A stretch of 64,000 nucleotides of DNA, taken from contig NW_026516269.1 in assembly GCF_025602895.1 (NCBI RefSeq), forward strand, positions 124,001 through 188,000, given 5' to 3'. The DNA is from Polychytrium aggregatum (lineage: Eukaryota > Chytridiomycota > Chytridiomycetes > Polychytriales). Numbering within the stretch: the stretch's first letter is position 1; the number at the start of each line of letters is the position of its first letter. The notes beneath the pieces were generated by a model that searched no databases, was not told where the DNA came from, and saw nothing but the letters and a program-made list of their open reading frames with translations. Positions 1-64,000 of the stretch are shown in pieces. Both the position numbers and the translations under genes were made by a program.

Positions 1-3000
1 CGGGTCAGCGATTGCTTACCCGAACCGCCTACGCCAACGAGTAGACAGTGACCGCGCTTCATGCGAATCACACGGTGGATTCGCGTCAAATGATCGAGCG
101 CATCGTCGAAGAGCACCAGGTTCATCTTGTTGAACTTGTCGTTGTACTCCTCCAGGATCTCCTGGAAGATCGATCGGATGGCGGCAAAGTCGAGGAGATC
201 TTCGTACAGCCGGACGGACTCTTCCTGCAGCGCATAGCGAAAGTCTCCAAAGAGAGACGGATTGCGGGTGACGTATTCCTCGTCTGCTTCAAAGTTGTCG
301 AGGATCTGGCGATTGAGCAGCTTGTTGACGTAGTCCTTGTCTGCATCGGTTACGAGGCGGTCGTGGAAGACTCTAAGGGACTCGTTGCGCCAAAGGCGGA
401 CAAATTGCTTGGAGGTTTGAAAGTGGTCCGGAGTCGACTGACACAGCCCTTCGTACACACGCGAGATGTCGCGCAGGTTGAAGATATAGTGGAACTTTGA
501 TGGCGTTGGCATCAGTGTCTTGGATATCTCGGCAAAGATCTTCAGGGTGAGTGCCGTCAGCTTGTCCGCAGCGCGACGCACGTCGTCCGAGAACGGCGCT
601 GTATGCCCCTGGATGATGCCCGAGTAGATGCGGATGAGCGATGCGTCCTTGGGGAATGTGATGTTGAAGACCGAGAACAGCGAGGCAAAGCGGGGGTCGA
701 TGTCGTTGCGGCCGCCACCTGGGGTGCCCATGGATCCGAGACACTGCACGTCTTTGAGATACTTCCAGTTCAGCTCCTTTCCGCGGTCATAGAGTCCGCC
801 GCGCTCGATCAGCAGCTTGAGCAGCGCAATGGGCTGCTGTGTGCCGTAGGTGTCCTTGGCGGGCATGTTGAGATCGTCTATGAACACAATCAGTCTCTTG
901 CCCGCCGCTGGGCCGTACGTGTCCTTGGTGCGCTTCTCGACATTGACCTCCAAGTTACGCTGCACATCAAGCGAGGTTGTGCGCGACGAGAAGCTTATGT
1001 TGAGAATCAGGTTCTTGTCCGAGGGCAGAACTCGCAGATAGTTCTGGACCGTCACTGTCTTGGAGGTGCCCACCTCACCAACAAGCAATACTGGCTTCTT
1101 GATGCCAATGAGCTTCTCCAGCAGCCAGGTGTGGCGCACGGTGTCGAGCGTGGGCACCAGAATCTCGTGGAATGAGCATGATCGGCTGTGCTCGTATGCA
1201 GGCACGTAGTTGTTCCAGGGCACCCACTGCAGCTCAGAGGCATCAAAGTGGTAGTCGTACAAAGATTTGTCGTTACCGGGCAGCTGTCCGAGTACCACCG
1301 CCGCGGCCGTGTGCACCAGCGGGAGCTCCGAGAGCTTCTTGACGGCATCCGAGAACTTGATGCGGTCGTCTTCGAGCAAGCTGGCGCCAACCGACCATAT
1401 GAGGGACTGGATAAAGACACCCTCGACAATGGCTTCCTGAGCGAGCTGCTTTGGGTCTGTCAGCTGCATCTCGAGGATGGAGCACAGCTGCATCACGGTG
1501 TTGAGGCCGGTGACGGGTATCACGCGCTTGAGAGGATCGCCCATGAAGCCCTGGAAGGTGCCCTCCAGCACATACTCAACCAGCGATGGCACATACTTAT
1601 TGAAGAACTTCATGAGGCATTCGACCTTGGTTGGACGGCTGGCCAGCCACTTTTGGTAATACGGTCGGTAGCCCAGGTTCTTTGGGTCCATGTAAACCAT
1701 GCCGCATCTCGAGACCGTGGCCGGGCTGGCGTATTGAAGGTCACCAACCTCAAAAAGCAGTGCTACATGCTTCTGCAAGCGGATGCGCTCGCCGTTGGGC
1801 AGTGTCAGCAGCTTGTTGTCGTCCATGACCGAGTTCATGTTTTCGACCCAGACGGCATCAACGTCGCCATCAAAGACAATGTACTTGCGTTCCTTGCGAT
1901 CGGTGGGTTTGTTGGTCTCTCTGAAGATGTTGGAGAGCAGACCGTCGGTCCAGTCGCGCGTGGTCTGGTCCAACACACCGTACAGCTCTGCGACGGTAAC
2001 GGCTTTGGGGTTGAGGATGTACAGCTTGGTGGGGAGTCCCAGCTTGGTCTGGGCCTTGGCAAGTGTGTCGATCACCACGGTCTTTCCGCCGCCGGCCGGG
2101 CCGACCACCATCGAGGTGTGGCGGGTGAGCATGGTTTCGTACAGCTGCACGACCTTGTCGACCTGCTCAGGGACCAGGATGTATCCAGAGTCGCGAAGGA
2201 TTTCCTCGACGGCATCGTTGAAGCTCGGATAGCGGACACGTGGGCAATCGAGACCTGGAAACAGGTCAGTGATGAGACCGAGGAAGAGTGGCACGTCTTC
2301 AAAGACAAACTTTGGGAGATTCATATCGCGCAGGGCCCGCATGAGCACAACGTCTTCATTGAGGTCCGGGGACCCGCGCTTGAGCGAGCCCGCCATGACA
2401 AGCACGGACTTGAGCGCTCGTAGTCCAAAGTCGTAGTGGTGCTGCTTGGAAAGCTGCCCCTTTGCAAGCTTGTACAGAACCACCATTTTCTTGGCCAGAC
2501 TCTTGGCCAAGGTGAAGCCTTCCGAAAAGAGCATGATCTCACAGATGAGCTCGAGATCTGGAACGGCCATGACAACGGGCCTGAAGAGCGCTTTGAGGTT
2601 GTCGGGAAGCTCGGTGCGGCCGGCATAGCCAGGATTCATGGTGATGAAGATGCCTGTTTTTTTGTCGAGCGAGATCTCGTTGCCCTCGAACTGAAAACGC
2701 TTCAGGCCAGCGACGAGGGCGTTCTGGATGGTCTTGATCTGTGCCGAGATCACAGAGAGCACAGCCAGCTCGATTCGGTTGAACTCGTCAAAACATCCCC
2801 AGGCGCCTGTTTGCACGAGCCCAGCAAAATTCTGCCCCATGGCGCGGTAGTCCATGCCGTCACCGCAGTTGGTGACCATGCACAGCAGCCCCATTGCCTT
2901 GGCCAGATCCTTGACGGTCTCTGTCTTGCCGGTTCCAGCCGGGCCAGCTGGGGCCCCTCCGAGCTTCATCGAAAGTGCTTGTGTGAGCGTTAGATAGCAT

Positions 3001-6000
3001 CGGTCTGTCAACGGAGTGATCACCAGTCGGCCGTTGAGCCCCATGTACTCGTATCCATAGTCAAAGACGCCGTTACACTGGCGCACGATCAATTCGTCTG
3101 TCTGTCTGTCCCAATAGAACCGCAGCTGCGACTCCCACTCGAACTCTCCCTCGTCTGTGATCGAGTCGCGCACAAAGCGGTCGACAATGTCGCGAGCGTG
3201 AACATCGATAATGATCTGGGAGTTGAGTTTCTTTCGATCGTTCGAGCTCAGGTCGGAACGCACTTTGACAACAAGTTCCTCCATTTGCTCAGCGAGTGAC
3301 TTTGAATACTTCTTCATCGCCAGCTTGTTGCCGAGCCGGATCTTGCGGAAGACATCCTCGACTTCCCATGTCCACCACACTTGCGAGCCAGCAAGGGCCA
3401 CCATGCCCTGGTAAGCCAGGATCCAGGGAAGGCGCTCCATGTCGACGTAGTGGAAGATGGCTTCCTTGTGCAGCGTGCGATTGGTTTTTTTCATCTCAGA
3501 CTCGACGGCAAGCATCCACTCCTCGACGCGGCCCTCGATGGGCACGACGCGCCTGAACTCGAGGCACTCGCCCTCGGACGACGACATGCCGATGACTGCC
3601 TTTTCGTTCTTGCCCGTTCCAAAGGTCAGGCGCAGGATGTTGTCGAACATCTTGATGATGTGCTCCTGCACGTTTTTGGGGTCGTGACTTCCCAGGATCG
3701 ACAGCAGCTCTTCGTCCGAGATGAAGAAGAACCGCGGGAAGGCGTTTCGCTTTGACTCGAGATAGTCCGAGAGAGACTTTTGGCACGATTCGAGCTCGTT
3801 CGACAGGTTTTGCAGGAGCTGAAGGCGACCCTCGGCGTTACATGCCTCCATGACGGAGGTGTGCTTGGCCGTGTCGCTCATGAGCTTCTTAAAGGTCTTG
3901 TCGATGCGGTCGAACCTGGCTGCCTCCTCCGGAAGCTGCTGGCGGATATCGCCCGAGCCTATAAAGATCGACTCGAGATACATCCATTTGCGCTGGACAA
4001 TCATCCAGACGTCGATGACTTCGCCAATGTGCGACAGGATCTTCTCCCACTGCTGCACCGAAGGCAAGAAGGCCGTTACGAAGCGAGAGGCTCCCATCGA
4101 CTGGAGCGACATGGCGTTGTCGTCCAGGGCAGTCGTGATTTCATCGACGGCGCCAAGGATGAAGCCGCGATCCTCGGTGCCCTTGGTGTACTTGACGACA
4201 ACAAATTTTGTGTTGCGCCAGGTGTTTTCAATGTCACGGATGCCGTTTTCGATACTGAGCTCCTTCATAGCCCCGGACACAATCTCGCCGATGGCCTCGG
4301 AGTGTTCGTGCAAGTTCATTGAGAAGAGCTTCTCGAGGGTAAAGATCTCGGGGTTCATGTCAAAGCTTTTGCCGGTGATCTCCATCAAACGCTTCCAGTG
4401 GCGGTCGCGAAGGGCCTCGTTTTTGAGGTCGGCAAAGAGTGGGATCGAGTCCTTGAAGGTGACGATCTTTTCGGCAACGACGTTGTAAGGCGGTAGTTGC
4501 TTGAGCTCCTTGGGCATCTTCTTGAGCCTCGACGAGAACGTCTCGACACCCTTGTTGAGGACGTTGATGTCGAGGTTCGACCACAGCGTCGTCGACCATC
4601 CGTTGATGGCGTCCTTGACCTCGGTGTAGAGCTCGTAGATCTTGTCGAGCTCCTTGATTTCGCTCTCGATCTCAAACAGCTCTGGGTACGAGGTGATGAT
4701 CAGGTTGAACAGCTTCTCGGCCTTGACCAGGTGCTCGCGCTTGGCTAGAAAGCCAGCGACCATTTCCTTGGACTGCTTCAGCAACTCGAGACCGTGATCC
4801 ATGTCGAGGTCCATGGCGCCGGGGCCGTTGACGGTGAACTCCTCGCGCGCACGCTTGAGCTCGGCCTTGAACTCTTTGACCTGGTTCTGGGTCGTGTCGG
4901 TGAACTTTGCCTTGACCGGGATCAGCGAGTCGTCAACGCGGCGCGCGGTCTCAAGCATCTCGGCCCACTTGACCGGCAGCTCGTTGGCCATCGCAATCTC
5001 GTCCTCCGAAATCTCAATGTTGTACATTCGGAAGATCCGATAGCCTTCAATGACGTCCTGGTATTTGACTTCGACTTCCTCTGTTGCGCCGCGGATCTCG
5101 GCGATCACGTTGAGGACAAAGGTCAGGTCGTCGAGGGTGGTGGGTGTTCGCTGGAGATCTTCGTGGTACTTTTGCATCCTCTCGGTGAGCTCGGTGAGTC
5201 CTTCCTTTGTTTTGATATTGAGATGCTTGCCTTTGGGCAATGTCGCCACCGCACACCAACGCTGTCAGTCTGATGATCAGCGTGCTGGAGTGCCCGGGCA
5301 AATGCGCGGCAGCAACCGAGACACACTCACCTATAGATACTACCCAGCTGGTGGCCTCGCTATGAATCGCCGCTTGAAGTGGCAGTGAAATGACCCGAAT
5401 AAATCCAATGTCTTTGACGGTGACCTGATTCTCGACATCGACAGCGAGTTTGGAGTAGAACGCCAACTTTTCGTCATAGTTGATGATTGTGGGCTTTTTC
5501 TGGGCAAACTTTTCCAGCGTGATAACCTAGGAGGTTCCGAAGCCAAGTGGTGAGCCCATATTCACCCAAGACAACCGGTCCCTTCCCTTGACCAGAGGCT
5601 ACAATGGTCCGCTCAGACCTCCGCTCACAAAACGCACGTGGAGCCGCGAGCACAGGATCACAGAGCTCCGCCGGCGCCGACGATACAACAGGGACGATCT
5701 TGATCGGGTATCAGGGCCCCCAAACAAGTCGTCGAACTGCCAATGCCTCTGCTACATCGGCACGCACCTTGTCCACTTTCCACAGCGGGCGGTACTTGCG
5801 CCATGTGTCGAGGTAGCCGGAAAGCTCTCCAAAGGTCCTTGTGACGGTGGTGTTGAGCTGCGAGACCAAGGCTATGATTTTTTGGTTGCAAACCACGTCG
5901 GAATGGAAGCTAAAGACCATCGGCTCTTCGTCTTCGCTGATTTTCTGAGGCGGCGTGATGTGGCAGGTGCCGTTCTGCCAGCGATGAAACTGCTTGGTCG

Positions 6001-9000
6001 AGTCGATTACTGATCGCGCAAACTTTATAATCATCTTGTAAATCTCAGCAGCGAGCGGTGCGATCACAATCTCGGGAGCCGAGAGCGATGCAAAGACCTT
6101 GAAGAGCGGAGCGGACCGCTGTGGCGGGATTCGGAACGGCGTCGGACCAGGCTTGGTCTTTCGGCTGGTCACTTGGCCCATGAGGCTTTCCAGATACTGT
6201 AGATTGTTCACGACCATCTGAGGACCAATCGGAGAAGTTAGTGATGCTATCGTTGCTATTGTTGCCATCAACGTCAAAGACACAGCCCGGCCCAGCCACG
6301 ATGACGAGACGGATTCCAGCGCTCAAGTCGGGATGTGCCATCAACTTCCTGATGTGGCGGCCAGTGAGTATAGTACAATACGGGCTCAGCGACTTACAAA
6401 GTTGAGCGCGGAGAACACCCGCTTTTCCCAATAGTAGTAGTAGTCCTTGAGCACCTTGCTCTTGCCTGTGTTGGTGCCAGCGACGAGCGACTCCATCTTG
6501 ATGAGAAGCGGACCGATGCTGCGATATTTCATGGTCATGCCCTCCAGAGTGTTCACTCGATGCTTGTTGATGTAGTCAAAGAACTCCTGATAGAGTGGCC
6601 ATTCGCGGCGATGTCAGAACGGTCAAGTGTGCCAGCGCACATCGGTGGCCTCGTGTCTTGGATAAAGCAGCGCAAGCAAAACCAACTCGCTCAAGCGGCG
6701 TGATCCGAGAATGTCAACTAACATGGGCATCAACAATGTCGCTCGATGTGGGCAATTCGACCAACATTGACTGTGCGATCTGGTCGACCGAGCGTGCGAT
6801 ATTGGCCGAGTTTTTGCGGATCTGGTTCACCATGGATGAGAACTTGTTGATTTCCTGGGAATTCAGGATGGGTGTAGCCACCAGATGTTAGTGCCTGAGT
6901 GTATGGGATGACCGTTGAGCCAGACAATGGCACCAGCCGTGCTACACAGCCACGCAGATTCAGCCCACCTGGTTACACCTCTGGATAAAATCTGGGATTC
7001 CGAGGGAGTTCCAGTTGAGGCGTGTAAAGCCCGGTTTCATGACGCGCTTCAACTCGACCATCTGCACCTGCAGCAGCTTTCTCTCGGCTTCGTCCAGTAG
7101 AACGACGACGCCGTTGTAGCTATTGAGCATGGCGTTGAGGTTTTCGACATAGGTGTAGTACTTTTCCTCTTGCAGCGCCACGTTCAGTGCGGACTCGGGG
7201 ATGGAGAACCCCATCAGTTCAAGATACTTGGTTTCCTTGATGATCTCCTTTAGTTCCGGCCGGAAGTTTACGAGGACTTTCTCGAATGGCTTGTCGGCTG
7301 AGGCGTCCGGTGTTCCGGGAGTAGTCGTGGTGACGACAACAGTGGCTGGCTGCGCTGCTCCGTCCTTGGTCAGGATATGCGACTTGAGGTACATGATGGA
7401 GCTAGCATCGACGGAGGAGCACCACTGGTAGTAGAGCTGTGATGTAAAAGCGTCGATGAGCTCAAACAGTATCTGGCGTTGTACCCCGCAAAGATCCGCT
7501 CGACCCTGATGCTGCATACAGGATTGCTGTCACTGCCTAACGTCCATTGCATATGCAGCACATCGCAGACCAAGGACGTGAGAAAACTCGCTGTCATACC
7601 GTTTGCTCGTACTCGCGCATGGCTTTTGCAGCCGTGAGATACTTTCGGGTGACTGCTCGTCCCTGCTCGCTCGCCAGCATCTCCTGTAGCGATTGGAATC
7701 GCACGATAGTCTTTTTGATCCTGTAGAATAGCGAGCGCGACCACGCGATGGCACCTGCAATTTTTGGTTGGTTCTTTGTACACGGTGGATTGTTTCTTTG
7801 TGGGTTGATTCGCCGTGGAGATATTCAGTGTGCAGATGTGATTAGTGACAGATTTGGCTGTCCTGCTCTCCTTCCATACAACTCAAGAGCACGTTCCGGC
7901 AACACTCTTCTGCATCACCAACAGACCACAGATACTTGTATCTTTGCGTCGTTTGATTCTGTGAAATTCGGCGTGCACATGCTCAAGGTACTCACTTGTT
8001 GTTTGTAAAGATCTCCTCGATGATATCGACCTCGCGGGCGTACTGGTCCAGAATCTCATACCACTTGCCCATAAGCTGGTTATTGATAGACTCGCGGGAT
8101 TTGATGTTCTTGATGTTTTGCAGCAAATCAAACGCACCCTCCGCAGAGCGAAGCTTCTTGAATGAGGCGTCGATAAACTGCTTGGCCATGTCCTCGATCT
8201 GCACAATCTGTTCACGGAATCGCGACATGAGAGAGTCCCAGGAGCTTTGATATCTGGGTGGGCCCAGACACAGCGAGTGGATGAGTAATAGGACACTGGC
8301 CATGGAAAATAAGGCAGAATGTGGCTGCCGCAACGAGCTACTGCGGTTTTATACAGTCTAGGCTGATTCGTGGTGCTGATGCGATCGCCAGCCCGTGGTC
8401 CTTGCCCCCTTACTTTTTGGAAAACTGATCAAACGGAATCTGCTCAAAGGGCACGATCAAGGCTTCGACGCGCTTGATCACTTCGTCGATCTGTTGGGGA
8501 TCGCCCGTGACGGCCTTCAGTTCAGGCCCAAAGATGCTGTAAAACTGCTCCATGACCTCGGCAATCTCGAACAGATCCGAGCACTTGAGGGCAATATAGT
8601 TGGTCTGCTCAAAGAGCTTCTTGCGGTCAAACTCCCAGCGTTGATCACGGCCGGACTGCTCGATTCGCTCGCGGACTTGGAAGTAGGTCTGGGCGCAGCG
8701 AAGCAGAGTGTTGCGTGTACGTGACCAAAGAGACGATCAATCTCACGCTCAGATTCGAAGGAGCGACAAGACTGGGGCCTCCCTCGTCGCTCCCCCCCTT
8801 CCACCCCCAAGCATCATATTGGAGATTACCTTGCTCCAGCTCTCGAGAAGGTTCTTTGCGTCCATGATCTTCTTCTTTGCGCTGACAGGAGGTTCACGGA
8901 GGATAGTTTTGATGTTGACAATGTTCTCGACCTTGTTGGCGAGCTCCCACGCAATGCGGCTCATGAGCGGAACCATGCGTTCGTCCCTGTTGTAGTGCCG

Positions 9001-11156
9001 AGAGATGATCCAAACCATCCGAATGGCGTTCATGAGCGATGGGAGCGAGTCCTGTGGATCGTAAACGGAGGATAGCGCTTGTTGTTACTGAAAATACTCG
9101 CAAGCGAGTGAGGGAACCAAACGCCGCACTTGCGCCGACCGACACCAAACATCTTACCTGAACGCTGATGAGACTGCCTGTGATGATGTTCTTGAAATGC
9201 CGCTCCAGGGTGCTGAGGAACTTGACATTGTCCTTGGCCTCAGTATAGAACTTGTTCAACTCCCCGAGTTGAAACTCGAGCGACGAGCAGCATGGAACCT
9301 GTGCTTTGTGCAGGATCTTGACCATCGAGTGGACGATTGGCAGATTGAGCTGTTCGTAGAGGGTCGACAGAGATGCATTGCGGTCGCGCCAAAACTCAAT
9401 CTCGGACAATGGACCCTGGCGTAGGATAGAGAGTCAGATTGAGCTGGACATCAACACTTTTGTCAACAAACACCACGTCGCTCGTAGAATCGGTTGGATA
9501 TGGCAATGCACAAGGATCCAGAAGTGTCATCTGCAATGAATTTTCGGATCTGCAAGTGACGAGGACCCAAGCCAGACACATAACTGTCGATGTACAGGCA
9601 TATCGCAGCACCCACATTTCCGTTCGGGACTTTCTTAGTTTCCTTGGCAAGCGCGCCGATGATGGTCTCAATCCACTCTTCGGCCAGCATCTCGAGCTTC
9701 CGCACGACCAGCACGTCTTTGGCTGAAGTGTCGATGTCGGCGATGGCAACCAAATTCAGGTCGTCTGGAATGTTAAGGCGGGTCTCACCGGCGACCTGCT
9801 GGGCGGTGTGGGTGATTTGGCTGGTGAACTTCTGCATGGCCACGACAAACTCGGAGGTCATGTTGGTTGGAGCCTTGGCAGTAGAGAAAGCGCCTTCGGT
9901 CGTCTCCGTGACGGCTGCTTGGCTATCGTAAATTTCGTCATCAAAGTCGGGGACACTCAGGATCGGCAAGTAAACCTCTGAGAGTAGCTGCTCGAGCATG
10001 ATGAGGGTATGGCCAGAGAAGTAACCGACGTCTAGCCACTGAGGCAGATGGATCGCGGCATCTGGAAAGCGGTGGAGTGTGTGAATGCACGTCAAGGTAC
10101 CGCTCTGCTCCACAAGATGTGGTTCCGCAAAGCGGGAAGCGCTGGCCAGGCTTCGGCAACCTACCTTCGGCGCTTTTGGGCATGGGGATCGGCCCGGCTT
10201 TGTTGCGGAGAAAGAAGATCAGGTTGACCTCAGAGACTTTTTCTGGGACGCTCTGCACATACATGTGAAGTTTGTGGACGTCCTTCATCACGAAGCAGGG
10301 CTGAGGTGGGGCGGCTGGGGCAGCGGCGGCTGGTGGAGCCTCTGGCCCGGGCTGGGCCGTACCGCCTTCTGCTTCGGCTCCTTCAGCGTTTGCTGGACCA
10401 GAAGCCTCCTCGGGCTGGGCCTCCTACACCAAGCGACGTGTCAGCAGCGGGAAATGCGCGACGTACAGAATGCAAGGTCATCTGTAACTTTGATGATCAA
10501 CGTACAGCGACAGAAAGTTGTGGAGCGTCTGGAGCCAGAGCCTCGGCTGCAGCTTCCTTTGGTGTCTGGTCGGTAGCTGCGAAGCGGGGCGAAACAAGCT
10601 GAGTGGGCGAGAACGTTTCGGGCAGCTTTGGAATATAAGTTCAAGCCCCGTGTGATGAAACACCGTGGCACCTACCTGGGCCATCGCCGGCGGTCTTCTC
10701 CTCGGCAGGCTTCGGGCTCTCGCCTGGCTGATCACCTGCTGGCGCGCTGGCTGCAGACAACTCGGTGACTTCGGCGGGAGTGGGCTCGGTGGTCAAGTCG
10801 ACCACCTCGTCGGCATTTGTGGTACTCTCGACGGGCAACTCGACAGGCTTGACTTCGATCCGGATTTGTGAGACTTCGTTCCAGAACACGAGCGCGGACT
10901 GGTTCGTGTGGGACTCGAGATAGTCCATGAGTGCTTGGAGGTGAACGCGGTTGTCGCGCTCCAGGCAATCGAGGAACCATTCGGACGGAGACTGCAAGCC
11001 GGCGGATGTCGACTCGGCCATGAGGCCGGATTCGACCTGCTTCCTGATCCACACGATTCGATCATCGTGCAGCGGATCTGCTGGCATGGGTGCCGGGACA
11101 TAGGCGGGCTCAGCAGGAGCGCCTGTCGCGGCGCCAGCGGTTCGGGGACGCGACAT
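1..11156 (-). CDS. Axonemal dynein heavy chain (inner-arm, DNAH10-like), 5' part; C-terminus beyond window edge
   Basis: This is a microtubule motor heavy chain of the flagellar axoneme. It reads leftwards from ATG 11154-11156 through roughly 17 exons. The first exon (about 10676-11156) encodes an N-terminal segment beginning MSRPRTAG. The tail and linker occupy about 10400 down to 3000. Four AAA P-loops follow in order: AAA1 GPAGTGKTET near 2920-2953, with GCFDEFNRI (Walker B) near 2800; AAA2 GPAGGGKT near 2080-2102; AAA3 GEVGTSKT near 1059-1083; AAA4 GVGGSGKQSL near 15-35. The stalk, AAA5, AAA6 and C-terminal domain lie outside the window. Introns are clear near 5262-5333, 5526-5750, 6220-6397, 6598-6716, 6881-6966, 7513-7598, 7756-7994, 8251-8412, 8713-8830, 9053-9158 and 9416-9535. 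The large single exon below 5260 holds linker to AAA4. The tail motif WIISRHYNRDERM resembles DNAH10 (I1 1-alpha chain) as I remember it; the subtype is an inference and could be another inner-arm chain. The presence of an axonemal dynein implies a flagellated stage. Confidence 0.93.
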
Positions 11157-12297
11157 GCACGGCAGACGCGAGGGGCTGGGCTGGCCAGGAACAAGGCGTG
11201 TTCAATGTGCACGAAGAGGCACAAATGGTCCTGGAGGGGGGCTCTCTGGCTCGGAGATGCACTCGGCAATTGGAAGAGCTTTGAGAGAGATGGGAGAATG
11301 TGCGCGTGCGTATGACGACGCGTGAATATATGTGATACGCAGGTGTGGACTCTGCTCAGATCCAGCAGTCGCAGGTTGCTGCCCTGGAGCAGAACGAGGC
11401 TGGATTGCTGCGTGGAGTGGTCGCCGGGCTGAAAGCTGAAGCAGCACGAAGGGGCACGAAGCGAATACTGCGGCGCGGTAGTTGCTGAGGGGTCACAAGA
11501 ACGGGTGTGGCAGCTGGTGCTCTACGGGCAGCTTCAACGGGAGCAGATGGGAGAGCGCCCTGATGGCAAGCGGACGGGAATGCCCGCGCGAGTGTGGGAA
11601 ACGGCTGCATTCCCACGGCCGCATGTCCAGCAGCGCCACGCCGAGACCACGTGGACACATCATGCTGATTGGCCGCGGTCGGTGGCGGCTTGAGCATGTC
11701 CGGAGAGCGGCGCACGGGGCGGAAGGCAGCATATGGGAGGCCGGAGGACAGCATCTGCGATGCATATGCGTCGCAAATGCGGACCCAGAGAGGATGCGAG
11801 ATAGAAACGGAAGTGGGTGTGGATTGCGACAGGAGGGTGGGTGCATCAGATTGCCAGTGTGATGGGGAATGGCGATCCACGAAACATGAAACATGAAATA
11901 TGAAACATGAAACATGAAACATAAAACATGAAACATGAAACATGACAGGGCATCCATCGCAACCACAATCAAAACAACTACAATCAGAACAACTGAAATC
12001 GCAATATCAACACTCGCAGCTATCGCGGCTGCCGCATTGGCCACAGCAACTACCACCGGCCGGACACCGTCGGAGTGGCGTCCCATCTGAACCAGCCTCG
12101 TCCGCCTGTCCGAGACCGCTCCCACACTCCAAGCAGCGTCCAGGACTCCCCCCCCCGCTCATGGACAGACCAAAAAGCTGCCCGCTGGCTCTTGGGCTCC
12201 CTCCCTCCTTCGCAGCCCGTCTGACCTTTGCCAAGTTAATCCAAGCCCAGCACCGATCTACGATCTCCCTCGATCTCATAGACCCGCCGTTCTAGAC
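11157..12297. promoter_or_regulatory. Divergent intergenic region between dynein and the CH-kinase gene
   Basis: About 1.1 kb separates the start codons of two divergently transcribed genes, so it should hold both promoters. I see no convincing gene here. The open frames on both strands are compositionally odd and lack conserved motifs. The only distinct structure is a tandem heptamer array at 11881-11944. No TATA box or known fungal operator can be assigned. Confidence 0.5.
11881..11944. repeat. Tandem heptamer array (GAAACAT)n
   Basis: About nine head-to-tail copies of GAAACAT, two with single-base changes (GAAATAT, AAAACAT). It lies in the divergent dynein/kinase intergenic region, about 740 bp upstream of the dynein ATG. 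It looks like a simple minisatellite. A regulatory role is possible only by position. Confidence 0.9.
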
Positions 12298-15200
12298 ATG
12301 TCCTCCGCACCCCACAGCTCCGCATTTGCCCTCAGCGATCCCATGGGCGCCGATCAGGTGCGGACTGCATTGTATTCGTCTCCTCCGCATCTCCGCAGGG
12401 CTCCTGGCCGATCTCCGCAGGATCTGTCTCCTGGCTCGGCTATCATCCCAGCGTCGAATCCATGATCCTGTCTGCTGTGATCATCCGCCACTTACTGCTA
12501 TTTCCTTGCTTATCATCGCCACCACTGTCGCTATGACTGCTGCTGCTGCTGTTTCGCCACCCGACTCATTCGGTCACAAATCAGATCGATAGCGACCTGG
12601 ATGCTGCCACAACCTTCCTGGAGATGGCCCTGAATGATCGCCAGACTCTGCCGCGAGATCCCTACGAGCTTCGCCAGCTGCTTCAGGATGGCTCTATTCT
12701 GTGTCGGTGCGTAAAGTCTTTTGTTCCTGCGCCAACCGCAAACATCGATCGGAGACTCCGGGCTCACCCGCATTGACGACATCGACCGCCGCTGTCGCTG
12801 CTCGCAATACATCCCTCGCTCGCTGTGACATCGCCGCCGCCGTCGTCCTCGGCAGCTCCGGCCTTCGCAATATCGCCACTGCATTCCTGCTATCCTTTCT
12901 GCAACTTACACCACCCGCTGATCCTGTCTGCAACCCACATCACTCGTTGTCGTTGATCGGCGGATGTAATCGCCAGGCTGCTTAGCATTCTCTCGCCTGG
13001 GATATTCTCGCTCATTGCCAGCAATGTGTCCCAAGCCGGTCCATCGCAGCCCAAGGCAAGTGCCGCTTCCGAATCAGCTTGTCGCTTCCTTCGCATCCAT
13101 CTAACCCGGCGTCTCCCAATCTTCCCGAGCAGACCGACAACGTTGCACTGTTCCTGCAGGGCGCCAGGGCTCTCGGTGTTCCGGACTCGGAGCTGTTTGA
13201 TCCCAGAGACCTACACAGCAGCAGAACTATCCACAATGTACATTATCGCTCCGGCATCACAGGCCAGCTTTGTCGCTTTCCTTCATGACGTGCATATCCT
13301 GCCATCTCATGATGCGCTGTTGAGGATTCGGCGGCAGGCGGTGCGTGCCTCATCATTTCGGACATGCTCCTGACGAGTCCGGCTCCCTGTTCTGTCTCCC
13401 CCAGGTCGTCCTGACCTTGCTTGCCCTCCAGCGCTGCACCTCAACCAAAGGCAAGGGCGCTCTACCTCCTATCCGCTCAAAGCCGGCACGCAAGCTGCCT
13501 CCGCTTCTAATGAAGGCCGAGGCCGTTGCTAAAGACGCGCCTGCTATGCGGAAACCAGCCATCACCTCATTCGATGCCATCGGCGTCGATCCACCACTTT
13601 CCTCCGCAAGCGCACGCATCGTCGATCAAAGCGCCCTGTTTAGCATCTCCCAAGTGAGTTCCCGCCGTGCTGAAGACGCTCTTCCTGTCCGCAGGGACGA
13701 ACAAGCGGCCCCAGAACCTATCCCAGTCTCCCAACCGCCATCAAGAGTCAACCCTGTCCGTTCTAATTTCTTCTCTGACATCCAGCTCGAAGGCATTAAG
13801 CCCCCGCGCACCCGATACGTCGAGTCTGACTACATCTCATCCACCAGCCTTGAGCTCTCTCACCAGTCGGACATGCCCCTCAGCGGCCGAGATGCCGCTG
13901 ACGACACCGACGAGGAAGTTGTCGTACCGCCCTCCTTCCGCAATCTCTACGCCGAGGATGCTCGCCCGGCCGAGCCACTACTGGATAGTGATAGGCCCTC
14001 CACTCGCGACCCTGGCCCGATGGGTCTGCTCGATCCCCAAAAGACCTGTAGTGTCGAGGGGGTGCCCTCACCCGAGGCGGAGCACCTCGAGCCTCGGCTT
14101 CCCGATGCCGAGGATCTTATGGCCATGATCAAGAGCTATGAGGCCGAGAAACGCAAGGGCTCGCAGCAAAGTCACCTCGATGCCGTCCGTCCTGAACAGA
14201 CTCGGCCCGAAGCCAACAGCAGGGTCTCTGGTTCTGGCTCCGGCTCTGGCTCTGGCTCCGGCTCCGGCTCCGGCTCTGCCAGAGACCCCGACCGTCCAAA
14301 CGGACCTGCTTCGTCATCCAAGCTAAAGACCAAGAGTCGTGGACTGGAGCGGCTCAAGAAACGAGTCGCCATGAGCAACATTCGAGCGACAGACTACCCC
14401 ATGGCGATCGAGTCCGACGACCAGCCTGCCAAAGTCGAATCGCTCCACGATCCGGAACCATCATCAGCTCGCAGCGGAGCCTCCAGCAAGGGAAAGGAGC
14501 CCTCCAGCGGCTCTGCCTCATTGCCCGCCGAGTCCAGAGCATCCGGCTCCATCCACCAAGGCGCCGAGCTGCTCCTTGACGAGCCCTCGGTATCAAACAC
14601 AGTCCTCGATACCAAGATTGGCGCAATTGTAGGACTCGACTGCTGCTCTGTTTGTCCAGTACCGCATCACATCATGGTCCACGCTGTAGCTGAATGCTCA
14701 CTGTGTCGTTCATCTACAGAGCCTTGGAGAGCGTATCGGAAAGGGTCGGTTTGGTGAAGTTTACAGGTGGGTTCCGCATGCGCGGTGATCCCGAGATAGC
14801 TTTCGCTGCACTTGATTCAGCTTTAAAGGTGTTGTTAGACTCCCGGTTGGAGTTTGTTGGTGCCAGTTGTCCGTGCAGTGCTGATTCTCACGGCCGTCGA
14901 TCTCGATGGTGCTGCCGACCATACACAGGGCTCTGAATACGACCGACGGTAAGGACATGGGCCGTCATCTTCGGTGCAACGACGCGAGCCGTGCTTGTGT
15001 ATGTTCGTCTAATCACTTGCCGTCTGTTGAACATCGTTTCCAGGCTGCGCCGTGGCCATCAAGCGCATTTCGATGCGAAACCTGCCCCAGGATCGCATTA
15101 CGATGCTGATGGTAGGCCCACCAGACCACCCGAGAGGGCCGTACACTGGCACCTTGTGTCCGGCCCTGCCTGAGGCACTCGGGGATATCCCGTGGCCGTG

Positions 15201-17268
15201 TCAGCGACGATTGATTCAGAGATATCCTACAGATTGGAGCAACTCGGCGCTCGTGCATTCTCATGTGTCTGATTCTGTCTGCCTTCCGCCACGCAGGAGG
15301 AAGTCACGCTTCTGAGCCACTTGATGCACACCAACATCGTCACATACTATGGCTATCTCAATACCGAAGACCACATCAACATTGCTCTCGAGCTCGTTGA
15401 CAATGGCTCGCTCTTGAAGCTGCTCAAGACACACGGCAAGTTCAAGGAGAATCTCGTCTGCATCTATACCATGCAGATCCTGCAGGGACTCATCTACCTC
15501 CATGAAAAGAACGTCGTCCACTGCGATCTGAAGGTTAGTATCTCCACTGGGTCGGGCAGGGCAGCGAGAAAGCACTTCCACTCCCCCCGTCGGCGTTGTG
15601 CTTGTGTCGCATCTTTCCCAGCGATCTTTGCCTTGTGTCTACCATGCGCGCTCGGTCTGAACTGTGTGCTTCATTATCGCCGATACTGACTTGCGGACTG
15701 GGTTCACAGGCTGCCAACATCCTCATCACCAAGGACGGTGTCGTCAAGCTTACAGACTTTGGCGTCTCCAAGCAACTTGCGCCGATCCCGGAAGCCATCA
15801 GCACGGATGCATCGGTGCCCAAGAACGAAATCGGTATGTGGATTCCCATCCGTACGCAATGTCCCTCTTTGATTTACATCCCCGGTATGTAGCTGCACTA
15901 GATTCAGCATGTTGACATTGCTTTCTGTGCTGCCATATAGTTGGAACCCCTCATTGGATGGCACCCGAGGTATGTATTCGACGTTGTTCTCTCACCAACC
16001 AAGCTTGCTCACTGTGCATCTGTCGTTGACCCACGCGACTGCCGCCCTGCCGCTTCATACCCAGGTCATCCTGCAACAAGGCGTGACCAAGTCGTCGGAC
16101 ATCTGGTACTGGTTCAAAGACGCTGCTGAATGCCACTGCTGTTGCGCACTTGCAGTTGCACTGATCTTGTGGCGCTTTTGGCGCTGAGAGTCGAGGCGCG
16201 CGTTCTTGCTCTGACATTGGAACTCCGTGGTGCTCTGTAGGAGTCTTGGATGCACAATCATCGAGCTGCTGACCGGCAAGCCGCCCAACCACGAGATGCC
16301 GATCTGTTCCGTCTTGTATCGCGCCATGACCAACGACCTCAGCATTCCAATCCCAGAGGATATCTCAGGGGTAAATGGCCAATTCGACGTTTGTCATATC
16401 GACCGCCCACAGACACTTGTCGCTATCGCCACTTCAGCAGCTGGTGGCTCTGCTCCTGCTGTTTCTGCTGTTGTTGCTATTTTGATATGCTTGCTTTAAA
16501 TGTGGCTCTGACTCATCCGCTTCGGCCTTACTCTCGCACAATCTGCAGGATCTCTCCAACTTTCTCTCGCTCTGTTTGCAGTACAACCCACAACGGCGCC
16601 CAACCGCAGCCATGTTGATCAACCATGCCTGGATCGTGAGCCGAAAGCCCCTCAGTCGCCGCAGCTCAGCCGCCTCTCACCGGAGCGAAGAGCCCCTCTC
16701 GCCCTTCTACCGCGCCAACTCGATGATCAACTTTCCCAGGCCAGTGTCCAGCTTCTCGTCCGGAGTGGACAACAGGCTGTCCTTTGCTGCCTCCATCCAG
16801 TCGTTCCCCAAATATGTACCGTCGCCCCGGCCCGATGTTCAAAAGAGTGCTGCCACGCGCCGCTATGAAGAGCTTCTGCGGCAGTCCAAGCCGAGGTCGC
16901 CCTTGAGCCCGCCTCCGGAGCAGCCTTTGGATATGATGACCGGCATCCAGCGTGATCCTTCGAGCGGGCAGAGCATGTCCCCAAGCCCATATCGAGAAGC
17001 CCTCGAGGACGAAATCGAGCGCGAGCTGAGGGAGCTCGTTCGGATGAAGCAACAGGTCCATGTCCAGTATGCAGGGCTGTCGTCGCCGATCGAGCGCCCT
17101 TCGATGGGACAGACTGACTCCCCGCTTATGACACCCGTCAGTTCGGGAAGGCTCGGATCCGGCTCAAACTACCGAAACGAGACGCTCAGCAGCCCGTCCT
17201 CGATCATCGTCAATATGGGCGGACGAAACTGGAGTGGTTATTTGAACAATCCACCTCCAAACCTGTGA
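12298..17268 (+). CDS. Calponin-homology domain + STE/SepH-like Ser/Thr protein kinase
   Basis: A 14-exon model with consistent phases gives about 1001 aa. Exons: 12298-12357, 12585-12706, 12977-13055, 13133-13237, 13405-14628, 14720-14766, 14929-14948, 15044-15111, 15297-15533, 15710-15833, 15941-15969, 16065-16105, 16241-16370, 16549-17268. Residues about 20-135 form a calponin-homology domain (LLQDGSILCRLLSILSPG, NVALFLQGARALGV, VVLTLLALQR). A Ser-rich linker with a (Gly-Ser)n run (about 14222-14281) leads to a kinase at about residues 531-775. The kinase has Gly-loop GERIGKGRFGEVY, VAIK lysine, HCDLKAANIL catalytic loop (HCD instead of HRD), DFG in LTDFGVSK, and GTPHWMAPE. The closest style is the SepH/Cdc7 (septation initiation) and MAP3K-like STE group. 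A C-terminal tail of about 225 aa contains a charged, helix-prone stretch. The intron at 13056-13132 begins with GC. The kinase should be active; the substrate is unknown. The CH domain suggests actin or microtubule targeting. Confidence 0.9.
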
Positions 17269-18147
17269 GGCGATGGTGAGCGGTGCAAAGCTGCGGAGGC
17301 GCACTCCTCCTCCCGCTCCAACCACACCATACCTAGCCTCGCCCAGGATCTTTGACACGCTCTTGAGACAGAGTCTACCTGGCAAAGCTTCTCTCGTTTG
17401 CTCTGTCGTCTCGGTCGATGCGGCTTATCATCTTCGTTGCACATTGTCGTTTTGACCACCCATCGCTCATGTTCGGATGCCACTGGGCCCCTTCCAGTCT
17501 CCGATCGCCCGAGTCTCTCGCCATCCATTAATTCGATGCTCTATCAAATGTTCTCCCTTTCTGCTATGAAATTTGCCTCGCTGTCGTTGGGTCGGAGCAG
17601 AGTCGTGTCGCAATATGCTCCTCCCTTTCCTCTTATTCACGGTTTGATTGTTGTCTCCTCGTCCAGTTTTTGTCATTTTGCTTGGTTTTATCATTCGCCC
17701 TCAACTTTGGTCATGCCCATGAACGAAAAGAACACGCAAAGAAACACACACATGGGCCGTTTATTATTGTCTTCAACAGCAGCCCGAGGACATACACGAG
17801 GCGGCAGGGCTATCCACTCGGACATTCATGAGTCGGGTTGATTCATGGCCCAACAGTGCTTCAGGAACGGATGGAGTGCGCCACAAGCCAGATCCTACAG
17901 GACACGATTTGTGCTGTCCACCAGCCTGCCGTATCCAGAGCTTTCCTGAGGTTAAAGGGCTAGGAAACAAGCTCACCGAGCAACAGACTGATGAACTGGC
18001 ACATCTATTCCAACGAGGGGGGGGGAGCGACTACAAAACTGCTCCTTGGGCATCCAGGTCGTCATACATTCACGAATAGGCCGATAGTGATGGCAATTTC
18101 GGGAGGGCGCAGATATCGACGGTACCAGCATCCACCCACCCCGGGCC
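17269..18147. other. Convergent intergenic region
   Basis: 3' flanks of the CH-kinase gene (+) and the BRWD-like gene (-), which converge here. I see no conserved coding segment, RNA gene or clear repeat. A G8 run lies near 18015. It should contain both 3' UTRs and polyadenylation sites. Confidence 0.5.
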
Positions 18148-21100
18148 TCAGTAAAGCTCCTCATCGGTGATGCCCTCCGCATCCAAGTCGCTGCCATCAT
18201 CTATCCCATTATCGCCATCGTCATCGTCGTAGTTGTCGTTGCCTGCCCCATCTTCGTCTCCGTCGGAACTCTCCGAGCCTGGGTTTTCGTATTCGTCGTC
18301 GTCAAAAGTCTTGCTGCGAGTGGACTGTCGCAATGACGTCTTCGACAAGGAGCGTGGAGGCACTGACATCGAGCCAGAGCTCGAGGAACCACTTGTGCGC
18401 GCCGGTGGCTTGTGCACGATCTTCAAATGCCTTCCGTCGTCAACTGTCGAATCCGGCGACAGCTGAGCGAGCCCTTGGCCGCCATCGGTGGCGACGTCTG
18501 TGCATGGAAGAGGGGAGGTAAATCCAGAGAAGGGAATGATGTGTCCGCGGCAGCCTACCGCAGGGAGCAGTATCGAGATGTGGACCGCCAAGGCCAACTC
18601 CACAGTGCTGGAAGCAAACGACATTGGCAGATCTAGGCCCTTCCTCCACCGTTCCAAGCGGAGGTTGATCCCAAGCAAGGCAAGCATTACCATAAGCTTC
18701 TCGCAGCTTATCAATCATAAAGGGAATAAGCTCCTTGGCGTCATTGTAGATGTCGCTCCCAGGCAAGTTGAAATGGAGCGCGTTGGCAAGCATCACATTC
18801 AAATCCCACTCCAAAGCCTGGAGCAGTGAAAGCGAAAGCCATGTCAGGCTCGGTCAGGCGGGTCGTTTCCATGCAGGATCCCTAAAGCACGCAATTATCG
18901 GCCATGGTATCGACCAGGTTCGAGTGCTATCGCCCCTTCTGGATCGAAGCATGGCATCTCTCGGGACTGGCAAATGGCTTGCCCTTCCCTCTGCCACCTC
19001 TTGTTCTCGCTCTGCTTCAGCCAGGACTCAAACAAACGCACCTCTATCCGACGATAGTAGTTATTGCAGAGCCGCTCGTGCACCATTTCGAGATAGACGG
19101 GATAGGGAATCTCCTGCAGGTAGTTGGGATAGGCGTCATAGTCAACTCGCTGCGCAAAGGGCTCGATTCGGTCTTCCTGCATGAACTCGTCCACAGCTTG
19201 AGCCAGTTGCGAGACGCCTGGGGAGGCACAGGGTATGTCGGTCAGTTGCGGCTATGGGATCACAATCCAAATGCGATATCTGACAAATCGATATCAAGCA
19301 GCCCAACAGCAACAGTTCTGTTTTGGATCGCTCGCTGTGACAGACCGAGATGCTGCACCTCCCCTCACCCCACTCGCGCATCCAGACGCTTGGCTATGCC
19401 TGACATTAATCGGGCAGGCAAGAAGCTCCATAGTACCAAGGTCTCCTCAAACAGCCGACGGGAGCCATTCGGTTGGACATCTTGCCCGTGATTCCGGATG
19501 CTACTTACATTGGACCGGAAGACACTCCTGAATCTCGTAGCGGCTTTCGCCCGGCCGTCTTAGCTCCCACGGGCTCAGCTCCTCGACGTTTCCGGCGGCG
19601 GAGGAGGCCGCAGCTGAGTCCGAGTCGCTGTACTTGACGCTGTACTTTTGCCAGGGGCTTGGTCGAGATGCAATCTTGGTGACAGTGCCCTCGTAGTCGC
19701 GGTCGGGATAGGTAGCATAGACGGTGGTCCGGACCGTGAACGGCGGCCGGCTCATGGCAAAGGCGAACTCTTCGTAGAGAATCAGAAAACTTGGCGTATC
19801 GTACTCGAAATATTTGATCTTGAAGGGCTTTGCGGATGCAGGCACGAGCCTGGGAGCACCGCGGTGTGGTCCGGAAGGACCTGCATCAGAGCCGGTCTCC
19901 AGGCGATGGACCTGGAGGTTCAAATCGCATGAGGTGATCTGGCCGTCCTTGACGAAGCGCAAAGCACAGATGCGGCCGAATATGACATCGTCGCCATCCT
20001 TTCGATAGCATGATCGGTATCGCTTGATATGCGATTCGGGATAGCTCTCCTGAAGCGAGTCCAGGAAGGCCTTGTGCCCCTCCTTGAAATAAACGACCAG
20101 ATCACCCATCTGCGGAAGATACGTGAACGTGCGCTCGGTCGTTGAGACCCATGGCGACGGGCTGTTTGACGAGCTCTTGGCGACGATCACCTTTGATTCT
20201 TCCGTCAAATCGGCTTGAGATTCAATCGCTGCTCCTGCTGACGACGCTGCGGCTGACGACAACGGCCATGATGGCGCCACAGTGGAAGGGAGCTTTGATG
20301 GGCCCGCTCCGGGGTCGTCGTCCGATGATTCAAACAGGTCGTCGCTTAGATCCTCGTTGTAACTGGCGCTGTGATCCTTGCGCCGCTTGCGCGGCCGACG
20401 CTTCAGTCGGCCCTTGGGTTTGGCTGGAGCATCGTTTGCATCGGTAAAGGTACCATCCCATTCGCCAGGATCAGGCTTGGTCTCTACCTCGTCGGCCGAT
20501 TGCAGACTTGACTGCAAATCTTCTTCCTCCTCCTCATCCTCCTCCGAGGTATCGTCGCGAATGACCTTCTTTTCACGTCGCTTGACCGCCTGACGCTTCT
20601 TGCGATGTCTTCCACTGTCTTGGGACGAACCCCCGACGTGCCGATCCTCGGTCATGCTGAAATCGCTCTCCCCGGATGCGCTTGACTTTGCTCTTTGGCG
20701 GTACTTACGCTTGCGCTGTCGCTTGGTGGTGACTGGCCTTGGAGGTGGCGCCTCGCCCTCCACATCGTCATCGCTGACGACAAATGACTGCATGTCATCC
20801 GATGACACTTGGGCGCGCTCCTCAACGGCGATCTCGTCATCGTCGCTTTCTTCCTCGACCTCGTCCTCCTGCATGCTGTACTCGTCACCGCTCGAGTGCG
20901 CCCGACCCCAGGGCGTGATGACTTCGTTGAGAACATCAACGTCGTCGTCCGAGTCGAATATCTTTCTGTGCTTGTATCGCTTCTTTTTGTTGACAACCGT
21001 TGGGCTGGAGAGAATGAGAGAATCGTGTCCCGGAGGGAGGGAAAACAATGAAAAGGCACAGGTGTTAATGTTAACACAGATGAAAGTGCAATAACACCGC

Positions 21101-24100
21101 TAATCCAAAAGATCAATTCTGGAGGCAATGCGAGAGCAATATTGCCAGACTCTTGGGCAACGAGTTCATATGCGCAAGAGGGAGAGAGATAGAGATAGAC
21201 GGCAGATCCATGAACGCCGTTGTCTGAGACTTGCTGGAACTTACATGGGCGACGCAGCCACGTCTGCTTGGACCCACAGGGCCTGCTCCTGCTGTAGTAG
21301 CAGCAAGAGCTCCTGTCGGTGCGACTCCATCAGCTCGTCGTCGGCATAGCGGGACCGCTGTTGCAGTAGCATGCGATACCGCTCGTACTGAGGATAGGGG
21401 ACCATCATGTCACTGCTGACCACCACATTTTCATCGAAATGGTGTGCGGGGCGAAGGTTTTCGACATCCATGATGGTGCCGCTCTCGTCGATCGTGACGC
21501 CGTTCGATTCATTCGAGAAAAACTGGTAGAACGGGGCATTGGACATGGCCTTGGAGTCGGTGCTGGCCCCATAGATATATACCACGCCGTTGTCGTCGCT
21601 GGCTATGATCTTGGTTCCATCGGGTGAGAACTGCGCCGCCAGGATCTTGTGCTTCTCTTCAAACACTGAATTATATCACAGACCATCGATGAAGGCCGTT
21701 GGTCATTTACAGAGGAACACGGCCGTGAATCGTGCTCTAAACTATGCGCTGCGCCGATGAAAATGGAGGCAGGAGCACGAACGGGATGGGCCGACTCACC
21801 ACTGATTGCGCTGCCGGTTCGGATATCCCAAAGAATGACGCGACCGTCGTATCCTCCGCTCAGAAGCAAGTCAGGGTGCCGCGGATGGGCTTCGAGGGCA
21901 TACACCTGGTCCGAGTGGCCATAGAGGCACCGAATTTGCCGGGCCGTAACGGAGTCCCATATCTAAACAAGAAGCAGTTTGGATGAGTGCAGAGGTCAGC
22001 TCGGCAGAGAGGCTGGAGGGATGAATGTATTTGCATGCGGTTTGCTGGCCCGGATGATTAGCACTAGATACCATGCGTCGCTCTCTGAACGAACTTACCA
22101 GGATAACACCCTTGGTGACCGAAGCGGCGATGAGTCTGTTATCGGCCGTCCAAACACATGTGTCGATGGTTGGCGAATGCATAGGCTCTGGATCGTCGTC
22201 GGCGGACGAAGGGGTCCGGAAGTTTGGGTTGTGGCCCGGCAATCGGCTCAGATCGATCCGAAAGTCCTTTACGCTGACTAAATACAGGCAAGGGATCAGA
22301 TGAGCAAATGAGACAAAGGAAATGGAGCCACAGTCGAATGGAGATGAGGATGAGGATGAGGATGAGGATGAGGATGAGGATGAGGATGAGGATGGGGGTG
22401 GGGATGAGAATGAGGGTAGACCTACAGCAGAGATTCTTCCATGTCTTGCGCGAGGGGTCAAAGCTCCACTTGCGCAACGTCCCGTCTCGGCTTGTCGACA
22501 GAAAATATCTGCCGTCTGGACTGGACCGCAGGTCGGTGATTTTTCCTTGGTGATCATCCAGCTGGCTGATAAGCTTGGGCGTCATTTCAGTCCGGGCATC
22601 TGACAAAGCTGAATGCCACTCGGGTGGGGTGAGCGCAAACGAGTAGATGAAACCGTCATCCCCGCCAGCCACGAAGAGCGTCCCAGTGGCGTTGAAGGCC
22701 GATGCTTTGACGACATCTCGAAGAGTCGAGCCGCAGTCAAGGACCTCGGGCTTGGTCGGCGAGGCGAACCAACAAGACAATGAAGCGCACACGACGAAAG
22801 TCAGGATCGTGACATGATGGATGACGGTGGGCCATGGGATACTTCACAGAACTGCAAAAACTGCTGTTGGGCAAAAGCGCATTACTTGATGGCGGACATA
22901 CCTTTGTGACGAATGACTTGCGTGCGGCATCCCAGCGCCAGACCCGCGACTTGCCGTCCTCACAAGTGGCGGCGATGCAGTAGTTGGACCGAACTGGGCT
23001 TGGTGATATTGCTATGGTTGTGATGCCCTTTTCAACCTGGCAAGAACAGTCAATCCTCCGTTGTTAGCCACGATCAGCGGCACGATGATTTGGCTAAAAT
23101 CAGAGCCATTGCAGGCTCCATGTCCGCAAACGCCAGATCCGTCCGAGCAGCTGGTGCTAACGCACCTTGAAGCAGCCCATGGGCTGGAAAGTGTAGAAAT
23201 CCCAGATGCGAATGTACTTATCGGATCCAGCCGATAATAGTAGCTTGTTGTCGTTGCTGATGGCTACGTCGATGATGACGCCGATCTCGACCTGTGGTGA
23301 AGCGAGCGGCGCGCGAGGCGAGATGCGCATTAGTGACAACTCTGCTCTGTTCTGCTCTGTTCTGCTCTGCTCTGCTCGGACTTGGTGAGACTCGCTCTTT
23401 GGCCCAGAGGGGGCGTCTCAGATGCCCAGCAGCACCATACTGACACTCGGTTCGTTGGGATTAGTTGCTGTGATGGTAAAGCCGATGGGAAGATGGCCCC
23501 GGAGCGAGCGGATCAGCCAGCCTGATTTGGAGCACCAGATCTTGACCAAGTTATCATCGCCGCCCTGTGAATCGCCGAAGGATGGACAAATATCGACAGG
23601 GTTGTTACGAACAGCGCGATTGCTTAAGATGCTTGATATACCGAGAGCAACCGATGGCAAATGGAAGCCATCCGCGATCGAGAACTGCCTACCGTCACGA
23701 ACCGGGTTCCAGTTTGGTCAAAGGCGAGGCAGAATATAGCCCCCGTGTGGCCGCAAATCGAACGGAGCTGTTCGGATCGGCAAAACAGAGCCCAAGCAGC
23801 AGCCAGACGAAAGCAGCACAGTGGCCCAGTGAATTGATGAGGAGCGGCGATCCAGGTTCATGTCGAGATCCAGAGGCGACCGGACGACGAATGTAGAGTC
23901 AGCGGTGGATCTGGATTTGCTCGAGCAGGAGCGAGCCATTCCACCCGGCATCAGTCATGCAGTAGACCTTGCATACCCGATGCAGACGATGGACATGGAT
24001 CGGACACGAGCCCGTGCTGATCGACGGACGGTGTTGGCGACAGTTGACCCAGCGCAGCACTGCCAGCCAGCGCAAATTGAACAAGAGAACCGAAATCAGC

Positions 24101-24911
24101 GCCAGTTGCCATCTGCGAAGACCACCGAGCAGAACTGGATGTGGAGTCCGACGAGGGGTAATCCGGGCTGGGCTCCACTAAGCCGATTCCATACCGTTGG
24201 AGGATCGTGTCAGGGCACCATCCCTCGACGCAGCGCTCGGTTTCGAGCTGGCAAAAACATGCGATCCAACGCCGAGCAGCGAGCGAGACGGGATTGCCGC
24301 ATTGTTATCGAGGAACTTGGCGAGCAGGGCCTCGAGATGGATGCTGCCGAGATGTGCATATTTCTCGCGCTGGATCGGACGGAGCGAATGGTCAGCGCCG
24401 GATGGAGCACGCAGCCCAGGAACAGCCGGATGGTTGTTCGGCGGCCAAGCCAGACCGGGCGCACCGAATAAGCAGGCATACCAACTCGTCAAAGGTCTGC
24501 AGATGGTGCTCGCCGGTCCAGTCTGTCCGGGTCGGGAGCAGAGGAGAGTCCGGGGTCTGCAGCCGGTCAACCTCGTCGACAAAGGACCGAAAGGTCGCCT
24601 GGAGCGGCCCCGAGCTGAGATATGTGCCTATCAGAAAGAGAATCTCGGCTCGGAGCTCTGTGCGGCGGACAGACGAGTCGGCGTGGGCGTGGGCATCGGA
24701 ATCGGCATCGGAATCCCGGCAACGTTGGTGTCGATGCGGTGTGGTGGTGGTGGATGTGGAATGCGAGCGAGCACACAAGTGTTAAGAGAGACCCTGGACG
24801 CCGGGCCTGCCACCGACAGAGGGACAGTCGGAACCGGCCCAGGGTGAAGCACTGCCGACTGCACTCTCCAAGCAGCCCGGTGGCCGATTTACCTAAAGCG
24901 GCACCGTCCAT
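18148..24911 (-). CDS. BRWD/PHIP-type WD40-cryptoTudor-bromodomain protein
   Basis: Minus-strand, multi-exon ortholog of metazoan PHIP/BRWD, chromatin-binding CUL4-DDB1 substrate receptors. The start was placed by splicing. Exon 1 (24893-24911) encodes MDGAAL and ends at GTAAAT. It joins an exon whose sequence (ELRAEILFLIGTYL, then LPTRTDWTGEHH) matches the PHIP N-terminal region. WD repeats follow from about 24480 to 21240, for example YDGRVILWDIRTG near 21820 and SAGSDKYIRIWDF near 23200. The exon 19501-21051 holds an acidic/basic low-complexity part, then a cryptoTudor domain starting GDLVVYFKEGHKAF and ending ELSPWELRR. A single bromodomain is split over exons at about 18690-19220 (ending HFNLPGSDIYNDAKELI). 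A Ser-rich and very acidic tail ends at 18148. Metazoan proteins have two bromodomains; only one is evident here. Exon boundaries within the WD region are approximate. Confidence 0.88.
22342..22412. repeat. Hexamer microsatellite (GATGAG)n
   Basis: About ten copies of GATGAG/GAGGAT with a degenerate right end. It lies between WD-repeat exons of the BRWD-like gene, probably within an intron. If translated in the antisense direction it would give Ile/Leu dipeptides, which do not fit a WD repeat. Confidence 0.85.
23337..23385. repeat. Short TCTGC/TCTGT pentamer array
   Basis: Tandem copies of CTCTGTTCTG/CTCTG lie inside a presumed intron of the BRWD-like gene, next to the WD exon at about 23160-23300. 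No function is evident. Confidence 0.7.
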
Positions 24912-26166
24912 CGGGGAAAGCGCTGGGGGCGAGCAGGCGCTATCGAGGGCCAAGGTGAAGCCAGGGCCGCGGCGAGAGCAAGCAGGATCGATCGGCAGTG
25001 ATCGGCAGAGGGCAGGTGGCCACGAAGCGCTGCTGCGAGATGGGCCTGGGCACTGCGTCGGTGGTGGTGTTGTGTAGTGTTGCCGGCTCTGGGGACGGAC
25101 GCAGACGCAGACGCAAATGCAGACGCAAATGCAGATGCAGATGCAGATGCCGAAGCGGTGCAGCACAACAGCGACAGCGTGCGGGAGGCAGAGCCCGACA
25201 GCCCAAAACGGAGCGGCATTGTGGCCCCGCCGGTCTCGTTGGTGATCGGCCCACCACCGCCCAGGTGTTCGCAGGCCGCGACGGCTTCCAGGCAACCTGC
25301 ACACCCTCCTGCTGCTACCGATGTTCCCGCTCAGGTCGCCAGCCCGTCGAAGGTTGCAGCACCTCCCCCTTCGTCGTCGGCACAGCGGCGCCGTCGGGTT
25401 TGCGTCGAGCCGTGCCCAGCCTGCCCACAGGCTGTAGCTGCACAGACGACACCGACACTCGCCGTGTGGTGCCCCAGACGCAAGACACGCCGAGCACCCC
25501 CTCACCGAAATCTGTCTCTGGCAACGTCGCCCCCTGGATGAGGGGTAATCCGCCGGCGCCGCGAGCAGGCTGGAACTGAGGTCTCGTATCGCCAGGGCAG
25601 GACCGGGAGGTCTGCGCTTGAGGCTGTCCGGGCAGCACTCCCGACGCCGATGGCTATTCGGCTGCCACTGCCGAGCGGCTGCTCCAGACATGCAGGGCAG
25701 GTCGGTGGAAGAGAGCCAGCACCGGCCGGTGTGCTGGGGCGAGCACCGAGTCTTGGGAAGGACGCATCTCAGGGCTGTGGCTGGCACGGGCGTGGCTGGC
25801 ACGAGTGCGGCTGGCATGGCGCGGCTTGCGGATCGAGCGGATCGAGCGGATCGAGCCGGATCGAGGGCATCCGCCCCGGTACTGCGCAGCCACGATAAGC
25901 ACACGTGACGCCTCGCCACACAAACAGTCCCGCTCGCGCCATCGGCCGCGAGAAAGGGCGTCTCCCAAGCGCTTCCCCGTCGCCGACAACACTGACGACA
26001 CCCGCGACATCCAAGGAAGACATCCGCGGCGTCGGCGCAGACAACACCATCGACTACATCGGCCCCATCGGCGACACCCAGCGCACCTAGCATCGTCCCG
26101 AGCCATCGTCTGTCCACTCACCGTCCATATATTCCTCGCCGGCTCCCCTTCTCCCGCTCCACCGCC
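24912..26166. promoter_or_regulatory. Divergent intergenic region with low-complexity DNA
   Basis: About 1.25 kb between the start codons of the BRWD-like gene (-) and the Vsb1-like gene (+), so it presumably contains both promoters. It is GC-rich, with degenerate short tandem repeats: GCAGACGCAAAT-type at about 25096-25152 and GGATCGAGC-type at about 25827-25865. Long open frames across it have no recognisable domain and an Arg/Pro/Ala/Cys composition typical of non-coding GC-rich DNA. Confidence 0.5.
25096..25152. repeat. Degenerate GCAGAC/GCAAAT hexamer array
   Basis: About nine tandem hexamers alternating GCAGAC, GCAAAT and GCAGAT in the divergent intergenic region. It is a simple satellite; the frame encodes Ala-Asp/Asn repeats with no support for translation. 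Confidence 0.75.
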
Positions 26167-29100
26167 ATGGATGACGGCCCCGCCCCAACAACCTCCATCG
26201 AAATCGACGATGCCACCTCCAGCTCGCCGGCAAAGTCCCTGAAGCGTGTGACCTCCGTTCATCGACCAAAGTCACGGTCACACTACTCCTCGCTCTCCAT
26301 AACAGAGAACGTGCTGCGTACGTATTGGTCTGCGGTCTCGTTGCTGGGTGGGTGGTTGTCCGGGGGAGCTCCGGCTGTCCAAGCCAACGGCTCATTTTTT
26401 GTGCTCTGTCCCATCTACCGCCGTCTCACCATGCCCTCGTCGCATCGGCGGACTTCACAGCCGCTGAGTTCCAGCACACCGAGTCGTTTGTTACGGCCTC
26501 GGCCAAGGAAGTGCGAGAGGTAAGTCGTGCCAGCAACGCATACCAGGGGAGGGGGAGCAGCCTTGCCCCACATATTCCCTGTCACTTGGCCGCTGGAAGC
26601 GACCCCGGCCTTGGCTTGGCATGTGCGCTCGTCCAGCTTTACTGTGACGCTCCCATGTTCGCCCTCGACACCAGCCTCACGCTCCTGTGACGCATTGCAT
26701 CTCCCGCATCTCGCGCCGGACAGCAAACTGTCGGATGGACCCTGAGGGAGTTGAGCATGGTGCTCCCCGAAGACAACGAGCCCAGCGAGCCCGCTGTCGC
26801 CACGACTTCCGACCGTCCCTCGTCGGCAATATACAGCCCCCTCCGTCTCAGCAAGCAGTCGTTTGAGGGCGAGAGCCAGCATCCCTCGCAGCTCTCGGCC
26901 ATGGCAAAGACGGTGCTGTTCAAGGACGAGATCGATGAAAGCGTCCGCCATCGGCCGGACTTGGCCATCGAGACCTCGAGCTCGTCGCTTGGCGTCAAAT
27001 CCAGAAGCAGCCCGTGCCAGGAGCTGGAAGACGACGACGACTCCATCATCCAGAGCGAGGACCACTCGTTCGAGTTTGAGCGCCGCCCGCTGCTGACCCC
27101 AAGCCACCAGAGCGGCGACTTTAGACGACGACGATCCTTTGACGAGGACTACGGCGAGCCCTCGCGCTGGCCCCTCGTCGAGTATTGGAAACACCTGAAA
27201 CGAAACCCACCGCGTCGTGAGGACTTTTGGATGCTGGTCTCCAGCATTGGCCAGGCCCTCCCTGCTGTTGTCCTTGGTGTCATTCTCAACCTTCTGGATG
27301 CAGTAAGTTGTGTCCCTCGGTCGCCAGCCCTGCCACCTTCCCAGCCCCTCTTGCTTTTGGCTATTCCTCTGGGCTTTGTCCGTTTCGGCGCCGAGCAACT
27401 GCCTCCCAGACCACAGGTGGGGTGGGCGAGGACGAGCTCCGCCCCACACTGTCTTTACGCACCGGCGATTCTAAAGTCATACCCCCCCTATTGGCTGCGC
27501 TGCTTCCCAGATGTCCTACGGCATTATCATCTTCCCATCAGGCGATAAGCACATCCCCGAGTCGGCCCCTCAAAGCGGTATATCCATGTATTTCGCCAGG
27601 TAAGCTCGGGCCGCACCGGTGGCGTGCCCTGTCGGGACCTGACCGAACAAGCGATGGCTGCACATGTTCGGTCGTCAGTGTCGACACCGGGGTCACAGCG
27701 TGAGATCATGGCAGGAATCTACGATCCACGAAGGATCCACCGAAGCAATTGTCAGCGACTGCTCGTGCAAAATGTCGCGCAGACCTGGCAGCGCCCCTCG
27801 ACTGCCCGCATTGCCGTCTGCCGCGACTACAACTGCATGGCTGACAGCCCGCCGGTCGGCCCATCACTCTCGCTTCGTCTCTCTTGCCGACAACCCGGCG
27901 CATCAACCTCAGCACTGTGATTGCCCAGCTGGTCTACACCTTTGGTGGCTCGGCATTCAAGGGCGTCAACGGCAGCATGATGATCGAAGTCATGCCCTTC
28001 CTCCACATCATATGCAAGATCATCGAAGGAGAGATGAGGGGCATGGATGACCACTCGATCCTGGCAACCATCATGATCACCTACTCGATCAGCACGCTGC
28101 TGACCGGGCTGATCTTCTTGTTGATCGGTGTCCTCAAGCTGGGAAACATCATCCAGTTCTTCCCGCGACACATTCTGGTCGGATGCATTGGTAGGTGCCA
28201 AGCGCAAGCCTCGCTCGCTGGTGCACGTCCTCGTGTATGAGATATCATGTTATTTTCGTGGAGGCACATCGCCGTTTGATCCATCGGGCCCCCAGTTGAT
28301 GGACAATGTCCTCCGGTCGATGGATGATGCCTATTGTTTGATCCACTACGCCTATTGTCCGATGAGTGAGGCTGGCTGCTCCACGGATTGCAATTGACAT
28401 TTGCCGGATGTGAACCACGCGATTATTGAATCGGGTAACTCTTCCCAGGCGGAATCGGCTTTTTCTTGATCAAGACCGGAATTGAAGTCACCACTGGCGT
28501 GACATCGGAGCACGTCTTGGAGTACCTCCATGCGATCTTTCAGCCCCACCTCCTGGTGCTGTGGGCCTCGAGCTTGGGCCTGGCGCTCTTCCTCAAGTTC
28601 CTGCAGCGCTTCATCCACCACCCGCTCTTTGTCCCTACGTTCTATGTGGTCGTTCCGATTGTGTTTTACATCTTTGTGTGGATTTTTGGCCTCAAGCTCG
28701 ACGATCTGCGCAAGGCGCGATGGCTCTTTGATCTACCAGAGGGCAAGCAGGTTCCTTTCTACACCTTTTGGACCTACTTTGACCTGGGTGCTGTGCATTG
28801 GAGTGCCATTCCAGGTAAGGGATAAACCGAAAGGTGCAGGACATGCCAGCTCTGAAATGTAGGCGGGCCTGTGTTGACCGTGGTCGTCTCCCTCCTCACA
28901 GGAACCTTCCCGACCATGCTCGCGCTCACGTTCTTTGGCATCCTCCACGTGCCGATCAATGGTATGGACTGTGTGTGCGTTGGATAACGCGATCGCTTGC
29001 TTGTGTCCGCTGCTTACACACCCGAAACGACCTCGAGCCTATTTAACTCCTTACCACGCATCTCTGCTACTCGGGCAACACATCGATATCAGTTCCGGCC

Positions 29101-31776
29101 CTGGTGAGTCCATGGCTTGCTGCGCACAGTTGCATGGTGCATTGTCGGTGATTGAAACGAAAGCAATCTGTTGTTCTCTGTCGGATCGCTTACGTCTCCC
29201 CCTCGCTGCGCGTTCAGGCCGTCTCGACTCACCAAGAATTCGATATTAATCATGAGATTGTCGGGCATGGTATCAGCAACATTGTGTCGAGTTTCTTTGG
29301 AACCATTCAAAACTATCTCGTGTAGGTGTCGTTGTCCACAGCGTTCGCTGCACTGGCCCTGCCTTGCCTTGCCTTGCCTCGCTAACGACCCGCAATTCCC
29401 TTGTTCCGAAACAACAACAGCTACTCCAACTCGGTCCTCTATATCCGCTCCGGTGGCGGTTCCGTCATTGGCGGATTCTTGCTCGCAGTTGGCACGTCCA
29501 TTGTGTGGTTTGCAGGCAGTGCCGTCATCAGCATAGTCCCCACCTTGGTCGTTGGAGCGTAAGTGAATCTCGAGCAGCTTTGCTCATGCACCATCCTCGA
29601 GCTTGGGCATTGTGACTGCGATTTTGCACAAACACCGCACTGCATCACATATTGATCCGTTTTGCTCTGGCATCGCGACGTCGTCTTGTCAGTCTCATCT
29701 TCCATCTGGGAATCGATCTGATGAAAGAGAGCATCATCGACACCTGGAACGTCGGTATCCATCCGCTCGAATACTTCACAATTATCACCATCGTCGTGAC
29801 CATGGGTGAGCGACCGTGCAAATCCATCGGCCATGCGTCTGCGTGCACAACAGTCAAAGCCGCGATGACGGAGAGAGGGGGGGGGTGCCATCATCCTGCG
29901 TCGAGGTACCCACGTCCTCGACCGACATTGAAACAACACACTAATTCCATTCGGGGCACCAGGTGTCTTTGGCTTCACCGAGGGTATCATTGTCGGCATC
30001 ATTCTTGCCTGTGTCTTCTTTGTGGTCATGTACAGCAGAAAGGTAAGGCGCGACCGCGAACTCATTCACAGCCTTTCGCCAGTGCTCTTCGAACTCCCAT
30101 CGCAATTGTATATCGTGAATCGTGTGTCGTGCATTGTATCGTGCGGTACCCAAGGACGGACTGCCCGACCATCTTCAAGCTCTGCGATAGCTGCGCTCCG
30201 TTCTCGTTCCCGCCGATACAATACTGACCTCGGCTGCCCTCGTTGTGTCAGTCGGTCATCCGAGCAAACTACACCGGCATGGAACTACGTTCGACCGTTC
30301 ACAGACTCTATCGGCAGCGCCAGTTCCTGGACAATGTTGGCGATCAGATCCACATCATCAAGCTGCAGGGGTATGTTCAAATCCATTTGTTGCGCCAGCC
30401 GAACAGTGTTCTATTTGCTTGTGATCAGATGCAGTGATATGACAGTATCGAGCGTGTGGCTGTTTTGTTTGCCCCAAACCCAGCGGTCGTCTAAGCAACT
30501 GACATCGACATATCACCATACATCGACCACATCTAGATTCATGTTTTTCGGCACGGTCAACCAGCGTAAGTGCAAGAAAGCCAGAGCCACATGTCACCAC
30601 GCAGCATCTGCCCGCGCTACCGCCGTCCGTTGATGGATGTCAAACTAACGATAGCACAACCAACTCAATCTGTTTACCTCAACAGTGGATGCCTACATCT
30701 GCGAGCTGATCCACGAGATCACGCGCATCCGCTTTGTCATCTTGGACTTTTCCCTGATCAACGGCATGGACTACAGCGCCATGGAGTCGTTCCTGCGGAT
30801 CCGCAGGATCTTCCGCGAGTACCACACGCATCTGGTCTTTGCCAGCCTCGGCGCCGAAAGTACGCGCGAGGTCTCCAAGAGCGGGCTGTTCGACACGGAC
30901 GAGAACGGCGAGTCGTTTGTGCATAACTTTGAGACCCTCAACGAGTCGCTCGAGTGGTGCGAAAACCAGCTTCTGCAAACCTTTTACCGCAAGAGCCACG
31001 CGCGCACCTCCTCCAAGGTGGACATTCCCGAGAAGAAGAAGGAGCGCGACCAGACGCTGTCGCCTGTGCTTTCAGTGCGCGGACGACAGGCCCAGCTGGC
31101 CGCCTCTCTCGCCCTTGAGAACCAGGTGCAGCAGCACCGGTACGCTGGCGGCAAGACCTCGCCCATCTCGATCCTGATGCAAGCGTTCTCGGAAGTTTTT
31201 GAGGAAGCCGATGTGGACGAGCTGATCTCGCTCACCGAGTATTTCGAGCAGATCCAGATTCCCAAGGGCCACGTCCTCTGGCATCCAAACCAAGATGCGC
31301 GCGAGCTGTATGTCATCGAGTCTGGTACGCTCCTGATGGTCATTGGCTCGGAGGAAGCTGAGCACTCCAAGGTTGTCGAGACGCTCCTGGCCGGCTCGAT
31401 GGTTGGCGAGCTCGAGATGTTCTCGGGCCAGCGCCGTATGTACAGACTGGTTGCCGACGATGACTCGGTCATTTGGAAGGTGAGTCGAGCGGGCTCGGCG
31501 ACACTTGGAATTGGAGGGATCTGGCGATTCCTTCCGTGCATGTACACGTACGCAAGGGATGCTGCAATGTCACGATGTTGGCGAGCCCCCGAATCAGCGG
31601 GATCCGCACTGACCAGGCAATCCCTCTGCCCGCACTCCATGCAGCTCGACAAGGACACCTTCGACAAGCTCTGTGACCAGCACCCCCGCAAGATGCTGAT
31701 CTTCATCACCCGTATTGCCCTGGCCTTTGACTCGGTCCGTCTGCACAACACCCTGGCCCACTTTGCACGGGACTAG
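26167..31776 (+). CDS. Vsb1-like vacuolar SulP-family membrane protein with STAS and cyclic-nucleotide-binding domains
   Basis: A multi-exon gene encoding roughly 1050 aa. Exon 1 is 26167-26317. Exon 3 (26724-27302) carries an acidic, phosphorylatable N-terminal region and the first membrane helix (VVLGVILNLLDA, continuing in the next exon as MSYGIIIFPSG). Further exons near 27885-28190, 28449-28814, 28900-28960, 29215-29322, 29419-29560, 29695-29803 and 29963-30042 encode the SulP transmembrane core. STAS begins near 30245 (VGDQIHIIKLQG) and continues at 30540-30565 (FMFFGTVNQ). The next exon begins near 30687 (DAYICELIHEI), contains VILDFSLINGMDYSA, and runs into a C-terminal cNMP-binding-type domain (about 31160-31480, GSMVGELEMFSGQRR). 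The last exon is about 31644-31776. This architecture is that of yeast Vsb1/YGR125W, implicated in vacuolar accumulation of basic amino acids. Whether this copy moves amino acids or anions cannot be read from the sequence. Confidence 0.9.
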
Positions 31777-32343
31777 AGCTGGAGAGACAGAGGAGAGAGG
31801 GAAGGCTGGACATTTGCTTGGCCATCTAGAGTTGCTGAGGAAGAAACGTGACGTTGCGGTTCCCCGCTCCTCCTCCTTCCGAGCCCAGCATGCTCAAGAA
31901 ATAAAATCGATCGGATCCATTGGCTTTTTGCAAGACCATCCAGCCACAGTTGGATGGCTAACTGGACTGGCACAACTGCCGTTTCCAAGCGAGCATTGTG
32001 GCAGCAACTCCCGGTGACGTCGATGTCACTTTGGCCATCACAGGGCGCTCCGCTTCACGTTGTATGGACAGTACTTGTTGCACTCAGCAGTGACCACGGG
32101 CTTCGTACCATGTTGCGCGGGGGTTCTCGGGCCGACTGCCGTCGGTGGTGATTTAACCGATGCCGAGCAATCCTCGGGTCACCAAGTCTGCAAGCCGTAT
32201 ATCGCGCTGACATTTGGGGGTCGCCTGTAGTGTCCGGCTCACCTCTCCAAACTCTCCGGGAGAATTCCCAAATCTCCAAAGATATCCCCATTGGGTTCAT
32301 CTCCGTGCTATACTTTCTCCTTCTCCGCGTTGGTGTTGGCCCC
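31777..32343. other. Intergenic region; may hold a missed 5' exon of the next gene
   Basis: 3' flank of the Vsb1-like gene and 5' flank of the first SH3 membrane gene. In the frame of the next gene a hydrophobic stretch (ISVLYFLLLRVGVG) lies at about 32300-32343 without an upstream ATG. A short 5' exon donating the start codon is possible, but I could not place one. Confidence 0.4.
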
Positions 32344-34400
32344 ATGTCGAACTGGTTCATCTCATACAATTCGACGCTCAATTCGACGCTTCCCGTGTGC
32401 CAGAGCTCTGGCGGTTTGCCTTCGACCCTGGTCGCCCAGCTTGGCGACTTGGTCCAGCCTCTTGAGCGATGCGGCTCGGTCGATGGGGATCAAACATTCC
32501 ACTACTATTCCCTCGATTCCTCCCAGTCCATCGTAACCAACCGGGCATGTTCCGATCCTGCCTGTACCATCGCCTGCCGGAACTCAACATCCACGTTGTC
32601 ACCCACAGCATCGAAATGCTCCAGTGGTCAGTTGACTCTCGCTCCTTCCGGATTCAACTACCAGGCGCCGGGGTAAGCTGATCATTTGGTATGCAAAACG
32701 GGGACGTCGCTGCAAGTGATGCGATGGTGACAGAGCCCTTCGGCCTCGAATCTCACCAACTCGATGCGATGCTTGTTTTCCGTCTTTTTTTCCCCTCTTT
32801 CGTCGTTCGTCCACCATCCCATACCACCAACCCATGCCACCATCCCATGCCACCGCAACAAATCGGACTGGCCGTTGTTTTCTCTCTCAGCACCATGGAT
32901 CCGTCCTTCAACACCGACAGCCTCATGTACCAGCCTAACTACCTCGACGCCACCTGCACCACCGTCAGCTCGGTGTGTCGCAGTCCCGTCTTCACCACCT
33001 GCACTATGATCGGCCCCGGCTTCTATGCGTACTCGATCCTTCTCCGGAACGGTAATAGCACCTTCATTCAGCCCTTTGGCTGTCTCGATGCCAACTGCAA
33101 CCAGTGCGAGCTCGATGCCAGCATTCTGCCCAATGCCTTGGCCAAGAGTCCGACCGACTGCTTTGCCGATACCGGCTCGACCTCCTACCAGCTCTATTTT
33201 CTGGCCAACAAGACCTCCGTCCCAACTGTCTTCCCGAACGGCAGTCTCCCCTTCGGCCCAAATCAGGTCGTTACTCCCAGTTCCGCTGCCTTGCCACCAC
33301 TGCCGTCAGAAGCTCCCAGTAATTCCGGGTTTCCCCTTAATATCACGCTTATAATTGTTTCTGCCGTTGGCGCAGGTAGGTCATCAGTCCATCGTATTGC
33401 TCTTTCATGATCATTGCGTTGCATTGCCTTGCGCCGGTCAGAGTGATTGACCCATGTCTTTTCTCCTTGATTATATTCCTTCAGTGTGTTTTGCTTTGTG
33501 TGTGGTTGGCACTATGGCCTACCACAAGCGCAGGAAGCAACGCTCCGATACTCGTGTAATCGTGGATCGAGAGTCTCCACCTCTTGATCAATATCTTCCG
33601 CCACCCAGGACCCGTCTGTCCTCCTCGACTCTTGCTCAAATCCCGGAAGAGCGGGTGGAAGCTCCCTCCGCGAGCTCTCCAAAGACGTCCGCGACAAGAC
33701 CCATATCGGTCAATATCCATACGTCGCCTGTTGTGCCCGCGGCCATGGCCTCGCCTTCATATGCGCTGTATCCCGATGGTGGGTCGATTATCCCTGCTGC
33801 GATGCTGTCATCGTACTATTCGAAGAACATGTCCGATTCCCCGCAAGTACCGTATGTTCTCCCGGATGGCACAGGCGCTTCCCAACAAATCAAGCCCTCG
33901 TATAGCGGTGATCCTCACGCCAGCTATATAAGCTACCAAGGTCATCAAAGCCACAGCAGTAGCAGCAGTAGCGGCAAGGGCTACAGCGCCCAGAATAGTT
34001 CAATCTCATCCCGCGTAGGTCATGTTGCCGGAAGACCAGTGACTCCAACCACAGGACCGACAACTCAGTTCATCGCGATCCAGAACCACGACGGCTACCC
34101 TGGCGCCGGAGAACTTTCATTCACGATTGGACAAGGTGTTACTGTGTTCCAAGTGCTACCAAGTGGATGGGCAATGGTGAGTGAGCTATGCAGATCTATC
34201 GATACAGCGACGATTTGGCGTGCACATTCAGGGCCCTCTGACGCTTTGGCGGAACCTACATTATGATCTAGTCGCAAAACAACGAGACTCTGGCTTTCGG
34301 ATTTGCTCCGGTGACCAAGCTTCGAGCCATAGAGGACACTCTCGGCAATATCGAACGTACTCAGTCGAGCGAAAGCCGCCCTCCTCGATATTCGATGTGA
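32344..34400 (+). CDS. Single-pass membrane protein with Cys-rich ectodomain and C-terminal SH3 (family member A)
   Basis: A four-exon model with consistent phases: 32344-32672, 32891-33375, 33485-34176, 34272-34400, giving 544 aa from the Met at 32344. The N-terminus is uncertain: a signal-peptide-like hydrophobic segment is in frame just upstream, so the true start may be in an earlier exon. The ectodomain (about 1-265) is rich in Cys and N-glycosylation sequons. A transmembrane helix spans the exon 2/3 junction (ITLIIVSAVGA + VCFALCVVGTMAY) and is followed by basic HKRRKQR, placing the C-terminus inside. A Ser/Pro-rich cytoplasmic linker leads to an SH3 domain (FIAIQNHDGYPGAGELSF, then GWAM spliced to SQNNETLAFGFAP). 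The layout matches the genes at 37659, 42448, 45292 and 60733. It is likely a surface sensor or scaffold; the ligand is unknown. Confidence 0.8.
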
Positions 34401-34525
34401 TCAAAGATGCGCTGCTTAGCTTGCTTCTATGTCCTTATCTCTATCCGTGCGCATCTGCTTATCCGTTGCTGTCAATTGCGGACGCTTCACCTGTTCATCT
34501 TGTGAGTTTGTTGGTTGTGGGAACC

Positions 34526-34918
34526 TATAGCGTTCCCAAAATGAAACGGGACACCCTGTCCTTAGCCAGGGCCGATGCTGCTTGCTGGAACCTGAATACA
34601 CACCCACCAACTGCTCCCATGGCCAAACAGCGTGCTCACCCGAGTACCTTGATATCGAGGAGCCATGGGGTTGTCAAGAGGGTTGAGTGAATACACGACA
34701 CTCCCGCATCGGGTGAATGCACCACACTCCCACATCGACACAGGGGCTCGACCGAGTGTATTCAAGACTACACTTTCCAAACCGACGAAAACAAAGAGAT
34801 TGCCAACCAGGACGGGAAACAATCGCATGGCTTGCCCGCTGGGCCTACAGCCAGTCAGCGGGTTTCAGACATCTGAAGCCAGAAAGTGACTGCCCCGTTT
34901 CTTTCTGGACCGATTGTA
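34526..34918 (-). mobile_element. Short non-autonomous TIR element (MITE-like), copy 1
   Basis: A 0.39-kb unit with inverted ends. The left end runs TATAGCGTTCCCAAAATG then AAACGGGACACC. The right end, read inwards, contains AGAAAGAAACGGGGCAG. Its interior is the reverse complement of a related unit at 60038-60449; the best-conserved block is near 34840-34900. There is no coding capacity. The AAACGGGACA core is shared with the ends of the mariner-Fanzor element at 51085-52200, so it may be mobilised by that family's transposase. It lies just downstream of SH3 gene A. Confidence 0.7.
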
Positions 34919-35472
34919 TGATCGGTTGGCTGCATTGGTGTGGGGATCGATGGATTAATGTGCTTATCATCAACTCGCTGAGCTGCGCGGCGTGCTGAAA
35001 GCACAATGGGACACCGTATCTGTGAATCAAACTCGTAGTAATTGAATCGTATCATAGGATCAAGTACGTCAAATCCTCTCTGGGTGTCTGTCGCACGGGC
35101 TCCACTCATGATTCCAATATCTCTGTGGTCGGCGTCTCATCACGAGTCCGTCACAGCAATGAGGGGCCAATCGACACTATTCATAATGACGGCTCGGAGC
35201 AAGAAGGATTCCTTGGATGCAAGCTGCAAGGCAGTGGTATGCAGATCGTCTCAAACACCCATCCTCCATCACGCGTTGTGCTGATCAACGCCCAGGTATC
35301 AAAGACTGACAGGCCCGCTTGCCGTCGTTGGTCTCATCGCCCTCGCCGCCCGTCCGGTCCGGCCAAGACAAACCTGCCAATGCCCCGCAACAGGGTTCCG
35401 ACCAACCATCCGTCCGAATATGCATTCAGCACTCTAATCCGATCTCTTTCTGCAACGCCGACAGAGAGTTCG
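34919..35472. other. Intergenic region, no assigned gene
   Basis: This follows the short TIR element. A further TIR-like string (AATGGGACACC) occurs near 35003-35013, without a visible partner. Frames overlapping 35125-35470 continue into the small gene at 35473, but I see no conserved motif upstream of its ATG. Confidence 0.35.
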
Positions 35473-35854
35473 ATGTCTCCTGGCTCTCATGGCGATCACC
35501 CGTCGGCGACGACCGCCCCTGGCGAAGCGCCAGCAGCACAGCCAGCCCAGAGCGAAACAGACAAAAAGAGTGAGCGCCAGCACCGCATCCGAGCCGGGAG
35601 TTTGCAGTTGGGTAGAAATCGTCACGGATTTGCATTGTCGATGATCTCCCCCTGGCGCCCACTCCCCTCGGCTGTGCCGATCGCTATCCCGACACGGAGC
35701 TCCTACTCACACAGAGTTCATCCGCCCGCTGACAGAGAGCCATGAGGAGATCATGTCCGAGCTGCGGAAGCTTGTTCATTCGCTGGATGATGAAGACTGG
35801 CAGTTTGAAAGCGAGTCTGCGATCACCCCGGCTCAGAGGCCATTTATCTACTAG
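35473..35854 (+). CDS. Small hypothetical protein, 92 aa, two exons
   Basis: Exons 35473-35611 and 35715-35854 join in phase, with donor GGTAG and acceptor CACACAG, to give 92 aa starting MSPGSHGDHPSATT. The N-terminal half is disordered (Ala/Pro/Gln-rich). The C-terminal half is a compact, charged, probably helical segment (FIRPLTESHEEIMSELRKL, then DDEDWQFE) ending QRPFIY. I do not recognise the family. The exact phase match and well-behaved helical end support a real gene. An upstream in-frame extension before the chosen ATG remains possible. Confidence 0.5.
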
Positions 35855-36150
35855 GCGAACTGGATGACGATCGCTGCGACACAGGCTTTTGATTTGCAGG
35901 GTCTGTTGACTCATTCTCAAAGAATATACAGGACATTCCAACTTGAAACCGATATCTCCTTCATCTAGAGTTGGACGTCAGCGCCCCAGGAACGCCAGAT
36001 TGACCGGATATATCCGTTTTGTGGAAGCTGGGCAAAGGCGGCAACTCGAGTTCGACAGCCCGTTCTTCGCTGGCTCTGACGGCCCGCCGCTATCAGAAAA
36101 GGCTGGCCTTTATGGTCCATTGCTTATGATCGATCGAAGTGTCTAATAAA

Positions 36151-36790
36151 TCATAGGGAGTTTTCAACGCAAACGGAAGCAAATACGGAATCGAACTCGC
36201 TCGACACGATGGCCACGACCAGCCTCTCGGCTGCCGTGACGTTGTGCATGTCGAAGGGCAAGGCATACTCTATCGTCGGTCCGATGGAGGCCATGCAGAT
36301 CCGCAGCTGTGACATTGTTGGTGTTGCGAGGGAGGAGCCTGTTTGCAATTCGCCAGGTTGCCATTCGGGCGGCGTCATAACCACAGGATCTGCCGATCCA
36401 TCGGTAAGCCGTTGATGACAGAGATGGCGCCGAGGAACTTGGATTCCTCAGTGATGAAAAGCGACGAGCTGTCTTCAGTGTTGTTCGCCAAGCATTTGCA
36501 TGATGACAACTTGTATGAGCTGTCAAGGTGGATGCTGGCCTTGGAGCTGGCCCACATATGCACCTCGTCTGATCTGCGACGATAAAGTTGAATGGGTCAT
36601 CGAAGCGGCGATGTCGAACGCGAACGCAACGCCGCCTCCAAGCCATTCCGACCATGTTGGATAGCCATCAAGAGAGCGCCGAAGTTGGTGCTGAGGCCGT
36701 GCATGACGACGTGGGGCAGCGTTTGGATGCGGCTATTGATCTCGGAGGATGCGGTGAGCACGATGATGACGAGCGAGCCGCTGTAAATCA
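36151..36790 (-). pseudogene. Unrecognised minus-strand gene fragment or degraded gene
   Basis: Three protein-like segments read leftwards. The first, after TTTACAG at about 36780, begins GSLVIIVLTASSEINSRIQ and contains STNFGALLMAIQH. The second joins through acceptor GCAGATCAG near 36570 and contains ANNTEDSSSLFITEES then KFLGAISVINGLPMDR. The third ends at 36151 with AAERLVVAIVSSEF. The first junction is in phase. I could not join the second and third without a frame error. The 5' end stops close to the outer border of the inverted repeat (36908), so the gene may have been truncated or damaged there. The family is not recognised. Confidence 0.3.
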
Positions 36791-36907
36791 GACCCTATCA
36801 ATACCATCGAACCGACACCACCCATCCCCGTGTTGAGATCTCCCATTTCAGTCTCAACACCCCATATCAACGATCGTGGTCCATATTGTCCAGGGAAACT
36901 GGATAAA

Positions 36908-37658
36908 CGGAGAGACGAGACGGCCGTGCGACATTTGGGCCGTGCGGCACTCAGGCCTTGGGACACTTGGACCGTGCGACTCTTGGACCGATGCACGCAC
37001 CCAAACGAGGATGGACAAGGCCGAGTGTCGCTGGGCAGAGCCGAACGGGCCGCTGTTTGCCCGAGGCCCATGGCAGAGCAAGGCCGTCTGCCTTGAGGCC
37101 CATGGCAGACCAGACACAGCCGGAAGGTTGTCGCATGCCATCCCAGCACACGAACGAGGAGGCCTTGTCCAAGACAGCGATACTCTGCGAGTGGTGTTGC
37201 GCACTGTGCTTTGGTCGATCTCGGGACCGTGGTGGGTTGGAGAGCAACAAGAAACAATCCCGTTGTCGCAATCCACGTCCCACACGGCCCGGCACCACGG
37301 ACAGCTCGTATCGCTGCCTTCGAGTCGACACTTGCCTCTGGATGTGCACTTGTCTCTGGGTGTACACTTGCCTGCTTGTCTGTGATCTGGCTGAGGACCC
37401 GCTTGTCTGTGATCTGCTTGTCGTTGATCTGCTTGTCTTTGATCTGCTTGCGGCTGTCGGATGTGCCTCCGTCTCGCCCCTCGCCCCAGTCCATACACCC
37501 CGACTCACTGTCACACCGTCTCGCCGGCGGCCACAGGAGCCAACGCATGGCCCCTCGGTCTGGGTTGGATATAATCCCGTTGTCCGCGTTTCGCCTTCGC
37601 CTTCACACCCGCCTCATCTCCACACCCGCCCCATCTCCACGCCCACCATCTGCTCACC
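36908..37658. promoter_or_regulatory. Upstream region of SH3 gene B1 (within repeat arm)
   Basis: No supported gene. It contains a degenerate 12-mer array (GATCTGCTTGTC-type) at about 37365-37450 and several related CATGGC/GGCC-rich segments. Long frames on both strands are Cys/Arg/Ser-rich with no domain. It presumably includes the promoter of the gene starting at 37659; the same DNA serves B2 in the other arm. Confidence 0.4.
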
Positions 37659-39871
37659 ATGCTCGCGGGCTTCTCGACTTCAACGCTGCTGATCCTGGCT
37701 GCGACGACCGCTCTCGCGGGAGCCTCCACATGCACCCCGGATATAGCCATGTCTCGGATCTCGCTCCCGCTGCAAGACAACGCTTCTGTGATGATCACGC
37801 CGTCGGTCGACAACAGCAACTTCACCGTCGTTGCGATGCCGTTCAACTCCAGCGCCTCCACGCACCCCGGCATGCCGCCCGTGGCCAACTACTGGTATGT
37901 GTGCTGTCGTTCGCAGCGACGGCTGGCGACTCGTCTGATCGATCGATCGGCGCGGGGGTTTGCTGCCGACTCGTCTGACCGATCTGTCAACTTGTCAATC
38001 TGTCGATTCGATCACTTCGTCCTCCAATCGGTCACATCCCATCGTCCATATCTCATCCTCCATCATCCATATCCATCGCCCATCCCGATCAGGTTCTTTT
38101 CGCTGGTAAGTCTGTGGCCCGACCCAGATCGCCCTCCAACGGCGCACCGGGAGTCGTTTCCGTCTCCGTCTCCGTCTCCGTCTCCGTCTCCGTCTCCGTC
38201 TCCACTTTCCGCCTGCGCTTGCGCTTGCGTGTCGCATTCCCGGTCTCCTCGGCCGCCGATTGAGCCTGCGAACCGGCATCCTCGTCCGGGATGGGTGCGC
38301 GATTGTTGACGCTGCTCTGTCCGCTATGTTTCGCAGGGATGCCGAGACTTGTCCATGTACGACACCTTCCAGTCCGACGTCATCATCGACCCTGGCGTCG
38401 ACTTTACCATCGTCTTCACTCAAAACTCGGTCGATTGCAAATACCCACAGGGTGTCTCTGCCAGCGCAGGTGCGCAAGCCATGATGTTGTGATGTTGTGA
38501 TGTTGTGATGGTGGGATGGTGGGATGGTGGGATGGTGGGATGGTGGGATGGTGGGATGGTGGGATGGTGGGATGGTGGGATGGTGTGGTGCCGTTCATGG
38601 TGATTCGGCGGAGCTCCATGCCAGCCGCTTGGCCTGCAGTCTTCTGGCTGCGACTCGACAGCTGGTCTCTTGGCGGGCCACCGCCGTGCACTCATCCTTC
38701 TCTCGCTGACCCACATCATTCCTCGCGCTTCACCGTTCGTATCTCCCACTCTCCCGCCGCATCCGATGGTCGGCCTTCAGAGTCTCAATACCACTCCCTT
38801 TACGACTTTCTGGTCCCAAGCGGCCAGCGCCAAACATTGGTGATCCCTCTCAGCGCATTCTCCACCAACTGGCTCAACGGCAGCTTTGACTTTCAGCACA
38901 CCGCCGGCATGACCTTCATCAACCAGGCCGTCGGCAGTCACGTCACCATGATCTCACCGACGCTGAAGGGCAAATGCACAAACGACACACCGACGCCGAG
39001 TCTTGCGCCTGGACCTGGACCTGGACCTGCACCGCAGCCATCGTCTGGTCCCAACATCCCAGCGATTGTTGGCGGTGTCGTCGGTGCACTGGTCGTGGCT
39101 TTTGTGGCAGCGCTGTATGTCATCCATCGACGCCGCGAGGCTGGGAAGAACGCTGCAGGTGAATATTGGCTGCATCGCGGTGGCGGGTCAACAGGCCGCA
39201 TGCACAAGCCATAAGCTGCTCCATGCCGTGGCGTGCTCTCAGCACCATGCCTTGCATCATATCCTGCATCGCTCCTTGCATCGCTCCTTGTGCTGACCCG
39301 ACTGTTCATCGTTGCATCGTTGCTGTCGACAGAACGAGAAAGGCTGGCTGTGGCTCGTTCGCCGTCGCCCTCCCGGGACGCAACCGACGGACGCCGCGAC
39401 CGCAATGGCGGCTTTGACGAAGGAAGACCCAACGTTGCCTCCACCGACAGCATCCTGTCATCAGGCATTGGCGCCGCCACCATTCAATCGACGACCCTGT
39501 CCACGACCACAGCCACGACCGCAACCACACTGGCCCTCTCGGCACCGGACTTGGCCGCAGCATCGGGCACATACGTCGGCACCGCCCTGGACACCGGTCT
39601 CGCCCCGCCATCGTACGACTCGATTGTCGACTTTAGTCAACCAGCGCCGGTCAGCTCCTCGAGAGTCAGCACGCCAACACAGAAGCAGTACCTCGTCGTG
39701 TCCTCGCACAAGTCGCTCGACGACAGCGAGCTGAGTGTCGGCGTGAAAGAAATCGTCGTGGTGCTGGCATCGATCGACAACAACTGGGCTCTGGCCGAGG
39801 CACTTGGCGGACGACGAGGCCGCCTTCCATGGTCCTGCGTCCAAGAAATGGACACGGCGGACCTCGTGTGA
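37659..39871 (+). CDS. Secreted-domain/TM/SH3 membrane protein (family member B1)
   Basis: Four exons, 37659-37898, 38337-38469, 38781-39158 and 39333-39871, give 429 aa with perfect phase. The N-terminal signal peptide is MLAGFSTSTLLILAATTALA. The ectodomain contains two conserved blocks: SMYDTFQSDVIIDPGVDF and LVIPLSAFSTNW with HTAGMTFINQ. Both recur in the gene at 60733-62943, and the second block looks like a beta-rich carbohydrate- or ligand-binding fold. A Pro/Gly stretch precedes a transmembrane helix (IVGGVVGALVVAFVAALYV) and a basic stop-transfer (HRRREAGK). The cytoplasmic part is Ser/Thr-rich and ends in an SH3 domain (SELSVGVKEIVVVL, NNWALAEA, RGRLPWSCV). Introns 1 and 2 hold minisatellites. 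The coding sequence predicts the same protein as the gene at 45292-47504. Confidence 0.87.
38155..38203. repeat. CGTCTC hexamer array in intron 1 of gene B1
   Basis: About eight tandem copies of CGTCTC. The mirror array in the other arm is at 46960-47008, with the same number of copies, because the arms align without gaps. Confidence 0.85.
38481..38590. repeat. GATGTTGT and GATGGTGG tandem arrays in intron 2 of gene B1
   Basis: A run of GATGTTGT units passes into about ten copies of a GATGGTGG-type unit just after the exon 2 donor. The mirror copy lies at 46573-46682. Copy number is equal in both arms. Confidence 0.9.
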
Positions 39872-41016
39872 TGGAGCCATCATCGCCGTGGTGCGACTGC
39901 ATGCTGTGATAGACGGGTTGAGCCATGCACATTGCATTGTGTGGTTGACTGGGCCGAGTCGACCGGGCCATGGCAACTGTGTCATACCGACTGCGTCATG
40001 CCAACTGCATGGTGCCATGAACTGACGGCGGCTTGCGGCATGATGGTCTGTGCAGTATTTTGACTCGCCTGATAGAAACAGACATTGACCCAGGACGTGC
40101 TGGGCAGGTCGCTCGGCAGGTCGCTCGGCAGGTCGCTCGGCAGGTCGCTCGGCAGGTCGTTCGAATACAGTTCCACTGTCGAACAATCTCTCACTCACTC
40201 CTGCTGTCTTTGGCTGCGTGTGAGTGTCTGGTGGCAGGTGGGAGAGTGCGGCATTGCAAGTGCAGGTCCATCGTGGTCGCTGTGTCGGGAGTATCAATCA
40301 TTGCCATCTTGATACAGCCGTTGTTGCCGATGGCTGTGCTGGTGGCATGCTCATGCTGCATTCCTTGAGGCTGCATTTCATCGATCGCACACTCCATCTT
40401 CACGAGCACCCTAACGAGCACTTCACAAGCACCCTAACGAGCGTCTTTCGCACCATAACCATGGCAACGTTGCTGTCATCGGCATCTGGCGTTGTCATGG
40501 CTCCATCCGTGTCTGTCGGTAACCCACTTCCCTATCTATCGGGATTCCCATTGCTGCGGGATGGGCTCTGCCTGACCAGAAGTGTGGGGGAGCGTCTCGC
40601 CAATACTCCAAATGGTCACCTCACCATTGAGGTATGGCACCCCGATTCCCATGACTCTGCTTGACCTGCCGGCCTGACGCGGTCGTCTCCGAGGTACATA
40701 CCTCCGTCAGCTCCCTGCTTTCTCCAGTCTCGGGGTGAGCACTTTTGTCTTCCATTTCGTGAGCATCCGCCTGCTGTGCCGACGCTATCGAATCGGAGGA
40801 CCATGACGAGTTACTCTTGCCTCTGTTAGCTGCTCAGAGGACCCATTCCATGGCTCCCTCGAAGCACTTCCGAACACCCTTCATGCCTAGGCATACCAAT
40901 ATCCGTGACCCGCCCCTCTTCCGACGCCAAGGAGCCACAAGGATGTTGTTGGGATTGCGGTCGTTTATTGGATGGGATTGGTAAGGGCCAAAAAAACGAT
41001 ATCAGGATCAGTGCTT
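39872..41016. other. Downstream region of B1, inner end of repeat arm, and 3' flank of SmF
   Basis: 39872-40524 belongs to the repeat arm and is non-coding apart from the 12-mer array and a duplicated string (CACCCTAACGAGC-type, about 40408-40443) close to the inner border. 40525-41016 is unique sequence on the 3' side of the SmF gene, with no supported gene. Confidence 0.45.
40103..40161. repeat. 12-mer tandem array (GGTCGCTCGGCA)n
   Basis: Five tandem copies of a 12-mer downstream of gene B1, mirrored at 45002-45060. No dyad long enough to be a terminator was seen. Confidence 0.85.
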
Positions 41017-41883
41017 TCATTCCTCTTCGTCTATCGCACGGATGTATAGTACGTTGTTGCATCTGTGCGAACGACGAATAAAAGCAGTCAGGAAGGTGGT
41101 CAGTTTGAGGGTTTACCCGAGGTCACGGCGCTGGCATCCCACTGGCACACAGTCATTTTCCAGATCGAGAGTGACAGCGGCGACCCAGGTCATCATTCCG
41201 AGCTGCGATGCCCTCGGCTGGGTTTGCCCACTTCATGCCTGTCCGATCCAGCGATCGAGAGCAAGCCCCCCATCGGACCAGCAAACACAAACCTGATCAA
41301 AACTTCTCCCAAAACGCCCGTCTGGACTCCGTCGACATATTCCTCAGACTTGGCCAGCTGGCGATGGGTGCAGATACCAGCCAGAGTTAGTACAACACCC
41401 CAAGAGAGGCACCCGAGGGATCACCCCTTTCCTGCCAAATGCCCCTATCGTCATCGCTGCTGATTTTATCGCCACCGGTATAAGCAGAGTGAAGCCAGCA
41501 TAAACTCTTTGGCAGCACCAGCAGCGTCGGGTGCTTCAAAGACTCCCTTGCTTGCCGCACCTGGATGTTCATGTATGAGTCGACGGATACGAGGTATCCC
41601 TTGTATTCCTGTCCCCATTTCAGCTTGATCATGACGGGCTTTCCGGTCAGGCCCATCAAAAAGGGCTTGGGGTTGACGGGGACAAACTGCAGAGATCAAC
41701 GAGCGGGTCGATGCACGGATGTGTGCGTCCAACAGATCGGTCAGTGGCTCGGCTCTGTGACCGAAGCTCGGGGTGCTTGCGGGTGATCAAGGCAGTCTCG
41801 AGGCAAGCCTGGGTGGCCACAGGCACAGCTCCGGGAAGACTTCAGCCTCGCTCACGGCGCGAGGATAGGGCACTCACCGACAT
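41017..41883 (-). CDS. SMX3: Small nuclear ribonucleoprotein F (SmF), Sm core of the spliceosome
   Basis: Four exons, 41878-41883, 41561-41686, 41293-41357 and 41017-41062, give 80 aa in perfect phase. The first exon is only ATG TCG before a GTGAGT donor. The protein reads [18 protein letters not shown], an Sm1 motif with [18 protein letters not shown], and an Sm2 motif [15 protein letters not shown], then a short acidic end. Length and both Sm motifs match eukaryotic SmF/SNRPF. SmF is one of seven proteins in the heptameric ring on U1, U2, U4 and U5 snRNAs and is essential in yeast. The gene sits in the unique spacer between the arms of the large inverted repeat. Confidence 0.95.
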
Positions 41884-42447
41884 GCTCGGCGTTGGTTGCG
41901 TGAGGGCAGATTGGAGGCGAGGCCGGACGGAAAGCTGGGGATTCTGGCCGCCTGCTTTCACCCAGATCTCGCCTTTTTCGAGCGGAGCGTCACGTGGATT
42001 GCCAGCCCGAATCAGCGAGCACCATGCCAACACCTCCATCGTGATATACGACGGATACCGCCCGAATGGCCCGATCGCCCGAGCTGGAGCCAAGGCGGTC
42101 ATGTATCGAAGATGGGCCTTGTCGGCATCGATAGACTCTCGTTGGGACCCGCACATGCACATGCACACGCACATGTACACGCACCGCAGACCAGGCCAGC
42201 GGCAACGAGCAACCATAGTTCCCAGCCAGACCGATGCAGGATCCAGTCTGCTCAAACTATACCAGCCAGAGTGTCGACGGCCTGGATGGAGTCTCTCTCG
42301 CAAATCGTCGACCTTGCGCAGGGAGCAGATCGTGGTATGGACGAAGGTGTATATGGGTTCCAGAACCAGACAAGTACCAGCTTCGAGAGCATGATATCCT
42401 GCTGCATTTTACGAGCACATTTCTTTCATCAAGGCGCCTGCTGCTCG
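41884..42447. promoter_or_regulatory. SmF upstream region / 3' flank of SH3 gene C
   Basis: The region between the SmF start and the stop codon of gene C, both on the minus strand. It holds a short CACATG/CACACG-rich stretch at about 42150-42186. No gene is supported. The SmF promoter should lie here. Confidence 0.4.
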
Positions 42448-44080
42448 TCAGCTCGCGATGGGACCCAAGCACTCCCATGGGACTCGGCCTGGAACTTGAT
42501 CCTTGACGACCATCACCCACCGTTCATCGATCGAGCAAGCTACCCGCACGACGTCGCCTTTCTTGAGTGAGACCTCCGAGTCGTGCGCGGGGTTGTAATC
42601 CTTCTTGGCGACGAGTAATTCCTCGTGCACGCCAACCGGCGAGGAGGCTGTGACCCGCTGCGGTGCGGTTGCTTCGGAGATGTTCTGGTGTCCAAGCCAC
42701 CCATCGATCTGGGCGTCAGCAGGGTAGGGCTCGAAACTGGAGGGTGGGTGCAGGGATGTTGGTGCGAGTGGGTCATGCAAGTCCAGCGGCAGCCAAGCCC
42801 GCTCTCGATCCAAGGCAGTAGTGATCTCGGTGAGTGCAGCATGAGCGCTTTCATCGTGCGACTGCTTGCTGTCACTTGGTCGAGGAGATGAAAGTAAGTT
42901 GGAGTCGGCCGAATCCCTCGCAAAGCTGAAATTAAAGCGATCAACGCCAGGCTCGCCCACTGACGGGGTTGCTTGTGTGTGGTATGGCAGCGGTGGGGCT
43001 CCGGAATTGACTGCGGGTGTAAACCTTGACCCATAGAGGTTGGCAGCGACCGAGGCTGGGACGATATCGGGTCCACTCGGGTGTATCGAGAGCACTGAAA
43101 GACCAAGCGGATCAGCCAGAGCTGCTGGGCTCGGAGGAGACTGCGCCGGCATGGGCTCGGCATCGACAACTCTGGAACTCGGGTCGAGCACTTGCGCAAA
43201 CGCAGCTGGCGGAAAGGTGATGATGGGACATTGATGGAGCGAAGCCATGACGAGCGCTGCAGGGAGGCCAGGCGACGTCGGGTGCCTCATGGACTCCCGC
43301 ATCCGCGGTCGACCTGACGATATCGCCTCGGCCAGGGAGGTGCCTGCTTGCGGCTCTTTCGATGCAGAGTCAGCCGAGAAGCCGGGTTGAGAAGATGAAG
43401 TTAGGCCGGAGTTGGGCTGAATGCCAGAGGAGGGAGCGATGGCTTGGATGGTATGAAGTGGAATGGGCCCGACATCGGTGTTATCATTGCTCGAAGGTAT
43501 GAGGTGGCTGTAAGGTGCTTTTGGATCGATATATAGGGGGATATCGGCGGGCGCTGCTGTGTTGGCGATGATGGAAGGGCGCGAGGAGCATGATGCGCTT
43601 GGGCTGAGCGAGGAGTTGGTGGGGAGAGCATCGAATGGGGCGCTGTTGGCTGGATGAGTCAAGTTGAGTTGCGAACCATGGCCTGGACAGTCGAGGCAGG
43701 ATGAGCAACGCAAACACCGAGGAGGGCAACGAGTGAGTGACAAGTGAAACATGAAGGCCGCCGATGTGCGGTTGCTGGTGTGGGCTGTGAAGCAAATCGG
43801 GATGCGGTGGAGAACAGGGCAAGATGCAAACCGATAGCGAGTGCGTACCTTGAGCATCCGGGAGTTTGTTGGAAGGCTCTCGGAAGAACAGATGCACCGA
43901 CAGCAGAAAGATGCCCACGCCAAGGACGAGGCCGCCGATAATGACACCAGCCAACGTGAACCAGAAGTCCGCATCGAGCTCATTGGTAGACCGGCGGGCC
44001 AGAAAGTGTTCGGCGGTGGCAGCTGCGAACAGAGTGTGTGGGGAGGCGAGCTCTGGGCGATGCGGTAGCCGAGAGGACAT
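42448..44080 (-). CDS. Single-pass membrane protein with C-terminal SH3 (family member C, no signal peptide)
   Basis: Exons 43849-44080 and 42448-43682 join in phase to give 488 aa. The N-terminus lacks an obvious signal peptide. A strong transmembrane helix lies near residues 40-65 (FWFTLAGVIIGGLVLGVGIF), so this member has a very short outside segment. The long cytoplasmic part is Pro/Ser-rich and disordered. The C-terminus is a well-formed SH3 domain (LLVAKKDYNPAHDSEVSL, KKGDVVRVA, ERWVMV, GRVPWECL). It lies in the spacer of the inverted repeat and is transcribed in the same direction as SmF. It is related to A, B and D by architecture and SH3 sequence, but without their ectodomain. It could be a decoy, an adaptor, or a partner of the longer members; function is unknown. 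Confidence 0.78.
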
Positions 44081-45291
44081 CGCAGGATGGATGCGAGGGG
44101 CAGATGCCGAGAGGGAGTGTGCAGGAAGGGAACGATTCCGGAAGAAAGGGGGTTGAAGAGATGATGGGGAAAAGCAGTGCATCGACCAGGCAGGGAGCGA
44201 CCAGAGGATCAGCGGGCCGTGTGTCCCACAGATACAAGTGGTGGGGCGTCGGCGAGGCGCAATGGGAACATGGGGCCGCTGGTCTTTGCTGCAACACGGG
44301 TGCGACCGATATCGGCAGCACTGCTGCCAACACTGACAAAGCAGCGGATAGAGATGGATCGATATCGACAAAGTTACGAAGATATGGCCGATCGATCCAG
44401 AAGCGATAGTTCCGCCAGTGGCGATCGACCGAGCCCCGTTAGAGCGGGGGAGCTGCCGATCGAGTCCTCCTTGCACGGCATCTATCAATAGAATCCAGAT
44501 TGGATGAGGGGACTACATGAGCGACAGTCGCTGGTTGATATGTCGCGAGCCGCCCGCTGAGCCATGCAGGAGAGGAACAAAACTGATGTGCCCCCCGGAC
44601 TGAGGCCCTTGGGGTTTGGAGTGATCCGTCGATGAATAGGTTACCAACAGACACGGATGAAGCCATGACAACGCCAGATGCCGATGACAGCAACGTTGCC
44701 ATGGTTATGGTGCGAAAGACGCTCGTTAGGGTGCTTGTGAAGTGCTCGTTAGGGTGCTCGTGAAGATGGAGTGTGCGATCGATGAAATGCAGCCTCAAGG
44801 AATGCAGCATGAGCATGCCACCAGCACAGCCATCGGCAACAACGGCTGTATCAAGATGGCAATGATTGATACTCCCGACACAGCGACCACGATGGACCTG
44901 CACTTGCAATGCCGCACTCTCCCACCTGCCACCAGACACTCACACGCAGCCAAAGACAGCAGGAGTGAGTGAGAGATTGTTCGACAGTGGAACTGTATTC
45001 GAACGACCTGCCGAGCGACCTGCCGAGCGACCTGCCGAGCGACCTGCCGAGCGACCTGCCCAGCACGTCCTGGGTCAATGTCTGTTTCTATCAGGCGAGT
45101 CAAAATACTGCACAGACCATCATGCCGCAAGCCGCCGTCAGTTCATGGCACCATGCAGTTGGCATGACGCAGTCGGTATGACACAGTTGCCATGGCCCGG
45201 TCGACTCGGCCCAGTCAACCACACAATGCAATGTGCATGGCTCAACCCGTCTATCACAGCATGCAGTCGCACCACGGCGATGATGGCTCCA
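44081..45291. other. Upstream region of gene C and downstream region of B2
   Basis: 44081-44638 is unique spacer DNA that should contain the promoter of gene C. 44639-45291 is the right repeat arm downstream of B2 and includes the mirrored 12-mer array (45002-45060). No gene supported. Confidence 0.4.
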
Positions 45292-48255
45292 TCACACGAG
45301 GTCCGCCGTGTCCATTTCTTGGACGCAGGACCATGGAAGGCGGCCTCGTCGTCCGCCAAGTGCCTCGGCCAGAGCCCAGTTGTTGTCGATCGATGCCAGC
45401 ACCACGACGATTTCTTTCACGCCGACACTCAGCTCGCTGTCGTCGAGCGACTTGTGCGAGGACACGACGAGGTACTGCTTCTGTGTTGGCGTGCTGACTC
45501 TCGAGGAGCTGACCGGCGCTGGTTGACTAAAGTCGACAATCGAGTCGTACGATGGCGGGGCGAGACCGGTGTCCAGGGCGGTGCCGACGTATGTGCCCGA
45601 TGCTGCGGCCAAGTCCGGTGCCGAGAGGGCCAGTGTGGTTGCGGTCGTGGCTGTGGTCGTGGACAGGGTCGTCGATTGAATGGTGGCGGCGCCAATGCCT
45701 GATGACAGGATGCTGTCGGTGGAGGCAACGTTGGGTCTTCCTTCGTCAAAGCCGCCATTGCGGTCGCGGCGTCCGTCGGTTGCGTCCCGGGAGGGCGACG
45801 GCGAACGAGCCACAGCCAGCCTTTCTCGTTCTGTCGACAGCAACGATGCAACGATGAACAGTCGGGTCAGCACAAGGAGCGATGCAAGGAGCGATGCAGG
45901 ATATGATGCAAGGCATGGTGCTGAGAGCACGCCACGGCATGGAGCAGCTTATGGCTTGTGCATGCGGCCTGTTGACCCGCCACCGCGATGCAGCCAATAT
46001 TCACCTGCAGCGTTCTTCCCAGCCTCGCGGCGTCGATGGATGACATACAGCGCTGCCACAAAAGCCACGACCAGTGCACCGACGACACCGCCAACAATCG
46101 CTGGGATGTTGGGACCAGACGATGGCTGCGGTGCAGGTCCAGGTCCAGGTCCAGGCGCAAGACTCGGCGTCGGTGTGTCGTTTGTGCATTTGCCCTTCAG
46201 CGTCGGTGAGATCATGGTGACGTGACTGCCGACGGCCTGGTTGATGAAGGTCATGCCGGCGGTGTGCTGAAAGTCAAAGCTGCCGTTGAGCCAGTTGGTG
46301 GAGAATGCGCTGAGAGGGATCACCAATGTTTGGCGCTGGCCGCTTGGGACCAGAAAGTCGTAAAGGGAGTGGTATTGAGACTCTGAAGGCCGACCATCGG
46401 ATGCGGCGGGAGAGTGGGAGATACGAACGGTGAAGCGCGAGGAATGATGTGGGTCAGCGAGAGAAGGATGAGTGCACGGCGGTGGCCCGCCAAGAGACCA
46501 GCTGTCGAGTCGCAGCCAGAAGACTGCAGGCCAAGCGGCTGGCATGGAGCTCCGCCGAATCACCATGAACGGCACCACACCATCCCACCATCCCACCATC
46601 CCACCATCCCACCATCCCACCATCCCACCATCCCACCATCCCACCATCCCACCATCACAACATCACAACATCACAACATCATGGCTTGCGCACCTGCGCT
46701 GGCAGAGACACCCTGTGGGTATTTGCAATCGACCGAGTTTTGAGTGAAGACGATGGTAAAGTCGACGCCAGGGTCGATGATGACGTCGGACTGGAAGGTG
46801 TCGTACATGGACAAGTCTCGGCATCCCTGCGAAACATAGCGGACAGAGCAGCGTCAACAATCGCGCACCCATCCCGGACGAGGATGCCGGTTCGCAGGCT
46901 CAATCGGCGGCCGAGGAGACCGGGAATGCGACACGCAAGCGCAAGCGCAGGCGGAAAGTGGAGACGGAGACGGAGACGGAGACGGAGACGGAGACGGAGA
47001 CGGAAACGACTCCCGGTGCGCCGTTGGAGGGCGATCTGGGTCGGGCCACAGACTTACCAGCGAAAAGAACCTGATCGGGATGGGCGATGGATATGGATGA
47101 TGGAGGATGAGATATGGACGATGGGATGTGACCGATTGGAGGACGAAGTGATCGAATCGACAGATTGACAAGTTGACAGATCGGTCAGACGAGTCGGCAG
47201 CAAACCCCCGCGCCGATCGATCGATCAGACGAGTCGCCAGCCGTCGCTGCGAACGACAGCACACATACCAGTAGTTGGCCACGGGCGGCATGCCGGGGTG
47301 CGTGGAGGCGCTGGAGTTGAACGGCATCGCAACGACGGTGAAGTTGCTGTTGTCGACCGACGGCGTGATCATCACAGAAGCGTTGTCTTGCAGCGGGAGC
47401 GAGATCCGAGACATGGCTATATCCGGGGTGCATGTGGAGGCTCCCGCGAGAGCGGTCGTCGCAGCCAGGATCAGCAGCGTTGAAGTCGAGAAGCCCGCGA
47501 GCATGGTGAGCAGATGGTGGGCGTGGAGATGGGGCGGGTGTGGAGATGAGGCGGGTGTGAAGGCGAAGGCGAAACGCGGACAACGGGATTATATCCAACC
47601 CAGACCGAGGGGCCATGCGTTGGCTCCTGTGGCCGCCGGCGAGACGGTGTGACAGTGAGTCGGGGTGTATGGACTGGGGCGAGGGGCGAGACGGAGGCAC
47701 ATCCGACAGCCGCAAGCAGATCAAAGACAAGCAGATCAACGACAAGCAGATCACAGACAAGCGGGTCCTCAGCCAGATCACAGACAAGCAGGCAAGTGTA
47801 CACCCAGAGACAAGTGCACATCCAGAGGCAAGTGTCGACTCGAAGGCAGCGATACGAGCTGTCCGTGGTGCCGGGCCGTGTGGGACGTGGATTGCGACAA
47901 CGGGATTGTTTCTTGTTGCTCTCCAACCCACCACGGTCCCGAGATCGACCAAAGCACAGTGCGCAACACCACTCGCAGAGTATCGCTGTCTTGGACAAGA
48001 CCTCCTCGTTCGTGTGCTGGGATGGCATGCGACAACCTTCCGGCTGTGTCTGGTCTGCCATGGGCCTCAAGGCAGACGGCCTTGCTCTGCCATGGGCCTC
48101 GGGCAAACAGCGGCCCGTTCGGCTCTGCCCAGCGACACTCGGCCTTGTCCATCCTCGTTTGGGTGCGTGCATCGGTCCAAGAGTCGCACGGTCCAAGTGT
48201 CCCAAGGCCTGAGTGCCGCACGGCCCAAATGTCGCACGGCCGTCTCGCCTCTCCG
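44639..48255 (-). repeat. Right arm of the 3.6-kb inverted repeat
   Basis: Reverse complement of 36908-40524, same length. It carries gene B2 with its flanks and all three minisatellites. The outer border (48255) lies 118 bp from the stop codon of the UDP-glycosyltransferase. At the borders, sequence identity stops abruptly, except for a shared GGATAAAC string just outside both outer ends. Confidence 0.95.
45292..47504 (-). CDS. Secreted-domain/TM/SH3 membrane protein (family member B2, same protein as B1)
   Basis: Mirror copy of the gene at 37659-39871, with exons 47265-47504, 46694-46826, 46005-46382 and 45292-45830. It predicts the same 429-aa protein: signal peptide, two-block ectodomain, one transmembrane helix, C-terminal SH3. 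All splice sites are kept, so both copies should be functional. Its upstream 0.75 kb is also duplicated, so the two copies probably share regulation. Identity this high in introns and minisatellites means very recent duplication, ongoing gene conversion, or an assembly artefact. Confidence 0.87.
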
Positions 48256-48372
48256 TTCTATTTGCGTTTATCCGATCTGTCGTGGCACAATTATATTCTA
48301 TTTTGCCGACTCGGTACAGTTGACTCCCTGACCACCGACACAACCAAAGCATAGTCCCAACAGTAATCCTGG
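47505..48372. promoter_or_regulatory. Upstream region of B2 and 3' flank of the glycosyltransferase
   Basis: Up to 48255 this mirrors 36908-37658. 48256-48372 is a unique 117-bp stretch, AT-richer than its surroundings, downstream of the glycosyltransferase stop codon. No gene supported. Confidence 0.4.
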
Positions 48373-50644
48373 TCAAACGGCGGTGTTCTCAGAACTTGCG
48401 TCGGACGTGGCAGAGCGAGCCTTCTGGAGCGTTCTCTGGACCAGTGCAACAGCATCGCCGATGGGGTTCTCCTTGGCCATCTCGTCGCCGATGCAGTCGC
48501 AGTTCTTCTTGAAATACTCGGCCCGGTCCACCAGGATGTCCTTCAGCGCTCCGACCAGCGTTGAGGTCGAAAAGTCGTCCAGATCGATCACATTGGCGAT
48601 GCCTCGGTACTTGGCGACCGAGGCCATAAAGGGTTGGTCAGCGACATGCGGCACGATGATAGCCGGGAGCCGGTACTTTGCTGCCGTCTGAGTTGTTCCG
48701 GCGCCGCCGTGGTGGACTGCCACATGGCACCTTGGGAACAGGTAGGTGTGCGGGAACGATCCGACGAGGCGGTAGACCTTCTTCTGTTGGATCATGGCAT
48801 CCAGTTGCTCTCGGAGTGCATGGTACTTTGTGTTGGTCGGGTCGGCGGATACATCGTCGGGGCCCCACGAGAATGCAAAGACGGCTCTCAACTTCACACC
48901 CTGCGACTCCAGCTCTTGGATGGCCGTGAGCCAGATGGTCATGTGGTCGATCTCCTTGGTGGAGGTTGGGCCGAGCTTCTGGAGCGAGCCGTATCCAAAA
49001 TAGACGATCTTTCCGGAGGCAAGGAACTCGTCCTGGAGATCGAGGGGTGTGTTGGATCAGTGACCGGCTGTGGTGGCAGACGACTTGGCATGTGTGGCCG
49101 CGTGTGCTCAAGACGGACAGGCTCAATGTGCTCGAGACGGACGAAGCCACCAAGCGACACCGAGGACGGATTGATCGAGGCGACTGCTTACCAGCTCAAC
49201 GGGAGCGGAGAATGGTTCGGCGTACTGATCTGCTTCCAGCTGGAGAGGACCAGACTGGACGAAATCCATGGTGGGCTTGCTATTGATCGAAACACACAGC
49301 AGCGAGGGTGAGTATCATCGTTGGCGTGCCGTCACAACCACTACCACAACCACAACCACTATCGACATCGTGCTGCTGTCCCGGTACTCACAAATCGGAG
49401 GCGATGGGAACCAGTGCTGGGCTGAAAGTGCAAATAAACGGCATGGCAGCCCGCGCACGAGCCTCCCTGATCATCAGTTGAATGATATCATAGATGGCAG
49501 TGATGTACGAAGGCAAGAATCCGCGGCGGAGTCCCAGTGCTCGTCGTCTCTCTTGAAGGATCGGATTGAAGATCCAGAGGGAGCGGATCCCAAGGGACAA
49601 CCACTGGTGCGGGCAGCCAGAGATACAAAGCGTTACTCTGTGGGTCATCATTCGGCTCTGTGACAGTCGGCTCTGTGACAGGCGTCCCTGGCAGATGACA
49701 AGCATGCCGCGACTCGGGTGTCAGACCGACTTACGGTCATGAGATTGCTGCGTCTCGCCTTGTCGTTGTCTGGCTGATACTCCAATCCAAGAACAGGGGG
49801 TGGGTAGTCCTTCGTGGCCTGGCTAGGCTGGAGATAGCAAGCCACAGTCGGGATACCTCGCTTTTCGCACTGTATATGACATCAATGGACAGGGTCAGGG
49901 CTGGCAGGGCTGGCAGGGCTGGAGCAGCGACGCCGGTGCATTGCCATCGCTCGCATCACGAGAGCAGCGTGTGGCTGTTCTGATGGTGTTGGCAGCAACG
50001 ATCACAGCCAGATGGCGCTGCCAAACTGAAACTCACGTCCTCTCGAAGCTGCAGAGCAACGTTTGTCAAAATAGCCAGATCGACTCCTTTGAGATGTTCG
50101 TCGGCGGTCTTGAAGAAGAACTTGAGAACAGGGACGCACATCTTTCCAGCCATCGTTGAGGACGGGATTGTGCGGTGTTGATTAGTTTGATGCAAGGTGC
50201 AAAATGCAAGACACAGGCTCATGTCCCATTATGCGTGTGCCAGTGCATTGGCTCTTACCTGGATGAGAGGCATGATTCCCTTAGTGGTCCCACGGAGCTT
50301 GAGAAGCTGGTCGGCCCCCTCGACACCGAACCCTTCACTGTTGAGCTTGACTGGGTCGTTCTGGGAGAGGAAGAAGTCGAACAACGACATCAGGAGCGAA
50401 TCAACTGCGACTGCCGCGATTCCTTCGGCCTGACAACGATCAGACGAGACGAGCAGGCAATCGCACTCACCTTGAGGTCGAAGTACTCCAATCCTTCTTT
50501 GCACACCTTCTCCTCCCACTTGGCGGGGGCAACGATTCGCACACGGTAACCGCACTGGGTGTGCAGCGCACGGCCAAGAGCGAGCATCGGCATAACATCG
50601 CCGGCCGAGCCAAAGGCATAGATGACAACGAGCGGAGTGGACAT
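48373..50644 (-). CDS. UDP-glycosyltransferase (GT1/GT28-like, sterol glucosyltransferase style)
   Basis: About seven exons encode roughly 500 aa. The first exon (50471-50644) begins MSTPLVVIYAFGSAGDVMP and contains MLALGRALHTQ, the nucleotide-binding-fold start seen in GT28/Atg26-like enzymes. The last exon holds the donor-binding region CHVAVHHGGAGTTQTA followed by IIVPHVADQPFMA, with the His and Asp-Gln that contact the UDP-sugar. The C-terminus at 48373 is polar. Middle exons lie near 50240-50430, 50030-50160, 49740-49870, 49395-49660 and 49190-49260; their borders are approximate. No signal peptide or PH/GRAM domain is seen, so this is a cytosolic, short form rather than a full Atg26. 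The acceptor could be a sterol, lipid or secondary metabolite. Confidence 0.85.
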
Positions 50645-51084
50645 GCTTGATTGGCAGTGAAGGGGCGAAGGGTGGTGAAGGGCGAAGGGTGGTGAAGGGT
50701 GATGAAGGACGACCTGGTTCAGCTGCGGGCTTGGCTCGCTGAGACGGTTTTCGCTCGCAGGAGCGACTCGGTTCGACAGGAGAGGGTGGCTGGCATTGCC
50801 GCACGATGCTGGGACAGGTGGGGGCGGTGTGAGAATCTTTGTGCCACGATGGTGATACGCAAGGGCTAGCTGGATGCTGCGGTACAATCGTGGCTATCTC
50901 GAGTCACAGTCTCTGTTCTGCTTCCGAGTACTGTCATGAAAGATACGAGACAGAGCACCAGTGATTCGGTGGGCACTCGGGCGTCTGATGTGGAGATGCT
51001 GGGACACCGGCAGCAATCGGCATTCTGGGCTCTGCGGCGCATTGGCGCCGAAGCAACAGCAACACCATCCCCAGGGACAAATAT
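50645..51084. promoter_or_regulatory. Upstream region of the glycosyltransferase
   Basis: Contains a short GAAGGGTGGT/GAAGGGCGAA tandem array at about 50660-50708 directly before the start codon. It runs up to the left terminal repeat of the transposon at 51085. No gene supported. Confidence 0.4.
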
Positions 51085-51170
51085 TACAGGCAATCCAATA
51101 AAAAACGGGACACCCGGGTTTTTGACCATTCATCGAATATTTTGTTACCCAATGTTATCGCGCGCTGGCC

Positions 51171-51800
51171 ATGACCATTCGCCACACATCCGACTTTCGC
51201 ACCGCTGCATTGCGATGCTACGCCCTCATCCATAGCCTGCGTAAGGTTGCCTCCATATTCAGTGTATCCAAGAGCACCATCCATCGATGGCACCGAGGAT
51301 GCAAGCTGGATGACCCATCCCGGGTCCCAGCTCGCAGATCCACTTTCTTCGAGCAGGCATGTCCAGTCATTCGCACCCTGATTGAACAGGACCCGTTCCA
51401 GACTGGTCCTGTGCTGCGGTGCAAGCTCGAGTCCATCCTCCAGAGGAAAGTATCACTCTCACTCTGCCACACTGCCATCCACCGAGCAGGTCTCTCACAC
51501 AAGAGGGCAACACACCTCTACAAGTCCAAGCGACTGGATGAGCGAGTGGCACAGTTCAGGGACCAGGTCCGCTCCATCGACCCGCGGCGATTCGTTTTTG
51601 TCGATGAGACAGGGATCAGGAGATCCATTTTCCCTCTCTACGGATACTCGCCGAAGGGTGCTCCGCTTCGCCAGCGCAATCATATGAAGCACAAGTCTCT
51701 CTCGGCTGCATTTGCCATCAACCACTCTGGTGTGCTGCATCGCATGTACCAAGGGCTATGCATCCAGCCCTCGGAGGCAGCGGTTTGCTCAGTACTTTGA
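51171..51800 (+). pseudogene. Truncated Tc1/mariner (IS630-like) transposase
   Basis: The open frame starts 55 bp inside the left terminal repeat. Residues 1-60 are a helix-turn-helix DNA-binding region (LRKVASIFSVSKSTIHRW). A second HTH-like segment follows (QRKVSLSLCHTAIHRAGLSH). Residues about 138-165 contain the first catalytic Asp (RFVFVDETGIRRS) and the GYSPKGAPLRQ motif typical of IS630/Tc1 enzymes. The second Asp and the final Asp/Glu of the DDE/D triad are absent. After INHSGVLHR the frame leaves transposase sequence and ends at 51800. The protein could still bind the TIRs but should not cut DNA. Confidence 0.82.
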
Positions 51801-52098
51801 GCAGTTCGAGCACCACCGACGCCGTCCCAATCACCCTCATGGAAGCGTCAAGGTGGCCTCGACGAACGAGTTCAACACCTCGCAAGTGTGCTCCAAGTGC
51901 CTGGAGCCAGTTCGGTTGGAAGGACTCGATGCGCCCAGGGTTGCGAATTCCCACTTTGTCAGGAGCTGCAAGAATCCCAGCTGCCGGACAGTGTGGAATC
52001 GCGACGTCAATGCGGCGCGCAACATGATCACAGTGTGCAAGTCGATTGTGGAGATCGGAGAGCGACCGGCGGTTTTCACTCGGAGGCTGCCAAAGTGA
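51720..52098 (+). pseudogene. C-terminal remnant of a Fanzor (eukaryotic TnpB-like) nuclease
   Basis: Read in the +1 frame relative to the transposase and in phase to the stop at 52098. The segment begins about CTKGYASSPRRQRFAQYF. It continues with STNEFNTSQVCSKC and, later, CKNPSC then NRDVNAARNM. The TS-x-x-CxxC and CxxxxC pairs form the zinc ribbon, and RDxNAARN is the last RuvC motif (RuvC-III Asp) of TnpB, Cas12 and Fanzor proteins. RuvC-I, RuvC-II and the RNA-binding N-terminal part are missing. Fanzors are RNA-guided nucleases found inside several eukaryotic transposon types, mariner among them. This fragment cannot be an active nuclease by itself. Confidence 0.82.
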
Positions 52099-52196
52099 TC
52101 TGTTTTATTTCTTGTGGCTTTGCTTGACGCAAGCACAGCACATACTACATGTTCATGGAAACGGCTATGTTGTCCCGTTTTTTTCTGAATAAAGTG

Positions 52197-52228
52197 TATA
52201 GCGAGCTCGTTTTGAAACGGGACACCTT
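52197..52228 (+). repeat. Extra TIR end abutting the mariner-Fanzor element
   Basis: Directly after (or overlapping) the right end of the element lies TATAGCGAGCTCG followed by TTTTGAAACGGGACACC. It points rightwards and matches the outer ends of the short elements at 34526 and 60449 (TATAGCG..TTTTG/CAAAATG..AAACGGGACACC). No partner end was found to its right, so it may be a solo or nested end. Confidence 0.6.
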
Positions 52229-52842
52229 CACACACAGATGACTTGCGTGACTTGTTGAATCAGACGACTTTCGTCGGCCCGAACTCCATAAAATCCGCTC
52301 GCCGAGGTCCTCCCGGCAATATTGCTCTTTGCCCTGCGTCTTTCTCCCTCATCCCAGATATGTCGTCTTGCTCTGGCCTGCAGCGACTGTATCTGCAGTG
52401 ACTCGCTGGTCCCCGTCGTGCCCACTCACTCCATGCATCTCCCTCACAGGGAAATGACTTGACCCACTTGAGCGAGTGTGCGATATGATCCGACTACGCC
52501 GTGTTTGTCCGAATGAGGCGATGTTTCATTTTTTCTTCATCACACTGTATCACGGCCGATGGAGCAGCACTGAGACATCCCAAAGGTTTCGTTCTATCGG
52601 GGGACAGCTCTCCGCCAATCAGACATGGCTCCGATTCCTCTACCTCCGAGGCCAGTGGGAGTCGATAGAATTCACCCTGTCGTCATCCGCTGACCTCACC
52701 TCGCCCGATCGACACCAATCGGTCCTCTCATCGTGCTCAGCCGATCTCGTCCTCTCCCCGAGACTGAGCACTTGCAGCCACCACTTCCCGTCAACTTCTT
52801 GACGAGCGTCGCGAGCTTGACAACATCGGCTTCTTCTCGAAC
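52229..52842. promoter_or_regulatory. Upstream region of the class C GPCR gene
   Basis: About 0.6 kb between the transposon end and the first GPCR Met. No supported gene; open frames lack motifs. The promoter presumably lies here, which would place the transposon within about 650 bp of the GPCR start. Confidence 0.4.
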
Positions 52843-55800
52843 TTGCATCGTGCTCTGCTTGCCTCGATGAAAGCAAGACCTTTGGTGTTCATAACAACAA
52901 TCGCCCTGGTCCTTGGCCTGGGCGGTTGTCAACCGCCGGCTGGCGTCAATGTCCAGAGCCCGCTCAACTACGCCTATCCCGCTGCCTATCCCGTCCATCC
53001 CAGCAAGGTCAATGCATCCCTTCTCCGAATCGGGGTCTTTGGCTGGTTCAGCGCGCCTTTGATGCCCGATGATGGAGGCACATGGGCAGCCGGCCTCGAA
53101 TCTGCTGTTCACCTGTGAGTCAAATCAGCCATAGATCTGTCCGGCAAATAGGCATCATGTTGCGACGTGACCGAATGGCCCGCTGCAATTATCCTCGGAG
53201 CTGCGAGTGCCAGTGATGATGACCATCATTCTATCGGTTGCAAAGATACCTCTCGGTCCAGGCCGCCATCGACGAGACAAATGCCAAGTAAGACTCAGTG
53301 CTATTGCGGCGAGGATGGATACCCCGAGATTCCAGCCCGCCTCGCTTTCTCTCCGTTCGTTGGAGAGCCTTCGCGATTCCAAGCGCGTCAGTCCCAGTAC
53401 TAAGACCTTTGCTTCACACCGCAACTTCTTCGACCAAATTTCGTCCTGCCAGCAATGCTCTCCTTCCCAACGTGGTGAGTCTGCACTCCAATACAAAGAC
53501 TTGTTGTAGACCAGCGTTTCTCACGCGCAGAATCGACATCCAGCGGCTCGCCCTCGAACCAATCGACATCTACGGCAGCAACGACCAACTCCGGATTGCC
53601 AACTCGGTGAGTCCCCAAACTATCTCAGTGGACGAAATGAAACAAAATCACTGTGCCGTCCCATGCGCCATGCTAATTCCACAACCGCGTCCACCATCAC
53701 TTGCAGTATCTAATGGCTCAGGCGGCCATTTCAAGACACCGATATGCTGCGTTTATAGGTATTGTCCTCCTGTTGATCCGCAGACCGAGTACGGATGCAC
53801 TGGGTTTGTGAAACTAGCGTATTATGCCTGATCCGTCGGCTCATTTCCAGGCGACACCACCGATGTACTCTACGACAACACCAAGACAACATCTGCCCAG
53901 GCCATGATGGCGGGCGAATTTAACATCCCGGTACGCTTGTGAATCTGCATAGTAAAGGACCGCCGGCAATGTATGATATTGGGAATGTCACACACCTCGC
54001 GATACCTCAAACTATATATCGAGCGATGCCCGTGTTTACTAAGCCCCGCTATCGCAGTACTGTTCACCAATATCTGTGGATGACTCGGTATGTGATTGTC
54101 GGATGCATATTCACGGTGTTCAGTACCTTCGTTGCTGATGGGGTTTGGAGGAAGCAGGATCACGGATTGGCATGACTGGATATTAGTTGTGTTGAAGTTC
54201 CAGATGAAAGGATCGCCCAGTTAGTAGCCACGCAGTTGATCGAAAGCAGAACTACTAACCCATCCCGCATGCTACATCGTCTGCGTCTTGGCTACAGTTC
54301 AACGACAAGAGCAAGTATCCAACACTCATCCGAACGGTCGGAACAGCTGTACCGGCAGGCGCCAGTAAGTGCCCGAATCTTGCTTTGGGCACATGCAGAC
54401 CACTGTGGGCTGAAAACGAGTCGACCCGCATCTTAGGCACTGACTCAGTAGACACTTTTGCCCTCAGTCTAATCACTAAAATCACGATGATCTGTTCAGC
54501 TGTTGTTGACTGGGTGCTTGCGATGGGCTGGACCAAGGTCGTCCTGGCCGTCACAGTACGTATCAAAAGAACCGCATGCCCCTGCCTTTGCGGACTGTAT
54601 TGGTCTGCTAAAGCTCCATCCTGTTGTTCAGCAGTCGATGGGCACTGCTTTCGTTCCAATACGATCGTAAGCTGACATTCGCGTACTATCTCTGGCACCA
54701 GTGCAAAATCAACGACCAGTACGGATACCTTTTTCTCCAAGGATTCCTGGCGAGGGCCCAGTACACGGGTCTCACCATCCTCGACACCATCTACTACTAC
54801 TGCAACGCTTCGCCAGACTTTTCTGCAAACGACTTTGTGACCCCGGTGCAGAGAATGAAGGCCACTAACGGGAAAATCATTATATCCCTCGGAAATATCG
54901 GCCCGTCGTCGGTACTATATGCACAAGTATGTGTGCACGCGCCGAGCATGTCACAACAATTGTCAACCGATGGGTCATGAGGTTTCTGCTATCATTCGGC
55001 AGTCATATTGACCTGAATTGAGATGATCCAGATCATAAACTACCGTCTATGCTCACCACTATCGCCTCGTCTTTTCTCTGTAGGCCATGTATGGATACCT
55101 TTCGCAATGCATCTTTGCCTGTTGATATGCTGGATCAATCTTTACCTATCATAGAGTGTTCGAAAGCTGCCTTTCCGTGGCAAAGGATATTTGCCGATGA
55201 TCATGAATTCGTAGTGAAGGACTAATGCCTTCCTGCCATTGGCACCTGCTTGGCATTTGCACTTGCCTGGCATTTGCACCTTCTTGCCATTTGTATCTCC
55301 TTGCAATTTGCACCTTCTTGGCATGCATTCGGTTGTCATTCTCTTGCTCACACTCGTGTTAACACTCACGCACCCTATCTGCCGTTACAGGCAAGCAGGT
55401 TTGACAACCTCGGACTATGTGTGGTTTATGGCTGGCGGACGGTGGGCTGCCTCGGACTATGCCAACTTTTTCCAAACTCCAAGCAATCTGGCCGCAAGCT
55501 ACTATCCGGGCAGAGCCATCCAAAGCTCGGATTTGCCCACGTACGGTTGATCTGCAGCGTATCGGCCCGCTGCGTTGGACACACGCTCGTACGATTCTGG
55601 CTTGCCAAGCAAACTGCTCTGACACGACCAACTGTGCTGCCTTGTATCCCCGGACACTACACTCGTCCTCGAAATATTCCGACTCAAACGCGTTCAGATA
55701 CTTTGGACTGTGGGTATTGGTTTAGAGCAGCAATCCTCTGTGAGGGATGTCGTGTACTGCCCCCCGTGTCCACGCATCATGTCTGAATCTCGTCAATCTT

Positions 55801-58800
55801 CATCCCCATTTGTCGACTCATCCTGTGCCATCCAATCATCGGCTTGCTCACTGTGACAATCTTCTCTGCGCATCTCATTTGTCTTTGCCACAGCGACGGC
55901 CCAGTCAGCTACTGGCCGAATAATCCACAGTGGCTCAAGTTCAACCAAACGTGGTCGACCTACAACCAGAGATCGCTCACATACGCACCTGGAGGAGCAC
56001 ACGTCGTTATGCCGTGAGTTAACAACCGACTGGGTATCCGCTTCACCTCACAGTCGGTGATACACTAATGAACGCACGACCCCTGTTCTCCCTCAAACAC
56101 CGATAACCAGAATGACGTACGACTGCACATTGGCAATGATCTATGCCTTTGACAACGTATGTCTCAGCACGCCTGGAATTTCGGCTGTTGTGTGGGGATC
56201 TTCGTGCGGAAGGAATCGAAAGCGGTATATGCACACCTCACTGAATCTCTCACATCTCCATGCAACACTGGTGTCACAAACAGCTCCTTCGGGTTTATCC
56301 AAACACCGTCACTCTGTCAGCCATTGCCCAAGGGGGACTGAGTCGGCAGTACACAACACCAGCCATGTTTTCGCTGGGCCAGCCTGGATCGTGCGGTCCC
56401 CTCTTGTTTGACAGTATGTATGAGTGAGGGTTGTGTGTGTGGCGGGTGGATCATTGAGCAAGTCAGCGAGACGTCTATGACTATCGATTGATCAGCGGCA
56501 CTCAAGGCGCTTGATATTCATATCTTGCGTCTTTCCATTTCGCAAAGATGAGGGCAACTTTGAGTCTGGGTAAGACGCTTTTCTGTCCATACAGCACAAC
56601 CTAAATCCAGCATCACCGCCGAAAGGAGACCGACGTGCACAACTCAGCACATGTCTAGGTCATGCCACGCATTCGTATTTGCAACTACGACCTGACTCAA
56701 ATGTCTCTTCATTCGATACTCCGTGGATTCGCAGAGGCATATCCATCCAAATGATTGTAGGTTTTGTGTTTGCATTCGTTGGCACACCAACACTTGTGTA
56801 CTATGTTTGGAACTGCAATTGACTACTGCCGGTCGACAGAGAAACGACAACACCTGGAATATGGCGACCATCACGTTGATGGGGAACTTTTCATACGCCT
56901 CCACCAACGTCAAGATCGAGCAGGGTCTGACTCCGGCAGCCTGGTTCCAATTCTACTACAATGTCACGAGTAAGCGAGCATGATTGGATTGGCAATGATG
57001 AGGGGGGGGGAAGAAACTGGATTGGACAGAGATGCAAACTTGACGCACAGGCGGGGCGATTGTTTTGCTTGTGTTCGACTCACCACATGATTTTGCTGTC
57101 TCCGGCCCTTTGTTCATGGAATGATGACTGAATAACTGCCCAAACAGCAAACGTCACGGTCCCGGTCGACTATCCGCCGATCATCCAGACAAACGAGACA
57201 TTTTCGACTGCGGCTGCTCCAGTAGTGATTATCACACTGCTGATTGTTGCACTCCTGGGCGTCCTGTATTTCTCGTTTACGAACTACCGGCAGCCTGCCC
57301 ATATCAACATCACGTTCTTCCGCTTTGGTAAGGAGCATGACGGCGCCGGCTGCACTTGTATGGCGGCATCGGTATTGACCATCCGGACATCTTGCTTCTT
57401 TCCGGACCTCATAACCGGCAATGTGACGGCTTCTGTGGTGCCATCATCTTCCCCAGCTGTTGCCTCGGCAATCGTCGCATACTGCACCTACTTTTTCTTT
57501 GTTGGCATCCCAACGAACACCATCTGTACCGCACAGACGTATCTGCTGGCGTGGGTTTTCGCCATGTGCAATGGGTGAGTAGCTCCAATCCTTTCCTGCA
57601 GGTCCTCGTACGCTGTGATTCACGGAAGTTCCCGTAGCAACCAACTTTGTTCCGAATTTCGGTCTGCTCTAATCCATGCCGATTTCTTATATCGCAGTGC
57701 ATTCTTGGTCAACTCGTTTGGTAAGATGTAGCCGTCAAAGAGGGGTTTCATGAAGACAGTGTCCAGAGCATTCAAAGACAGCTGGATGCGCCACCTTGAA
57801 GGCAGATGACCCGGGGCCATGGAGCTGACGATGCTCCACCGGATCGTTTCGCACTCAGGCCAGCGCCGCGTTACTCTGTGCAAGTCGTCGGACATGATCA
57901 AGAAGGCAGTCTCCTCGAGACCTATGATATTGGCGACGACGGGAAACGTGGTGCTAAGTTGGGTACGTGCTCGCCGAGCTTTCGGCAGCCCCAGACCGAC
58001 ATCCGTGCGTCGTATGAGTGGCTCGTTGGTTCGTCCGAATTCAAAGCTGGACAGGGTCATCGATGACTTTGATACTGATATCTGGTAAACATGCTCACCG
58101 CCGCTCATTTGCAGATCCTGTGCATAATCTCTGACCGCCGCGATCCTCGCGTCGCCGTGAACATCTCAGTCTCAAACCTCCACATCTATACTCTCTGCAA
58201 GAGCACAAGTGGCCAGGGATGGACAACAGAGCACACCATCTTGATCATCTTCCAGGGTATCCTCCTGATTGTGGCTATCTGGAACACATGGTCGTTTACC
58301 AAGTCGCCGCTGTTGAGGTAAAGGCGATGCTGGCAACGAAGGAGGATGGGGGGAGATGGATAGTCATTGGTGTTGATGGTTTCTATGCAGTAGCGGGGCG
58401 AGGTAAGCTCGCCACGGAGGCAGTCTCGATTCTCAGCTGAAATCTGTCGCTCCCTTCATCCAGAACTCAAGCACAGCTGCTTTTATTGGGAGTGGCGTAA
58501 GTACCGATACAGGCATACGAGCGCCGGAACGCTTGCTGTTGATGGGCCTCGTCGGAGATTCTGCGAGCTCACGGAGAGCGGGCGTGTGACGTGAAGTGTT
58601 TGATACAGAGGCGACTTGAACTTGACACCATGCTGACTTTACTTGGCTCGATCACATGGGTCCGATCGTCTGGGCGTCAATGGTGTCTGCCAGCCATATG
58701 CTGGTGCTTACACTGGTCTTTGCCGGTCTGCTGTCAAGCCCTGTGATGGTTGGGTACATGTTTGTGCTTCACTCTGTCGCCTTCACAGTCATACCGACGG

Positions 58801-59440
58801 CGGTGATCGGGCCAATCATTGCCGCCACGATCCTGGACTCGCTCAAGACCAACAAGGAGGCCAAGCTGGCGAGCTCCACGATGCTGCGCTCTCCGGCGCG
58901 GGAGCGAGAGATGTTGATGAAGAAAAAGACGATCGTCTTCACCTCTGTCTCGGTCGAGCTGACGATCCGCAACCGCAAAATCGATGCCCGCCACTGCGAC
59001 ATCTCGGTCATTGACGACAGTGTCGTCATCCAGGTCCGCCAGGGTCACCAGACAGAGTCGCTGGATCAGGATTTGGTGAGTTCCGAGTGCAAATAGTCAT
59101 ACCTTGGCGGAATCGTGTGGATGCGTAGGCCGGTGCACTCGAAACACGAGCATAGCAAACTGCTCAACTCGAGTGAATCCAGCCCGCACGAGCGTGGAGA
59201 TGCCGCGAGGCAGGGCCAAACCGAACCAAACACTAAAGGTGGCAAACTGGCACTCTGCGGACACAGCCGGCCATCATCCAAGTCGTGGGAGGAGGCATCG
59301 AGATCGTCCGAAGCACCCACCGAATCACAATCTCGGTCGGCCGAAAGGAGCCCCTGGTCATTTCCTTTGCCAACACTGAGCTGGCGACGGACTTTCAGGA
59401 TGCCGTGGACGATTACTTTCTCTCAACGAGCCGCCAGTGA
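52843..59440 (+). CDS. Class C (GABA-B-like) G-protein-coupled receptor
   Basis: A long, many-exon plus-strand gene (about 20 small exons). The start was taken at the first in-frame Met, 52843; 52867 is also possible. The signal peptide core is VFITTIALVLGL. The ectodomain is a type I periplasmic-binding-protein fold (ANF-receptor type): SLLRIGVFGWFS near 53025, TKTTSAQAMMAGEFNIP near 53880-53930, VVDWVLAMGWTKVVLAVT near 54505-54555, and LTFAYYLWHQ near 54670. TM1 is about 57210-57275 (APVVIITLLIVALLGVLYF). The TM2-TM3 exon has YCTYFFFVGIP and the conserved CTAQTYLLAWVFAMC. A later exon near 58120-58320 carries ILIIFQGILLIVAIWNTW. The exon from about 58650 holds the last helices (SHMLVLTLVFAGLLSS, VLHSVAFTVIP). 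The C-terminus to 59440 is a PH-like region (DARHCDISVIDDSVVIQV). Ligand unknown; an amino acid is plausible by family. Exon borders are approximate. Confidence 0.85.
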
Positions 59441-60037
59441 GTCATAGGACCGCACGGCGTTCGCGGCAGCTGCGACCTGTGGCGCTTCCATCGGTTCGGA
59501 CGATTGGCGGAACCCGGCATCCTGTGCAGATTCAGCAAGTTCCGGGGACTCGGCGGGGTTCTTAGCTTGACAATCTCTATCAGTATCCCATGGCAAGCCA
59601 TGACGCTGCCTCACGGCCCGGCAGCATCCAACAAACACCAGCTAGAACCAAAAGCTGCGGCCAAGCACACATGCATAGCCAAGCATGAGCACTTCTGAAT
59701 ATGGAGGCTCGATTTCAATCTTTTGTTCATCTCACGAGTGCGTGTGGTCTGTGCACAATGGAGCAAGGGGGGGGGTGGAAGACATGCAGAAGCTTGGGGA
59801 GTGGTGTGCAACACGGCCGCTTACGGATATAATACACACCCGCACTCGCTCGAACTGTTTATTGCACCGGATCATTGTGAGGCTAGGAATAATCGAGTCC
59901 CATGTCCCATTTGCCAAGAACGGCCAACGGCAGTGCGATGGTGATAACGAATCAAGGAGATCACGTCCTCGGCATCCGTTTACGATACCAAAACGCGTGC
60001 GAGATGTCTCAAATCGAGTTTGTCTGTATTGGATGTA
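59441..60037. other. Intergenic region downstream of the GPCR
   Basis: 3' flank of the GPCR gene. It contains a G8 run near 59766 and no supported gene or structured RNA. It ends at the short TIR element. Confidence 0.45.
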
Positions 60038-60449
60038 GTGCAGTCTATCCCGAAAGAAACGGGACAGTTCCTTCCTGGCTTCAGATGTCTGAACCCCGCT
60101 GACTGACTGTAGGCCCAGCGGGCAAGCCATGGCATTGCACTCCTGTCTTCGTTGGCAATCGCTTTGTTTTGGTTGGTTTGGGAAGCACAGTCTTGAATAC
60201 ACCCGGTCGATCTCCATGGGCGATGATCGACTGGCATACCGAGATCATGTTCCTTGAGGCATTGATGTCTCGATGTGTGAGTGTGGTGCATCCACTCGAC
60301 TCTCTGGACAGCTCAATGATATCTCGATATCAAGATGGTGCTGTGTTTGGCCATGAATGCGATGAGTGGTGGGTGTATTCAGGTTCCAGAAAAAATATAT
60401 TTCCTGGTTAAAAACGGGGTGTCCCATTTCATTTTGGAAACGCTGTATA
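60038..60449 (+). mobile_element. Short non-autonomous TIR element (MITE-like), copy 2
   Basis: A 0.41-kb unit. The left end contains CCGAAAGAAACGGGACAG. The right end, read inwards from 60449, is TATACAGCGTTTCC, then AAAATGAAATGGGACACC. It is the reverse-orientation relative of the element at 34526-34918; the clearest shared block is about 60070-60120 (TTCAGATGTCTGAA..GGCCCAGCGGGCAAGCCATGG). No protein is encoded. The shared AAACGGGACA core links it to the mariner-Fanzor element. Confidence 0.7.
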
Positions 60450-60732
60450 CACTAAAATACTAAGACACTAAGACACTAAGTCGGACAGCGGAGCGCACCG
60501 CGAAATAGACACTGCGGCGACATGTGGATTGGCGATGACAGGGTAAGCGGATAGCTAGCGAAGGGGAAAAGCGGAGGCTCCGCAATCTATGGCAATGACA
60601 CGAACGGCTTGACTGAAGTGACTAACGCTCGGGACTGAGTCGGTGATACTGGCAGCTTGGTAGCTCCAAGGCCAGGCGAAAAAGGTCGGCGATGGGCTGG
60701 GGGCGACGACACCAAAGCAAAGGTACGATAGG
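60450..60732. other. Intergenic region downstream of SH3 gene D
   Basis: Begins with a short ACTAAGAC repeat (about 60451-60480) next to the element end. Otherwise no gene or RNA is supported. Confidence 0.4.
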
Positions 60733-62943
60733 TTATAGCGGCTTTGATCCGTCCAGTGCATCGAGTGCCGACCAGGGAATACGACCGCGTCGGCCCTTGT
60801 CGCCTTGGATCAAGACCCAGGATTGATCGATTGGAACGAGAACCTGGACCACATCTCCGGCGCTGACAGAGAGTTCGGCGTCGCTCTCAGCAGTGTAGGA
60901 TGTTGTAACGACCCGCATTCCGTTGGGGAGCGTGCTCAGTGGATCGGCCATCGCCAGTTCATAGGAAGGAAGATGGCCGGTGGCGGCGTGGCGGCTCTGA
61001 GGTTCGTTCGGGGCCATATACGTTTCGTAAGGCTCGGTTTGTTGCGGGGACGGGTTGGCCGAGGGAGTGCTGAAGCTGTACGAGAACTCGAAGTGGTCGT
61101 TTTCGGATGGCGTGGGGGTGAACTCGGGAGGACGATACGTCGCCAGCACCAAGGGGATGCTTTGGGGGTGATCATCCTGTGTCGGATCTGGGCCACAGTA
61201 ACCGGGACGATGGACGATGAGCGATCAATGATGAGCGATGGACGATGGATGATTGCAGCATAGATTGAGCCGTGCGATTGGAACGCATCATGGGATATCA
61301 GCGTGAAGAACGAAATACATGGGAAGATGTCGGTGGGCGAGGTTAGAGAAGGCACCATTGACAGAACAAAGCAGCACGCTGCGACGCAAACCCATCGTAC
61401 TTATTGAGGAGCTTGGATTTGCCTTTGTTTGGCGTCGCCGGTACAGGATGAAAGCAACCATGAGCCCGAGGCCGATGGCGCCGATCAAACTGCCGATGAT
61501 GATGGGCGTGTTGCTGTTGAATTGATTGCTGGGGCTGGGCGAGCCGGTGGATGTTGGCAGAGGCGGGGCGACACCGCCGGAGGTTGAAGTAGAGCCACCG
61601 GGATTGGGAATAGAAGGATTGACTGATGCGCTGCCGCTACCACTGGGTCCGGATGCGCTCGTGCTGGAACCAGAGGGGCCGGTGGTGGCAGTACCCGACG
61701 GGGCAAGCGGGGAAGTACCAGAGGGGACCGTTGATGAGGTCAAAGGCTGGGAGGACGAAGGAGGGGGCGGTGGCGGAGGTGGAGGTGGAGGCGGTCCAAC
61801 GCATTTTCCCTTGAAGAAGGCGTTGTTCATCGTTACCCGGCTGCCGCTGGGAAGCTGATTGACAAAGGTCATGCCACCAACATGGGTGAAATCAAAGGCC
61901 GTGCCTGCCCAGTTCGTCGCAAAGGCACTCAGCGGAATGACAAGCGACTGCGCCTGTCCGTTCGGCACGATGAAGTCGGAGAGGTCGTGATACACGCTCT
62001 CTGTAAACCGTCCGAGGTCCGCAATTGAAGGTTGGAAGACGATTGGTTGAAGATGCGGGATCGGATATGGATGTATGGATGCGTTCAGGCAGCACGGACA
62101 TTGTCGACAAAATGTGGCAGAAGCGCGGCGAGAATACGTGAGTGATGAGTGTGCGAGGCAAGGAGGTTGGCCGAGCCAAGACCGCAGCAACAAGTAGGCA
62201 GACGGGACGAGACAGTACCGGCGCTGGTCGAGACGCCTTGTGGGTTCTGGCAGTTGTTCGAGTTTTGAGTGAGGTATACATAGAGTTTGGTACCAGAGTC
62301 GATGATCACGTCGGCCTGGAAGGTGTCATAGAGGCTGAGGTCGGCGCACGGCTGTGAGGAGGCAAGAGATGGGAGAGACACGGCGATGCAGACCGATGAG
62401 CGAAAGCGGTCAAACAAGAGGCAGAGGAGATGGCAGCGGGATAGCCGAATCAGAGCGGGCGGGCGAATACTTGGCGGTGGGCACCGGGTGTGCCAGGCAA
62501 TCATGGTCACTCACAAAACTCAGATACCTGGAGAGGGAAGGCAGCATGAGCATCCCAAGAAGCAGGCAATGAGAGCAGGGAATCGATGTTGCCCCTAGCC
62601 TCGATCTGGGCGAGACCGACCCGAAACCAACACCGGGGCCGATGCAGACAGCCTCTCCCGATCCATACAGGCACGGACAGCTCGGCGCAACATACCAGAA
62701 ATCAACGACGTTGGGCAGCCCGGCGTGGCTCGGGGGATTGGGAGGCCCGGGCTGGGCAGTGACGGTGAAGCCGCTGGGACTGGAGCCTGGGCTGTACGAG
62801 ATGTACGAGTTCCAGTCGGCGCCTATCGAGGCAATCTGGCCAAGAGGGGCATTTGGGAAGCACTGCTGGGCAGCAGAGGCAGTCATAACGAAAGCTAGAC
62901 CCAGTGCCGCAAGCGATAAGCGGCGGTCGACGGAGACAAGCAT
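60733..62943 (-). CDS. Secreted-domain/TM/SH3 membrane protein (family member D)
   Basis: Four exons, 62692-62943, 62219-62351, 61401-62000 and 60733-61187, give 479 aa with consistent phases. The signal peptide is MLVSVDRRLSLAALGLAFVM with cleavage near ASAAQQC. The ectodomain has the same two blocks as gene B: LSLYDTFQADVIIDSG and LVIPLSAFATNW, then VGGMTFVNQLPSGSRV. A poly-Pro run (about 12 residues) and a Ser/Gly/Pro stalk follow, then a transmembrane helix (IIIGSLIGAIGLGLMVAFIL) and YRRRQTK. The C-terminus is an SH3 domain (ESDAELSVSAGDVVQVL, QSWVLIQ, RRGRIPWSAL). Exon 2 is exactly 133 nt, as in gene B, and the intron phases are the same, which supports common descent by gene duplication. 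Confidence 0.87.
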
Positions 62944-63609
62944 GGTCAGGGAGGACCGACCAGCGTTTAGGAGAGATGGGGGCCGATGCGCAACAGGGTC
63001 GACGGCTGACGAAGACGGGGCTGAGGTTGGAGCAGACGAGGAGAGAACCGAAGATGAAGACGAAGCGATGAAAGCCAGACAGAGGACACGATCGGCACGA
63101 CGGCGATGCAACGCAAATGCAACGCAAATGCAAGGCAGGCACAACAGCAACAGCAATAGCAACAACAGCAGCAGCAATAGCAACAACAGCGAATATGCAG
63201 GATGAGTACAAAGGTAGCACAGACAGCCAGGGCGGATACAACCAGGGCCGACAAAGGGGGGGTCGGGACACAGACAAGAGCAAGGGGCCTGTCGCGTGGC
63301 AGTGTCACCACACGGCACTGTGGGGAGAGGGACAGCGGTACAGCCGGCGCGGGGGCGTGCGCGTGGCACAAGCCCGTGAGCGGGTGGTGGGTGTACAAGA
63401 GAGTGCACACCGACGTCGCACAGTCCTGTTCAGGGTGCGTGTACCGGAGCACAGAACGCGGAAAGCCCGCGACAGAGACAGCCCCCGTGCCACACCTCGC
63501 ACAGCGCGCGTGCGCGCCGAGCAAGCCATCGGGAAAACAGGGCGCGGCGCACAACGAGCAAGCGAGTGAAAAACGTGCAAACGGAAGGATGAGCAAAACA
63601 ACGGTGTGC
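62944..63609. promoter_or_regulatory. Upstream region of SH3 gene D with CAA/CAG microsatellite
   Basis: Contains a CAACAG/CAGCAATAG array at about 63138-63189. The in-frame extension upstream of the chosen Met is low-complexity and lacks a signal peptide-compatible start, so it was not used. No other gene is supported. Confidence 0.45.
63138..63189. repeat. CAACAGCAA/CAGCAATAG microsatellite
   Basis: An imperfect trinucleotide array of CAA, CAG and TAG units about 200 bp upstream of SH3 gene D. TAG triplets interrupt one frame, arguing against a poly-Gln protein. Confidence 0.8.
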
Positions 63610-63613
63610 AAAA
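63610..63613 (-). terminator. RNA polymerase III T4 terminator
   Basis: Four T residues on the minus strand immediately after the discriminator base of tRNA-His. This is the minimal Pol III termination signal. Confidence 0.6.
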
Positions 63614-63684
63614 TGCCATGACCTGGAATCGAACCAGGGTCGGTGCGGCCACAACGCAATGTACTACCACTATACTATCATGGC
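63614..63684 (-). tRNA. tRNA-His (anticodon GUG)
   Basis: A 71-nt cloverleaf without intron. The 7-bp acceptor stem is GCCATGA/TCATGGC, with discriminator A. A-box-like TAGTATAGTGGTA. Anticodon loop TTGTGGC with anticodon GTG. B box GGTTCGATTCC in the T arm. The -1 base in the gene is A, so the G(-1) needed by His-tRNA synthetase must be added after transcription (Thg1 in eukaryotes). It lies 9 bp downstream of tRNA-Leu on the same strand. Confidence 0.95.
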
Positions 63685-63693
63685 TGGTGTGAT

Positions 63694-63776
63694 TGGTGAC
63701 AGTGGGATTCGAACCCACGCCTCTTGCGAGATCCGAACTTGAGTCGGACGCCTTAGACCGACTCGGCCATATCACC
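63694..63776 (-). tRNA. tRNA-Leu (anticodon CAA)
   Basis: An 83-nt class II tRNA. Acceptor stem GGTGATA/TGTCACC with one G-U pair and discriminator A. A box TGGCCGAGTCGG. Anticodon stem TCCGA/TCGGA with loop CTCAAGT (anticodon CAA). Long variable arm TCTCGCAAGAG. B box GGTTCGAATCC. No intron, unlike the intron-containing tRNA-Leu(CAA) of budding yeast. No T run follows before tRNA-His. Confidence 0.95.
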
Positions 63777-64000
63777 CTGTTTCGGCACATCGATACTGGG
63801 ACTATAACCAAATCAGTTCATCACTCATTCACCAAACACACGTGACACACCACACCACATGACACACCACATCACTCACACCACATTGCTCACTCCATTT
63901 TGCTCACCCTACCCACAACCCACCCATCACACGAACAACATTCACTGTGTGTGGGCTACGCCGCCGCATGTGGTATTGAGGCTGTCTATTGCTCCATCAG
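63777..64000. other. Low-complexity CAC/ACA-rich flank
   Basis: Upstream of the tRNA pair. It is rich in CACACCACA-type strings up to the window end. No gene is seen. Confidence 0.5.

Follow-up and report, generated by a model that had tools for sequence, protein, structure and literature searches.

What is a chytrid transposon copy in which the start of a mariner-type transposase runs, out of frame, into the end of a Fanzor, and how did it come to occupy its present site? The copy lies in a 64,000-nucleotide stretch of Polychytrium aggregatum DNA (contig NW_026516269.1, positions 124,001 to 188,000; hereafter, the window), and its history bears on the question of what Fanzors, which are eukaryotic proteins related to CRISPR nucleases, do for eukaryotic transposons. 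We think it probable that the copy is a non-autonomous derivative of a Fanzor1-carrying IS630/Tc1-mariner transposon and that it has spread partly by in-place overwriting, with a role as a source of guide RNA being predicted.

The TA-to-TA bounded unit of 1.11 kb (Table 1) consists of the first 665 and the last 449 nt of a 3.5–3.76-kb IS630/Tc1-mariner-type transposon. Its transposase frame is open from 51126 to 51800 (Met at 51171). The encoded fragment matches the NCBIfam IS630 profile with an E-value of 1.5e-15 and 57 bits, a score that falls short of the curated cut-off of 100, as would be expected for a fragment; its matches to Pfam DDE_3 (E = 0.0022) and HTH_23 (E = 0.0013) are both below gathering. 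The Fanzor-end frame (51688–52098) is in +1 relative to the transposase frame and matches Pfam Cas12f1-like_TNB above the cut-off (E = 2.9e-10), which places this C-terminal fragment in TnpB/Fanzor by profile. From 51751 on, the frame aligns with parental Fanzor residues 676–790; these residues alone are left, and a complete RuvC is absent. The frames and the IS630 and TNB matches bear out the preliminary description of a 1.1-kb unit, bounded by terminal inverted repeats (TIRs), that joins a transposase start to a Fanzor end out of frame. Two boundaries had to be corrected: the unit ends at 52198, not 52200, and the transposase-derived sequence, although it begins at Met 51171 as described, runs to 51749 rather than to about 51735. 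The deletion junction was placed by alignment to the parent at 51749/51750, where 2,630 bp are gone (numbering of the full-length copy L012) and no microhomology is seen.

Table 1. Coordinates of the features of the deleted Fanzor-mariner copy (positions in the window).
Feature	Position	Strand	Basis
Whole element, internally deleted Fanzor-mariner copy with TA target-site duplications	51085..52198	+	Sequence; junction common to 16 places
Host T preceding TA, within the near-invariant T-TA flank on the left (predicted target-adjacent motif)	51084	+	172 T vs 6 non-T at exact left ends; host-borne in one unfilled-homolog comparison
Left TIR, CAGGCAATCCAATAAAAAACGGGACA	51087..51112	+	Sequence; 338 left ends at ≤3 mismatches
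IS630/mariner transposase N-terminal part: HTH and first catalytic Asp (FVDET)	51171..51749	+	Open frame and profile matches
Deletion junction CATGTAC/CAAGGG; parental bases 666-3295 absent	51749..51750	+	Alignment to parent
Fanzor C-terminal 115 codons and stop: zinc ribbon, WNRDVNAARNM; +1 frame vs transposase	51751..52098	+	Pfam match and parent alignment
Right-end 168 nt, candidate omega RNA scaffold, hairpins within 52115-52198	52031..52198	+	Kept in four examined deleted size classes; role inferred from the account in PMC10432273
Right TIR, reverse complement CACTTTATTCAGAAAAAAACGGGACA	52171..52196	+	Sequence; 278 right ends at ≤3 mismatches
Right flank, guide if the scaffold is transcribed	52199..52218	+	Inferred from the Fanzor/TnpB layout as outlined in PMC10432273 and PMC10711439

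A DNA search of the assembly (64,678,306 bases, 418 contigs) with the window unit gave 42 matches (40 candidates scored), of which 16 cross the junction, 24 cover the first ~660 nt only, and 2 are short. Ten of the 24 left-part matches were fetched, and in all ten the right part of the unit follows further on, with 3.50–3.76 kb between the same ends. Genome-wide, 278 right and 338 left ends were found at up to 3 mismatches, counts that include haplotype duplicates and may include relatives, and a reversed control gave 0. The full-length parent that had been anticipated, with transposase and then Fanzor inside the same ends, thus exists in high copy. As in other IS630/Tc1-mariner transposons, the parent has a DDE/D transposase, TIRs, and a TA duplication; TA borders the element on both sides in all 24 entries (23 distinct sites) and follows each of 48 right ends.

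In L012, the transposase (310 aa) carries D145, D221, and E256, a DD34E triad, and matches Pfam DDE_3 (E = 6e-22) and NCBIfam IS630 (E = 2e-34) above the cut-offs. The second protein (790 aa) is Fanzor1-like and matches Pfam TNB above the cut-off (E = 2e-8). The Fanzor1 signature, given as D-X(125,275)-[TS][TS]XX-C4 zinc finger-X(5,50)-RD (PMC3627910), is found in it as D539, a gap of 178, TSQVC with C4, a gap of 5, and RD. The DPG at RuvC-I, described together with an alternative Glu as a further mark of Fanzor1 (PMC10711439), is present as GIDPG (537–541). When PDB sequences were searched with a profile of the L012 Fanzor, SpuFz1 of Spizellomyces punctatus was the sole match at E up to 10 (E = 0.054, last ~50 residues only). 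As a single sequence, the whole protein had no match at E 0.01, and its C-terminal part matched SpuFz1 at E = 0.19, with two LaTranC chains scoring slightly better (0.12–0.15). An AlphaFold model based on eight near-identical Fanzors had a mean pLDDT of 33.8 and was too poor for use. Judged by its sequence, the parental protein would be a Fanzor1-type nuclease, for which RNA-guided cleavage is predicted.

At 14 full-length places (12 sites), the Fanzor frame is complete in eight, the transposase frame in three, and both in two, and a fourth place keeps the transposase triad in a shorter frame. Variants shared among 10 full copies have a pN/pS of 0.31 in the Fanzor and 0.19 in the transposase, which suggests purifying selection on both; singleton variants give higher values (0.38 and 0.60, respectively). 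Recurrent transposase deletions (about 871–1010, 659–1010, and 844–918) occur in L014–L017, L108, L011, and L111, often with the Fanzor frame open. Nucleotide diversity of the full copies peaks at 0.07–0.14 in L012 positions 2418–2620 and 1701–1900 (Fanzor codons ~380–450 and ~145–210) and is about 0.002–0.04 toward the element ends; in the high-diversity stretches, the alternative amino-acid cassettes QERVRD, RDRDIN, and QERDVN are mixed among copies. An Rfam scan of two full-copy loci gave no match, and a tblastn search found no relatives on viral contigs.

The preliminary description attributed the window copy to a deletion of the middle of both genes. Both middles are indeed gone, but the deletion is not private to this copy: the junction CATGTAC[C/T]AAGGGC occurs at 16 places, all exact although up to 3 mismatches were allowed, and at one more place (C377) the alignment runs through the junction at 95 per cent. 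The 16 places represent about 13 sites, since six of them form three haplotype pairs (C124/C401 and two sites on C384/C399). Because the junction has no microhomology and its C and T variants are each common to many sites, we infer one founding deletion followed by multiplication. Further deleted classes of the family measure 384, 312, and 283 bp, and a diverged ~300-bp ghost family gave 41 matches (best 40 of 902 candidates scored), of which 20 were fetched. Like a ghost, the window copy has the same ends as its relatives, no complete Fanzor, and the right-end scaffold region. One rearranged derivative place on C1 (L029) is without an intact right end. At L023 and L041 (C399:35609 and C384:73198), the derivative lies inside the leader of a sister element, beside a Fanzor-like start, and on the other haplotype the left end there is a chimera, as though a repeat deletion had brought two left ends together. 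The right flank of the window copy (52197–52318) matches 27 other places at 71–93 per cent, haplotype duplicates included; it contains GAAACGGGACACC, which is similar to the inner terminal repeat, and is probably an older related repeat.

The family's insertion sites share a one-sided flank. Among the 178 left ends that match exactly over 29 bases (haplotype duplicates included), TA is preceded by T in 172 and by another base in 6, whereas T precedes 14 per cent of TAs in the window on both strands. The right side has no matching preference (A 4, C 16, G 13, and T 15 after TA at 48 distinct ends). One-sidedness of this sort is what a target-adjacent motif read by a Fanzor would be expected to produce. 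Where the TA can be read in diverged ghosts and sister ends, T comes before it in 17 of 18 cases, scored by eye and leaving out one haplotype duplicate and three degenerate ends. The copy at L023 is inserted into a repeat, and 12 unfilled homologs of that repeat were aligned with the site: rejoined with a single TA, the site aligns ungapped there, and the homologs read TTC (one TCC) against the site's TTA, none having the TA itself. At this one site, therefore, the duplication is TA and the left T is host-borne. At L072 (1480–1860) and L073 (1300–1560), main-family and sister elements abut with one terminal TA in common, an arrangement that represents insertion of one element at the terminal TA of another.

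The T-TA flank could be either the target-adjacent motif (TAM) of the Fanzor or an asymmetric target preference of the transposase itself, unconnected with the Fanzor, and the two readings are about as likely. The transposase reading, to which we give slightly less than an even chance, agrees with the differences between the two ends outside AAAACGGGACA and with the adherence of ghosts that have the same ends to T-TA, and the present data do not part insertion preference from later selection. Yet a TA-targeting transposase dimer is expected to have a symmetric target, and the SpuFz1 element is described as having a conserved CA before its left repeat and as requiring a CATA motif for cutting (PMC10432273). 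That precedent makes T-TA a reasonable predicted TAM here, and both families have conserved bases just outside the left repeat, CA in Spu-1 (PMC10432273) and T in P. aggregatum; from the CATA motif, the Spu-1 repeat itself would start with TA.

In known Fanzors, the guide RNA is reported to be encoded at the right end of the element (PMC10432273). At the right end, the four deleted classes retain 449, 216, 168, and 168 nt; at the left, as little as 99 nt remains. Folding of the last 84 nt of L012 gives two hairpins (z = -2.5, matched by 4 of 200 shuffles), and other lengths of the same end give z = -3.1 (145 nt) and -1.7 (104 nt), whereas seven sister right ends folded no better than shuffles. 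A conserved structure was also sought by covariation among 24 right-end sequences; the signal was slight (eight pairs, two with compensatory changes, covariation term -0.21) and too weak to claim one. No selection was seen on the candidate guide-RNA region of the derivatives, in which diversity is 0.028 compared to 0.031–0.033 in the adjoining dead Fanzor fragment. The guide-RNA role of the right end is thus predicted from position and precedent, the measured signal not being strong. Both transposon ends, and the right end in full, persist in the derivative, which would also have been mobilised in trans by the parental transposase and may still yield, from its right end, a guide RNA usable by Fanzor made elsewhere. 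Such a guide would direct cutting of insertion-free chromosomes at T-TA plus the right-flank sequence.

Eight of the 13 derivative sites have an identified second haplotype; three of these carry the derivative on both haplotypes, and five are discordant. At the window's own site (C383:175085–176198), the matching contig C113 bears a full-length version (453163–456828), and the derivative likewise faces the full-length class at C9/C79, C93/C375, and C135/C373 and the 312-bp class at C168/C362. The partners on C113 and C362 were read end to end, and the other three on one side, for about 1.2 kb each. For four of the five remaining derivative sites (all but L029) and for one 312-bp site (L047), a search for the other haplotype gave nothing beyond the site's own contig. 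C113 and the other matching contigs look like the genome's other haplotype; the assignment uses contigs of an assembly without reads, in which polishing errors inside repeats could inflate element differences.

At the window site, the two haplotypes differ at 8 of 2824 flank positions and at 22 of 1114 element positions. Over the five discordant pairs, there are 15 differences in 8,120 flank positions (not counting a gap of nine positions in C135/C373 or the short second alignment of C9/C79) and 68 in 3,207 positions of the shared element parts (2.1 per cent), close to the mean distance of 2.5 per cent (range 0.7–4.0) between derivatives at unlinked sites. Ten pairs pooled give 23/14,250 for flanks and 189/14,287 for elements, an 8-fold excess (p about 8e-34, sites treated as independent); C399/C384b was excluded, as its left end is chimeric with a sister element. 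Differences are clustered in three full/full pairs as well (27/3760, 58/3615, and 16/1527, with flanks at 0/282, 0/436, and 1/448), two of them not significant alone, and C168/C362, C369/C335, and C30/C79 are weak or non-significant taken alone. C124/C401 is an ordinary allelic pair with no excess (element 4/1114, flank 6/3002). Among the 208 allelic differences counted across 11 pairs, both variants recur in two or more further copies for 140, and there is no difference for which neither variant does so. This pattern is what gene conversion among dispersed copies leaves. RIP-type hypermutation was considered as a source of the element divergence and rejected, as the substitutions are mixed in kind; they were tallied on a multiple alignment upset by the rearranged copy L029, and later comparisons used reference-anchored alignments instead.

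Because the full-length version on C113 is nearly as distant from the window copy as unrelated copies are, we infer that the derivative owes part of its spread to exchange at occupied sites, where it overwrote other versions or was itself overwritten by them. The route would be ectopic gene conversion or gap repair following breakage within or beside the element. The Fanzor itself may drive the swapping, which we regard as unlikely: guides from any copy, including derivatives and ghosts, would target T-TA at empty or broken alleles, repair would copy any family member at hand, and sites would remain occupied on both haplotypes even as the versions in them change, with the derivatives acting as guide-bearing parasites of the drive. 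TnpB of bacterial IS200/IS605 elements is described as a gene drive, in which the nuclease is programmed by the insertion site and attacks element-free copies (PMC11870625). The feature shared with the present family is the predicted insertion-site programming, whereas a drive effect in P. aggregatum is hypothetical. No exact empty allele was found among 23 sites (best 40 of 521 candidates scored). Copies differ from each other by 2.5–3.8 per cent on average, far more than haplotype flanks (about 0.2 per cent), so the insertions probably predate the haplotype split, and the lack of empty alleles in this scored set says little about homing; conversion blurs this dating.

Spread by plain transposition, in which a derivative that arose once was dispersed like a MITE by the parental transposase and discordant sites are independent insertions into the same TA, agrees with the intact ends, TA duplications, and T-TA sites. 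It is already disfavoured, and we consider it improbable: five of the eight two-haplotype sites would need two elements at the same TA in the same orientation, and patchy differences occur in full/full pairs as well. It is just as hard to credit that the same deletion recurs at identical breakpoints, each derivative forming in situ from its own full-length resident. Four derivative sites do have a full-length-class copy on the other haplotype, and other breakpoints do recur in the family (99, 3577, and 1008–1011). However, beyond the microhomology-free junction and its two widespread variants, the shared part of derivative and resident differs by 1.6–3.2 per cent where flanks differ by 0.1–0.3 per cent. 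Moreover, in all four derivative/full pairs, the derivative is closer to 5–17 of 24–46 other copies than to its own allele; C168/C362 alone, whose members are nearest or second-nearest to each other, could fit recurrence. That the fused frames, both open and recognisable, form a functional chimera, for example via a programmed frameshift, is exceedingly improbable, as the transposase is without its second Asp and Glu, the Fanzor is without RuvC-I, and the transposase fragment shows three stop variants among 12 derivatives; under the preferred reading of a non-autonomous derivative, the out-of-frame fusion would have no function of its own.

MITEs and internally deleted Tc1-mariner copies have a shared junction and intact ends and are moved in trans; the ends of the present family also hold a candidate guide-RNA scaffold. 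To our knowledge, Spu-1 is the best-studied Fanzor1 family. Like Spu-1 and its ghosts, the P. aggregatum family combines a high-copy Fanzor1 element with many Fanzor-less relatives that have related ends and a right-end scaffold (PMC10432273), and the Spizellomyces ghost scaffolds are reported to work with SpuFz1 (PMC10432273). The preliminary description counted mariner-like elements among Fanzor carriers and pointed to a characterised chytrid example. Mariner-like carriers are described in PMC3627910, but SpuFz1 is not a mariner precedent, because the account of Spu-1 in PMC10432273 reports no transposase within the inverted repeats. In P. aggregatum, by contrast, a complete DD34E transposase and a Fanzor occur in one element (compare PMC10432273), and the deletion classes (1.11 kb, 384, 312, and 283 bp) link the parent to ghosts. 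Closer in composition are PGv-1, PUl-1, and PUl-4, which have a mariner-like transposase, Fanzor1, TIRs, and a TA duplication (PMC3627910); the cases described there include single-copy and virus-borne ones, whereas P. aggregatum has hundreds of ends and versions that can be compared between haplotypes.

The element belongs to a known mariner-Fanzor kind, and the in-place version replacement and the one-sided T-TA flank deserve specialist attention. A literature search of titles and abstract openings, with most subscription journals outside its coverage, found neither allelic version replacement of Fanzor elements nor a T-TA rule. One genome, with two haplotypes assembled in places, holds the transposase, the Fanzor, several deletion classes, and ghosts together, and offers TTA as a predicted target-adjacent motif, native guide sequences, and measurable version replacement at fixed sites.

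Other Fanzor-like sequences are present in the assembly. Three sister places fetched as possible full-length second Fanzor elements had no long Fanzor frame. A zinc-ribbon family search (best 150 of 663 candidates scored) placed 57 of the 150 in open frames of at least 750 aa, and matches with quite different scores and frame lengths probably represent other Fanzor/TnpB families. A stronger TnpB/Fanzor zinc-ribbon match (E = 8e-18, 477-aa frames) forms an inverted pair on C124 (405504–405698, minus strand, and 410594–410788, plus strand). A second inverted pair with the same E-value lies on C379 (92828–93022, minus strand, and 97918–98112, plus strand), 5 kb apart as in C124; the two pairs are probably the two haplotypes of one locus of another family.
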